Virus record (IMG/VR): IMGVR_UViG_3300042731_004325
Location: 1 to 42,192 of that record
DNA length: 42,192 nt
DNA from: a virus
Reading direction: 5' to 3' (one strand)
The notes under the pieces are model-generated. The model made no database searches. It saw nothing but the letters and a program-made list of their open reading frames with translations, and was not told where the DNA came from. Shown here in pieces: positions 1 through 42,192 of this stretch. Position numbers and translations under genes: made by a program. The first letter of the stretch is position 1. Every line of letters begins with the position of its first letter.

Positions 1-59
1 GCAAAACATATTATTAACCACGATGCCCGGCTTGCGTATGACCGCTTGTTGTGCATCTG
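1..59 (+). other. Right arm of an attC-like site (left arm outside window)
   Basis: The segment ending CTTGTTGTGC at about 45-54 resembles the right arms found at 1793-1804 and 2341-2351 (TTGTTGTAGC). It sits directly before a small gene, as the other right arms do. Its reverse complement starts GCACAAC, the same left-box form as the site at 3551. The partner arm would lie upstream of the window or across the circular junction. Confidence 0.45.
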
Positions 60-143
60 TAAAAATTACGGACATGAAGCTAAGCGATAAATTAAAGCAA
101 TTACAACAAGAAGCAGAAAACGATGAGTTAACGAGCGATGGCA
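53..143 (+). repeat. End duplication, left copy (matches 42102-42192)
   Basis: These 91 bases recur at the extreme right end of the window with one difference (C at 73, T in the right copy). The repeat covers the leader and first codons of the gene at 74. Upstream of 53 the two copies diverge immediately (TTGTTGT here, CTGTTAG on the right). The simplest reading is a circular or circularly permuted genome whose contig ends overlap. The mismatch and the different upstream sequence suggest population variants of this junction rather than an exact assembly overlap. Confidence 0.85.
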
Positions 144-313
144 TTGAAGATGGTTTTAATAGAGCTATTGAATACGCTGAATACTATGAAAGCAAGTTTA
201 TTGAAATGAAAGAAGCATTAAAAAGTGCGGTTGCTTGCCTCGATGATAGCCGGGGATATTGGGTACAAAAACCAGTTACTATAATAGATAAGTGCAATAA
301 AGCACTACAGTAG
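74..313 (+). CDS. Hypothetical 79-aa protein, accessory cassette gene
   Basis: Family not recognised. The ATG at 74 is preferred over the upstream ATG at 23 because the upstream codons are encoded by recombination-site-like DNA and because the conserved end duplication begins just before 74. The product is acidic and predicted helical, starting MKLSDKLKQLQQEAEND. It has a Glu/Lys-rich first half and a Cys-containing middle (AVACLDD). It is followed at 327 by a GCCTAAC box, so it is a single-gene cassette. The start of a second copy of this gene lies at 42123. Confidence 0.6.
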   Translation: MKLSDKLKQLQQEAENDELTSDGIEDGFNRAIEYAEYYESKFIEMKEALKSAVACLDDSRGYWVQKPVTIIDKCNKALQ

Positions 314-319
314 TAATTT

Positions 320-410
320 TTATTGTGCCTAACGTTGAGCGTATGCGCCTGTTACTTTGGCGGTGCGCTGGCTTGTGGGGTAATGGTGTATGACGCTGTG
401 TTAGTAACTG
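320..410 (+). other. attC-like inverted-repeat site 1
   Basis: The left box GCCTAAC (327-333) fits the integron R'' consensus RYYYAAC, and GTTAG at 400-404 opens the right box. Inside, GAGCGTATGCGCC can pair with GGTGTATGACGCT, giving AGCGT plus a further short stem with two G.T pairs and a one-base bulge. The site lies directly 3' of the gene at 74 and before a promoter cassette. It is the weakest of the paired sites here. The similarity to attC is a pattern reading and no folding was run. Confidence 0.5.
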
Positions 411-423
411 CACGGTCAAACTT

Positions 424-454
424 CACCAAGCCCTCATTAAATGTACTGCACCAG
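424..454 (+). repeat. Short dispersed repeat, copy 1
   Basis: The stretch around ATTAAATGTACTG (ACCAAGCCC before it, CACCAG after it) is similar to 40320-40353 (ATTAAATGAACTG, preceded by ACCAAAGAGCC and followed by ACCCAG). Both copies lie in noncoding DNA of the accessory array upstream of a promoter. Function is unknown. It may be remnant cassette sequence. Confidence 0.4.
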
Positions 455-456
455 TA

Positions 457-551
457 ATTTTTTTGGTGATATTCCTCACCTTTTGCTTAAATATTCGTAA
501 CAAAGTGTTATCTTTAACGTATAATTAAATAAACAAACAAAAACAAACAAA
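457..551 (+). promoter_or_regulatory. Promoter cassette A (of four near-identical copies)
   Basis: It contains an imperfect palindrome GGTGATATTCCTCACC (465-480), a TTTTG element (481-485), the inverted repeat TAACA-AAG-TGTTA (498-510), a -7-like box TATCTTTA (509-516) and CGTATAAT (518-525). An A-rich leader runs up to the ATG at 552. The same order of elements recurs at 4191, 13607 and 41064. The box fits the Bacteroidota TAnnTTTG consensus in all but its last base. The palindromes may be operators. Confidence 0.65.
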
Positions 552-752
552 ATGAAAACTTTAAATTATTCAAACAGTTCAGCTTTAAACACTAAAGTTT
601 CTAATAATGGTTATAACACTATTATTAAAATGACAGATAGCAAGTTTTTTGTTGAACTTGACGACGATGGAAATGGAAACGATGCTGTTTATTCAGAAAA
701 TGGTGACTATGTTGGAAAATTAAAAAACGGTAGATTTTACAAAGCATATTAA
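552..752 (+). CDS. Hypothetical 66-aa protein
   Basis: No family recognised. It begins MKTLNYSNSSALNTK and has a C-terminal acidic, Asn/Gly-rich stretch (ELDDDGNGNDAVYSENGDY) that looks like short beta-hairpins. It is driven by promoter cassette A, and its start resembles those of the other three genes behind this cassette, which all open ATGAAAAC. It ends 2 bp before the gene at 755 and probably shares its transcript. Confidence 0.55.
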   Translation: MKTLNYSNSSALNTKVSNNGYNTIIKMTDSKFFVELDDDGNGNDAVYSENGDYVGKLKNGRFYKAY

Positions 753-754
753 TC

Positions 755-901
755 ATGAGCGAAATCGATAAACTAATAAACTGGGGGGAGCTTAGCAGAT
801 TACTGGCAGGCTCCCGTTCTGCTATTACAAGAAAGCGTAAACGAACTACGCAATATGCTCCAAGAATGGCACGATTCTTTGCGTTCTTAAATGGGGCCTA
901 A
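755..901 (+). CDS. Small helical DNA-binding-like protein, 48 aa
   Basis: The ATG follows the previous stop by 2 bp. The product reads MSEIDKLINWGELSRLLAGS followed by a very basic segment (ITRKRKRTT) and an aromatic helix (ARFFAFLNGA). The pattern WGELSRLLAGSRSAI is that of small phage helix-turn-helix proteins seen in Bacteroidota phages. The stop codon overlaps the GCCTAAC box of the next attC-like site, as in integron cassettes where the gene abuts its site. DNA binding is inferred from composition. Confidence 0.5.
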   Translation: MSEIDKLINWGELSRLLAGSRSAITRKRKRTTQYAPRMARFFAFLNGA

Positions 902-1024
902 CGTTCAGAATATGAAATGTAGGCAATTGAAACACCTACTTTCGACTACAAATAGAACTTAAATAAAAGATAAACAGATTAATAACCGCACTTACCGCCT
1001 ATATTTTATATTTATTGTTAGGCG
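896..1024 (+). other. attC-like inverted-repeat site 2
   Basis: The outer boxes GCCTAAC (896-902) and GTTAGGC (1017-1023) are perfect complements and match RYYYAAC and GTTRRRY. The inner arm AATATGAAATGTAGGC (909-924) pairs along all 16 positions with GCCTATATTTTATATT (997-1012), 14 Watson-Crick and two G.T pairs (G914, G919). The loop of about 70 bases holds an A-rich stretch (AACTTAAATAAAAG) that resembles the loops of the sites at 2861 and 3549. The total length of 128 bp is in the range of attC sites. Confidence 0.7.
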
Positions 1025-1045
1025 TAGTGCATAATACTTACGAAA

Positions 1046-1258
1046 ATGACAGACAGAGTAAAAGGATTTACAGTAACATTAGAATATGACGTTAGAATTG
1101 ATGACGTAGAGGTAATTTTAAACGCTGTACGAATGATAAAAGGCGTTGCAAATGTTGAGCTAAGTATAAGTACACACGATGACCACATGAATAGAGAGCG
1201 TTTAAAATGGGAATTAAAAGATAAGTTTTATGAATTTATGAAGGCGAACTTGACGTAG
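1046..1258 (+). CDS. Conserved hypothetical 70-aa protein, cassette gene
   Basis: The sequence MTDRVKGFTVTLEYDVRIDD, followed by VEVILNAVRMIKGVANVELS, resembles a widespread small phage and plasmid family with an alternating beta-alpha-beta pattern and a C-terminal HMNRERLKWELKDKF helix. The biochemical role is unknown to me. It sits 22 bp after the right box of site 2 and just before the GCCTAAC box at 1265, so it forms a single-gene cassette without a visible promoter of its own. Confidence 0.6.
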   Translation: MTDRVKGFTVTLEYDVRIDDVEVILNAVRMIKGVANVELSISTHDDHMNRERLKWELKDKFYEFMKANLT

Positions 1259-1264
1259 CATTAC

Positions 1265-1292
1265 GCCTAACGGACAGGTATATGAGCCGTGC
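1265..1292 (+). other. Left arm of a split attC-like site (pairs with 1779-1804)
   Basis: GCCTAAC (1265-1271) is followed by GGTATATGAGCCGTGC (1277-1292). The latter can pair at all 16 positions, with two G.T pairs (G1284, G1289), with GCATGGCTTATATACC at 1779-1794. The arms are about 490 bp apart and enclose the gene at 1349. Spacing of the two G.T positions from the left box matches the intact sites. Confidence 0.65.
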
Positions 1293-1348
1293 GGATTAAC
1301 CCACGGACAATCGAACGAGGTATGCAGTAATAATTAAATATTTTAGTG

Positions 1349-1732
1349 ATGGAACATTTAGATTTTGTAAAAGAACTTGAAAAATACGGTATTTCATTTA
1401 GAAGTACCAACGTGGAAAATAAAGTAAAAGAGATTGAAATACCTAAATATTTTGGAGGTAGTAATATTGTCGAAATTAAAAACTTGAAATGTAACTACAA
1501 AGAAACGGAGCATTTCGCAAGACCAACAGCATTACAGTCTATTATTTCAAAAGCTATTGATATGGATAGTTGGAAACATAGTTGGCATAATGAAATAAAG
1601 CCAGAAAATTATGAGAGGTTTATTGAAATAATCCAGAAAAAGATAATTGACCGTGCCAGTGAAATTGATTTTTTAATAACCGCAATGTTTGTTTTAAGAA
1701 AAGAGATTTCAAGCGGGGAGGGAAATATTTAA
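1349..1732 (+). CDS. Hypothetical 127-aa protein inside a split recombination-like site
   Basis: No family recognised. The ATG at 1349 is used; a GTG directly before it would add one residue. The N-terminal half is charged with beta character (FRSTNVENKVKEIEIPKYFG). The C-terminal half is helical (YERFIEIIQKKIIDRASEID then FLITAMFVLRKEI). The last helix is hydrophobic but too charged to be a convincing membrane span. The whole gene lies between two complementary arms (1265-1292 and 1766-1804), an unusual place for a cassette gene. Confidence 0.55.
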   Translation: MEHLDFVKELEKYGISFRSTNVENKVKEIEIPKYFGGSNIVEIKNLKCNYKETEHFARPTALQSIISKAIDMDSWKHSWHNEIKPENYERFIEIIQKKIIDRASEIDFLITAMFVLRKEISSGEGNI

Positions 1733-1765
1733 TTATGGTCAAATTAGCACAAACTATGAAACGAG

Positions 1766-1804
1766 CTACAAAAGCAAGCATGGCTTATATACCATGTTGT
1801 AGCA
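1766..1804 (+). other. Right arm of the split attC-like site; also a local hairpin
   Basis: GCATGGCTTATATACC (1779-1794) pairs with the arm at 1277-1292, and TTGTAGC (1798-1804) is the right box. Locally, GCTACAA (1766-1772) and TTGTAGC (1798-1804) are perfect complements enclosing CATGG/CCATG (1780-1784, 1793-1797). The segment can therefore also fold alone. A 47-codon frame running through it (1735 onward) is not credible as a gene. Confidence 0.55.
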
Positions 1805-1816
1805 TCGTTTTAATGT

Positions 1817-1880
1817 GCTACAACGGCTGGCGGTATGATTCGTTTGCTCCACGAATCCGCAATAAATTTGGAGCGTAGTA
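1817..1880 (+). other. Orphan left arm of an attC-like site
   Basis: GCTACAACGGCTGGCGGTATG starts at about 1818 and is nearly identical to the left arm at 2215 (CCTACAACGGCTGGCGGTATG). No matching right arm lies within 400 bases except that of the site at 2344, where pairing is only partial. A perfect 7-bp hairpin GATTCGT/ACGAATC lies just downstream. It may be the remnant of a cassette junction whose right half was lost. Confidence 0.4.
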
Positions 1881-1903
1881 ATAATTTAAAAAATAACTGA
1901 GCG

Positions 1904-2212
1904 ATGGATTTTGGATATGCAATACAAGTTTTAAGAGAAAAAGTAGTTGATGATAGTTATGAACTTACATTAGCTGTAGAGCAAAAAGACGAGGATATGC
2001 AAGAAAGGCAAAAAGAACGATTAGCAATTTTGCAAGATGCTATGAATGCGTTGGCTAAACTTTCGATCGTACCACAAGCAAATGAATTATTACCGCATGT
2101 TGTAGGGCGAAGCGAACAGTTAAAGGCTTTTGCCCAATTTTTATACAACAAAGAGTATTTAGTAAGAAGGTCAATAGATGAAGCAATCGAAGAATTTGAA
2201 AAAAGCCTTTAA
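1904..2212 (+). CDS. Hypothetical helical 102-aa protein, cassette gene
   Basis: The protein is nearly all helix and strongly charged: MDFGYAIQVLREKVVDDSYE, then EDMQERQKERLAILQDAMNA. The C-terminal region contains LLPHVVGRSEQLKAFAQFLY, a pattern I associate with small Bacteroidota phage proteins of unknown function. It lies between two left-arm elements (1817 and 2215) with no promoter of its own in view. An antisense frame over the same stretch is a shadow. Confidence 0.6.
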   Translation: MDFGYAIQVLREKVVDDSYELTLAVEQKDEDMQERQKERLAILQDAMNALAKLSIVPQANELLPHVVGRSEQLKAFAQFLYNKEYLVRRSIDEAIEEFEKSL

Positions 2213-2214
2213 TT

Positions 2215-2352
2215 GCCTACAACGGCTGGCGGTATGCGGTCGTTGCCGCTTATCGGACACGTATAAACTTAATTTAAAGAACTAAAGATATGAATACAAA
2301 TAACTTATCAGAAAAGAACAAAGGCAATGCCGTATTACCGCTTGTTGTAGCC
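2215..2352 (+). other. attC-like inverted-repeat site 5, overlapping an ORF start
   Basis: CCTACAAC (2216-2223) and GTTGTAGC (2344-2351) form the outer boxes. The inner arm GCGGTATGCGGTCGTTGCC (from 2230) pairs with GGCAATGCCGTATTACCGC (2323-2341) with one bulge on each side and two G.T pairs (G2236, G2242). The loop again carries an A-rich motif (TATAAACTTAATTTAAAG). The in-frame ATG at 2290 lies inside this site, so translation from it would read recombination-site DNA. Confidence 0.6.
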
Positions 2353-2364
2353 AGTACGGCTTTA

Positions 2365-2856
2365 GTGGTCCATATTGATGAATTAACTAAGGTCTGCGGC
2401 TATGCAAATTCGGAAACGCCTGTAAATAACCATTATGGATGCAACCATCAAAATTGTGAAGAAAAAGAAATTGTGCGTGTGCGTGAGAATGGTTCGCATG
2501 AAAGATTTTCTAAAAACATTGAGCAAAAAATTCTAATGATTTCACTTCGTAGGAGATATGGGAGTTGGAAAAAAATACAAAGAGCTTTGAAAACAGAGGA
2601 AGGGAATCAATTTGCAAATGATATTCGTTCCAATAAGATTTATGAAAGTGATTTTATTGCTCAATTTGGATGCAAATTGCAAGGTAAATGCTATTCTTTT
2701 TCATGTCCAATAGCTAATGAGTGCGATTTAGAAGATTTAAAAGCACACGACACTGATTTATACAACGAATACAAGGATGAAGATTATGACCCATCCGAGA
2801 GTGGTGCTGACCTTATGTTAATTACTGATGAAAAGCTAATCGAAGCACTTTCGTAG
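2365..2856 (+). CDS. Cys-rich hypothetical protein, probable zinc binder
   Basis: The open frame begins at an ATG at 2290, but its first 25 codons are attC-like DNA. A GTG at 2365, just past the right box, gives a 163-aa protein and is my preferred start, without certainty. The Cys/His set includes VCGYANSETPVNNHYGC, NHQNC, GKCYSFSC and NEC, which suggests one or two zinc sites. The middle is basic (ISLRRRYGSWKKIQRALK) and the C-terminus acidic. Related small proteins with VNN-YGC motifs occur in Bacteroidota phages and arrays; function unknown. Confidence 0.5.
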   Translation: MVHIDELTKVCGYANSETPVNNHYGCNHQNCEEKEIVRVRENGSHERFSKNIEQKILMISLRRRYGSWKKIQRALKTEEGNQFANDIRSNKIYESDFIAQFGCKLQGKCYSFSCPIANECDLEDLKAHDTDLYNEYKDEDYDPSESGADLMLITDEKLIEALS

Positions 2857-2860
2857 TATT

Positions 2861-2962
2861 GGCTACAACGAACGAGTGTATGGCAAGTAAGCCAAGCACT
2901 AAACTTTGAATTGAAATATAAACTTAACTGGCTTATTTGCTATACACATTGTTAGCAACTGG
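2861..2962 (+). other. attC-like inverted-repeat site 3
   Basis: This is the cleanest site. The left box GGCTACAACG (2861-2870) is followed by the arm GTGTATGGCAAGTAAGCCA (2876-2894). That pairs over 19 positions with TGGCTTATTTGCTATACAC (2929-2947), all Watson-Crick except two G.T pairs (G2882, G2887). The right box is GTTAGC (2951-2956). The loop contains TATAAACTTAACTGG, similar to the other loops. It separates the genes at 2365 and 2985. Confidence 0.7.
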
Positions 2963-2984
2963 GCGGTTTTAAAAACGATAAATT

Positions 2985-3221
2985 ATGATTAAAAGTAGTA
3001 TTGAAAAACTTGCTGATACAATAGGATTTGATATTGGCACAAGTGATGACGTAACACAGGCTAAATTGATAAACGGACTGTGCAAAGGGTTAAATAACTC
3101 TATACCGCAGAAAAGCGACTTAGATATGCAACTGTGTTACATAGCGGATAAACTTGATGAAAAGACTGAAAAAGTTTTGGTTGGATTAGTAGAATTTATC
3201 AAGTTGAAAAACGATAAGTAG
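2985..3221 (+). CDS. Hypothetical 78-aa protein, cassette gene
   Basis: No family recognised. A helical, mildly acidic protein starting MIKSSIEKLADTIGFDIGTS and ending VGLVEFIKLKNDK. It begins 28 bp after the right box of site 3 and ends at a short left-box-like element (CTTGCATATAACGG at 3223) that recurs at 40355. No promoter is visible, so expression may depend on read-through. Confidence 0.5.
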   Translation: MIKSSIEKLADTIGFDIGTSDDVTQAKLINGLCKGLNNSIPQKSDLDMQLCYIADKLDEKTEKVLVGLVEFIKLKNDK

Positions 3222-3222
3222 C

Positions 3223-3236
3223 CTTGCATATAACGG
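3223..3236 (+). repeat. Short left-box-like element TTGCATATAACGG
   Basis: CCTTGCATATAACGG recurs exactly at 40354-40368, in the other half of the accessory array. Both copies sit at the end of a small gene unit, where left boxes of attC-like sites usually lie. No right arm partner was found for either copy. Confidence 0.4.
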
Positions 3237-3259
3237 AAATAATAAATACAGTAACGATT

Positions 3260-3571
3260 ATGAAAAAAGAGATAAAGCAAATATTAGAGCAGACTTTTGC
3301 ATACAACGTAGAAAACGACAAAGTAGCGCAAGAGTTATTGGATTTATTTAGTGTTATGCACCGTTGTTCTGCATGTAAATTTTGGAAGCAGACAACTAAT
3401 TACGAGCATAGCACTAATGATGGAATTTGTAATAAACTCAATAGTACCGACAAAGTAACCATAAATTTACATTTGGGTTGGGAAGGTGGATACGTAAATA
3501 CTGTTGAAACAGAGGAAGATTTTTATTGCCACCTTTTTGAGTGTAATGGGGCACAACGTTTGATAATATGA
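3260..3571 (+). CDS. Small Cys-containing hypothetical protein, cassette gene
   Basis: The ATG at 3260 is chosen over 3224 because the upstream codons overlap the previous junction element. The product has CSACKFW near residue 41, GICNKLN, and a C-terminal YCHLFEC. This Cys pattern, with CxxCxxW followed by a late YC-FE, is found in small Bacteroidota phage proteins and suggests a metal site. Function is not known. Its 3' end overlaps site 4 (from 3549). Confidence 0.5.
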   Translation: MKKEIKQILEQTFAYNVENDKVAQELLDLFSVMHRCSACKFWKQTTNYEHSTNDGICNKLNSTDKVTINLHLGWEGGYVNTVETEEDFYCHLFECNGAQRLII

Positions 3572-3682
3572 AAAGTAGCGTGTTTGAAACACTGCTTTTC
3601 GCAAACAGATAAACTTGAATAAATGTAATTACTTTAATATTAACCAGTCAGCAGCTATTTTTTATATTATGTGTTAGGTGCT
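3549..3682 (+). other. attC-like inverted-repeat site 4
   Basis: The left box GCACAAC (3551-3557) can pair with the right element GTTAGGTGC (3673-3681) if AG is bulged. The arm ATAATATGAAAAGTAGC (3563-3579) pairs over 17 positions with GCTATTTTTTATATTAT (3654-3670), with two G.T pairs (G3570, G3575). A second hairpin (GAAAAGTAGCGTGTTT with AAACACTGCTTTTC) competes with it. The loop contains AACTTGAATAAATG. The right box fits GTTRRRY. Confidence 0.65.
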
Positions 3683-3705
3683 GGCGCAATTTGGAGGATT
3701 AAAAA

Positions 3706-3873
3706 ATGAGTATGCAAAGTAGATTTGAAAGAGAAATTGAAATGATTGAAAACGATGAATCAATGACTCCGCAAGAGAAAGCGAGAGAGATTCGCAAAAT
3801 TGAAAGAGACTATTGTGATGCAGCAAGAGAATCAGCAGAAAGAGCTTATGATGATGAAATGGAACGATGGTAA
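3706..3873 (+). CDS. Small charged helical protein, 55 aa, cassette gene
   Basis: The ATG follows a GGAGG ribosome-binding site by 9 bp (ATTTGGAGGATTAAAAAATG), the clearest RBS in the array. The protein starts MSMQSRFEREIEMIENDESM and is almost entirely Glu, Arg and Lys with one Cys, ending RAYDDEMERW. Its middle (TPQEKAREIRKIERDY) resembles a motif common in small phage proteins. It is predicted to be one or two long helices. Function unknown. It lies between the right box of site 4 and the paired boxes at 3878-3910. Confidence 0.6.
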   Translation: MSMQSRFEREIEMIENDESMTPQEKAREIRKIERDYCDAARESAERAYDDEMERW

Positions 3874-3877
3874 ATTT

Positions 3878-3910
3878 GTTGGGTGCTGGCTGGCTGCGCT
3901 TGCACCTAAC
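3878..3910 (+). other. Inverted boxes GTTGGGTGC / GCACCTAAC
   Basis: GTTGGGTGC (3878-3886) and GCACCTAAC (3902-3910) are complementary over 9 bp with one G.T pair and a 15-base spacer. The order is right box then left box, the reverse of a normal attC. GTTGGGTGCTGGC also nearly repeats GTTAGGTGCTGGC at 3673. This looks like two cassette borders brought together, with the 55-aa gene between the two right-box copies. Confidence 0.45.
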
Positions 3911-3953
3911 TACCAGATATATTAACTATATAGACCAAATAACTGATTACCAA

Positions 3954-4190
3954 ATGAATAATCTATTAACTATAAACCAAATAAAGTCACATCCTGAAAC
4001 AACAATTGGCTGGATGTGTTACAATATTTTTATAACAATTGATAACCAGGTCGTTAATCTATCATTTGAACCTTTGAAGGAGCAATTGATAGGTGGTTCT
4101 TATTGCTATTACTGCAATGGGAAATATCGGACAAAAAAATGGATCAGGAACAATTGCACAAAAGTACTGGGATTTATATTTAATGATTAA
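3954..4190 (+). CDS. Hypothetical 78-aa protein
   Basis: The frame is open from 3867, but the first 29 codons run through junction DNA, so the ATG at 3954 is preferred. The product begins MNNLLTINQIKSHPETTIGW. It has beta-rich segments (MCYNIFITIDNQVVNLSFEP) and a CYYCNGKYRTKKW element that is a weak half of a zinc ribbon. No family recognised. Confidence 0.4.
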   Translation: MNNLLTINQIKSHPETTIGWMCYNIFITIDNQVVNLSFEPLKEQLIGGSYCYYCNGKYRTKKWIRNNCTKVLGFIFND

Positions 4191-4284
4191 TTTTTTTGGT
4201 GATATTCATCACCTTTTGCTTAAATATTCGTAACAAAGTGTTATCTTTAACGTATAATTAGATAAACAATTAAAACATAGCAAA
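4191..4284 (+). promoter_or_regulatory. Promoter cassette B, start of the early operon
   Basis: A perfect palindrome GGTGATATTCATCACC (4198-4213) is flanked by T-runs. It is followed by TTTTG, TAACA-AAG-TGTTA (4231-4243), TATCTTTA and CGTATAAT, with ATG at 4285. It is nearly identical to copies at 457, 13607 and 41064, and the leader matches copy C almost base for base. It is the only clear promoter before the closely packed genes up to 6068, so it probably drives the early operon. The palindrome could be an operator or a terminator of upstream transcription. Confidence 0.65.
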
Positions 4285-4494
4285 ATGAAAACAACAGAAT
4301 TAAAACAAATGGTAAAAGACCATGCTAATATAATGAATCATATTTATCATGGTCGTGGGAGTTATGATCTTGAAAAAATGGCATCTAAATTAGAATTAAA
4401 TTATATTTTGAAAACTGGCAAACAGATACATGAAGATGAGCTTCATAAACAGGAATTGAAAAAATTTGATAATATAAATCAAATAATAATGTGA
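4285..4494 (+). CDS. Hypothetical 69-aa early protein
   Basis: No family recognised. A basic helical protein starting MKTTELKQMVKDHANIMNHI. It is the first gene behind promoter cassette B and overlaps the next gene by 4 bp (ATGTGATG region), which indicates translational coupling. Confidence 0.55.
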   Translation: MKTTELKQMVKDHANIMNHIYHGRGSYDLEKMASKLELNYILKTGKQIHEDELHKQELKKFDNINQIIM

Positions 4495-4676
4495 TGGAAA
4501 ATGATATAAAAAATATGGTAACAAGGTATGTTTACCTTAAGATCGAATTTGAAAAAACAAGGGCAGAATGGGCTAAGTCAGCTATGAAAAGAATAAGAGA
4601 AGATTATCGAATAAAAGTAGGCTTTGATATTGAGGGAAGTAAAGCCTTTGTTGAGGTCTATAAAAATAAGAAATAA
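4491..4676 (+). CDS. Hypothetical 61-aa early protein
   Basis: No family recognised. Charged and helical, with MENDIKNMVTRYVYLKIEFE then a Trp-containing basic stretch (RAEWAKSAMKRIREDYRIK). It overlaps both neighbours by 1-4 bp (TAATG with the next gene), typical of a tight phage early operon. Confidence 0.5.
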   Translation: MMENDIKNMVTRYVYLKIEFEKTRAEWAKSAMKRIREDYRIKVGFDIEGSKAFVEVYKNKK

Positions 4677-4870
4677 TGAACTTAATTAACGAAATAATCA
4701 CAACTGCAATTGCTGAAAAATACTGTCTCATGCCTGAATATATTTGTTTTAAGAAAAATAAGGAAACAAAGCGGTTATTTAGAGATATTGATAAATTATA
4801 TTTTTTATTTCAATCGAACCTTAAATCAAACATGAGGTATTGCAATAGGTTTTTAAAATTATTAAATTAA
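4676..4870 (+). CDS. Hypothetical 64-aa early protein
   Basis: No family recognised. A basic, hydrophobic-helical sequence (MNLINEIITTAIAEKYCLMP, then FRDIDKLYFLFQSNLKSNM). The start shares an A with the upstream stop (TAATG). No confident domain. Confidence 0.45.
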   Translation: MNLINEIITTAIAEKYCLMPEYICFKKNKETKRLFRDIDKLYFLFQSNLKSNMRYCNRFLKLLN

Positions 4871-4875
4871 AATAT

Positions 4876-5178
4876 ATGTTAGAAAAAGCACTTAATCAAG
4901 AATTACCTAACAACACGTTGTTGTCGAGAAGGCCTACAGCTGCAGAAATGGCAAGCAAACTGGCTTCGAAAGTTTATGAAACCAGGTATGAATATACGTA
5001 CAGCTTTGAGTTCGAATTTATAAAGGGTGAATATTCTTTTTATTGCGATGTAATGACTGTAGATCACGGACAAAGCTTTGAATGCTCTTGCCCTATGACT
5101 TTTTTTGAAGGTGACGAAATCGAAACAGAACCCGGGATTCTTTATGAACTTGAATATGAAACGAAAAAATTATTGTGA
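4876..5178 (+). CDS. Hypothetical 100-aa early protein
   Basis: No family recognised. The C-terminal two thirds is an acidic beta-rich domain (YTYSFEFEFIKGEYSFYCDV, then DHGQSFECSCPMTFFEGDEI). The CSC pair and upstream Cys could bind metal, though there are too few ligands to call it. It lies in the early operon 5 bp after the previous gene. Confidence 0.5.
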   Translation: MLEKALNQELPNNTLLSRRPTAAEMASKLASKVYETRYEYTYSFEFEFIKGEYSFYCDVMTVDHGQSFECSCPMTFFEGDEIETEPGILYELEYETKKLL

Positions 5179-5181
5179 AAT

Positions 5182-5367
5182 ATGAAAAATGTTAAGTATA
5201 ATAAAGAGATATTAAAAGAAGTAATTTCAATTTTTTTAGAAAAAAGGTTTTTAGAAAAATCGAATGGTGGCTTTTCTTTTATAGACAAAGACAAGGCTTT
5301 ATGTATAGCAGATGAAATGTTAATTGACTATGAAGTAATAATTAAAGCGGAAAACGATGGAAAATAA
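5182..5367 (+). CDS. Hypothetical 61-aa early protein
   Basis: No family recognised. It starts MKNVKYNKEILKEVISIFLE and ends ADEMLIDYEVIIKAENDGK. It overlaps the start of the annealing protein by 11 bp, so the two are probably translationally coupled. Confidence 0.5.
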   Translation: MKNVKYNKEILKEVISIFLEKRFLEKSNGGFSFIDKDKALCIADEMLIDYEVIIKAENDGK

Positions 5368-5893
5368 CGAAAAAAAACTGCCGACAATTAAAGAAATTGA
5401 AAAAGGGGACCTTGCAATAAGGGGCAAACAAAATGACCTAAATATATTGCTAAATCAACAACCGCCTGCAAGCTGGGTTAAGAATCATCCTATGGCAAGC
5501 GGGGTCAAATATCTACCTATTGAAAAAGTTGAGTTTTTGTTGACAAAGATTTTTATCAATTGGTTTGTAGAAGTGAAAGAAATTCAAATGATTGCAAACA
5601 GTATTGTTGTTACCGTCCGTTTGAACTATGAAAATCCGGTGACCGGGCAAATGCAATTTCAGGACGGTATTGGTGCGGCCCCGGTTCACACATCGAAAGG
5701 CGCAGGGGCAACGGAATTTGATAAGATACTTTCCGATTCTGTAATGAAAGCCGCCCCGGCTGCTGAAAGTTACGCCATAAAAGATGCCGCTGAAAAGATT
5801 GGACGCATATTTGGCAAAGACCTTAACAGAAAAGACCTGATAAATTATAACACTCTTTCAGATGATGAGCGATTCGGAAAAATTATGTCCTAA
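5357..5893 (+). CDS. Probable single-strand annealing protein (Rad52/Sak-like recombinase)
   Basis: The 178-aa length, its place one module upstream of a PD-(D/E)XK exonuclease and its sequence support a phage annealing protein. Key segments are YLPIEKVEFLLTKIFINWF (about residues 51-69), a beta-rich core (IVVTVRLNYENPVTGQMQFQ) and a glycine-rich GIGAAPVHTSKGAGA (about 104-118). The C-terminal helix is SYAIKDAAEKIGRIFGKDL. This matches the layout of Rad52-type phage recombinases, which coat ssDNA and anneal it to complementary strands. RecT/Erf families are alternatives. The exact family should be settled by profile search. Confidence 0.65.
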   Translation: MENNEKKLPTIKEIEKGDLAIRGKQNDLNILLNQQPPASWVKNHPMASGVKYLPIEKVEFLLTKIFINWFVEVKEIQMIANSIVVTVRLNYENPVTGQMQFQDGIGAAPVHTSKGAGATEFDKILSDSVMKAAPAAESYAIKDAAEKIGRIFGKDLNRKDLINYNTLSDDERFGKIMS

Positions 5894-6068
5894 TTGCTGC
5901 GTTTTAATGAAGCGAAGCAAAAAAAGAATCGGCATTTATGGAGGTTTAAAAGCTGTTTACCAATGCCCTGATTGTTGTTATTTTGAACCTGATGAAAGTT
6001 TTTATATGAAATCAAAAAATACGGAAAGATTCAATAATGAAACTAATTTTTATTTTGATAAGTCATAA
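5862..6068 (+). CDS. Zinc-ribbon protein, 68 aa
   Basis: Two CxxC knuckles, CPNC (about residues 9-12) and CPDC (about 35-38), each followed by a further Cys, define a small zinc ribbon. Between them lies a basic loop (MKRSKKRIGIYGGLKAVYQ). The gene overlaps the annealing protein by 32 bp. Such ribbons in phage early operons often bind nucleic acid or RNA polymerase, but the target here is unknown. Confidence 0.55.
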   Translation: MMSDSEKLCPNCCVLMKRSKKRIGIYGGLKAVYQCPDCCYFEPDESFYMKSKNTERFNNETNFYFDKS

Positions 6069-6107
6069 CAAAATGTTAATTTAGCAGAAATTTAATACAG
6101 AAACAAA
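6050..6107 (+). promoter_or_regulatory. Promoter with TAACA-AAA-TGTTA palindrome
   Basis: TTTTG (about 6051-6055) is separated by 19 bp from TAATTTAG (6077-6084), close to the Bacteroidota TTTG-N19-TAnnTTTG promoter. The inverted repeat TAACA-AAA-TGTTA (6066-6078) overlaps the -7 box exactly as in the four promoter cassettes. It would start transcription before the gene at 6108 and feed the exonuclease. Confidence 0.55.
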
Positions 6108-6335
6108 ATGAAAGCAGAAACAAAATTTAATGTAAACGATGAAGTCTTTATACTTCATGAAATGAAAATCATCAAGGTAACTGTCTATGGTATAGATGTT
6201 GCAATCAAGGAGGAAACAACTGATATAAATTATCGTTTTAAAGTCACAAAATTCGATGATTGGAATTTCGTAAGCAAAGAAGAAAAAGAGGTTTTTTCTT
6301 CAAGTGATGAACTATTAAACTACTTACAATCATGA
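6108..6335 (+). CDS. Hypothetical 75-aa protein, SH3-like beta fold suspected
   Basis: The pattern is that of a small beta-barrel: MKAETKFNVNDEVFILHEMK, then IIKVTVYGIDVAIKE, YRFKVTKFDDW and a C-terminal FSSSDELLNYLQS helix. Small proteins of this type, with NVNDEVFIL near the start and ELLNYL at the end, are common in Bacteroidota phages and have no assigned function that I know. It overlaps the exonuclease gene by 4 bp. Confidence 0.5.
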   Translation: MKAETKFNVNDEVFILHEMKIIKVTVYGIDVAIKEETTDINYRFKVTKFDDWNFVSKEEKEVFSSSDELLNYLQS

Positions 6336-7201
6336 CACAAATCATCAAAGACATGCCTTTAAAGGCATATCACGAAGAGAGCGAACATTACAGCGCAACG
6401 GGGCTTAAACACGCCCTGCGCTCTTTAAAGGAAATGCGCTACTATCTTGACGGTAAACTGGAAGAAAAACGTGGCAAGTTTCTGGATTTCGGGAATGCTT
6501 TTGAAACAAAACTGCTTGAACCGGACGAGTTTAAAAACAACGTGGCCGTTTTCCCTGCCGAAAAACTTAAATACGACATTCAGGAAATGAGGCCGGAGTT
6601 AAAAGTAGTTGCAAGTTCGAAAGAATTTAAATCAGTCAAGGATGCTTTTTATGCTGAAAATTCAGAGAAGTATATCATTGAAGATTATGGAATGGAAGGA
6701 TTGAAAACCCTTGAAGAAATGGAAAAATCATGCCGGGAAAACCCTATTATTTCAAAACTTATTTCTCAAGTAGAAAAGCAAGTGTCAATTTTTTGGACAG
6801 ATGAAAAAACGGGCGTGAAATTAAAGACAAGGCCGGACACGTCCAGGTCAGAAAAGAACGTTATTGTTGATGTAAAAACAACCCGTGACGCTTCGCCCCG
6901 GATGTTCTCAAAGCAAATTAATGATTTAAATTACTGGCTGCAAGCTTGCTTGCAGATTGAAGGCTGCCTGAAATCGGGTTACATGGAAAAGATTGACGGT
7001 TATTTCTGGTTGGCAGTCGAAAAGGAAGCTCCTTTCAATGCCGTGCTTTACGAGTTTGCAAAAGAGGACATTGAAAGGAAAATGATCGAGGTTAGGTTGA
7101 TTCTTGATAAAATTGCTGAAAGCGAAAAGTCAGGCATTTGGTCAGGCTACGAATCAGAAGCAAGCAATAATTTTGGTATTTTAAAAGCAAAAATATGGTA
7201 A
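6332..7201 (+). CDS. PD-(D/E)XK exonuclease, RecE/exodeoxyribonuclease VIII-like
   Basis: The 289-aa protein carries the ordered motifs of the PDDEXK_12 group. LDFGNAFETKLLEP (about residues 51-64) is the first helix motif. KTRPD (165-169) and IVDVKTT (178-184) supply the catalytic Asp and the D-x-K pair. A downstream helix follows (QINDLNYWLQACLQIEGCL). The N-terminal YSATGLKHALRS is typical of this family. The expected activity is 5'-3' resection of dsDNA ends, making ssDNA for the annealing protein at 5357. The pair would act in recombination-dependent replication or repair. Confidence 0.8.
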   Translation: MTQIIKDMPLKAYHEESEHYSATGLKHALRSLKEMRYYLDGKLEEKRGKFLDFGNAFETKLLEPDEFKNNVAVFPAEKLKYDIQEMRPELKVVASSKEFKSVKDAFYAENSEKYIIEDYGMEGLKTLEEMEKSCRENPIISKLISQVEKQVSIFWTDEKTGVKLKTRPDTSRSEKNVIVDVKTTRDASPRMFSKQINDLNYWLQACLQIEGCLKSGYMEKIDGYFWLAVEKEAPFNAVLYEFAKEDIERKMIEVRLILDKIAESEKSGIWSGYESEASNNFGILKAKIW

Positions 7202-7344
7202 ACGAAAAGATTGCTAAGTTAAAGCTTGAGATTTGCGAAAACTCAAATAATAAGCAGAAAACTATGTCGCAGCTTAACAGGCTGCTTAATGTTCAGAAAA
7301 GAGAAATAATTAAACAAATCGAGAAAAATATTTGGGAGTTATGA
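7195..7344 (+). CDS. Small coiled-coil hypothetical protein, 49 aa
   Basis: It starts inside the end of the exonuclease gene and ends overlapping the next gene (TTATGA). The sequence MVNEKIAKLKLEICENSNNK, then MSQLNRLLNVQKREIIKQIE, is a heptad-like helical protein. No family recognised. Its tight overlaps on both sides support it as a real gene. Confidence 0.55.
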   Translation: MVNEKIAKLKLEICENSNNKQKTMSQLNRLLNVQKREIIKQIEKNIWEL

Positions 7345-7784
7345 GAAAAAAAGTAGTAATAAAAAAAACAGGGACTAATATTATAGACTTTTTCAAGTCT
7401 TCAAAGTTCGGGGCTGCGCTGCTTATATGCAGCACTATATTAGAAAGTTTTTACGCTTTTAAATTATTTATGCTCACAGGTAAATTCGCTTTTCAGGAAC
7501 TTGCCTATTTTGTAGCTGTCATATATGCCTCAATAATTGCCGGGACAATTGTTTTTTTCGCCCTCAGGAATAACCGCCTAATCGTTTGGGCGGCGGTTAT
7601 CTTTGAGCTTACGATGAACATTCTTTTGGATGTTCAGGCAGTCGCTTTGCTTAAGCCTGAAAATTGGCTTTGGATTTTTGTTTCCCAAATGTCTATCGGG
7701 GCAATATTACCGCTTGCTACAAAAGCGTTTGCGGATGAGGTAGGTAAAAGGGAGTTGAGCAGGAGGTCTCCTCATGCCAATTAA
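7341..7784 (+). CDS. Membrane protein, 147 aa
   Basis: The ATG at 7341 is preferred over a TTG nine bases upstream. After a basic N-terminus (MRKKVVIKK) there are about four hydrophobic segments (FGAALLICSTILESFYAF, LAYFVAVIYASIIAGTIVFF, LIVWAAVIFELTMNILL, WLWIFVSQMSIGAILPLAT). This is a probable four-span inner membrane protein with a charged tail. Similar membrane genes occur beside recombination genes in Bacteroidota phages. The role is unknown. Confidence 0.6.
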   Translation: MRKKVVIKKTGTNIIDFFKSSKFGAALLICSTILESFYAFKLFMLTGKFAFQELAYFVAVIYASIIAGTIVFFALRNNRLIVWAAVIFELTMNILLDVQAVALLKPENWLWIFVSQMSIGAILPLATKAFADEVGKRELSRRSPHAN

Positions 7785-8079
7785 GCCTGAAAATAAGAGC
7801 AAATATCCTAAAAATTGGAAACAAATTTCTAAGGATATAAGGTTTAATAGGGCAAATAATAAGTGTGAAGTTTGCGGAGCTGAAAATTATAAACCGCATC
7901 CGACAACAGGAAATAAGGTAATTTTAACCGTTGCACATTTAGATCATATTCCTGAAAATTGCGACTATTCAAATCTTAAAGCTATGTGCCAGAAATGTCA
8001 TAATAATTATGATAAAGATCACAGAAAAAAAACAAGGATGAAATCTAAATTAAAAGGGCAGCTCGATTTGTTTTCTTAA
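7774..8079 (+). CDS. HNH endonuclease, 101 aa
   Basis: An AGGAGG ribosome-binding site lies 9 bp before the ATG. The protein shows the full HNH finger: CEVC (31-34), the AHLDH motif with catalytic His (54-58), and CQKCHNNYD (72-80), with the N and final zinc ligands in place. Small free-standing phage HNH enzymes often nick DNA at packaging ends or act in homing. Here the gene is among early recombination genes and far from the terminase, so a replication or homing role is equally likely. A terminator follows directly. Confidence 0.8.
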   Translation: MPIKPENKSKYPKNWKQISKDIRFNRANNKCEVCGAENYKPHPTTGNKVILTVAHLDHIPENCDYSNLKAMCQKCHNNYDKDHRKKTRMKSKLKGQLDLFS

Positions 8080-8100
8080 CTTTTGTTTGTATATTTAAAG

Positions 8101-8122
8101 ACCCGTTTTTGCGGGTTTTTTT
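8101..8122 (+). terminator. Rho-independent terminator after the HNH gene
   Basis: ACCCG (8101-8105) and CGGGT (8112-8116) form a perfect stem with a six-base loop, followed by a T-run to 8122. It ends the early operon. Confidence 0.8.
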
Positions 8123-8144
8123 ACAATTAAAAATTATAAACGCA

Positions 8145-8279
8145 ATGTATGTCACGGTAAAGAAGTATGCTGAATTAAAAGGCATAACAAAAAAAACGGT
8201 CTATAACAGGATTAAATCCGGTGAAATACCTAAAGACAAGGTCAGGATAGTTTTAAATACAACACTGATTAAAAAATAA
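8145..8279 (+). CDS. Small HTH protein, excisionase/MerR-like, 44 aa
   Basis: MYVTVKKYAELKGITKKTVY followed by NRIKSGEIPKDKVRIVLN matches the short winged-helix found in excisionases and MerR-type DNA-binding domains (the Y-A-x-x-x-G-I-T-x-x-T-V motif). The gene lies between the terminator and the primase-helicase. It may regulate the replication operon. No integrase accompanies it, so an excision role is not supported. Confidence 0.6.
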   Translation: MYVTVKKYAELKGITKKTVYNRIKSGEIPKDKVRIVLNTTLIKK

Positions 8280-8312
8280 TTTTTTGTCTTTAAAATTCAA
8301 AATAAGTGTAAT

Positions 8313-10589
8313 ATGATTACTATTGATAAATGTCTTAGGTTACTTGATGAAGGTTTTAGCTTGCTGACCGTAAGTGAAAATAAAGTCCCTAATTTTTCAT
8401 GGAAACAAGCTCAGGAAAAACCATTATCAAAAGAAAAATTTACCGAATATTATAATTATTCAGGTGGCATAAAAAAGAAAAACGGTGACGAAATTCAACC
8501 AACAAAGAATATTGGAATAATAACCGGATATGATCATCTTGAATGTATTGACGTTGATTTAAAAGTTTTTTCAACTGCGCAGGAACAGGTTGCTTTTTGG
8601 GATGAATATCTATCTTTTGTCCGTGACAATATCTTTGATTTTGACGATAAATTTATAATTTATAAAACTCAGAATTCAGGGTATCACATTATATATAAAT
8701 CAAAAAGGTGTCAAGGAAATTCAAAAATAGCTAAACTTAAAGGTCATAAAGAGTGTGTAATTGAAAGCAGGGGTGTAGGTGGATATATTTTTGCTTATGA
8801 AAATAACATTTCAAAAGGCACTTATAAGGATGTAAAGTTTATTTCAGACGAAGATCGTGAAATACTTTGGGAAATATCAAAGACGTATAATTATGTCGAG
8901 GAAGTAAAAGAAGATCATAAAAAACATTCTAAATCTGATTTTAAATCCAATCTACCCCCGTGGGATGATTACAACCAAAAAACGTCCATATTTGACGTTG
9001 TAGGCGATGAATTTAAGACGGTAAGAAATTTATCAGACAAATACATAATTAAGCGTAATGGGGCTAAATCGACACATTCAGGGTATGTTTATAAGAACTC
9101 AGGATGTATGTATCTTTTTTCAACTGGCACTATTTATCCAAACGAGGAACTGATAAGCCCTTATAAGGCTTATGTTATAAAGTATCATAATGGAAATTAT
9201 TCAGATGCCGCAAAAGAATTATACAGACAAGGGTATGGTGAGCGCATGAAGCCTGAAAAGATCGAAGATGTAAAGGTTAAAATCCCTGTTGATGATTTGA
9301 TTTTTCCGATTGATATATTTCCTGTAGAAATTCAAAACTACATAATGCAATGTCATACATATTTAAACGCTTCAATTGATTATATGGGATGCGCTCTAAT
9401 GTGGACATTGTCGGTAATTATAGGCAATTCAATACGTATTGAAGTAAAAAAAGGTTGGCAGGAAGCATCTAATTTGTGGATTGCGATAGTCGGAGCTGCC
9501 GGAGTTGGTAAGACACCATCAATAAGTAATATTACTTTTCCTTTACAAAAATTAAATATGATCGAGATTAAGAATTTCGTAAAGGAATTTGAAAAATATA
9601 TACACTATCAATCACTTGACAAAAAGGAGAAAGAACTAACAGAGGAGGTTTTGAAGCCTAAAAAAACACAGTTCATTGTCAATGATATTACATTAGAAGC
9701 TTTGATTGAATTGCATTCAGAGAACCGTAACTCAATCGGGATTTTAAAAGACGAATTGGCCGGATGGTTCAAGGAAATGAACCGCTATAGAACGGGATCA
9801 GATTTGGAACACTGGCTTTCTTCCTGGTCAGGAAAAGAAATAAACCTTAACAGGAAAGTTGCCAAAAGTTCGTTTGTTGATAAGGCTTTCATGCCGGTAT
9901 TGGGGGGCATTCAACCTTCTGTTTTGGATGAATTTTATACCGATGAAAATAAAGACAATGGATTTATGGATAGGTTGCTTTTTTCATTTCCTGAGTTGAA
10001 AGTCGAATCATATAATGAAAACGATCTTGATAAAGATTTAATTGAAAGGTATAACGATTACATTGTTTCTTTTTTTCAACAGGTAAAGAATTTAATTACT
10101 TATTACGATGACCTTGAGATAAAGCCAGTTGTTTCAATATTAGAAAAAGACGCAAAAAAGGAATGGATAAGGATTTTTAATAAAATTACAGAGGCGCAAA
10201 ATGATGATAATGAAAATGAGTATATGAAATCAATGCTGCCAAAACAAAAGTCATACATTCCCAGGTTTGCACTCCTTATCAATTGCCTTGACCAGTTCGA
10301 TACATATCTGCCAAATTATTCAAAAATTACAAAGGACAGCGTATTAAAAGCTGAAAAGCTTAGTAATTATTTTATAGCGATGTCAAAAAAGATCAAGATT
10401 AATTCTTCCGAGGTATCTGGAATAAAAAATGTGATGAATGAAAATAAAGGTAAAGACCAATTTGAACTCTTTAAGATACTTTACAAAAAAGACAAGGAGT
10501 TAAACGTAAGTAAAACGGCTGAATTACTGAATGTTAGCAGAATGACAATTCATAGGTATATGAAAAAACTGGAAGAAAAAAAAGTGTAA
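8313..10589 (+). CDS. Primase-helicase: prim-pol N-terminus, DUF3987 ATPase, C-terminal HTH
   Basis: 758 aa. The N-terminal 200 residues fit a bifunctional primase-polymerase domain, with the metal-binding pair in LECIDVDLK (76-84) and the S-G-x-H motif NSGYHIIYKS (121-130). From about residue 340 the protein is a DUF3987-type helicase ATPase, with Walker A GAAGVGKTPS (394-403) and an acidic motif ILKDELAGWF (477-486). The C-terminus ends in a helix-turn-helix (KTAELLNVSRMTIHRYM). It should prime and unwind at the phage origin. Its stop codon lies inside the first dyad of the iteron cluster at 10584. Confidence 0.8.
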   Translation: MITIDKCLRLLDEGFSLLTVSENKVPNFSWKQAQEKPLSKEKFTEYYNYSGGIKKKNGDEIQPTKNIGIITGYDHLECIDVDLKVFSTAQEQVAFWDEYLSFVRDNIFDFDDKFIIYKTQNSGYHIIYKSKRCQGNSKIAKLKGHKECVIESRGVGGYIFAYENNISKGTYKDVKFISDEDREILWEISKTYNYVEEVKEDHKKHSKSDFKSNLPPWDDYNQKTSIFDVVGDEFKTVRNLSDKYIIKRNGAKSTHSGYVYKNSGCMYLFSTGTIYPNEELISPYKAYVIKYHNGNYSDAAKELYRQGYGERMKPEKIEDVKVKIPVDDLIFPIDIFPVEIQNYIMQCHTYLNASIDYMGCALMWTLSVIIGNSIRIEVKKGWQEASNLWIAIVGAAGVGKTPSISNITFPLQKLNMIEIKNFVKEFEKYIHYQSLDKKEKELTEEVLKPKKTQFIVNDITLEALIELHSENRNSIGILKDELAGWFKEMNRYRTGSDLEHWLSSWSGKEINLNRKVAKSSFVDKAFMPVLGGIQPSVLDEFYTDENKDNGFMDRLLFSFPELKVESYNENDLDKDLIERYNDYIVSFFQQVKNLITYYDDLEIKPVVSILEKDAKKEWIRIFNKITEAQNDDNENEYMKSMLPKQKSYIPRFALLINCLDQFDTYLPNYSKITKDSVLKAEKLSNYFIAMSKKIKINSSEVSGIKNVMNENKGKDQFELFKILYKKDKELNVSKTAELLNVSRMTIHRYMKKLEEKKV

Positions 10590-10842
10590 CAGGTGTTACA
10601 CTAAATGTTACACTAAAAAACAGCTTAAAACATTGAGTATCAATTTATATGATATGGTGTAACATGTAACATGTTACACTTCGTAAAATAAAATATAAAT
10701 TATGAAATTAAATATTAAAATTTATAAAAATAAAAAAAGTGTAACATGTTACAGTAACACTCTTGTAACTTACTATAAATCAATTATTAATAACAAAACA
10801 AGTGTAACATTTAATGTGTAACATGTGTTACATGTGTTACAC
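10584..10842 (+). repeat. Iteron-like cluster of GTGTAACA / TGTTACAC, candidate origin or operator
   Basis: There are nine exact 8-mers in 259 bp. GTGTAACA starts at 10584, 10657, 10739, 10802 and 10816; TGTTACAC starts at 10594, 10606, 10672 and 10835. Extra 7-base copies lie at 10665, 10747, 10754 and 10826. Several form dyads, for example GTGTAACA-GG-TGTTACAC. The segments between are very A+T-rich. The position right after the primase-helicase suggests a replication origin with initiator-binding sites. An operator array for a repressor is the alternative. Confidence 0.7.
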
Positions 10843-10861
10843 TTTTAAAAAAAATAACATT

Positions 10862-11257
10862 ATGAAACAAAAAACATTATTCGATGATGAGTTTGAAATA
10901 AAAACAGAAAGTCAATATACTTCTAAAATTAAAACTCCAGTATATGAACCGAAAAACAAAAAACCTCATTTGCTTGAATTATTTGACGATAGAAAAACAA
11001 AACGTATTATTCAAGAAATCAATAACTCTAATTTACCGAAAGATGAAAAAAACTTTCTAATCGAAGCAGCTAAACGACATACTGTTTTTAATTATCAAAA
11101 AATTGCTGATTATTACGCTCATGCATCAAAAGAAATGCAGGAGCTAATGGAACGTCAAGCACTTGTAATAATTGATTTTAACAAAGCTTATCAATATGGA
11201 TATATTAAACTTGCTCACGACGTAGCAAACCAATATTTTGATAATTATGGAGAATAG
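10862..11257 (+). CDS. Conserved phage protein of unknown function, 131 aa
   Basis: The frame is open from 10814, but its first 16 codons are iteron DNA. The ATG at 10862 gives MKQKTLFDDEFEIKTESQYT. The C-terminal half (LIEAAKRHTVFNYQKIADYY, then AHASKEMQELMERQALVIID) resembles a conserved Bacteroidota phage domain I have seen beside DNA-modification genes, without known activity. It overlaps the glycosyltransferase gene by 11 bp, so the two products probably work together. Confidence 0.6.
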   Translation: MKQKTLFDDEFEIKTESQYTSKIKTPVYEPKNKKPHLLELFDDRKTKRIIQEINNSNLPKDEKNFLIEAAKRHTVFNYQKIADYYAHASKEMQELMERQALVIIDFNKAYQYGYIKLAHDVANQYFDNYGE

Positions 11258-12104
11258 AAAAGATTTTTGTATATTTATAATATCGCACGAAAGACCGAAT
11301 GATATTTATACTTTAAAAACATTAGAAAAAGCAGGATGTACTATTCCGACTTTTATAGTAATTGATAATCATGATAAAACATCTGACGAATACTTAAAAA
11401 ATTATAGAAAACAAGTATTTATATTTGACAAGGATAAATATGCAGCAATGATTGATCAGTATGACAACTTTAATAATTTACGTACAACAACACACGCAAG
11501 AAATGCTTGTTTTGATTTGGCGAAATATTTAGGATATAAATATTTTTTAGTTTTTGATGATGATTATACAAATTTTAGATTCAGATTAAATAGTAATTTA
11601 AAACACAGCAAAAAAGGTCCATCTGTTTTAAAAAATATAGATAATATATTTTACGCAACATTAAAATATTATATTGATTGTAAATTTACATCAATTTGTT
11701 TAGCTCAAGGTGGTGATTTTCTTGGAATTGAAACTACTTTTTATAGAAAAGAAGGTCCTAAAAGAAAAGCAATGAATTCTTTTTTTTGTTCAATTGATAG
11801 ACCGTTTAAGTTTGTGTCAAGGTTAAATGAAGATGTAAACACTTATATGAGTTTAGGCCATACTGGCATGATATTTTTAACTATACCATTTGTGCAATTA
11901 GAGCAAAAAGCTACACAAAAAACAAAAGGGGGAATGACGGAAGCATATTTAGATGATGGAACTTATGTAAAAAGTTTTTACACTGTTTTAACTAGACCAG
12001 ATTGCACTAAATTAAGTTTAATTGCTGGAAATCGAGTGCATCATTTGATAGACTGGAATTCAGCATGTCCTGTAATAATTGATGAAAAATATAAAAAGAA
12101 ATGA
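11247..12104 (+). CDS. TET-associated-type glycosyltransferase (TAGT), probable DNA-base modifier
   Basis: The ATG at 11247 is preferred; a TTG lies nine bases upstream. The 285-aa product has a GT-A-like Rossmann start (FCIFIISHERPNDIYTLKTL), an HARNACFDLAK helix and the metal-binding DxD motif FDDDYTNF (103-110). Downstream are AQGGDFLGIE, MNSFFCSIDRPFKFVSRLNE and GGMTEAYLDDGTYVKSFYTV, segments I associate with TAGT enzymes of phages. These are proposed to add sugars to hydroxymethylated pyrimidines in DNA, protecting it from restriction. No TET/JBP dioxygenase or nucleotide hydroxymethylase was seen in the window. Confidence 0.7.
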   Translation: MENRKDFCIFIISHERPNDIYTLKTLEKAGCTIPTFIVIDNHDKTSDEYLKNYRKQVFIFDKDKYAAMIDQYDNFNNLRTTTHARNACFDLAKYLGYKYFLVFDDDYTNFRFRLNSNLKHSKKGPSVLKNIDNIFYATLKYYIDCKFTSICLAQGGDFLGIETTFYRKEGPKRKAMNSFFCSIDRPFKFVSRLNEDVNTYMSLGHTGMIFLTIPFVQLEQKATQKTKGGMTEAYLDDGTYVKSFYTVLTRPDCTKLSLIAGNRVHHLIDWNSACPVIIDEKYKKK

Positions 12105-13330
12105 AACCAAGAAATTATCAAATACAAATAAGCGATCAGGCTTACAACTTGCTTACGGATTACAAAATAGCTTACCTGGCACTAGAAGTAAGAACAGGCA
12201 AAACAATAACAGCCTTATTGACTGCTAAGAAGTATGGAGTAAAGAAAATATTGTTTGTCACAAAAAAGAAAGCGATTAAAGGCATTGAAGAAGATTTTAA
12301 ACACTTCGATTTTGAACATGTGATTATAAATTATGAGAGTGTCGAAAAGGCAGATATTGAACCAGATTTAGTTATAATTGATGAAAGCCATTCTTTAGGT
12401 GCATTTCCGAAGCCTTCGCAACGAACTTTAAAACTAAAGGAGATATGCCGGAATAAACTTATAATTTACTTATCCGGTACGCCTTCACATGAATCATACA
12501 GCCAATTGTTTCACCAGTTTTTTATTTCATCATTTTCTCCTTTTCTTGAATATAAAAATTTCTACAAATGGGCTAATGATTTTGTGAACAAGAAAAAGAG
12601 ATATGTTTACAACCGTGAGATAAATGACTATTCGGACGGTATAAAAGAATTGATAATGAATAGGTGCGGTCATTTATTTATAAATTACACGCAAAAAGAA
12701 GCTGGCTTTGAAAAAGTGATAAATGAAAAGATACTGCATGTCGAGATGCATCCGCAAACTTATAATCTTGCTTCAAGATTGAGAAAAGATTTGATATATG
12801 AATCAGGTGACAAGATTATCCTTGCTGACACAGCTGTAAAACTTCAAAGTAAATTACATCAGATTTTTTCAGGTAGCGTAAAATCGGAATCTGGCGATAT
12901 AATAACATTCGATTACTCAAAAGCGGTATTTATCAAAGAAAATTTTAAAGGTAAGAAAATAGCAATATTTTATAAGTTCATTGGTGAACGGAATATATTG
13001 AAAGCTACTTTCAGCAACTGGACGGAATCGCCTCAAGATTTTCAAGAAAACAACAACCTTGTTTTTATAGGTCAGTTCCAAAGTGCCAGGGAAGGAATTA
13101 GATTAGATACAGCCGATTGTATTATTTTTTACAATATTGACTTTTCGTTCTTGTCATACGAGCAAGCACGTAATAGAATTATGAGCAAGGAAAGAATTAA
13201 AGAAGCTGTTCTGTATTGGGTTTTCTCGGTCGGTGGGATTGAGAATTATATTTATAAGGCGGTATCAAAAAAGAAAGATTTTACCACCTCATATTTTCGT
13301 AATGAGTATTTAAAACATGCAATTATATAG
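12101..13330 (+). CDS. SNF2-like superfamily 2 helicase/translocase
   Basis: A 409-aa protein with ordered helicase motifs: Walker A EVRTGKTITA (29-38), a Walker B of DESH type (94-97), motif III SGTPS (125-129), and C-terminal motifs V and VI in FQSAREGIRLDTADCIIFY and QARNRIMS. The compact two-lobe form without accessory domains is typical of phage SNF2 proteins. These may remodel replication forks or recombination intermediates. It starts with ATG overlapping the previous stop (AAATGA) and overlaps the nuclease gene downstream. Confidence 0.8.
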   Translation: MKPRNYQIQISDQAYNLLTDYKIAYLALEVRTGKTITALLTAKKYGVKKILFVTKKKAIKGIEEDFKHFDFEHVIINYESVEKADIEPDLVIIDESHSLGAFPKPSQRTLKLKEICRNKLIIYLSGTPSHESYSQLFHQFFISSFSPFLEYKNFYKWANDFVNKKKRYVYNREINDYSDGIKELIMNRCGHLFINYTQKEAGFEKVINEKILHVEMHPQTYNLASRLRKDLIYESGDKIILADTAVKLQSKLHQIFSGSVKSESGDIITFDYSKAVFIKENFKGKKIAIFYKFIGERNILKATFSNWTESPQDFQENNNLVFIGQFQSAREGIRLDTADCIIFYNIDFSFLSYEQARNRIMSKERIKEAVLYWVFSVGGIENYIYKAVSKKKDFTTSYFRNEYLKHAII

Positions 13331-13331
13331 T

Positions 13332-13565
13332 ATGAAACTCGAAAGCGAGAAGCAAAGAAAGCTTATAGAAAAATATGAATCAGATGGTTACTATGTGATC
13401 AAGCTTATTCAGACAAATAAAAACGGAATCCCCGATTTGATTTTATTGAAGGACGGTAAATGTTTTTTTATTGAAGTAAAAAGGGAAGGTGAAAAACCTA
13501 AGCCTTTACAGGAATACAGGAGGAAAGAACTTGAAGCTAAAGGGTTTGAAGTTATTGTTATTTAA
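13332..13565 (+). CDS. VRR-NUC nuclease (PD-(D/E)XK), 77 aa
   Basis: The minimal VRR-NUC fold is complete: an N-terminal helix (ESEKQRKLIEKYESDGY), G-I-P-D before the first catalytic Asp (NGIPDLILL), then FFIEVKREGEKPKPLQ with the E-x-K pair and the conserved Gln. An ATG at 13317 would add five residues and overlap the helicase gene. VRR-NUC enzymes act on branched DNA or Holliday junctions. Its direct link to the SNF2 helicase is common in phages and suggests a joint role in recombination or replication. Confidence 0.8.
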   Translation: MKLESEKQRKLIEKYESDGYYVIKLIQTNKNGIPDLILLKDGKCFFIEVKREGEKPKPLQEYRRKELEAKGFEVIVI

Positions 13566-13606
13566 TGTGCATATTTTCAAGCAAAAAAGTTTTTATATTA
13601 ATAAAA

Positions 13607-13697
13607 AAACGGTGATATTCATCACCTTTTGCTTAAATATTCGTAACAAAGTGTTATCTTTAACGTATAATTAGATAAACAATTAAAACATAGCAAA
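13607..13697 (+). promoter_or_regulatory. Promoter cassette C
   Basis: It contains the palindrome GGTGATATTCATCACC (13611-13626), TTTTG, TAACA-AAG-TGTTA (13644-13656), TATCTTTA and CGTATAAT, with the ATG at 13698. From the palindrome to the ATG it is nearly identical to copy B at 4198-4285. It sits far from the accessory array, which shows that the cassette has spread or been duplicated inside the genome. Confidence 0.65.
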
Positions 13698-14012
13698 ATG
13701 AAAACAAGAACATTCAACAAAAGGACTTCAAGGTTTTGCAAAGGAAGTAACGGTTATCAATTAGCAGCTAAATTATTAAAAGGTGAAACTAACTGGGGTT
13801 TTGGAAACAAACTTCGCACATGCTGGACTTCTGGTTCAGGAAGGTTTACGAAAAATATGGATTATACTGATGATACTTTAGAAGTATTGCGATATGCTGG
13901 ATTGAAAAAAGGTGTTGATTTTACGCTTGAAAATGATGCTGCAAGAGGTAGCGCAACGGGCAATTATCTTGTTTTAACGCCTAAAGGAAAAAGAAAAATG
14001 TTACAAGATTAA
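13698..14012 (+). CDS. Hypothetical 104-aa protein
   Basis: No family recognised. A basic protein starting MKTRTFNKRTSRFCKGSNGY, with an aromatic middle (KLRTCWTSGSGRF) and a C-terminal beta stretch (ATGNYLVLTPKGKRKMLQD). It has its own promoter (cassette C) and its own strong terminator, so it forms an independent transcription unit, like the gene at 41156. Confidence 0.55.
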   Translation: MKTRTFNKRTSRFCKGSNGYQLAAKLLKGETNWGFGNKLRTCWTSGSGRFTKNMDYTDDTLEVLRYAGLKKGVDFTLENDAARGSATGNYLVLTPKGKRKMLQD

Positions 14013-14045
14013 CTCCGCCGTTTCCTGCTATGTACGGCAGGACTT

Positions 14046-14077
14046 TGCCCCGCACTGAAACAAATGCGGGGCTTTTG
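14046..14077 (+). terminator. Strong Rho-independent terminator
   Basis: GCCCCGCA (14047-14054) and TGCGGGGC (14065-14072) form a perfect 8-bp stem with loop CTGAAACAAA, then TTTT. The loop text and stem resemble the G+C-rich region at 41400-41475 downstream of the gene at 41156 (ACTGAAATAAATGCCGGGC), so promoter, gene and terminator seem to move as one unit. Confidence 0.85.
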
Positions 14078-14084
14078 CAATAGA

Positions 14085-14225
14085 ATGTATCCTTATCATA
14101 ATAAAATAAAACAGCGAATAAAAAACGGCGAACTTTTAAGTTTCGAGTATGTCGAAAAATACAAAGACATATCTCCATGCCTTTTATTACACTTTGACAC
14201 CAAACTTTATATAATGTCGATATGA
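14085..14225 (+). CDS. Small phage protein of MxPYHNKIKQRI type, 46 aa, possibly truncated
   Basis: The start MYPYHNKIKQRIKNGELLSF, then EYVEKYKDISPCLLLHF, matches the beginning of a small conserved phage family I recognise by its F/Y-PYHN-KIKQRI-NGEL motif. Members I recall are longer at the C-terminus, so this copy may be cut short. It lies between a terminator and the next promoter, with no clear RBS. Confidence 0.5.
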   Translation: MYPYHNKIKQRIKNGELLSFEYVEKYKDISPCLLLHFDTKLYIMSI

Positions 14226-14254
14226 CAACATCGTTTTCATAAATATGAAAAAAT

Positions 14255-14300
14255 TTTGTTGTAAATATTTTTTTTGTTATAACAAATTGTTAACTTTGTA
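14255..14300 (+). promoter_or_regulatory. Promoter with TAACA-AAT-TGTTA palindrome and perfect -7 box
   Basis: TAACTTTG (14291-14298) matches the Bacteroidota -7 consensus TAnnTTTG exactly. It overlaps the inverted repeat TAACA-AAT-TGTTA (14280-14292), the same arrangement as in the four promoter cassettes. The upstream region is T-rich; a TTTTG lies at about 14255. Predicted transcription start is about 14304. Confidence 0.6.
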
Positions 14301-14303
14301 ATG

Positions 14304-14454
14304 CGTACCGGTCAATCAAAAAAAAAGAATACCCTTAGGGATTGAAAAGGTAAGGGGCGTAAGCCATACGCAGCGAACGCGGACTAAACAATAGCCCAGG
14401 AGATGGTTAACAATCGTGACAGCCCGGAAAGACGGGCATTTAAAAACTAAAGTT
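14304..14454 (+). ncRNA. Candidate structured RNA leader
   Basis: About 150 noncoding bases follow a strong promoter and contain several local hairpins: CCC-TTA-GGG (14332-14340), GCGTA/TACGC (14357-14361, 14367-14371), GCG-AA-CGC (14373-14380) and GCCCG/CGGGC (14422-14426, 14433-14437). GGGC (14355-14358) may also pair with GCCC (14394-14397) to enclose two of them. The segment is richer in G+C than its surroundings. It ends just before a zinc-ribbon gene that lacks a good RBS. It could be a regulatory leader or an independent phage RNA. No known riboswitch class was recognised. Confidence 0.45.
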
Positions 14455-14574
14455 ATGTATTTAGATATATGCGAAAAATGTAAAACAAAATTAGCTGTTA
14501 TTACAAATACAGAAGGTGAAAAACTTTGTCAGTTTTGTTATGAAGATTATATAAAGGAGAAACAAAAATGCTAA
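14455..14574 (+). CDS. Zinc-ribbon microprotein, 39 aa
   Basis: MYLDICEKCKTKLAVITNTE followed by GEKLCQFCYEDYIKEKQKC contains two CxxC knuckles (CEKC at 6-9, CQFC at 25-28) in a treble-clef or zinc-ribbon spacing. It follows the structured leader and overlaps the next gene by 7 bp. The small size and context suggest a regulatory or adaptor protein; the partner is unknown. Confidence 0.6.
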   Translation: MYLDICEKCKTKLAVITNTEGEKLCQFCYEDYIKEKQKC

Positions 14575-14750
14575 TTAAAAGAAAAAACAAATACATCCAA
14601 CTTTCCTATAAAGGAAAGAACGGCAACAGATACCCTGAGAGGGAAATCGTGCCTAAAGAGCAATACCCAGGATCAGGAATATTTAAATATAGATATCAAG
14701 GGATGTGGTTGACCGAAAAACAAATGGAGGAGTTATGCAATCAGAATTAA
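14568..14750 (+). CDS. Hypothetical basic 60-aa protein
   Basis: No family recognised. AAGGAGA precedes the ATG by 8 bp. The protein is basic and beta-rich (MLIKRKNKYIQLSYKGKNGN, then PGSGIFKYRYQGMWLTEKQM). It overlaps the following nuclease-like gene by 16 bp. Confidence 0.5.
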   Translation: MLIKRKNKYIQLSYKGKNGNRYPEREIVPKEQYPGSGIFKYRYQGMWLTEKQMEELCNQN

Positions 14751-14977
14751 GGCTTCAGCAGGAATGTTATTTTTGGTTTCATAACAACTATCCATCGTTG
14801 CGTGACCTGTTTTTTAAGATTAAAAACGAAGGGCATAACAGGATAATAGGGGCAATTGACAAGGCTACTGGATTGGTGTCTGGGGTTGCCGACATGTATT
14901 TTATTGTGAGGAACCTTGACCAATTTAAACAGATAATAAATGAAACAACACACACGCATAATTATAAACGAAGCTAA
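14735..14977 (+). CDS. VRR-NUC-like nuclease, probably truncated
   Basis: GGAGG lies 5 bp before the ATG at 14735. The N-terminal part fits VRR-NUC: QSELRLQQECYFWFHNNYPS (2-21), then FFKIKNEGHNRI and GLVSGVADMYFIV, which holds the V-x-D catalytic Asp. The expected next strand with E-x-K and the Gln helix is absent. After about residue 58 the frame reads through FKQIINETTHTHNYKRS instead. It is either a degenerate gene or a shortened variant. A second, complete VRR-NUC lies at 13332. Confidence 0.55.
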   Translation: MQSELRLQQECYFWFHNNYPSLRDLFFKIKNEGHNRIIGAIDKATGLVSGVADMYFIVRNLDQFKQIINETTHTHNYKRS

Positions 14978-15173
14978 GACGACAGAGCAAGGCATTCTTA
15001 TAACCTCATGTTCAGTCATTAACGGCGAAACCGGAAAAATTTTGAGAATCGCAAAACTTACGCCTGAATTGGCTGATCTTTTTACCAAGATTGAAATCGA
15101 TACAGACATTTATTTTTTAATGCAGAAACAAAATATAAAACAACTTATTAACACTTTTAATTTAGTATCATGA
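14940..15173 (+). CDS. Hypothetical 77-aa protein
   Basis: No family recognised. It overlaps the truncated nuclease by 38 bp and the repeat protein by 4 bp (ATGA). The sequence is basic at the start (MKQHTRIIINEAKTTEQGIL) with a mixed alpha/beta pattern later (LTPELADLFTKIEIDTDIYF). The ATG could mark a gene inserted over the end of the nuclease. Confidence 0.5.
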   Translation: MKQHTRIIINEAKTTEQGILITSCSVINGETGKILRIAKLTPELADLFTKIEIDTDIYFLMQKQNIKQLINTFNLVS

Positions 15174-16156
15174 AGAAAATAATAATTCAAAATCAATCGT
15201 TTGATTACAATAATCAAAATGAATTAATTGGAATTATCGAAAAATTCTCAAATTTTAAAATAGGGGATAATTTTCAAATCGGCGATTACTTCACGGCTGG
15301 CGACAACTTCACTGCTGGCAACAACTTCACTGCTGGCAACAACTTCACTGCTGGCAACAACTTCACTGCTGGCAACGACTTCACGGCTGGCAACTGGTTC
15401 AAGGCTGGCAATTGGTTCACGGCTGGCAACTGGTTCAAGGCTGGCAACAACTTCAAGGCTAGCGACAACTTCAAGACTGGCAACTGGTTCACTGCTGGCG
15501 ACGACTTCAAGACTGGCAACTGGTTCAAGGCTGGCAACTGGTTCACGGCTGACAACTGGTTCAAGGCTGGCTACGACTTCAAGACTAGCGACAACTTCAA
15601 GGCTGGCAACAACTTCAAGGCTAGCGACAACTTCAAGACTGGCAACTGGTTCACTGCTGGCGACGACTTCAAGACTGGCAACTGGTTCAAGGCTGGCAAC
15701 TGGTTCACGGCTGGCAACTGGTTCAAGGCTGGCAACGACTTCACGGCTGGCAACGACTTCAAGGCTGGCAACGACTTCACGGCTGGCGATTACTTCAAGG
15801 CTGGCGACGACTTCAAGGCTGGCAACGACTTCAAGACTGGCAACTGGTTCACTGCTGGCGACGACTTCAAGACTGGCGACGGGTTCAAGGCTGGTGACGG
15901 GTTCAAATGTTATTTTTCTTTATCAGTTAAATTAGTCTTTTCAACTAATTCTATCTATAAATATCACTCTGGTGCTATAATAACAACGGATGGACGTCAT
16001 TATTCAATATTAGGTTGTTATTGCCGTCTAGTTTCAGAATGGGAAAATGATTTTTGGAATAATGAAAATGAATTTCCAAATAACGGCTCTGAAGAATCAA
16101 AGAAACGTTTAATCGCTCATGAAGTTAATAAAGCATTTATAAAGTTAAATATTTAA
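15170..16156 (+). CDS. Hexapeptide-repeat protein, predicted beta-solenoid, 328 aa
   Basis: After an N-terminal stretch (MKKIIIQNQSFDYNNQNELI) come about 35 uninterrupted repeats of [ND]-x-F-[TK]-[AT]-G, where x is N, D, W or Y (residues about 38-247). A non-repetitive C-terminal domain follows (CYFSLSVKLVFSTN, GRHYSILGCYCRLVSEWEND). A Phe and a Gly every six residues suggest stacked coils of a beta-helix. Similar GDNF repeats occur in Bacteroidota phages without known function. The gene lies among early genes, not structural ones. Antisense open frames over the repeats are shadows. Confidence 0.65.
   Translation: MKKIIIQNQSFDYNNQNELIGIIEKFSNFKIGDNFQIGDYFTAGDNFTAGNNFTAGNNFTAGNNFTAGNDFTAGNWFKAGNWFTAGNWFKAGNNFKASDNFKTGNWFTAGDDFKTGNWFKAGNWFTADNWFKAGYDFKTSDNFKAGNNFKASDNFKTGNWFTAGDDFKTGNWFKAGNWFTAGNWFKAGNDFTAGNDFKAGNDFTAGDYFKAGDDFKAGNDFKTGNWFTAGDDFKTGDGFKAGDGFKCYFSLSVKLVFSTNSIYKYHSGAIITTDGRHYSILGCYCRLVSEWENDFWNNENEFPNNGSEESKKRLIAHEVNKAFIKLNI
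15281..15906 (+). repeat. 18-bp tandem repeat tract within the coding region
   Basis: The unit GGCAACTGGTTCAAGGCT and variants recurs about 35 times in frame. A higher-order block of seven units (15443-15568) recurs at 15605-15730 with one base different, exactly nine units (162 bp) downstream, so recent segmental duplication is evident. The tract is markedly richer in G+C than flanking DNA. Copy number could change by slippage without breaking the frame. Confidence 0.85.
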
Positions 16157-16160
16157 AGTC

Positions 16161-16346
16161 ATGACAAGAAACGAGTTACAACAGATTTATTTTAGGTATT
16201 ATAACAAGCACGCGGACGGACAGCATAGGTCTCGTTTTGTTCAGCGTATACCTGAAGTAAAAAGAAATAAAAAAGGAAGGCCGTTAAAAGAAGAAAACGG
16301 AAACTTTATAAAAACAGGAACATTTAAAAAAATTAAACACTATTGA
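16161..16346 (+). CDS. Hypothetical basic 61-aa protein
   Basis: MTRNELQQIYFRYYNKHADG, then a very basic region (KRNKKGRPLKEENGNFIKTG). It looks like a small nucleic-acid-binding protein; I recognise no family. It lies 4 bp after the repeat protein and overlaps the region before the next gene by a few bases. Confidence 0.5.
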   Translation: MTRNELQQIYFRYYNKHADGQHRSRFVQRIPEVKRNKKGRPLKEENGNFIKTGTFKKIKHY

Positions 16347-16348
16347 TT

Positions 16349-16702
16349 ATGATAACATTAAAAATCAACATGCGTCAACTGCAACATGCTTTAATGACAA
16401 CGACGAAAGGAACGAAGGCAATCGTTTTGCCGATTAAAGAAAACAACCTTTTCGAAGGTGAGAAAGGAATTTACCTTGACATCATCGGTTTTGAACTGAA
16501 AAACCATGAAGAGGGAAAAGATACTCATCTTTTGAAGCAGTCTTTTTCAAAAGAAATACGTGATAAAATGAGTGACGAACAAATAAAAGCTATACCGATA
16601 ATCGGGAACGCACGCATATCAACTTCAGGTTATTCAGATCCAGAACCAAACGACATGAACAACGGTAAGGTCGCTGAAGGTGTAGATGATCTCCCATTTT
16701 AA
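16349..16702 (+). CDS. Possible ssDNA-binding-like protein with acidic DDLPF tip, 117 aa
   Basis: The ATG at 16349 is used. The body is beta-rich (MITLKINMRQLQHALMTTTK, then LFEGEKGIYLDIIGFELKNH) and contains PIIGNARISTSG. The C-terminus is a disordered acidic tail ending VDDLPF, the same kind of tip (DDxPF) that bacterial SSB uses to recruit repair and replication proteins. Similar short proteins with KGTYLD and DDLPF occur in Bacteroidota phages. The OB fold is inferred, not shown. It could bind ssDNA for the recombination genes. Confidence 0.5.
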   Translation: MITLKINMRQLQHALMTTTKGTKAIVLPIKENNLFEGEKGIYLDIIGFELKNHEEGKDTHLLKQSFSKEIRDKMSDEQIKAIPIIGNARISTSGYSDPEPNDMNNGKVAEGVDDLPF

Positions 16703-16780
16703 TTGCCCGGGGTAAAAAATCTGTCAGGCAGGGACGGATTGAAGCTGTCATGAAGCCGTGCCGGGCAGCCTTTTTAATCG
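16703..16780 (+). terminator. Structured intergenic RNA and terminator
   Basis: TGCCCGG (16704-16710) and CCGGGCA (16761-16767) close a long hairpin with an inner ACGG/CCGT stem (16734-16737, 16756-16759), followed by GCCTTTTTAA. The 50-base interior is larger than a usual terminator loop, so the element may be a folded RNA with a terminator-like end. Confidence 0.55.
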
Positions 16781-16814
16781 GGTTTTTCATCACGCAATGA
16801 CAGAGCCGCCGCAG

Positions 16815-16840
16815 CCAACTGCGATAGTGTTGGATTTTTA
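16815..16840 (+). terminator. Second terminator-like hairpin
   Basis: CCAAC (16815-16819) and GTTGG (16829-16833) with a nine-base loop are followed by ATTTTTAAA. It lies just before the start of the small membrane protein gene, so that gene may need partial read-through. Confidence 0.4.
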
Positions 16841-16857
16841 AACTTAAAACAAAAAAA

Positions 16858-17031
16858 ATGATACCACAACTATTAATTATATGTCTTTATTGTTTAGCTT
16901 TAGGTTTATCTATTGCTAAACATGGGAAAAAAAAGAAAGGAAAAGAAAACGCATGGATAATGTTGATTTCAATCATAGTCCACCTGACTATTTTATATTT
17001 TGGCGGTTTCTTTGATTGCTTTTTTAAATGA
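16858..17031 (+). CDS. Small two-span membrane protein, 57 aa
   Basis: MIPQLLIICLYCLALGLSIA is followed by a basic loop (KHGKKKKGKENAW) and a second hydrophobic segment (IMLISIIVHLTILYFGGFF). This hairpin membrane protein, with a conserved KHGK turn and GGFF end, is common in Bacteroidota phages just before terminase genes. Its role is unknown; a holin-like or virion-associated role is possible. Confidence 0.65.
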   Translation: MIPQLLIICLYCLALGLSIAKHGKKKKGKENAWIMLISIIVHLTILYFGGFFDCFFK

Positions 17032-17143
17032 AAAACATAAATGAAAAATTGCGGGTACATAACAAATGATAACAGGTGTCCAAAGCTATACTTCATACTA
17101 CCGAGGGTCGAAAGATACCCGAGAGCAATATCGGTTATGTGAT

Positions 17144-17174
17144 TTTGTTTTTCTGATTTTATGTTTTAACTTTG
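17144..17174 (+). promoter_or_regulatory. Consensus Bacteroidota promoter for late genes
   Basis: TTTG (17144-17147), exactly 19 bp, then TAACTTTG (17167-17174) matches the TTTG-N19-TAnnTTTG consensus of the housekeeping sigma factor perfectly. The ATG of the terminase small subunit starts 4 bp after the box, so the transcript would begin at or very near the start codon and be leaderless. Confidence 0.7.
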
Positions 17175-17178
17175 AATC

Positions 17179-17703
17179 ATGGCAGCACCTAAAGGACATC
17201 CAATTTGGGGGAACCCTAGAAAACCAAAGAAATATACTCCTGATGAACTATGGGAAGGAGCGATAAGTTATTTCGAATGGTGCAATAAAAATCCAATAAT
17301 GGTACAGGAACAATCAAAAATGCCTCAAAGATTATCTGATAAAATGGCTTTAAGCATGAAGCCTTCTATGATAAAAAAATTCTTAAATCAAACTGTTGAT
17401 TTGCCTCACGAAAGAGCATATACAATTGAAGGGCTTTGTATTCATTTAAACATATCAAGAGAAACTTTTGATAACTATTCAAAATCAAAAGGTTACGAAA
17501 CATATTTTGACGTTTGTAAACGCGTGAGGGAAATAATAGATAATCAACATTTTACAGGAGGCATGGCAGGAATTTTTAACGCTAACATTGTGACAAGAAA
17601 GCTAGGTCTTAAGGAGCAAAGTGACTTATCTGGAAATATAGGGATAACATGGAATGAAGAAAAGACATATGAAACTAAACCTAAAGCAGACGATAGCGAT
17701 TGA
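17179..17703 (+). CDS. terS: Terminase small subunit
   Basis: A 174-aa protein starting MAAPKGHPIWGNPRKPKKYT, a start typical of DNA-packaging gp3-type small terminases. It has a central helix-turn-helix region (GLCIHLNISRETFDNYSKSK) and the late motif GGMAGIFNANIVTRKLGLKE, characteristic of this family. It recognises the packaging site and regulates the large subunit, whose gene begins 35 bp inside this one. It is the first gene after the late promoter. Confidence 0.8.
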   Translation: MAAPKGHPIWGNPRKPKKYTPDELWEGAISYFEWCNKNPIMVQEQSKMPQRLSDKMALSMKPSMIKKFLNQTVDLPHERAYTIEGLCIHLNISRETFDNYSKSKGYETYFDVCKRVREIIDNQHFTGGMAGIFNANIVTRKLGLKEQSDLSGNIGITWNEEKTYETKPKADDSD

Positions 17704-18985
17704 TTACCTTCAAGATACAAAAACTAATGAAGGAATTTATGGTGGGGCTGCTGGAGGTGGTAAATCTGTTTTGGGTTCATATTATTTGTTAAAAAATTCA
17801 ATGAAATATCCTGGTTCAAGATGGCTAATGGGAAGGGCGAAATTAAAGACTTTAAAAGAAACTACTTTAAATTCATTTTTATTCACTTGTCACGAACAGG
17901 GATTAAAGGGTAATATTCATTACAAAATAAACAATCAAAATAACCAGATAAATTTTTATAATGGGTCTGTAATTTTTATGAAAGATTTGTTTTATTATCC
18001 TTCCGATCCTGAGTTTGATGAATTAGGGTCATTGGAAATTACAGGAGCTTTTATAGATGAATGTAATCAAATTACAGAAAAAGCATGGAATATCGTAAGG
18101 AGCAGGATAAGATATGCACTTGATGAAAATGAATTAATACCAAAAATGCTCGGTACTTGCAATCCTTCAAAAAATTTTATTTATCGTAATTTTTATAAAC
18201 CATTTAGGGAAAGAACGCTAAGAGACGACTTTTTTTTTGTACAAGCTTTTGTTAGTGATAATCCAAATATTTCAATACATTACGTCAATAATCTTGATAA
18301 ACTCGACCCTGTTTCAAGAGAAAGATTACGAGATGGAAACTGGGAATATGAAGACGACCCGGCGCAATTGATAGATTATGAAAAGGCAGTTGATTTATTT
18401 ACAAATAATTTTGTTTCATCCGGTAAAAAATATATGACGGTTGATGTTGCAAGATTGGGGGATGATAAAACGGTAATAAGAACGTGGGATGGATTAAGAT
18501 GTATTGATCGGATTGCATTTGAAAAATTGAGAACAAATGATGTGTCCGATAAAATAAAACAATTACAGGTTAAATTTTCAGTCCCTAATTTAAACACGAT
18601 CGTTGATGAGGATGGTGTCGGCGGTGGTGTAGTTGATCTATTAAGATGTAAAGGGTTTATTGGGAATTCAAGACCAATTGAACAGCCAAACATGAAACAT
18701 AATTATCAAAACTTAAGGAGCCAATGTTATTTTATGTTAGCTGATTATATAAATTCAAATAAAATATTCTTGTATGATTTGGTGTATCGTGATAATATTG
18801 TTCAAGAGCTTGAGCAAATTAAACAGAAGGATATTGATAAGGATGGAAAGCTGGCAATAATTTCAAAGGATATAATAAAACAAAATATAGGCAGGTCACC
18901 GGATGATGCTGATACATTAATGATGCGTATGTGGTTTGAGTTAAATCCAAAACCATTCAAAGGACACAAGGCAATGAGTAAATAA
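17669..18985 (+). CDS. terL: Terminase large subunit
   Basis: The ATG at 17669 (MKLNLKQTIAIDYLQDTKTN) is preferred; an upstream ATG at 17654 would add five residues. The ATPase has Walker A GGAAGGGKS (25-33) and Walker B GAFIDE (126-131). The nuclease has YMTVDVARLGDD (255-266), IVDEDGVGGG (311-320) and SPDDADTL near the C-terminus. It is the packaging motor and headful or site-specific nuclease. An antisense frame within it is a shadow. Confidence 0.9.
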   Translation: MKLNLKQTIAIDYLQDTKTNEGIYGGAAGGGKSVLGSYYLLKNSMKYPGSRWLMGRAKLKTLKETTLNSFLFTCHEQGLKGNIHYKINNQNNQINFYNGSVIFMKDLFYYPSDPEFDELGSLEITGAFIDECNQITEKAWNIVRSRIRYALDENELIPKMLGTCNPSKNFIYRNFYKPFRERTLRDDFFFVQAFVSDNPNISIHYVNNLDKLDPVSRERLRDGNWEYEDDPAQLIDYEKAVDLFTNNFVSSGKKYMTVDVARLGDDKTVIRTWDGLRCIDRIAFEKLRTNDVSDKIKQLQVKFSVPNLNTIVDEDGVGGGVVDLLRCKGFIGNSRPIEQPNMKHNYQNLRSQCYFMLADYINSNKIFLYDLVYRDNIVQELEQIKQKDIDKDGKLAIISKDIIKQNIGRSPDDADTLMMRMWFELNPKPFKGHKAMSK

Positions 18986-18997
18986 TGATAGAACTTA

Positions 18998-19552
18998 ATG
19001 ATAGAAATTAATAACATAACATATATTGAATATTCAGAACTTAAAGACAAGAACGAATATGATTATTGTATAAAATTTGCTTATTCATTTAATAAGCCTG
19101 TAGACATTTTAAAGATAGGCGATTTGACTGAACAAAAGTTCGGGATTGTTAAAGATATGCAATATGATTTTCAAAATGGCATAACATGGGAGCAATTATT
19201 TGATTATATATTTCAGATGAAAGGATCAGACATAAAATCATTGGCAGCAATGAAATTGATTAATCTATGCCAGATAAAAAGTTATCTTAAATCTGAGATT
19301 GAAAGGATAAACGATATCGAATCTATTGTATTGACACATGATGTTGATGAAGATGAAATAAGGGCTGGCATTGAGGAGTTATCACAATTCGGAATTTATA
19401 TGCAGCTTAGGCAGATAGCCCTTACTTTTCATAAATCTATCAATGAAATAAAGCATTGGAAATATGATGAATGCTTTACTGAGCTTGTCGTTCAGAAAAA
19501 ATTAAGTGAATACCAGGAAAATTTATTTGAAATTAAAAAAAAGAAAGACTAA
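18998..19552 (+). CDS. Phage protein of unknown function, possible tail assembly factor, 184 aa
   Basis: The family is not recognised with confidence. The N-terminal part is mixed alpha/beta (MIEINNITYIEYSELKDKNE). The C-terminal third is helical and ends LTFHKSINEIKHWKYDECFT, a pattern of alternating helices with a conserved W-x-Y/F-x-x-C/A-F seen in tail assembly chaperones. It directly follows the large terminase. No frameshift signal was identified. Confidence 0.45.
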   Translation: MIEINNITYIEYSELKDKNEYDYCIKFAYSFNKPVDILKIGDLTEQKFGIVKDMQYDFQNGITWEQLFDYIFQMKGSDIKSLAAMKLINLCQIKSYLKSEIERINDIESIVLTHDVDEDEIRAGIEELSQFGIYMQLRQIALTFHKSINEIKHWKYDECFTELVVQKKLSEYQENLFEIKKKKD

Positions 19553-19573
19553 ATTTGATGAAAATATTTTGAA

Positions 19574-20020
19574 TTGGAACTTTACGATCTTATCGGGCAA
19601 TTAAAATCATATGCTGACACACAAGGATGGTGTTTTTTGTACGGAGACAATTTTCACCAAAATTACGAAGCTACAAGACAAGATATACGTAAAGGTGATC
19701 TGATTTTAGGTGCTGATCCTTTTCTTGCAACTCCATCAATCACCCAGTCTGGTAAAGTAGAATCAATAATTTATACAGGATTAATAATGCTTGGCAGAAA
19801 GTATGAAGATACTAGTATATCTTCACTTGATGAAACATATTATCAAAAATATGTAAACAGGCTTAAGGAATTGATGCAATTATTGTCAACACATTTAATT
19901 TCTTTCAGTTGTGATAATGAGCTAACAATAGAAAGCAGCCAGTTTGAGCTGTCAATAAACAGGCTCGATGAAAATGTTGATTTTGTTATTTGTTCAATAA
20001 CTTTAAGGGATGACAGATAA
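19574..20020 (+). CDS. Putative tail completion/terminator protein, 148 aa
   Basis: There is no suitable ATG, so a TTG start at 19574 is inferred (TTGGAACTTTACGAT). The protein contains LKSYADTQGWCFLYGDNF and a beta-rich body (ESIIYTGLIMLGRKYEDTSI) and ends VDFVICSITLRDDR. Its length, position before a gp10-like gene and strand pattern suit a neck or tail terminator protein. This is context-based. Confidence 0.45.
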   Translation: MELYDLIGQLKSYADTQGWCFLYGDNFHQNYEATRQDIRKGDLILGADPFLATPSITQSGKVESIIYTGLIMLGRKYEDTSISSLDETYYQKYVNRLKELMQLLSTHLISFSCDNELTIESSQFELSINRLDENVDFVICSITLRDDR

Positions 20021-20495
20021 ACAAACTATACAAGCTTGGGTCGATGGAATTGAAAAAGACTATATATCGAATTATATTAAATTAGGGTTAAAAGCTTCAG
20101 GTAATTGGGAAAAGGAATTAGAAAGTAAGATTGAGGAAAGTCCGGGAAAATGGAAGATAACTTTTTTAGGCGCATCATATACACAACAATTAGTTTCAGG
20201 TAGGAGAAAAAATCAAAATGAAAATAATATAAGGGCATTTGTCGGATGGGCTGGGTCAACATTTTTAGCTGATTGGGTAAAAAATAAAGGGTTAAACATA
20301 TCGCCTTTTGCTGTAGCTTATAAAATAGCAAGGCAAGGAATTAAGGTGCCAAATAGTTTTAATGATGGGACTTTAGTTGATAATGTAATAACTGACAAGA
20401 AAGTAGAATTATTATTAAAAGATTTATTAGCATCTAAGGCAAGTGAAATAAGAACAGACATAAAAAAAACATTTAATGGCAATAACCGCAGTTAA
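20010..20495 (+). CDS. Putative minor tail/virion morphogenesis protein, 161 aa
   Basis: The sequence starts MTDKQTIQAWVDGIEKDYIS, has a Trp/Lys-rich middle (SPGKWKITFLGASYTQQLVS), and a late ARQGIKVPNSFNDGTLVDNV typical of head-tail joining or gp10-like proteins in Bacteroidota phages, where a G-I-x-V-P-N motif precedes the end. It overlaps both neighbours by 11-20 bp within the late operon. Confidence 0.5.
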   Translation: MTDKQTIQAWVDGIEKDYISNYIKLGLKASGNWEKELESKIEESPGKWKITFLGASYTQQLVSGRRKNQNENNIRAFVGWAGSTFLADWVKNKGLNISPFAVAYKIARQGIKVPNSFNDGTLVDNVITDKKVELLLKDLLASKASEIRTDIKKTFNGNNRS

Positions 20496-21090
20496 CATAG
20501 CTCAAAACAATATTGTTGGTGATAGCAATCTTATGGCTGTGCATTCACCATTGATATTTTTGATTAATGCTTCTTATTCAGGGGCTTCTCCTGAAAATTT
20601 TTATTGCAAAGTATATGATGAAGATGATACATTATTAGGGACATTCAAATGCATTCCATATCTTGATATACTTGCAACATTAAGGCAGTTTATGTTTATT
20701 GCAGACAGTATACTTCGGGGTTTCATGTATGATTTTAGCGACGAATTACAAAGCGCAGGCAGCCTTGAGCATATTGAAGATATGACTAAGATTTTTAAAC
20801 TGGAATTTGGTGATTTCGTTACTGCCTTTACCGATGAAATTACTATTGTTGCGCTACATTCTAACAGGCAATTTGGAGAAGACATTAACCAAACGGAAAT
20901 ATTTAACAATGAAGATAAAACATATTACGGGTATGAAGGCAAGCCTGTTTATATGTATATTTATAACGACAGCGAAGCAAATTCAATAACAACGGTACCA
21001 ATTGAATCAGGTTATGATTACGCACTTGATTACGATGATACTATATTTGCTGATGCGGTTGATGAAGATTTTATTATTTTTACATCTTAA
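20476..21090 (+). CDS. Structural protein of unknown role, 204 aa
   Basis: No family recognised. Beta-rich and acidic (MAITAVNIAQNNIVGDSNLM, then NFYCKVYDEDDTLLGTFKCI). Late residues GYDYALDYDDTIFADAVDED suggest an immunoglobulin-like or jelly-roll fold. Its place among tail genes implies a virion component. Confidence 0.5.
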   Translation: MAITAVNIAQNNIVGDSNLMAVHSPLIFLINASYSGASPENFYCKVYDEDDTLLGTFKCIPYLDILATLRQFMFIADSILRGFMYDFSDELQSAGSLEHIEDMTKIFKLEFGDFVTAFTDEITIVALHSNRQFGEDINQTEIFNNEDKTYYGYEGKPVYMYIYNDSEANSITTVPIESGYDYALDYDDTIFADAVDEDFIIFTS

Positions 21091-21101
21091 ATAAAACGAT
21101 T

Positions 21102-21749
21102 ATGTCAACAAGACTTTTTGAACAATCAGACAATAATGACCCTGACTTAACGAACAGGATAGCATTTGGTAAAGCTGGAACAGCAACAGGAAATATGAGT
21201 TTTACAAATTTTCTTGCATGGTTATTAACAAAACTGGGGTTTTTAAAGACTGCAAGTAATTTATCGGATTTAGCCTCAGCTTCAACTGCAAGGTCAAACT
21301 TAGGCGTTTATTCAACATCTCAAGTTGATAGCGCCCTAAATGGAAAGGCTAATATTTACCCTGCATCCGGGGGTGCTATTAAAACCAACAACACAATATC
21401 TTTTACACCATCAGCAAGCTATCACCCTGCTACAAAAAAATATGTTGATGACAATACGCTGCTGCCATTATTTAAAGGATATACGGAAATTGACGATGTG
21501 GCAAGCGGGGTTGATGTAAGAACGGTTGTTCTCGGAACAACATTATCTACAAGTAATTACGTTGTTATATGCTCTTTAAAAGAGTTGTCAGCAGCAAATA
21601 GAATTGAGGATATAGTTTACGGAACTAAAGATTATACGACAACATCTTTTAAAGTTGTCTTAAAAGAATATGCGAGCAATGTACAGGATTTGAGACTGTA
21701 CTTTATGATATATGCTGCAAGTGGGTTTACACTTTGTAATAATTCATAA
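21102..21749 (+). CDS. Tail-fibre-like protein, 215 aa
   Basis: It contains the repeat signature SNLSDLASASTARSNLGV (about residues 48-65), found in many phage tail fibres, and HPATKKYVDDN (about 107-117), a conserved fibre-repeat ending before the tip. The C-terminal 100 residues form a beta-rich region (ASGVDVRTVVLGTTLSTSNY). It is short for a receptor-binding fibre, so it may be a fibre subunit or tip. Confidence 0.65.
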   Translation: MSTRLFEQSDNNDPDLTNRIAFGKAGTATGNMSFTNFLAWLLTKLGFLKTASNLSDLASASTARSNLGVYSTSQVDSALNGKANIYPASGGAIKTNNTISFTPSASYHPATKKYVDDNTLLPLFKGYTEIDDVASGVDVRTVVLGTTLSTSNYVVICSLKELSAANRIEDIVYGTKDYTTTSFKVVLKEYASNVQDLRLYFMIYAASGFTLCNNS

Positions 21750-21755
21750 AATACA

Positions 21756-22289
21756 ATGAGCAATATTGGTTATTATAGATATAAACTTGATAATTTAACA
21801 GAAGGAACAACACAGATACCGTTGTATAAGAATGGTAATATAGCCATAACAAATACAGTTATCATACTTCCATTTTGTGAAAACGATAAACTTATAAAAT
21901 ATCTTGATAAGAACGGACAGTATAGATTTTTCGCATTTAACAGATATTACGAGCAAAAAGACGACCCGAAGTTATTAGGCAAAGCGAATAAGTTAATAAC
22001 ATCAATTTTAAACAGTCAATCAAACAAAAAAAATGTCGGTTATAAAAATGAACGCACTATATCAATGGTTGCTGATGATGTGACAGATGCGCAACTTGAA
22101 TACCTTTCTGATTTATGGACTTCGCCAAGGGTTTATTTACACCTTGCAACAGACAGCAGCGATGAGGCAAATGATTGGCTCGAGGTTGAAATAAAAGGGG
22201 ATAATATAAGCAGAAGAAGAAAAAATATATCTGGAAAAATAACAGTTGATATCATATTACCAGAATGGTTTAATATTACAATGTTATGA
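21756..22289 (+). CDS. Structural protein of unknown role, 177 aa
   Basis: No family recognised. It has beta-rich segments (GYYRYKLDNLTEGTTQIPLY, then ITVDIILPEWFNITML) and a helical ADDVTDAQLEYLSDLWTSPR stretch. It overlaps the large tail protein by 4 bp, so it probably belongs to the same tail subassembly. Confidence 0.5.
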   Translation: MSNIGYYRYKLDNLTEGTTQIPLYKNGNIAITNTVIILPFCENDKLIKYLDKNGQYRFFAFNRYYEQKDDPKLLGKANKLITSILNSQSNKKNVGYKNERTISMVADDVTDAQLEYLSDLWTSPRVYLHLATDSSDEANDWLEVEIKGDNISRRRKNISGKITVDIILPEWFNITML

Positions 22290-23953
22290 CAGAATTACAT
22301 CGTATAAATGGTCAGGATATTGATGTTGATGAACAAACTTCAATAGGCATAACATTTCAAACTTATGATATTAAAGAACCTGGGAAAAGAAAAGTTACAA
22401 TATCAAATCAGTTTACAATACCAAAGACAGCAAAGAATTTAAAAATAATAGGTTTCGCCGGAGACCCTCAATTCACATCTACTGTTATTTATGATTCAAT
22501 GTATTATGAATATTGGATTGATAATGAAAAACTAATAGATAATGCAAGAACCAGAATAGATGAAGTTGGCGATCGCATAAGTTTATTTGTATTTCAGAAA
22601 AACGATATATGGGATGATCTTAAATTATTTGAGTGGGATGATTTTGTTAGTGAATTTATTGATTGGCTTTATTCTGAAAAGAGTTATCCTTCTGAATTAT
22701 CGTATTATTCCGGGAACTTTTCTGCTTTTATAAGTCAGTATATAAGCACAACAGAAGGGTTAATCATACCAATGTTTTTCGGAAACCTTTATGAACACGA
22801 CCCGGCTGGAGATAGTGTATACCTTGAAGATGAAACAACAATCTGGATGAAATATTGGCCTGACACCGAAAGTGTTCAATCAGACGGTGGCCATATATGT
22901 GCGTATGTAAAAACAATTTTTGAATTTATTGAATATAAATACGGCGTAAATCTTTGCGTAAATGAAGTTGGGTTAACCGGTAATATATGGGATGACTCAT
23001 ACGCAACGGCAATTTATGTCCCAATCAGGGATTTAACAGTATCGTTTCATTTCAACGGTGGATCAGTTGACGGTGTTTATTTTGAAAAAATTGCAACACA
23101 AAATTTCACACCATATAAAAATTTACAAGACAAAGCAGGCAAGACTCTTTATGATTTAGTGAATTCATTTTTACAACACTTCAACATCATAAAAGATAAT
23201 ATCGAAATAAGCGGGGAACCAGCAATTAAATTATCAAGGTTTGATGATATTGCAACAATGGCAGATATTATAGATTTCTCTGGCGGATTACAAGATACTT
23301 CTAAATTTAAACCTTTTATTAGCGGGTTTAATCAAAAAAATTATATTAAATTTTCTGATATATATCCTGAAGGTGACGAGCTTCAGAACAGCCGGGTAAT
23401 AGTTTGTGACAATAAAAACCTTGATGCACAAATCGATCTGTTTACCATTGATGCTTACATAAATGCAGTTATAAGCATAACAGGCGGAGTAGTACCAGAT
23501 TTAAGCGTAAAGGAATCTTTTAAAACATTCAACTTTTTCATATCAGATGGTTTAACTACTGATACGATAGATATTTATTGTTCACAAAATCAGGCGGCAC
23601 CTGAACTTGCTCAATACAAATTACAGAAGTCTGCTTTATATTCATTGTCAAACGAATATTTGTTTATAGATTCGATTGTTCAATACCCAAGATTTTATGA
23701 AATAGAAAAATGGCTAACTCTTAAAGATATAAATAATCTTATATATTTTAGAAAGTATTACATTCAGGAATTAAACGGATCTTATTTTATTAATAAAATA
23801 TCCGGTTTTAATCCTAAAAACTCAAATAAACCAACTAAACTCGAGATATTTAAAATAGGTGATGATGCTGTTATTGATTTTAAAGAACTTATATATTACG
23901 AAGATGGAATCGAAAATATTTTTACCGACGGTTTAGGAAATAACTTTTTTTAA
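22286..23953 (+). CDS. Large tail or baseplate protein, 555 aa
   Basis: It starts MTELHRINGQDIDVDEQTSI, then GITFQTYDIKEPGKRKVTIS, an N-terminus common to large Bacteroidota phage tail proteins. The rest is mostly beta with aromatic-rich acidic segments. It lies next to the tape measure genes, which fits a distal-tail or baseplate hub. No enzymatic motif was seen. Confidence 0.55.
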   Translation: MTELHRINGQDIDVDEQTSIGITFQTYDIKEPGKRKVTISNQFTIPKTAKNLKIIGFAGDPQFTSTVIYDSMYYEYWIDNEKLIDNARTRIDEVGDRISLFVFQKNDIWDDLKLFEWDDFVSEFIDWLYSEKSYPSELSYYSGNFSAFISQYISTTEGLIIPMFFGNLYEHDPAGDSVYLEDETTIWMKYWPDTESVQSDGGHICAYVKTIFEFIEYKYGVNLCVNEVGLTGNIWDDSYATAIYVPIRDLTVSFHFNGGSVDGVYFEKIATQNFTPYKNLQDKAGKTLYDLVNSFLQHFNIIKDNIEISGEPAIKLSRFDDIATMADIIDFSGGLQDTSKFKPFISGFNQKNYIKFSDIYPEGDELQNSRVIVCDNKNLDAQIDLFTIDAYINAVISITGGVVPDLSVKESFKTFNFFISDGLTTDTIDIYCSQNQAAPELAQYKLQKSALYSLSNEYLFIDSIVQYPRFYEIEKWLTLKDINNLIYFRKYYIQELNGSYFINKISGFNPKNSNKPTKLEIFKIGDDAVIDFKELIYYEDGIENIFTDGLGNNFF

Positions 23954-23954
23954 T

Positions 23955-24242
23955 ATGGCAGATAAAATTGTAATAGGGGAATTAGATATTGATGTTACGG
24001 CTTCTGTTCAGGAATCAAAGAAATTGAAAGAGGAAATAATAACATTAAAAGACCGTCTTAAAGAATTAAAAGAAACACAGGGGGAAACATCTGATGAGTA
24101 TATAAAATCAAGTGCGCAATTGAAATGTTTACAAAAAGAATTAAAGTCGCACGAATTAATATATAATAAAATTAATTATGTAAAATTGACGGTTGATAAT
24201 TTAAAATTAATGTCAAAATCTCTTATTTATGAATTTACATGA
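23955..24242 (+). CDS. Tape-measure N-terminal-like fragment, 95 aa
   Basis: MADKIVIGELDIDVTASVQE, followed by helix-rich LKEEIITLKDRLKELKETQG, is the usual start of a Bacteroidota tape measure protein. It stops after 95 residues where the sequence becomes more A+T-rich. The real tape measure starts at 24692 with a different N-terminus (MADKFSAEDLGLNELIEKFE). This looks like a truncated or displaced tape measure start, interrupted by the gene at 24229. Confidence 0.55.
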   Translation: MADKIVIGELDIDVTASVQESKKLKEEIITLKDRLKELKETQGETSDEYIKSSAQLKCLQKELKSHELIYNKINYVKLTVDNLKLMSKSLIYEFT

Positions 24243-24699
24243 ATTTTATAATAAATTAGAAAAAATAAATATTCAAGATATATTTTTATCTGAATCAGAT
24301 AAATTATCTGAAAATATGTTGAATGCAAACAGGCAACAATTATTAGAAGGGAAAAACATAAATTCTGAGAATATTACACCATCGTATTTGGAAGATAAAT
24401 ATTTTAAAACAAGAAAATCTGCCAATAAATATGCTAAGTGGAAAAGAAAAATAACTCCTAATAAATTGAGAAGTTTTGAAACTCCAAATTTATTTATCAC
24501 TGGTAAATTTCATAGAAGTATTCAATTAGTTAGAAAAGAAAAAATATTTTATATTTTTTCAAATGATAGTAACTCTAATTCTATCTTATCAAAATTTAAA
24601 AGTATTTTAGGTTTAACTTTAGAAAATAAAAAAAAGATAGGAAATGAAATAATTAATAATTCATTTAAATCATTATTAAATATTATTAAAAATGGCTGA
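24229..24699 (+). CDS. Small virion protein, likely inserted between tape measure parts, 156 aa
   Basis: The N-terminus MNLHEFYNKLEKINIQDIFL and the C-terminal GLTLENKKKIGNEIINNSFK match a small phage family I recall with the same MNLH start. It is more A+T-rich than its neighbours, overlaps the fragment before it by 14 bp and the tape measure gene by 8 bp. Function unknown; it may be an accessory tail protein acquired by insertion. Confidence 0.5.
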   Translation: MNLHEFYNKLEKINIQDIFLSESDKLSENMLNANRQQLLEGKNINSENITPSYLEDKYFKTRKSANKYAKWKRKITPNKLRSFETPNLFITGKFHRSIQLVRKEKIFYIFSNDSNSNSILSKFKSILGLTLENKKKIGNEIINNSFKSLLNIIKNG

Positions 24700-27082
24700 T
24701 AAATTTAGTGCAGAAGATTTGGGATTAAACGAGTTAATTGAAAAATTTGAAAAACTCAAAAGCGAAGTTAAGACAGGTACAAAAACCGTTGAAGATGCTA
24801 TGAATGAAATGTCAAAGGCAAGTAATAAATATAATGATTCATTGACTGATGTTAATAAAAGAATTAATGATCTTACAAAACATATAGTCGATTATAAACA
24901 AAAACAACAAGATTTAAAAAAAGAATATGAAGCTGGAAACAAATCACAAATCGAATATAATAAGGAATTAGCAGAAATAAACCATTCGATAGCAAGGGCG
25001 GTTAATGATAGAAAAGCATATATAAATGTTATTCAAAGTGAGGAAGGTTCAATTAAAAGGGCAAAAGCCGAAAATGCAATCTGGAGGCGTGAAAGAAACG
25101 AAATGGGTAAAGCCACTAAGGAAAATAAGAGTATTCTTGATCAATATAATAAAAAAATTGATGAAAATTCTAAAATTATAGGAGAAAATGTTGACAAACA
25201 ATCTCAATATTATTTAGGCATAAATCAGACAACTGATGCGATTGGCCAATTTTCCCCTGCTGCAGGTAAAGCAACCGGGGCAATAAAACAGGTTAACTCA
25301 GCGTTCAAGATTTTACTTGCTAATCCAATAGTTGCTTTAATAGCTGCTATAGTTGCTGGATTGACTGCATTAGTATCATCATTAAAAAGATCAGAGGAAG
25401 GCCAAAACGCTTTAGCAAAAGCCGGGGCGGTATTAAGTTCTGTATTTGAAACAATTGCAGATATAGTTACCACGTTGGCAGAAAAAATTGTAAAGGCTTT
25501 CAAAGACCCGCAGCAGGCTGTAAAAGATTTATGGGAAGTTATTAAAACGAATATAGCTAACAGGGTTATTGCTTTAGGTGATACGTTTGTCGCATTTGGT
25601 CAGATTGCTCAAAACTCCATGAAACTTGCAGGTACCGCTATAGCTAATTTGTTTAAGAAAAATAAAACAGACTTAGGAGAATTTAAAGAAGCTTTATTTG
25701 AAGCAACGAAAGATTTAGCAAAAGCACAGGTTCAACTTTTAACCGGTATTGACGCAGATAAAATAATTGACGGGTTTAAAGCATTAGGGGCAGAAATAGC
25801 AGAAGATGCAAGAAAAACAGCCATGTTGGCGGATAGACAGGCAAAGCTTGATAAACAGATAAGAAGTAATTTAGTACAGGAACAGAAAGACCGTCTAACA
25901 TTAGCAAAAATAAAAAATGAAATAGACGATAAGGATAAGAACGATGCAAATGAAAGGATAAGATTAATCGATGAAGAAAATAAACTACTGGATGATATTT
26001 TAAGCAGAAATTTAGCAATTGCACAATCGAAATATGAAATAAAGGTAGCTCAAAATGCATTACATGCGTCAACAAAAGCTGAGCTAGACGAGGAAGCCAG
26101 GTTATTGGCTGATATTTATAAAATTGAAGCTGACATAACAAATCAAAGAAAGGAAGCTATTGCAAAGAGGCTTGAAGCGCAAAGAGAAGCAGCGCAAGAA
26201 TCTGTTAATTTATTAAATTATGAATTGCAGATATATCTGGAAACAAATAAACAAAAGCTGCAGGATTTTGAAAAAATATATGAGCTTCAAAAAGCCGCTT
26301 TAGATGAACAACTTGAAACCGGGCTAATAAAGCAGAATGATTATAATTTAAAACTTCTTGAACTTGAAAGTCAAAAAAATGAAGCTATAAGGACGCAAAA
26401 ATTAGAACAACAAAAAATTGATTATGAAAATGATTTACAGTTAGCGCAGGAAAACATGTTTGCTGTTCTTGAATTAGAACGTCAGGGGTTAGAGATGAAA
26501 AGGCAGCAAGAAATTGAATATGCCGAAAGAATAGGTGCTGATGTCGAAAAGATAAATAAAAAATATGCAGATGCCGAAAAGGAAATTGATAGGGCGAAAA
26601 CGGATGCTAAACTTGAACTTGCATCAGGGTTTGCTGGAAATTTAGCTGCAATATTTGGAGAACAAACAGCTATCGGGAAAGCTGCCGCAGTTGCGGAAAC
26701 AACAATTAATACATATAGATCAGCTACCGCCGCTTATGCTTCACTTGCTCCAATCCCTTTTGTTGGCCCTGTATTGGGTGTTGCTGCTGCCGGTGCTGCT
26801 ATAGCAAACGGATTAGCAAACGTAAAAAGAATACTTGATGTTAAATCAGGGCTTCCTGGGGATACATCAGGGGAAGCAACAATACAAACAGCCGCTACAA
26901 CTGTTAATACTATACCAGATACTAGGCTAACCGCTGCACCTGATATTGGAGAAGGCATTGTCTCTAGAAACATCACGGCAGAGGTTCAGGATAAAATAAG
27001 TTTACAACCTACTTTAGTTATTGATGATGTCACTTCAAAACAGCGAAATGAATATCAACAAAATATTACAGCAACGGAATGA
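24692..27082 (+). CDS. Tape measure protein, 796 aa
   Basis: A long helical protein with extended coiled coils (residues 1-190 and about 370-640). It has a central hydrophobic region (LANPIVALIAAIVAGLTALV, about 208-227) and a second hydrophobic stretch near 690-720 (FVGPVLGVAAAGAAIANGLA). This combination is that of a siphovirus or myovirus tape measure, which sets tail length and may form a membrane channel. Antisense frames inside are shadows. Confidence 0.8.
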   Translation: MADKFSAEDLGLNELIEKFEKLKSEVKTGTKTVEDAMNEMSKASNKYNDSLTDVNKRINDLTKHIVDYKQKQQDLKKEYEAGNKSQIEYNKELAEINHSIARAVNDRKAYINVIQSEEGSIKRAKAENAIWRRERNEMGKATKENKSILDQYNKKIDENSKIIGENVDKQSQYYLGINQTTDAIGQFSPAAGKATGAIKQVNSAFKILLANPIVALIAAIVAGLTALVSSLKRSEEGQNALAKAGAVLSSVFETIADIVTTLAEKIVKAFKDPQQAVKDLWEVIKTNIANRVIALGDTFVAFGQIAQNSMKLAGTAIANLFKKNKTDLGEFKEALFEATKDLAKAQVQLLTGIDADKIIDGFKALGAEIAEDARKTAMLADRQAKLDKQIRSNLVQEQKDRLTLAKIKNEIDDKDKNDANERIRLIDEENKLLDDILSRNLAIAQSKYEIKVAQNALHASTKAELDEEARLLADIYKIEADITNQRKEAIAKRLEAQREAAQESVNLLNYELQIYLETNKQKLQDFEKIYELQKAALDEQLETGLIKQNDYNLKLLELESQKNEAIRTQKLEQQKIDYENDLQLAQENMFAVLELERQGLEMKRQQEIEYAERIGADVEKINKKYADAEKEIDRAKTDAKLELASGFAGNLAAIFGEQTAIGKAAAVAETTINTYRSATAAYASLAPIPFVGPVLGVAAAGAAIANGLANVKRILDVKSGLPGDTSGEATIQTAATTVNTIPDTRLTAAPDIGEGIVSRNITAEVQDKISLQPTLVIDDVTSKQRNEYQQNITATE

Positions 27083-27255
27083 AAAGGGCTGAATTTATCA
27101 AAATAGCAATTAACGATCCTAAAAAGGGCGCTGAGATTTTAAGAACTCAGGCAAAAGAGCTTGAAGGATGCAAAAAAGTAATGAGGGTTGCAGAAACATT
27201 AAGTAAAACATTATTTATATCTGATAGAACGGTATTTCGGGATTGTAAAAAGTAA
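27079..27255 (+). CDS. Small HTH protein, 58 aa
   Basis: The start overlaps the tape measure stop (ATGA). The product reads MKRAEFIKIAINDPKKGAEI, then a helical part and LSKTLFISDRTVFRDCKK, whose end looks like the recognition part of a helix-turn-helix. I associate this short protein with the region beside tape measure genes in Bacteroidota phages. Possible regulator; function unknown. Confidence 0.6.
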   Translation: MKRAEFIKIAINDPKKGAEILRTQAKELEGCKKVMRVAETLSKTLFISDRTVFRDCKK

Positions 27256-27296
27256 CAAATATTATTAATTTACGTATAATATATTAAAAAAAAATT
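27250..27296 (+). promoter_or_regulatory. Promoter of the lipoprotein moron
   Basis: A TAACA half-site (27253-27257), TAATTTAC (27266-27273) close to TAnnTTTG, and CGTATAAT (27273-27280) precede an A-rich leader and the ATG at 27297. The CGTATAAT motif is shared with the promoter cassettes. It lies inside the late region and would give the lipoprotein separate expression. Confidence 0.45.
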
Positions 27297-27737
27297 ATGA
27301 AAAAATTAATTTATTTATTATTTGTATTATTAATTATATCTTGTGAAAAAGATATAATAGATATTAATACATTAGAAAATGATTCGATAAATATAGAAAA
27401 TAAGTTTATTGAATTTAATGATACTTGCAAAATTTGGATAGCTGCAAATCCTGAAACAAAGGGAAGGTTATCTGATAAAGCTTCAATTATAATACGTGAA
27501 AATTATTCTGAAATAAATAATTTTGAATTTTCAAACGATACTGTAATTTATTTAAATATTATTCCTGAAATTGATTATGAAATATTATATATAGGCGTAG
27601 ATAAAGAAGAAGGTAATATTTATTTTGGATTTGAATTTAATAATAAAAAATATTATAATATAAAAAGGGAATTATATTTTGATAAAAAATGTTCTTTAAT
27701 AATAAGTTATGACAATGAAAAGTTAATATTTTATTGA
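27297..27737 (+). CDS. Putative lipoprotein, 146 aa, moron (possible superinfection exclusion)
   Basis: The N-terminus MKKLIYLLFVLLIISCEKD is a signal peptide with a lipobox (IISC), so Cys16 would be lipid-modified. The mature part is beta-rich and acidic. The gene is more A+T-rich than neighbours and is bracketed by a promoter and a strong terminator inside the late operon, the layout of a moron. Phage lipoproteins in this setting often block infection by related phages. That role is inferred. Confidence 0.6.
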   Translation: MKKLIYLLFVLLIISCEKDIIDINTLENDSINIENKFIEFNDTCKIWIAANPETKGRLSDKASIIIRENYSEINNFEFSNDTVIYLNIIPEIDYEILYIGVDKEEGNIYFGFEFNNKKYYNIKRELYFDKKCSLIISYDNEKLIFY

Positions 27738-27763
27738 TTGCAAATTGACATTTCGGTTATGAA

Positions 27764-27793
27764 AGTCATGCATTATTGCATGGCTTTTTTTTT
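27764..27793 (+). terminator. Terminator after the lipoprotein gene
   Basis: CATGCA (27767-27772), loop TTAT and TGCATG (27777-27782) form a perfect hairpin, followed by GC and a run of ten T. Only 18 bp separate it from the protease ATG, so the capsid genes must be read through it or use a very close start. Confidence 0.8.
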
Positions 27794-27810
27794 GTATTTA
27801 TTTTTGTTAT

Positions 27811-28869
27811 ATGTACTTATTACCAATTAACGGAATTATAGGGGAAGATTTTAAACTTTCAGATGCATTGATGCATCTCAATGCTGCTAAAAATGAACCT
27901 GTTATAAAGCTTATAATTAATTCTGTTGGCGGTTACACCGATGAAGCAGATAAAATAGAAGAAGCTTTAAGAAACGAAAAGAAAATTTACTATTCAACAA
28001 ATTCAGGCGATGTTGCAAGCGCAGCAGTTGAATTATTTTGCGTTGCACCAAAAGAAAACAGAACTTTTGATATTTCAAAAGGCCAGTTTTTAATTCACAT
28101 GCCTTTTTTAATGCCGGAAGATGGAGGTGCTACAGGTACGGCTGAAGAAATTGAAAGGATAGTTGAGGAAATGAAAAATCTGGAAAAAGAAACGGCAAGA
28201 AAATATCAAAAAGCAACAGGTACAAGCGCAAATATTTTAACCGGCTTTATGAAGGAAAATGTTCCGTTAACTGAGGAACAAATTCAATCGTTAGGTTTTG
28301 CGACTATAATAAAACCAACATTTAAAGCAGTAGCTTATTTTAAAAATGATAATATGACAAACGAAGAAGTAACAAAAAAATTAGGCACTTTAGAAGGTCT
28401 AATAAATAAAGTTGTTGGCTTTTTACGTCCAAAGGCAATAATGTTGCAAGATGTAAATGGTCAGGAGCTTGATTTCGGTAATGACATTCAGGACGTTACG
28501 CAGATAAGTGTTGGTGTTGCTGCAACGGTTGCGGGACAGCCGGCAGATGGTGAATATGTAATGCCTGATGGAACAACTTATGTATTTTCGGCAGGAGTAT
28601 TAAACGAGATACGTCCTCCTGAATCTACTGAACTAACTGAGCTTAAACAGCAAAATCAGGAATTGCAGGAACGCTTAACAGCGAAAGAGCAAGAATTTGA
28701 AACGTTTAAGACACAGGCAGAAAGTCAGATCACGAATATTAAAAACGAATTTTTACAATTTCGTTCTCAGTTTTCTGATGGTAACCCGGGAGGAAAAGGA
28801 GCGTCGTTTGAAGATAACGAGAATGAAAGAAAAACTGTTCGTAAGCCTTTTAAAACTAAAAACAATTAA
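27811..28869 (+). CDS. ClpP-type prohead protease fused to scaffold, 352 aa
   Basis: Residues 1-175 form a ClpP/SppA-like serine protease: a glycine motif INSVGGYTDEADKI (37-50), the nucleophile region GDVASAAVELF (66-76) with Ser70, and the His motif FLIHMP (about 93-98). Residues about 275-335 are coiled coil (ELKQQNQELQERLTAKEQEF), which fits a scaffolding domain. The fusion would assemble and then mature the prohead. It directly precedes the major capsid gene. Confidence 0.75.
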   Translation: MYLLPINGIIGEDFKLSDALMHLNAAKNEPVIKLIINSVGGYTDEADKIEEALRNEKKIYYSTNSGDVASAAVELFCVAPKENRTFDISKGQFLIHMPFLMPEDGGATGTAEEIERIVEEMKNLEKETARKYQKATGTSANILTGFMKENVPLTEEQIQSLGFATIIKPTFKAVAYFKNDNMTNEEVTKKLGTLEGLINKVVGFLRPKAIMLQDVNGQELDFGNDIQDVTQISVGVAATVAGQPADGEYVMPDGTTYVFSAGVLNEIRPPESTELTELKQQNQELQERLTAKEQEFETFKTQAESQITNIKNEFLQFRSQFSDGNPGGKGASFEDNENERKTVRKPFKTKNN

Positions 28870-28880
28870 ATGATAAAGAT

Positions 28881-29948
28881 ATGGCAAGTACAATTGATTT
28901 TTCGACATTAACGCTAAACACCGAAGAAGCTCGGTCTTTATCGGAATGCATACAGGAGCAGCTTTACGCTAAGCCTGAATTAAACCAAGTTCATGAAGTC
29001 ATGACTGGTGTTGAGATGGATAAATTTATACCCATTTTAGGTAAATACGGCCTTGTTGGTAAAGTTGACCCGGGTTCATGTGCGGTAAATGCAGAAACAG
29101 GTCAAATTCCAACATCTGAAAAGACCTGGACTCCTAAACTTATAAGCGGACGATTAACTCATTGTCAGGCTGATTTACCAAATTTATTAAAATTCTGGAA
29201 AAAATCTCGTATTGCAGCAAATACATGGGAGGAAGTTGATAATGAAATGATGGCTTTCATTAATGACCGTTTAATAGATGCTATACTTGAAAGTATTTTC
29301 AGGATTGCAGAATTTGGTGATACCGCAGCAGCAGTTGTTGGTTCAGGTGGTTATCTTACGGCAGGTACAACAGCAGCTTATTTCACTCCTCTTAATGGTA
29401 TGTGGAAACAGATTTTCACTGATCAGGCAGGCAGCGCACTTTCATACCGATACACTATCACAGAAAATGCAGGAGGCGATAAAGCGACACAATTAGCCTT
29501 AGCTTCTGATAAAGCATTGACTGTTTTTCGTGATCTTTACAACAATGCTGATGTAAGGATTTTTGAAGGAAATAACCCTGTTTATCAAATAAGTAAATCA
29601 TTGTTCGATAATTGGCAGGATTTTCTTGAAGATAAATCAATGGTATTTATGTTGGACAGAACAGAGCAGGGTTCAACGAAATGGTCTTACAGGGGAATTC
29701 CAATTGTTGTCCGTAAAGATTGGGACAGAACAATCAGGGCTTATCACGATTTGGGTGATACTTATTATCTGCCTCACCGTGCTATTTTAACAGATATTGC
29801 CAATATTCCTATTGGAACATCTGACACTGAAAGTCTTTCAAATTTGGAAAGCTGGTACGAGAAAAAAGACAAAGCTCATTATATTGACTTTGCATATAAA
29901 CTTGATCAAAAAAACCTGCAAGAAGCTTTATTAGCTGTTGCTTATTAG
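28881..29948 (+). CDS. Major capsid protein, 355 aa
   Basis: It lies immediately after the protease-scaffold gene and has the length and composition of an HK97-fold capsid protein. Segments include MASTIDFSTLTLNTEEARSL, PGSCAVNAETGQIPTSEKTW, and a late VVRKDWDRTIRAYHDLGDTY, where the receptor-like loop ends and an ordered beta region follows. No single diagnostic motif exists, so the call rests on context and general pattern. Frames nested inside are shadows. Confidence 0.7.
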   Translation: MASTIDFSTLTLNTEEARSLSECIQEQLYAKPELNQVHEVMTGVEMDKFIPILGKYGLVGKVDPGSCAVNAETGQIPTSEKTWTPKLISGRLTHCQADLPNLLKFWKKSRIAANTWEEVDNEMMAFINDRLIDAILESIFRIAEFGDTAAAVVGSGGYLTAGTTAAYFTPLNGMWKQIFTDQAGSALSYRYTITENAGGDKATQLALASDKALTVFRDLYNNADVRIFEGNNPVYQISKSLFDNWQDFLEDKSMVFMLDRTEQGSTKWSYRGIPIVVRKDWDRTIRAYHDLGDTYYLPHRAILTDIANIPIGTSDTESLSNLESWYEKKDKAHYIDFAYKLDQKNLQEALLAVAY

Positions 29949-29961
29949 AAAGGAGAAAATT

Positions 29962-30624
29962 ATGAAAAAGTTACTTATATTATTCGTTTTGTTTCTTTCG
30001 ATAAGTGTTTTTTGCCAAGAAAGAACAGTTGATTTGAATTACGGTAATTTGCTTGACTTGACAAAGGTTAAGAAATTAGCATACAACGGTACCACTTCAG
30101 ACAGGTTAATCCCAACAACACGTGATACTATTGATTATTATCTTAGGATAAAAGATTATCATGAAAATGGGCCGATGCATTTTTATGCTAATATTACATT
30201 TGATACAATTGCAGGTGTTGATACAACAGTCGCAGTAACTGTAATGGGAAAGAAATTTGCAAGTGAAGATTATTCTGATATTATAGCGTCAGCTTTAACT
30301 GATACGATAGATTCAGAAGTGCAATATATAAGAACAACGTTAGGTGTGACAAGTGAATATACAGAAACATACACTTTTGCTGCAAGTACAGATACGTTTT
30401 TAATTGACACTACATCAATAACTTACGCTTTAGATACGTATGGCGGTGATAGTGTAGCTTTTTATAAAGCAACGATTGAAAATGTAGCAAGTACAGCGAC
30501 GGTTTCTAAAATAGTCAGTTCAAACTTATATTATGGCTATCTAAAATTCAGGCTTATATTACAAGGTAATGATTCTGTAGGCACTGGGATTAAAGTTAAA
30601 CGTATAGAAATTCAATTCTTTTAA
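29962..30624 (+). CDS. Virion protein with a Sec-like signal sequence, 220 aa
   Basis: The ATG at 29962 has an AGGAGA ribosome-binding site 7 bp upstream. MKKLLILFVLFLSISVFCQE is a typical signal peptide with a likely cleavage after the FCQ region. The rest is a beta-rich, Thr/Asp-rich protein (VDTTVAVTVMGKKFASEDYS). It is unusual to find a secreted form in the middle of the head-tail genes. It could be a decoration or export-linked protein. No family recognised. Confidence 0.55.
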   Translation: MKKLLILFVLFLSISVFCQERTVDLNYGNLLDLTKVKKLAYNGTTSDRLIPTTRDTIDYYLRIKDYHENGPMHFYANITFDTIAGVDTTVAVTVMGKKFASEDYSDIIASALTDTIDSEVQYIRTTLGVTSEYTETYTFAASTDTFLIDTTSITYALDTYGGDSVAFYKATIENVASTATVSKIVSSNLYYGYLKFRLILQGNDSVGTGIKVKRIEIQFF

Positions 30625-30626
30625 TT

Positions 30627-31208
30627 ATGGGATGCGCAGGAGGAATAGCAAAAGCAATTGTTTCGGATTGCACGACTTCAAAAGTCGGGGGTCTCGAAAT
30701 AACAGCATACGCATTTAACAGGGCTGATCTTGAGATTACTTATTCGGCTGTTGCTGATAAAGAAAATCAGATAACTACGATGTCAAATGCTGCAGGAAAA
30801 AAAGGTTATTTATTAACCGGTGTAAAAAAATTGTTTAATGCCGGGCATGACATAGTTGTTGCAGATGACAGACCAAATAAATATACACATCATTTTATGA
30901 TGCAAATATTTGAAACATTAACCGAAGATGTCCGCAATGCCGATGATCTTGACGACCTTGTTATTTTTGTTGAACAAAAAGACAAGAATACCGGGGGAGA
31001 TGGTACATTTATAGGATATGGTTGTAAATATGGACTTTACAAAACAACAGACACACAAAGGGCAAACGACATAAACGGCGCAAGAAATTTAGAGCTTGCT
31101 TCACTTGCCGGACAGGAAGAGCCGTATTCAAGATATATCCTTCTGGATACCGATTACGCTACCACCTTAGCTTTATTGGTTGATCTTGTAACCAATGTCG
31201 GGACATAA
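30627..31208 (+). CDS. Putative major tail tube protein, 193 aa
   Basis: Starts MGCAGGIAKAIVSDCTTSKV, then GLEITAYAFNRADLEITYSA, with a compact alpha/beta middle (YTHHFMMQIFETLTEDVRNA). It ends TLALLVDLVTNVGT. Its position after the capsid genes and the single-domain layout fit a tail tube protein of a Bacteroidota siphovirus-like phage. An alternative is a head-decoration protein. Confidence 0.5.
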   Translation: MGCAGGIAKAIVSDCTTSKVGGLEITAYAFNRADLEITYSAVADKENQITTMSNAAGKKGYLLTGVKKLFNAGHDIVVADDRPNKYTHHFMMQIFETLTEDVRNADDLDDLVIFVEQKDKNTGGDGTFIGYGCKYGLYKTTDTQRANDINGARNLELASLAGQEEPYSRYILLDTDYATTLALLVDLVTNVGT

Positions 31209-31662
31209 AGAAAAGTACATTGAAATAATGGGACATGAATTAAGGGAGATTATAGGGTCTCCCTTAGTTTTAGATTTATTAAATCTTTATTCAAAATTAT
31301 TTCTTAATAACGCACAACCAGGTTACTGTGAAAAATGCTTAAGAAAGTATTATAATGAATTAAAAAAATATGGCATGGAAAAAATTGAATTACAAGAAAA
31401 AATAAAAAATAGGACTTGTATACCTAAATGGAACGGGTTGCTATGGATACCTTCAGTTGCTGAGCATTTTAGTTCTGAAAACATAACAGACGAAAAAGCT
31501 ACTGAGAATTTAATAGATGGTCATTTAAGGGAATCTCACTTTGAAAAATTACCTGATCAATGGCTTGAACTTAACAAAACAAATGTTAAGAAATTGGAAG
31601 TTAACGATAATGTGGACTCTGAAAAAAAACCTGTAAAAAAATCAGTAAAAAAAATTAAGTGA
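31195..31662 (+). CDS. Phage protein with CxxC motif, 155 aa
   Basis: It contains QPGYCEKCLRKYYNELKKYG (about residues 42-61) and a later CIPKWNGLLWIPSVAEHFSS. The C-terminus is Lys-rich (EKKPVKKSVKKIK). The CxxC plus later Cys may hold a metal. It overlaps the tail tube and portal genes and may be an assembly or chaperone protein. No family recognised with confidence. Confidence 0.5.
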   Translation: MSGHKEKYIEIMGHELREIIGSPLVLDLLNLYSKLFLNNAQPGYCEKCLRKYYNELKKYGMEKIELQEKIKNRTCIPKWNGLLWIPSVAEHFSSENITDEKATENLIDGHLRESHFEKLPDQWLELNKTNVKKLEVNDNVDSEKKPVKKSVKKIK

Positions 31663-32870
31663 GGTTATTAAAAACTGATATTGAAAAACGAGTTCGCATA
31701 AAGCTTGATAAAACAATTAGGGCTGCTGATGTTTCAGGTATAATGTTATTTGGAAAAAATAACGATTACCCTCAGATCATGGAGCGTATTGTAAACAGCT
31801 CAATAACAGCTAAATCTGTTAGGGATATTTATTCTAAATTTCTTCATGGACAGGGCTTCGAAAACGAACAGATTAACGATATAATAATTGGTAAAGATAG
31901 CAGGGGGAAACCTATTACGCTAAACAGAATGCTTTCAATGGTTTGCGATTCTATTGCATTAAATAACGGATCGTACATTCATGTCAATGTAAATCTTGAT
32001 GGTTATGTAGTTAATGCAAGGTTAGTTCATTTTAAATATTGCCGATTTGCAAAGATTGACGATAATGGTTATACATCAAAGATCGCTGTTTATGAAAACT
32101 GGGATAAAGACCCGGATTATTGGAAAGATAAAAAATATGATAAAAACGATGTAAAGTTTTATAATATTTTCAATCTTGAAAAAGAAGCATTGATAAGCCA
32201 AATCAAAAAAGCAAAAGGAATCAAAAAATTTAAAGGCCAGATAAACTTTTTATTTCTTGATGACCAATATCTTTACCCTCTTTCTCCTTTTGACAGCGTT
32301 TACATGGATTGTGATACAGAATACCAGGTATCATTATTCAAAAATAATACTACCAGAAACGGTATGACAAAAAAAACGATTATACGTATGCAAGAACCAT
32401 CAAATGTAGATGATGAAGAAGATTTGAGAGAGACTGTAAAAAAATGGCAGGGTGTTGATGGTGATAATGTTCTTGTACTTTATGATGAAATAGATGAGGA
32501 AACAGGGCAGATTAAAACGACTGGTGCATTTGCTGCAGATGTTTTAGATTCTGCTATTGACGATAAGCTTTTCGAAGGATGGCAAAAAGAACTTACAAAC
32601 AACATTAGAAAGGCTGTCAAGGCTTTACCATCCGTATTGATCGATTATGATGAAAGCAAGCTGGGAACAACATCCGGGGAGGCTATTATACAGGCCACTA
32701 ATTTTTATAATTCAATGACGCAAGATGACCGTTCGTCAATTTCTGGGTTTTTTAAAGAAATTTTTAGTAAATTTGACAATGAAATATTATCGAAAAATGA
32801 AAACTGGAATATAAAACCATTAGATTTATATGACAAATTTACTGACATACAGCCAACAGCAACTAATTAA
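31659..32870 (+). CDS. Portal protein, 403 aa
   Basis: A GTG start at 31659 overlaps the upstream stop (GTGA). The sequence has the portal pattern: an N-terminal IMLFGKNNDYPQIMERIVNS, a wing with beta strands (YIHVNVNLDGYVVNARLVHF, then KYCRFAKIDDNGYTSKIAVY), and a long clip/stem region with GTTSGEAIIQATNFYNSMTQ near 350. It forms the dodecameric DNA channel at one capsid vertex. Its place after the capsid and tail tube, not next to the terminase, is unusual. Confidence 0.7.
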   Translation: MRLLKTDIEKRVRIKLDKTIRAADVSGIMLFGKNNDYPQIMERIVNSSITAKSVRDIYSKFLHGQGFENEQINDIIIGKDSRGKPITLNRMLSMVCDSIALNNGSYIHVNVNLDGYVVNARLVHFKYCRFAKIDDNGYTSKIAVYENWDKDPDYWKDKKYDKNDVKFYNIFNLEKEALISQIKKAKGIKKFKGQINFLFLDDQYLYPLSPFDSVYMDCDTEYQVSLFKNNTTRNGMTKKTIIRMQEPSNVDDEEDLRETVKKWQGVDGDNVLVLYDEIDEETGQIKTTGAFAADVLDSAIDDKLFEGWQKELTNNIRKAVKALPSVLIDYDESKLGTTSGEAIIQATNFYNSMTQDDRSSISGFFKEIFSKFDNEILSKNENWNIKPLDLYDKFTDIQPTATN

Positions 32871-33351
32871 ACCTTTTTCACAAAACAACTCTGAAAAATA
32901 TAAACAAATTGCTGATGAAGTTGAGAATTTTGAATTAAAAAAACTTCTTGGTATAAAATTTTTACAAGCCATTCAGGCAACGCCTTCCGATTATTCAAAG
33001 GTATTAGACAGCTATACGTTTCAAGATACGAACGAAGATTCATTGACGCATAAGGGCTTAAGGTATGTTATCGCATATTTTAATTTTTCAAAATACCTGG
33101 GAATGAGTGATATTGCAGATACTTTTAGCGGTTTTGTAACTAAATCAAGAAACGAAAGCGAACCTTTAAGCGAGGGAAGGATTAAGAGGCTTCAGGAAGA
33201 AAATAGGCAGATAGCGCTTACTGAATGGGAGGTTATTAAATATTACCTTGATCTTAATTATGAAGATTATCCGCTTTGGGATTCTATTTATTCAAAGAAA
33301 GTATTCAGACCAAAAATTATCGGATTAAAGAAAACAGAATATGGCAGCTAA
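32830..33351 (+). CDS. Head-tail connector protein, 173 aa
   Basis: A mostly helical protein with FELKKLLGIKFLQAIQATPS, then GLRYVIAYFNFSKYLGMSDI and a C-terminal ALTEWEVIKYYLDLNYEDYP. These helices resemble gp6-type connectors of Bacteroidota phages, which bind the portal. It overlaps the portal gene by 41 bp. Confidence 0.6.
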   Translation: MTNLLTYSQQQLIKPFSQNNSEKYKQIADEVENFELKKLLGIKFLQAIQATPSDYSKVLDSYTFQDTNEDSLTHKGLRYVIAYFNFSKYLGMSDIADTFSGFVTKSRNESEPLSEGRIKRLQEENRQIALTEWEVIKYYLDLNYEDYPLWDSIYSKKVFRPKIIGLKKTEYGS

Positions 33352-33706
33352 AGAATTATTCAATCAACCGTTAAAATATACTTTCGGAACAACGGATAGA
33401 TTACCTTTAGGTGTTCCAGGGATGGATGGATGCGACAATATGCTAATGTCTACTTTTATTGATCTTTTAAAAAATACAGGGGTACTATATGGATCATTTA
33501 ATAATGGCAATCTTACAGCTTATGTTTGGGAATTTGAGCATGGAAAAGAAACAAATGCAGTTGAGTTGACATTGTACGATAATAATGGTGTTAAACAATC
33601 AATTGACAGCATGATGTCAATTATTGATGTAAATACTATACAAGTCGATTTTGGGGGAGACATTAATGGAACATGGACATACATTTTCAAATACTGGAAT
33701 ATATGA
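33341..33706 (+). CDS. Structural protein of unknown role, 121 aa
   Basis: No family recognised. A single beta-rich domain with LYGSFNNGNLTAYVWEFEHG and VNTIQVDFGGDINGTWTYIF. The stop codon overlaps the next start (ATATGA), so the two are coupled. Likely a virion component by position. Confidence 0.5.
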   Translation: MAAKELFNQPLKYTFGTTDRLPLGVPGMDGCDNMLMSTFIDLLKNTGVLYGSFNNGNLTAYVWEFEHGKETNAVELTLYDNNGVKQSIDSMMSIIDVNTIQVDFGGDINGTWTYIFKYWNI

Positions 33707-35475
33707 AAAAACTTATTTTTATATTAACTTTTGTTGTTGCTTTTTTTAGCTTAAAAGCTGTTTCCTATAAAGATCAAAGAGGCATTATCCGCATGATTTA
33801 CGGCGGCGATACGCTTATTTTTCAATTTGTAGGCGATACAAACCAATTGACAGGAAATTTGAAATATTTTGATATCACCGGCGCGCTAACTATAGATTCG
33901 ATACGATTTAAAAACAGCGTTGAATGGTTTTCTTCATTATTGACACCATCTTCATCATTAGATTTATCAGGTGCAAATGAAGGGGCTATACTAATTGAAT
34001 TAAACGATACTGTAGGATGGGTTTCAGGTTTATATAATGTTGCTGGTAAGATTTATGCTCCGGGTTTATATATAAGTGCATCAAGTGACACGAATAAAAT
34101 AGGGCATACAGGATCGCAAGGAGTTAATTATATATACGGCACCGGGGCGGGCGGTAAAAATGTCATGAATGCGATATCAAGCAATGAATTTATGACAAAA
34201 GATACGGTAAGGGCATGGGTTGATGACTATGGCTTATACACAAATGGGCTTCACGTAAGTGGTAACAGGATAGATAGTATATATAATATAGGCGATTCTC
34301 TTTATTTTGCAACTGATTCAGGGGCATTCGGTATAAGGCCATTTGATATTTTAGTTCTTCATTTTGGTGATACAATAGATTTGATCGCAACAAAATACGA
34401 TCTCGATACTGTATATTTATCAGCTAAATTATATAAAGAAGATTCTATTAATGTTGTAAAATGGAATGACACGGCAACATATATAGCTACTAAATTTGAT
34501 GTTGCTGGCGGAGGTGAGGTTGATACTTTCGATACGCCAACAGTGGATTACGTGCCTTATTTTGTTACGCCAACTAAGATAGGGGATTCTCCTATATCAA
34601 TTGAAGGTATTGATAAAGTAAACGTTTATGATAGTTTAAATGTTTTTGGGAATTTAAATGTAAGCGGGAATACTTCGTTAAACAATAGTGCAATTATGAT
34701 GGGCGACTTTACGATTAATCCTAACTACATGACATTTTATGATATGACATTAGGTGATACAGCATATAATTTGACATGGCAAGGAATTAAATTAGATAAT
34801 GCACTTGGGTTATTTGGATTCATTAAGACAAATAGCTCGGATTTTATTGTCACTATAAATGATGACGGGTTATCTATAGATGGAAAGGCTAATATTCAAA
34901 GTGAATTGATAGTAAGAAATGGCGTAGATTCTATTTTTAGGGTAAACCAATATTCAACAAAAATATTTAATCCATTTTATGCAAATACAACAATTATAAA
35001 TGATTCATCAGACATAAAAACAGCAATGACAACATGGTATCGCAATGATACTATCGATACACAAATAACAGACGCCTGGATAGATTTTAAATTTGACACA
35101 AACATTGTAAATTTATCAACCTACGGATTTTCAACACTTGATTCGATTAATTTTATTTGTTCAACTTATGGCATATTTGAATTTAACTCAGTTATAAATG
35201 CGGTTTGGCGATCTGCTATATCAACTCAAGAAATATGGATTAGAGTTCTCGTTAATGGTTCTGAAATAGATGAATGTAAAGCTCATGATTTGAGAGACAT
35301 GAAAGTAAGCGACACATGGCAGATGAACGTAAATGGAAGATTAGTATTAACACCAGGTGATTATTTTAAAATTCAATATTATATTTCGAGTACAAATATT
35401 GATTTCGAATTACCGTTTACTGTTTACAATAATAAATATACTATTTTAATGAATTGTAAAAAAATAAGTAAATGA
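33703..35475 (+). CDS. Large fibre-like virion protein with Sec-like signal, 590 aa
   Basis: The ATG at 33703 gives MKKLIFILTFVVAFFSLKAV, a clear signal peptide ending near Ala19. The rest is a long Asp/Thr/Ser- and aromatic-rich beta protein (DTLIFQFVGDTNQLTGNLKY). Repeated ITGALTIDSIRFKN- and GNLNVSGNTSLNNSAIMM-like stretches fit a beta-helical fibre or depolymerase-like appendage. The C-terminal domain starting near residue 440 (TTWYRNDTIDTQITDAWIDF) may be a receptor-binding jelly roll. A signal peptide is odd on an appendage. Confidence 0.6.
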   Translation: MKKLIFILTFVVAFFSLKAVSYKDQRGIIRMIYGGDTLIFQFVGDTNQLTGNLKYFDITGALTIDSIRFKNSVEWFSSLLTPSSSLDLSGANEGAILIELNDTVGWVSGLYNVAGKIYAPGLYISASSDTNKIGHTGSQGVNYIYGTGAGGKNVMNAISSNEFMTKDTVRAWVDDYGLYTNGLHVSGNRIDSIYNIGDSLYFATDSGAFGIRPFDILVLHFGDTIDLIATKYDLDTVYLSAKLYKEDSINVVKWNDTATYIATKFDVAGGGEVDTFDTPTVDYVPYFVTPTKIGDSPISIEGIDKVNVYDSLNVFGNLNVSGNTSLNNSAIMMGDFTINPNYMTFYDMTLGDTAYNLTWQGIKLDNALGLFGFIKTNSSDFIVTINDDGLSIDGKANIQSELIVRNGVDSIFRVNQYSTKIFNPFYANTTIINDSSDIKTAMTTWYRNDTIDTQITDAWIDFKFDTNIVNLSTYGFSTLDSINFICSTYGIFEFNSVINAVWRSAISTQEIWIRVLVNGSEIDECKAHDLRDMKVSDTWQMNVNGRLVLTPGDYFKIQYYISSTNIDFELPFTVYNNKYTILMNCKKISK

Positions 35476-35861
35476 CACAGATAGCACAAATCGGAAGTGG
35501 GAGCACTCCTAAAATTACAATAAAACATAATCTTGGATCTGATGTTTATGAAAATCTTGATAATTTAATTGAGCTTTATTTTTATATTCTTGACGCATCG
35601 GAACAGGTAATTGCCAGGTATTCGAAATCAGGGACAGAAATAAACGGAAATACTTATATTGCATTATTAAAAGAAGATGAATATACATATAAAGCATTGC
35701 TAACGAGTACTATATTAAAAGCGTTATCAACACAGGAATTATATGGTGAGGTTTATTTCAAAAGGACTGATACTGATTTTACTGATAATCAAGGGAAAGC
35801 AGATGTCAGGTTCAAATTATTAAAACTTAACAAAACGGTTATAGGGACTGAATTGGGATGA
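35472..35861 (+). CDS. Small structural protein, 129 aa
   Basis: A beta-rich protein starting MTQIAQIGSGSTPKITIKHN, then LGSDVYENLDNLIELYFYIL and ELYGEVYFKRTDTDFTDNQG. Its four-residue overlap with both neighbours (ATGA) and position in the fibre gene run suggest a baseplate or fibre-associated protein. No family recognised. Confidence 0.5.
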   Translation: MTQIAQIGSGSTPKITIKHNLGSDVYENLDNLIELYFYILDASEQVIARYSKSGTEINGNTYIALLKEDEYTYKALLTSTILKALSTQELYGEVYFKRTDTDFTDNQGKADVRFKLLKLNKTVIGTELG

Positions 35862-36385
35862 GTACAATAATAGAAATAGGATTAGAGCAGACTATTGGAG
35901 AGGTGACAATCCAGGAAACAATAGCTGAAGTTACTATTGATAGTTCAGTTACTATAAATCAGTCTAATATATCTGATGAAGATGCAACTGATTTAACAGA
36001 TGGCGGACAAACAAATCTTCACGCTCATACGGAATCTATTGGTATTGCTATTTCTTCATTTGAAACAGATATTGAATCAAATCCGTCTGTGGCGTATTTT
36101 GATGTACCATATAATTTTTATTTAACTGATGTTTATGGTACTTTGAAAGTTGCGCCAGTTGGTTCAAATGCAATATTTGACATTAACGAAGCAGGTGTCT
36201 CTATTTTAGGAAATAAAATTGTAATTGAGCAAAATGAGTTTAGTAGTAAAACAGCTGTAACCCAACCAACAATTACAGATGCTAATTTAGCGGCTAATGC
36301 AAGGTTAACATTTGATATTGATCAGGTAGGGTCGTCAACAGCAGGACAGGAAGGTGTTATTTTTTTAGTAGGGTATAAAACATGA
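35858..36385 (+). CDS. Fibre- or tail-associated protein, 175 aa
   Basis: The N-terminal 60 residues repeat short strands (EIGLEQTIGEVTIQETIAEV, TIDSSVTINQSNISDEDATD) followed by DGGQTNLHAHTESI, a histidine element often seen at fibre domain junctions. The C-terminal domain is a beta sandwich. It may be a short fibre or fibre base. Confidence 0.5.
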   Translation: MSTIIEIGLEQTIGEVTIQETIAEVTIDSSVTINQSNISDEDATDLTDGGQTNLHAHTESIGIAISSFETDIESNPSVAYFDVPYNFYLTDVYGTLKVAPVGSNAIFDINEAGVSILGNKIVIEQNEFSSKTAVTQPTITDANLAANARLTFDIDQVGSSTAGQEGVIFLVGYKT

Positions 36386-36744
36386 GAGTTTTAAGAAAAA
36401 TAAACGATCAATTAGATATTATTAAATATCCGAGACACGATATGAAGCCTGTTATTGGACTTGCTGATAATATCGAATTTTATATTATTAAAGAAAATAT
36501 TCCTGTTTATGACAATTTAATTCAATATATATCTTTTGATAATTATGAATTGACAAATAATTATGATTTGACATATCCGCATTTAAAAATAGCATTGAAA
36601 AATTACATAATCAATGATATTCCTGTGGAAATTGACAGGATTAAAAACATTGAAGATGCTGTTAAATTATTTGCAAAAAATGCAAAAGATTATATTAAGG
36701 AAGACAAGGATAAATTAACTGAAATTATTAATAAAATAAAATAA
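36382..36744 (+). CDS. Hypothetical 120-aa late protein
   Basis: No family recognised. Mixed alpha/beta with MRVLRKINDQLDIIKYPRHD and a helical C-terminus (DAVKLFAKNAKDYIKEDKDK). Overlap with the preceding gene (ATGA) keeps it in the fibre gene cluster; it may be a fibre assembly factor. Confidence 0.45.
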   Translation: MRVLRKINDQLDIIKYPRHDMKPVIGLADNIEFYIIKENIPVYDNLIQYISFDNYELTNNYDLTYPHLKIALKNYIINDIPVEIDRIKNIEDAVKLFAKNAKDYIKEDKDKLTEIINKIK

Positions 36745-36746
36745 AT

Positions 36747-37313
36747 ATGAAACTTAAATGTGTAGTTTATTCAATTAGTGAAGGAAAGATTATAAATTAT
36801 AATTATGAAATTTTAACTGAAAACCTTCCTATACAAGGACTCGATCCTGATTTAAAAGTATATGGTTTTTATTATACAAATACAGAGCCGCCATACGATA
36901 GTCGAACGCAAACTTTAAATATTATTCAAAATATGGTTGAATCTCCGCATCCTGTATATGGAACCGCTGATCCAAATTTGCTTACTTATCAGGTAACTTA
37001 TGATTTAGAAAGAAAAACTGATGAAGAATTATATTTTCAAGTTGGTTTAATGGAAGCTTGGGCAAACAATGAGTTATTACCGGCTGAACAGGGAAGGCTA
37101 GGAAAACAGCAACGTAATCAAAAGATTTTACATAAAAAAATAAAAGGACTATCTCTCGAACAATGGGAAGAAGATTTGATTGAAGAAATGGATACTATTT
37201 CTGATGCTATGGATCAAAATTCAGATAATGCTGATCAGATAAAAGATTATATAGACGCAAATCCAACATTAATACCTGATTTAGATAGCGGATGGATAAC
37301 TTCAATAGAATAA
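36747..37313 (+). CDS. Hypothetical 188-aa late protein
   Basis: No family recognised. The N-terminal part is beta-rich (MKLKCVVYSISEGKIINYNY). The C-terminal half is helical and acidic (LSLEQWEEDLIEEMDTISDA) and ends with a likely flexible tail (NPTLIPDLDSGWITSIE). It lies just before the LamG receptor-binding candidate and may attach it. Confidence 0.45.
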   Translation: MKLKCVVYSISEGKIINYNYEILTENLPIQGLDPDLKVYGFYYTNTEPPYDSRTQTLNIIQNMVESPHPVYGTADPNLLTYQVTYDLERKTDEELYFQVGLMEAWANNELLPAEQGRLGKQQRNQKILHKKIKGLSLEQWEEDLIEEMDTISDAMDQNSDNADQIKDYIDANPTLIPDLDSGWITSIE

Positions 37314-37316
37314 GAT

Positions 37317-38021
37317 ATGCCTGATATAGTCGAAGATATTTTATTACGTAATAAACGAAAAAAAATGTTTATAATAAATTCACATCAACAAGGTATTAAT
37401 ATTCCTACCGATGGATTAATAGCTTATTATCCTTTTAATGGCAATGCGAATGATGAGAGTGGTAATGGGTATCATGGGGCTGTAAATGGCGCAACATTAA
37501 CAACAGATAGGTTCGGGAATAGCAATTCAGCTTATTCGTTTGATGGTAACGACACTATAAATATGGGTGATGTCAGTGCGTTTAACATAGACCCCATTTC
37601 ATTTAGTTTTTGGATATACCCGACTGCAAACGGCTCAAGAGGTTTAATTTCAAAATATAACCCAAGTACACCAATAGGTTATTTTATGAGAATGTTTACA
37701 TCTTCAAACAGGCCATTTGCTAGGTATGAAATTAACAGACAAGCATACTCAACAACTGATTACGGAATACCATTGAACGAATGGATCCACTTAGTATTTA
37801 TATCAAATAACGGTTTACTCCAATGGAGTATTTATTTGAATGGAGAAGAGGTAGCATATTCATTACGAAGTGCATCAAATACCAATCAAGAAATTGATGC
37901 AGATTTTATTTTAGGTAGTGATAATACAGGCATAGCTAACTTTGTTGGTAAGATGGACAATTTGATAATATACAACCGAATATTGACTGAGCAGGAGATA
38001 ATATCATTATATAATGAATAA
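37317..38021 (+). CDS. LamG/concanavalin-like receptor-binding protein, 234 aa
   Basis: After a short N-terminal region the protein is one LamG-type jelly roll: DGLIAYYPFNGNANDESGNG (about 32-51), NSAYSFDGNDTINM, FSFWIYPTANGSRGLISKY, and the closing GKMDNLIIYNRILTEQEIIS. This is the standard Laminin-G/concanavalin layout, which binds glycans. As the last structural gene it is a good candidate for host receptor binding. Confidence 0.75.
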   Translation: MPDIVEDILLRNKRKKMFIINSHQQGINIPTDGLIAYYPFNGNANDESGNGYHGAVNGATLTTDRFGNSNSAYSFDGNDTINMGDVSAFNIDPISFSFWIYPTANGSRGLISKYNPSTPIGYFMRMFTSSNRPFARYEINRQAYSTTDYGIPLNEWIHLVFISNNGLLQWSIYLNGEEVAYSLRSASNTNQEIDADFILGSDNTGIANFVGKMDNLIIYNRILTEQEIISLYNE

Positions 38022-38071
38022 ATAAACAAAAATAGAATTATTATGAAAATAATATTGCTTTATAAAATAAT

Positions 38072-38311
38072 ATGGAACTAATACTATCAATCGCAGGAGG
38101 AGCTATAATAATCATGTTAGGGATAATAGGTTATTTTATAGCAAGAAATGATAAGAGGCAGGAAAAAACAAATGATCAATTAAGTAAAGCGATTGATAGG
38201 TTAAGCACGACTATAAGCGGACTTAACGCAGTGGTTATGGTGTTTGAAGAAAAACACGATAACCTTGCAAAAGATTATTATAAACACAAAGAAAAATATC
38301 ACGAAAAATGA
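38072..38311 (+). CDS. Membrane-anchored small lysis-region protein, 79 aa
   Basis: One N-terminal membrane span (LILSIAGGAIIIMLGIIGYF) is followed by a coiled-coil-like, charged C-terminus ending YKHKEKYHEK. This single-span plus coil layout fits a spanin- or holin-like protein. It overlaps the endolysin gene by 4 bp. A small upstream ORF at about 38043 is not credible. Confidence 0.55.
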   Translation: MELILSIAGGAIIIMLGIIGYFIARNDKRQEKTNDQLSKAIDRLSTTISGLNAVVMVFEEKHDNLAKDYYKHKEKYHEK

Positions 38312-38709
38312 AATTTTCAAAGAGAAGTTTAAATAACTTATCACGGGTAGACGCGAATTTAAGGCTTGTTTTTGAAACGGCAATAGAAACAAGCCCTTAT
38401 GACTTTGCGATCACGCACGGTCACAGGTCGCCTGAACAGCAAAGAAAGCTTTATGATCAAGGGCGAACGTTTCCTGGAAAAGTGGTAACTAACTGTGACG
38501 GTTACATAAAAAAGAGTAAACATAATTATTTGCCTTCCAAAGCGGTTGACATAGCAATTTTTGTTGAAGGAAAACTGACATGGGAAGCGAAGTATTACAA
38601 AGCAGTAGCGGCGCATATTTCCTTAATAGCTTATGAACTTAACGTAAAAGTTACGTGGGGCGGTAACTGGAAAACGTTTAAGGATTATCCACATTTTGAA
38701 ATTGAATAA
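38308..38709 (+). CDS. Endolysin, L-alanyl-D-glutamate peptidase (M15 family)
   Basis: A 133-aa M15_4-type peptidase with the zinc and catalytic set in order: RSPEQQRKLYDQGRT (about 40-54), the first ligand in SKHNYLPSKAVDIAIF with His72 and Asp81, and the last His in PHFEIE (His129). It cleaves the peptide stem of peptidoglycan. There is no signal peptide, so it needs a holin. Its place between two small membrane proteins completes a lysis cassette. Confidence 0.85.
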   Translation: MKFSKRSLNNLSRVDANLRLVFETAIETSPYDFAITHGHRSPEQQRKLYDQGRTFPGKVVTNCDGYIKKSKHNYLPSKAVDIAIFVEGKLTWEAKYYKAVAAHISLIAYELNVKVTWGGNWKTFKDYPHFEIE

Positions 38710-38710
38710 A

Positions 38711-39214
38711 ATGAAAACAAAACACCTACTAATAGCGACAATGGCCTACGTGGTTTTTTTTCTTGCATATGTAGTAAACCAATACGGATGGCTGCCTTCG
38801 ATAAGCAAGTCATCTGACTATCTTACAACGGATGGAAAAGAATGGATGTTCTTTTTATTTGTTTGGTTGTTGGGCTTTTCATTTGCGTGGGCTTCAAAAT
38901 CTATGCTTGGGACTTTTGCTTGTGCATTGCTCCCGATTATAGGCACGCTGACAGGATGGAACCCTGAGATTATGAACGATAAATGGGAATTTGGGCTGCA
39001 TATATTTTGCACCGTTTCAGCAATCGTTTTGATCATGGCTGATATGGTAAGAAAAAAACCTGTACCAGGCCTGCCGATGGTAATTATATTTTTTATATTT
39101 TCGTTAGTGGCGTTGTTAGAAATTAAAAATTATACTTATTGGATTGAAGTAGCTGCAATATTAATAACATTTATATTTTATATATCAATCAGGGGTAAAA
39201 AAAATAAAGACTAA
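38711..39214 (+). CDS. Multi-span membrane protein, candidate holin, 167 aa
   Basis: The ATG at 38711, right after the endolysin stop, is preferred over an in-frame TTG at 38696. About five or six membrane spans are visible (LLIATMAYVVFFLAYVV, WMFFLFVWLLGFSFAWAS, FGLHIFCTVSAIVLIMADMV, MVIIFFIFSLVALLEI, WIEVAAILITFIFYISI) with a basic tail. It is larger than classic holins, so a holin role is possible rather than certain. Confidence 0.5.
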   Translation: MKTKHLLIATMAYVVFFLAYVVNQYGWLPSISKSSDYLTTDGKEWMFFLFVWLLGFSFAWASKSMLGTFACALLPIIGTLTGWNPEIMNDKWEFGLHIFCTVSAIVLIMADMVRKKPVPGLPMVIIFFIFSLVALLEIKNYTYWIEVAAILITFIFYISIRGKKNKD

Positions 39215-39235
39215 TAATTTAACAACATTTTAAAT

Positions 39236-39577
39236 ATGAAACTAACAGCAATTTTAACAGGCATCGGGCTTTTTTTAGGAAAAGCCTGGAAAATTATCAA
39301 GGCAACAACAAAGTTGAAAGCTTTGAAAAAAGAGATCATTGAAGCTTACGAAGAAAGCGAAAAGGCTTATAAACAAGCTTCTGAGACACTGAAAAAAATA
39401 CAGGGATATTTTAAAGAAGATTCGGACGGCGGAAAAAAACTGACTACAAAAGAAGTGGCGGAAGCTACTAAGCTATTAAGTGAACTTGGCACACAGTTTA
39501 AAAAAGCAACAAAAGAAGTTTTAGAAGCAAAGGAAGAAATTAAAAAAGTCATAGATTCGTTCAAGTCTAAAAAGTAG
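39236..39577 (+). CDS. Membrane-associated coiled-coil protein, 113 aa
   Basis: A short N-terminal hydrophobic segment (LTAILTGIGLFLGKAWKII) is followed by long Lys/Glu-rich coiled coils (KALKKEIIEAYEESEKAYKQ, then EVLEAKEEIKKVIDSF). Such layouts occur in spanin or tail-lysis accessory proteins. It is the last gene before the terminator. Confidence 0.5.
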   Translation: MKLTAILTGIGLFLGKAWKIIKATTKLKALKKEIIEAYEESEKAYKQASETLKKIQGYFKEDSDGGKKLTTKEVAEATKLLSELGTQFKKATKEVLEAKEEIKKVIDSFKSKK

Positions 39578-39611
39578 GTTAGTTAGTAAGTTTTTTTCAT
39601 TGTTTCTGTTA

Positions 39612-39639
39612 AAGCCCCGATTTTTTCGGGGTTTTTTTT
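39612..39639 (+). terminator. Terminator ending the late operon
   Basis: CCCCGA (39615-39620) and TCGGGG (39626-39631) form a perfect hairpin with a short T-rich loop, followed by eight T. It closes the lysis region before the accessory array. Confidence 0.85.
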
Positions 39640-39643
39640 GTTT

Positions 39644-39672
39644 TATAACACCGTGTTATATGCTTGGCGTAA
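39644..39672 (+). promoter_or_regulatory. Palindrome ATAACAC-C-GTGTTAT, operator-like
   Basis: The 15-bp perfect palindrome (39645-39659) contains TAACA-CCG-TGTTA, the same half-sites and spacing as at the promoters at 498, 4231, 6066, 13644, 14280 and 41101. It is followed by TATGCTTG, a weak -7-like box. It could be a promoter-operator for the short downstream gene. Confidence 0.45.
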
Positions 39673-39734
39673 AATTTTCACTGGCCCCAGATTGAAAAAC
39701 AAAAAAATTAATTTTTATTATGGGAGGTGAAAAA

Positions 39735-39827
39735 ATGACGTTTTTTAAGCATAAAAAATTAACTAAAAATACAAAATCTTTTGAAAAGCCTATAAACACT
39801 ATGAAAAATAATTACGATTTTTATTGA
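39735..39827 (+). CDS. Short basic ORF, 30 aa, tentative
   Basis: GGGAGGTG lies 6 bp before this ATG, a strong RBS, giving a 30-aa product starting MTFFKHKKLTKNTKSFEKPI. An in-frame ATG at 39720 would add five residues. No family recognised; the strong RBS is the main reason to list it. Confidence 0.35.
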   Translation: MTFFKHKKLTKNTKSFEKPINTMKNNYDFY

Positions 39828-39834
39828 ATATATT

Positions 39835-39880
39835 GTATTTGTATTGTAACTTTATTGTGGTTCTTTCGTATAATTAATAA
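39835..39880 (+). promoter_or_regulatory. Promoter-like region with CGTATAAT
   Basis: TTGTATTGTAAC and TTCTTTCGTATAAT (CGTATAAT at 39867-39874) precede the gene at 39903. The CGTATAAT motif is shared with the promoter cassettes, but there is no palindrome and the -7 box is imperfect. Confidence 0.35.
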
Positions 39881-39902
39881 AAACAATTTAATACTTAAAA
39901 TT

Positions 39903-40133
39903 ATGAAAACTTATATGAATCTTCAAATTGAAACAAAAAACGAAGCAAGAAAAGGTGATGTTGAAAATGCTTATAATATAGCAATAAATCATTCAACAAT
40001 TAATGATTTTATGAAAAGTTTACAATTAAATATCGGTGCATCTAAAGTTGGTAGAGGAGGAAATCATATTTGGATAATGGATACGATTACAAATGAAAGA
40101 TTAGCAATTATTAATAATTTATTTGAGTGTTAA
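39903..40133 (+). CDS. Hypothetical 76-aa protein
   Basis: The ATG at 39903 is preferred over an in-frame start at 39855. The sequence MKTYMNLQIETKNEARKGDV, then NDFMKSLQLNIGASKVGRGG, shows no family I recognise. Its stop overlaps the next start (TAATG), so it is coupled to the ribbon-helix-helix gene. Confidence 0.5.
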   Translation: MKTYMNLQIETKNEARKGDVENAYNIAINHSTINDFMKSLQLNIGASKVGRGGNHIWIMDTITNERLAIINNLFEC

Positions 40134-40306
40134 TGAAAAAAAATTACACATTCAGCTTAGATGCTGAATTTATAGAAAAAGCAAAGCGGGCTGTTGAAAA
40201 CGATAGCCTGCTTACATATAGCAGCTTTAACCATTTTGTTGAAGTTGCTTTGAGAAAAGAGATTCAAATTGCTTTGAAAAAGCAAAAGCGGGCTGGCAAA
40301 AATTAA
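40133..40306 (+). CDS. Ribbon-helix-helix-like protein, 57 aa
   Basis: MKKNYTFSLDAEFIEKAKRA has the strand-helix start of Arc/CopG proteins. A later SSFNHFVEVALRKEIQIALK forms the second helix, and the C-terminus is basic. Such proteins dimerise and bind palindromic operators, so it may read the TAACA-N3-TGTTA or GGTGAT-ATCACC sites in this genome. That link is untested. Confidence 0.55.
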   Translation: MKKNYTFSLDAEFIEKAKRAVENDSLLTYSSFNHFVEVALRKEIQIALKKQKRAGKN

Positions 40307-40473
40307 TTTTTTCATCGCATACCAAAGAGCCTTGATTAAATGAACTGACCCAGCCTTGCATATAACGGTTTGGCTATGAGTAGTAGCGGTTTGATATGCA
40401 CAAACTTTCAAATCACGAAACTTTATCGTATATTCGTCGTATAATTAATTGTAGAACTAAAACATAAAGACAA
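40307..40473 (+). promoter_or_regulatory. Noncoding region with dispersed repeat, orphan box and promoter
   Basis: It contains a second copy of the short repeat at 424-454 (40320-40353), the element CCTTGCATATAACGG (40354-40368, also at 3222) and TTTGGCTATGAG beyond it, which resembles a left arm. Nearer the next gene is CGTATAAT (40438-40445), as in other promoters. The rest shows no gene. Confidence 0.4.
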
Positions 40474-40923
40474 ATGGAAACACATTTTAAGTACAATGAT
40501 GGCGGTCGCTCCAATTACTTTAAGGGTAAAGGCGGTGATTGTGTAACAAGAGCAATTTCAATAGTTACTGAAAAAGACTACAAAGATGTTTATGATGCTT
40601 TGGCAGAAGGAAATGCAACGCAGCGAAAAGGTAAAAGAGAGGGAAGTAAGACAGGAAAGCGAACGGCTTTAAGAGGTATAAACACCAAGCGAAAATGGTT
40701 TCAAGATTTAATGAGGTCTTGGGGTTTTGAGTGGATACCAACTATGCAAATTGGACAGGGTTGCAAAACACATCTACGAGCAGATGAATTACCGAGCGGA
40801 AAAATTATAGCATCTGTTTCAAAACACTATACTGCTGTTATTGACGGAGTGATTAACGATACGTATGACTGTTCGAGAAACGGAAATAGATGTGTTTATG
40901 GATATTGGAAATATAACGGGTAA
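40474..40923 (+). CDS. Papain-like cysteine-protease-fold protein, 149 aa
   Basis: GGDCVTRAISIVTEKDYKDV (20-39) carries a Cys at the start of a helix. SVSKHYTAVIDGVINDTYDC (115-134) supplies a His-beta-hairpin and Asp/Asn. This Cys-His layout is that of a small papain-like fold, found widely in plasmid and phage proteins of unknown function with a conserved TMxIGQGCKTHLRADELPSG-type core (here from about residue 90). Peptidase activity is inferred. Confidence 0.55.
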   Translation: METHFKYNDGGRSNYFKGKGGDCVTRAISIVTEKDYKDVYDALAEGNATQRKGKREGSKTGKRTALRGINTKRKWFQDLMRSWGFEWIPTMQIGQGCKTHLRADELPSGKIIASVSKHYTAVIDGVINDTYDCSRNGNRCVYGYWKYNG

Positions 40924-41072
40924 TGAAAAGAATTGAAATACATCTAACAGAAAAAGAAACCGAAGCACTTGACCAAATTGCAAGTGCTGATGGTAGAAGC
41001 AGAAAAAACTTATGTGAAACTGAAATTCGTAAGTTAATTGAGCGTTGGCAAAAAACTATAAAAAAACGGTGA
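40923..41072 (+). CDS. Ribbon-helix-helix protein, 49 aa
   Basis: MKRIEIHLTEKETEALDQIA, then GRSRKNLCETEIRKLIERWQ, is a compact ribbon-helix-helix domain of the Arc/MetJ type. Its start overlaps the previous stop (TAATG) and its own stop codon lies inside the palindrome of promoter cassette D (41068-41083), so it may bind that operator and regulate it. This is inference from position. Confidence 0.65.
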   Translation: MKRIEIHLTEKETEALDQIASADGRSRKNLCETEIRKLIERWQKTIKKR

Positions 41073-41155
41073 TATTCATCACCTTTTGCTTAAATATTCG
41101 TAACAAAGTGTTATCTTTAACGTATAATTAAATAAACAAACAAAAACATAGCAAG
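41064..41155 (+). promoter_or_regulatory. Promoter cassette D
   Basis: GGTGATATTCATCACC (41068-41083), TTTTG, TAACA-AAG-TGTTA (41101-41113), TATCTTTA and CGTATAAT precede the ATG at 41156. It is nearly identical to copies A-C. The palindrome overlaps the end of the ribbon-helix-helix gene. Confidence 0.65.
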
Positions 41156-41383
41156 ATGAAAACACGAGAAATAAAGAAAGTTTGGAAACAATTTGATGAA
41201 AATAGAATAGTTGTAGGAATACACGCTTATGGTAAAAATGACAAAGAATTGTTTAGTTATTCAAACAAAAATGGAATTTCAGATAATGAAACAGCAATGC
41301 AATTATATAACTTGATTGCACGAAAGAACACATCATTTAAACTTGGTTTTAACAATTCTTATAACGCATATTTTAGAAGATAA
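41156..41383 (+). CDS. Hypothetical 75-aa protein
   Basis: No family recognised. A basic mixed-fold protein starting MKTREIKKVWKQFDENRIVV with a C-terminal FKLGFNNSYNAYFRR. It is driven by cassette D and followed by a G+C-rich hairpin region similar to that after the gene at 13698. Confidence 0.5.
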   Translation: MKTREIKKVWKQFDENRIVVGIHAYGKNDKELFSYSNKNGISDNETAMQLYNLIARKNTSFKLGFNNSYNAYFRR

Positions 41384-41399
41384 TGAGAAAACTATTTTA

Positions 41400-41476
41400 T
41401 AACCCTGCCGGTTTTCTGCGAATGGCCAGCAGGTGCGCTCGGTACTGAAATAAATGCCGGGCTTTCGCAGTAGATA
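41400..41476 (+). terminator. G+C-rich terminator-like region
   Basis: CCTGC at 41402 pairs with GCAGG near 41430, and a later ACTGAAATAAATGCCGGGC stretch resembles the terminator loop at 14055-14072. A clean T-run is lacking, so termination is uncertain. Confidence 0.4.
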
Positions 41477-41504
41477 ACATTATGTTTAATTAAAATTCGC
41501 AGTT

Positions 41505-41732
41505 ATGAAAAAAGCAATCTTTATTATTTTAACAATAATTACACTTGCATCATGCGGTGTAAGCAATCCGACTTATTTGTACAAGTTCGAGCCTTATGTA
41601 GTCATTGAAGATGACAGTTTTTATGCAAAATGTAAAGGAAAGGATGGAAAGATACTCGAAGTAAGGAATTTCGATGTTCATATTAATGATACTATTTATA
41701 GTATGCAGCCAATTCCGGTTAAGCCTTTTTAG
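41505..41732 (+). CDS. Small lipoprotein, 75 aa
   Basis: MKKAIFIILTIITLASCGVS is a signal peptide with lipobox LASC, so Cys17 would be lipid-modified. The mature part is short and beta-like (LYKFEPYVVIEDDSFYAKCK). It is a second lipoprotein besides the one at 27297, again a candidate moron. Function unknown. Confidence 0.55.
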   Translation: MKKAIFIILTIITLASCGVSNPTYLYKFEPYVVIEDDSFYAKCKGKDGKILEVRNFDVHINDTIYSMQPIPVKPF

Positions 41733-41751
41733 TTTTTTCATGGGTGATTAT

Positions 41752-41781
41752 AGCCCGCACATCTTCGGATTGCGGGCTTTT
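41752..41781 (+). terminator. Terminator with UUCG loop
   Basis: GCCCGCA (41753-41759) pairs with TGCGGGC (41771-41777), enclosing ATC-TTCG-GAT, followed by TTTT. It ends the lipoprotein unit. Confidence 0.85.
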
Positions 41782-41866
41782 AGTAGTAGAAAGTGACGAA
41801 TATCAACGATAAAACGTAAAAGTATATGAGATGTACGGCATTTATTGTTAAACTAAAATAAAAATT

Positions 41867-42028
41867 ATGATTAATCCAGTAACATTAAGAGATTCAAATG
41901 GTAGAGAAACAGGTTATGTCTGCGGAAGATGTAGGCGAGTTGTACAAGCTATGTGGGGTAATATATGCAATTTATGTAGAGAAGAAGATCGAAAGCATGA
42001 TGAGCTTATACGAGCCCTTCGAAAATAA
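41867..42028 (+). CDS. Zinc-ribbon microprotein, 53 aa
   Basis: MINPVTLRDSNGRETGYVCG contains the first knuckle CGRC and a later CNLC (34-37), separated by RRVVQAMWGNI. Two CxxC pairs define a zinc ribbon. The C-terminus is a charged helix (EEDRKHDELIRALRK). Likely nucleic-acid or protein binding; target unknown. An A-rich leader precedes the ATG. Confidence 0.6.
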   Translation: MINPVTLRDSNGRETGYVCGRCRRVVQAMWGNICNLCREEDRKHDELIRALRK

Positions 42029-42069
42029 TTTTTATCCTCCTTAAAATAATTGATTAAATAACTTAGACG

Positions 42070-42107
42070 CACGACAGCCATGTTTTATGATTTGCTGTTA
42101 GGCATCT
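42070..42107 (+). other. Right arm of an attC-like site before the end-duplicated cassette
   Basis: GCCATGTTTTATGATTTGCT then GTTAGGC (42098-42104) is the right-arm form seen at 1017 and 2951. No matching left arm was found upstream within the window. It lies exactly where the second copy of the end-duplicated gene begins, in place of the GTTGTGC found before the first copy. Confidence 0.45.
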
Positions 42108-42192
42108 GTAAAAATTACGGATATGAAGCTAAGCGATAAATTAAAGCAATTACAACAAGAAGCAGAAAACGATGAGTTAACGAGCGATGGCA
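42102..42192 (+). repeat. End duplication, right copy (matches 53-143)
   Basis: 90 of 91 positions match the left copy; the difference is T at 42122 against C at 73. The match ends abruptly upstream of 42102, at GTT plus two differing bases. Confidence 0.85.
42123..42192 (+). CDS. Partial copy of the 79-aa cassette gene (runs off the end)
   Basis: The 70 visible coding bases are identical to 74-143 and encode MKLSDKLKQLQQEAENDELT and onward. The rest is cut off by the window end. If the genome is circular this is the same gene as at 74. Confidence 0.6.
   Translation, partial: MKLSDKLKQLQQEAENDELTSDG

Follow-up and report, generated by a model that had tools for sequence, protein, structure and literature searches.

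The stretch of DNA analysed here in full (the window) is a virus record of 42,192 bp from a tailed phage of the kind that infects Bacteroidota, an assignment made in an earlier note on this DNA and upheld by a tape measure protein and by the neighbours of the terminase, closest among them Flavobacterium phage 11b (53%) and Cellulophaga phage phi10:1 and, at a greater distance, Polaribacter phage P12002L; helicases and an exonuclease are encoded as well, and the phage would be related to phages of Flavobacteriia. Close to its start, small genes are accompanied by an array of attC-like sites on the plus strand, and, in agreement with the note's description of an integrase-less cassette array, no recombinase gene was found in the window or in its nearest relatives. 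The window meets the CALIN criterion (two or more attC sites without a neighbouring integrase), with the proviso that its attC-like sites come from our own detector and not from a published model. Rfam holds no family matching the window sites, and Pfam, PHROGs and PADLOC returned nothing convincing on the function of the array cassettes.

All features of the array described below lie on the plus strand. The first cassette ORF (23-313), whose leader (GCATCTGTAAAAATTACGG) and trailer (GTAATTTTTATTGTGCCTAAC) are found again in two other loci, L007 and L079, is followed by site A (327-406), a weak attC-like element with boxes GCCTAAC and GTTAGTA and paired inner arms, recognised by eye and in the MFE fold and lying under the detector threshold. 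Site B (896-1023, score 14.7) overlaps the stop codon of ORF 755-901 with its left box and lies upstream of ORF 1046-1258, itself contained in a gene unit (1018-1271) with the complementary ends TTAGGCGTAGTGC...GCATTACGCCTAAC. The split arms described earlier at 1265 and 1779 are present as a long-loop pair, site C (1265-1802, score 11.0), whose loop of ~500 nt encloses the whole of ORF 1346-1732; a long-loop cassette resembling it occurs in Polaribacter phage Freya_6. Site G (1818-2105, score 15.5) has its left arm before and its right arm within ORF 1904-2212, the start codon and 65 codons of which are contained in the loop, while the right arm of site D (2217-2350) encodes LPLVVAS close to the N-terminus of ORF 2290-2856 and is followed by a gene unit (2346-2869) with the complementary ends TTGTAGCCAGTAC...GTATTGGCTACAAC. 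Site E (2863-2957, score 15.0) lies upstream of ORF 2985-3221, the weak candidate site H (3228-3359, score 12.2) has its right arm within ORF 3260-3571, and site F (3551-3679, score 14.2), 73% like a site in phage OP947161, lies upstream of ORF 3706-3873. The last gene unit (3674-3910, ends TTAGGTGCTGGCGCA...TGCGCTTGCACCTAAC) runs into a terminal half-site, ACCTAAC|TACCAGATATATTAAC (3904-3926), which we infer to be an attI-like end of the array from its resemblance to the attI-like ends of L109 and others, and after which no recombinase follows. At the other end of the record (42086-42192) stand a half-site and the start of the cassette also present at 50-146, behind a different site body, so that the contig ends inside the array. 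The four full sites reported previously (896-1024, 2215-2352, 2861-2962 and 3549-3682) are all present, off by a few bases at most; those at 327-406, 1818-2105 and 3228-3359, the half-site at 3904-3926 and the half-sites at both contig ends had been missed. Their placement between small genes, as first described, needs correction, as some loops are coding and several sites overlap coding sequence.

The detector requires AACG, GTT[AG] and paired inner arms and was tuned on the window sites, hence the comparison with shuffled sequence, and not the raw count, constitutes the test. It places the AAC of the sites at 900, 1269, 1822, 2221, 2867, 3232 and 3555, every one on the plus strand, and reports no site at a score of at least 10 in the rest of the 42-kb window. 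At a score of at least 14 there are five window sites, all on the plus strand, against none in 20 Markov shuffles, which yielded a mean of 0.5 sites at a score of at least 10 and 0.1 per shuffle at 12 or above; in 1.14 Mb of loci, chosen in part because they carry such sites, 106 sites reached at least 12.5 against none in shuffles, and the motif GCCTAACG occurs three times where 0.36 occurrences are expected. The window sites are thereby confirmed as real. Folding, which had been put forward as a check, lends weak to modest support to single sites: free-energy folding of the plus strand gives z scores of -3.2 for site E (2862-2957) and -2.2 for site D (2217-2350) and no signal for site F (3551-3679). 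MAFFT aligned the palindromes poorly.

Sites of this kind form a family. A search pattern for one arm type matched 34 stretches in viral contigs, and we collected ~100 sites over 45 viral loci, many of them fetched by site pattern, with a single orientation in 42 of the 45; Flavobacterium phage 11b itself carries two. Site lengths cluster near 80-91, 117-124 and 270-305 nt, and the boundaries are of attC type, namely imperfect palindromes with RYYYAAC and GTTRRRY and paired inner boxes, the outer R positions being looser than RRRY. Gene units between consecutive sites (n = 71) pair at their 5′ end with their own 3′ end at a mean score of 7.43, against 2.80 for the two flanks of one site and 2.16 for random re-pairing (sd 0.23, max 2.69); in a free circular unit, the paired ends would make up the site's outer stem, as in integron cassettes but longer. 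Single-base bulges, present in 30 of 87 sites, fall in the right arm in all 30 cases and never in the left, and 25 of the 30 are G, which satisfies the expectation of extrahelical bases in one arm of the folded strand.

The limits of similarity between loci point to the left box as the place of exchange. Among 159 pairs with like site bodies, which are not independent events, 118 lose similarity no more than 5 bases from the left box and 36 keep it for more than 80 bases past that box; on the right side it fades more gradually. The nearest relative, L004, matches the window right of the array, with 88-95% protein identity nearby, and has none of the window's cassettes. The finding that would have refuted a cassette array, homologous phages with the same sequences as fixed intergenic DNA, did not occur. 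Reading the sites as palindromic insertion elements, terminators or other fixed intergenic DNA without cassette function would account for hairpin-forming sequences between genes; it is hardly tenable, however, given that same-flank relatives carry other genes between the sites, that several sites overlap coding sequence and that isolates differ by whole units, and the isolate comparison described below contradicts it. A DNA pattern from the right arm within ORF 1904-2212 matched five viral stretches. The N-module of that ORF and its right-arm DNA returned nothing in 84,980 species genomes, a search of one module only and uninformative on hosts generally, and the window stretch 1500-2400 had no match in plasmids.

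Cassette turnover is observed in cultured phages. Polaribacter phages Freya_1 to Freya_10 were recorded from one host strain, and Freya_1 and Freya_10 show 100% identity both in the 7,851 bp that begin at the recombinase start and in the 2,835 bp that precede the array. Between these flanks, Freya_1, 2, 5, 6, 9 and 10 carry different cassette sets, each with a different last cassette end (ACAAC, CCAAC or CTAAC) joined to the same ACCCCTATAACAACAATAAG, at a junction ~50 nt before the recombinase ATG where only AAC is common to the joined cassette ends. One cassette of Freya_6 is absent from the compared stretch of Freya_10, which has one cassette more than Freya_9. Internal cassette differences, with only CAAC or TAAC as common bases, are found in Freya_8 and in Danklef_3 and Danklef_5, where the internal cassette encodes an adenine methylase. 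All Freya and Danklef junctions examined lie at the AAC of the left box, read in gene sense, with 3-4 bases in common. Furthermore, two flavobacterial plasmids (L115 and L116) share 7,902 bp at 99.99% identity, beginning with the AAC before a xerA gene, one of them with erm(F) in the segment adjoining that point, and similarity likewise ends abruptly at the left box in L086/L096, L076/L095, L007/L033 and P12002L versus P12002S. Exchange at AAC is seen in relatives (Freya, Danklef and the plasmid pair) and not in the window itself.

Homologous recombination between repeated sites by phage annealing proteins (Erf, RecT), without any site-specific enzyme, could draw on the repeated and alike site bodies, on ERF-like and exonuclease genes that the window and its relatives carry close to the array, on the RecT of Freya and on a P12002L hybrid that, compared with P12002S, switches inside the left arm. 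Such recombination would nonetheless leave the own-end pairing of the gene units unexplained, and the Freya, Danklef and plasmid junctions share only 3-4 bases, always including AAC; we consider this explanation very unlikely.

The earlier note left open whether any recombinase acts on the sites; the kind of enzyme can be narrowed down, as related phages and plasmids encode a Xer-type tyrosine recombinase directly after the array, its activity being inferred. Tyrosine recombinases occur in 5 of 34 array contigs, at six places, and four of the six genes lie on the array strand and start 221-370 bp past the last full site. The same array-then-recombinase order is present in Freya, Leef and Ingeline, which were retrieved through their similarity to one such enzyme, and the layout recurs in phages Ingeline and Leef, in four IMG/VR contigs and in two flavobacterial plasmids. 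These recombinase-bearing arrays terminate in RYYYAAC ~40-95 nt before the ATG. An attI-like point beside the recombinase gene is present in Freya and the plasmids, and the window has the attI-like end only. The adjacent enzymes, ~270 aa long, are nearest in family and structure to XerA/XerC-like proteins (NF040815; PDB 4a8e and 5hxy), with phage enzymes at 129-199 bits, below the NF040815 cut-off of 220, and a Flagellimonas plasmid enzyme passing it at 238. Against TIGR02249 the relatives' enzymes score 92-206 bits, in two pieces, under a cut-off of 265, and the Freya enzyme, compared with IntI4, lacks ~44 residues, the segment between the two matched parts. An IntI integrase with its additional domain is thus found neither in the window, which has none, nor in relatives, whose enzymes are without the domain.

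Clusters of attC sites in phages, which the earlier note held to be of interest in themselves, are already published: as far as the accessible part of the paper by Qi et al. (2023, PMC9892861) goes, integrase-less attC clusters occur in virulent phages, P12002L among them, and IntI1 was active on five of six sites tested; like sites were found here in P12002L. Unlike the present arrays, no recombinase beside flavobacterial phage arrays and no cassette turnover among isolates is reported in that part. Their results keep alive the possibility that the window carries a classical CALIN derived from a host integron and mobilised in trans by a true IntI, with the Xer-type neighbours as bystanders serving, for example, prophage integration: one of the two sites of the P12002L CALIN was recombined by IntI1 (the same accessible part), our detector finds like sites in P12002L, some around methyltransferase genes, and two attC traits, an extrahelical G confined to one arm and crossover at AAC, are present. 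We nevertheless judge this origin unlikely, since no IntI-type integrase scored above cut-off in any of the 16 array records tested, the Freya junctions adjoin the Xer-type gene, and, according to the IntegronFinder 2.0 paper, Bacteroidetes have very few integrons.

We therefore favour, as probable, a reading of the window region as an integron-type cassette array in which a tyrosine recombinase moves whole cassettes at the left-box AAC, the window copy being integrase-less. A cassette would comprise a single attC-like site and, after it, the gene or genes belonging to that site, with the site loop often providing a leader, start codon or N-terminus. The recombinase would cut within the left-box AAC (RYYYAAC; G|TTRRRY on the other strand) and the cut end would be joined to the AAC of another site, or of an attI-like site lying at the array's far end, a manner of joining by which entire cassettes would be acquired or lost. 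In related phages and plasmids the presumed agent is the Xer-type enzyme, whose gene directly follows the attI-like site and lies on the same strand. The window, with an array and an attI-like end and no recombinase, would need the enzyme in trans, from the host or a co-infecting element; both this supply and the activity of the window sites are inferred. Counting against the favoured reading are the lack of a recombinase in the window and its nearest relatives, the weak single-site folding and some exchanges elsewhere than at the left-box AAC.

The attC-like layout described in the earlier note stands; its polarity does not, as the crossover is seen in the left box (RYYYAAC) and the site belongs to the downstream gene. 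In known attC sites the crossover triplet AAC lies on the recombining bottom strand (PMC4792948), and the left-box junctions and right-arm-only bulges would fit this if the gene-sense strand corresponds to the recombining bottom strand, a strand choice that is inferred. Read so, the layout would match an integron in which the recombinase diverges from the site polarity and has attI beside its start, except that the genes are inverted. Integron cassette arrays and CALINs share with these arrays the RYYYAAC and GTTRRRY-like boxes, the paired inner arms with an extrahelical G, the single orientation, the AAC crossover, the matching ends of gene units and cassette gain and loss beside an attI-like site at the 5′ end of the recombinase gene. 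In contrast to them, the adjacent recombinases lack the IntI additional domain, the genes are directed at the recombinase, each site precedes the gene it belongs to and can encode the start of that gene, and own-end pairing often exceeds the 7-base box, to ~15 bases. The system works like an integron, and its membership fails on the IntI domain.

These phages appear to run their own integron-like gene-swapping system. The Freya, Danklef and Leef (Polaribacter) and Ingeline (Cellulophaga) phages, whose arrays and recombinase are our main evidence, were described in a paper (PMC8776804) that mentions neither integron nor attC nor cassette and takes the integrase as a sign of potentially temperate life. 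We found no account of the recombinase architecture or the cassette turnover in open papers, most subscription journals and preprints being outside the search, and their novelty is provisional. Integron surveys report few integrons in Bacteroidetes, and in phages it is mainly the carriage of attC clusters that has been described; here, isolates of a single cultured phage from one host differ visibly in their cassettes, next to a recombinase gene of the phage itself that would escape any finder relying on the IntI domain. The system bears on the acquisition of small accessory genes, for instance methyltransferases, by phages, and it offers a simple setting for testing cassette movement and the formation of new cassettes, in which exchange at the second box separates site from gene.

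We lean, by a narrow margin of confidence, towards a separate integron class in Bacteroidota phages and plasmids, defined by a Xer-type recombinase that lacks the IntI domain, by genes directed at this recombinase, by sites serving as 5′ leader and N-terminal coding sequence, and by an occasional second-box exchange through which an N-terminal module acquires a new C-terminal partner, as in L083/L096. Roughly half of the 120-nt sites, and the majority of those longer than 250 nt, contain the start codon of the gene that follows, which is accounted for if each site belongs to the gene after it. Routine in-frame protein fusion by exchange at G|TT is weakened as an idea, since all three codon phases occur among the 120-nt sites (9/9/6) and the junctions seen between isolates fall at the other box; a single phase is kept only by the long sites (11 of 11, near-duplicates and short alternative frames removed). 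The sequence comparisons indicate that the second box, too, is exchanged on occasion, which detaches a site from its gene; three cases bear on this. L083 and L092 are 99.96% identical to L096 over 4.8-6.4 kb up to the right-box GTTA inside a gene, past which the C-terminal part of the protein differs. The window and L006 have in common one site body, site G with its 65-codon N-terminal module, and neither flank, the common stretch (280 bp, 87.5%) extending from AAC to just beyond G|TT. The third case is the cassette present at both window ends, which stands behind differing site bodies.

Related loci with attC-like sites (L072/L074; L009 at 8981, minus strand) have site bodies that are 90-97% identical except for the 5-6 nt that separate the left-box AAC from the inner stem, and this variable stretch could be the trace of an exchange of two strands about a short central segment. 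Exchange at the opposite end of the site is seen in loci L083 (4528-4803) and L096 (6165-6440, minus strand), whose contigs are 99.96% identical as far as a GTTA within a gene and beyond it encode different C-terminal modules; the point of divergence is a right-box exchange. On the left-box side, unrelated cassette proteins in L002, L005 and L034 owe their common C-terminal ending, ANEA*, to the left-box flank GGCAAATGAAGCCTAACG, which lies within the coding sequence.

The same cassette start is found at both ends of the window (50-146 and 42101-42192) with different DNA preceding it, so that the contig probably represents a circular or terminally redundant genome whose assembly was interrupted within a variable array. 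In L004, the window's nearest relative, the array closes as AAC|AATTGATAGG at 1081 (window 4083), inside the homologue of window ORF 3955-4190, and L004 therefore lacks an attI-like end at that place. Array ends in the window, L004 and L005 lie in the neighbourhood of near-identical promoter-like repeats (window 455-559, 4188-4292, 13611-13699 and 41068-41144; L004 1188-1283; L005 8937-9024), which contain a GGTGATAT..TCACC hairpin and are followed by short ORFs.

On a Flagellimonas plasmid (L115 6041-7816), erm(F) stands immediately ahead of the attI-like point, with xerA beyond it. Recombinase genes of the cultured Polaribacter phages Danklef (MT732458-62) and Freya (MT732463-72) show 99.6% identity that is confined to the 3' half. 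Elsewhere in the window, 11238-12104 encodes a protein similar to a glucosyltransferase of modified phage DNA (PHROG 842), which suggests DNA modification.
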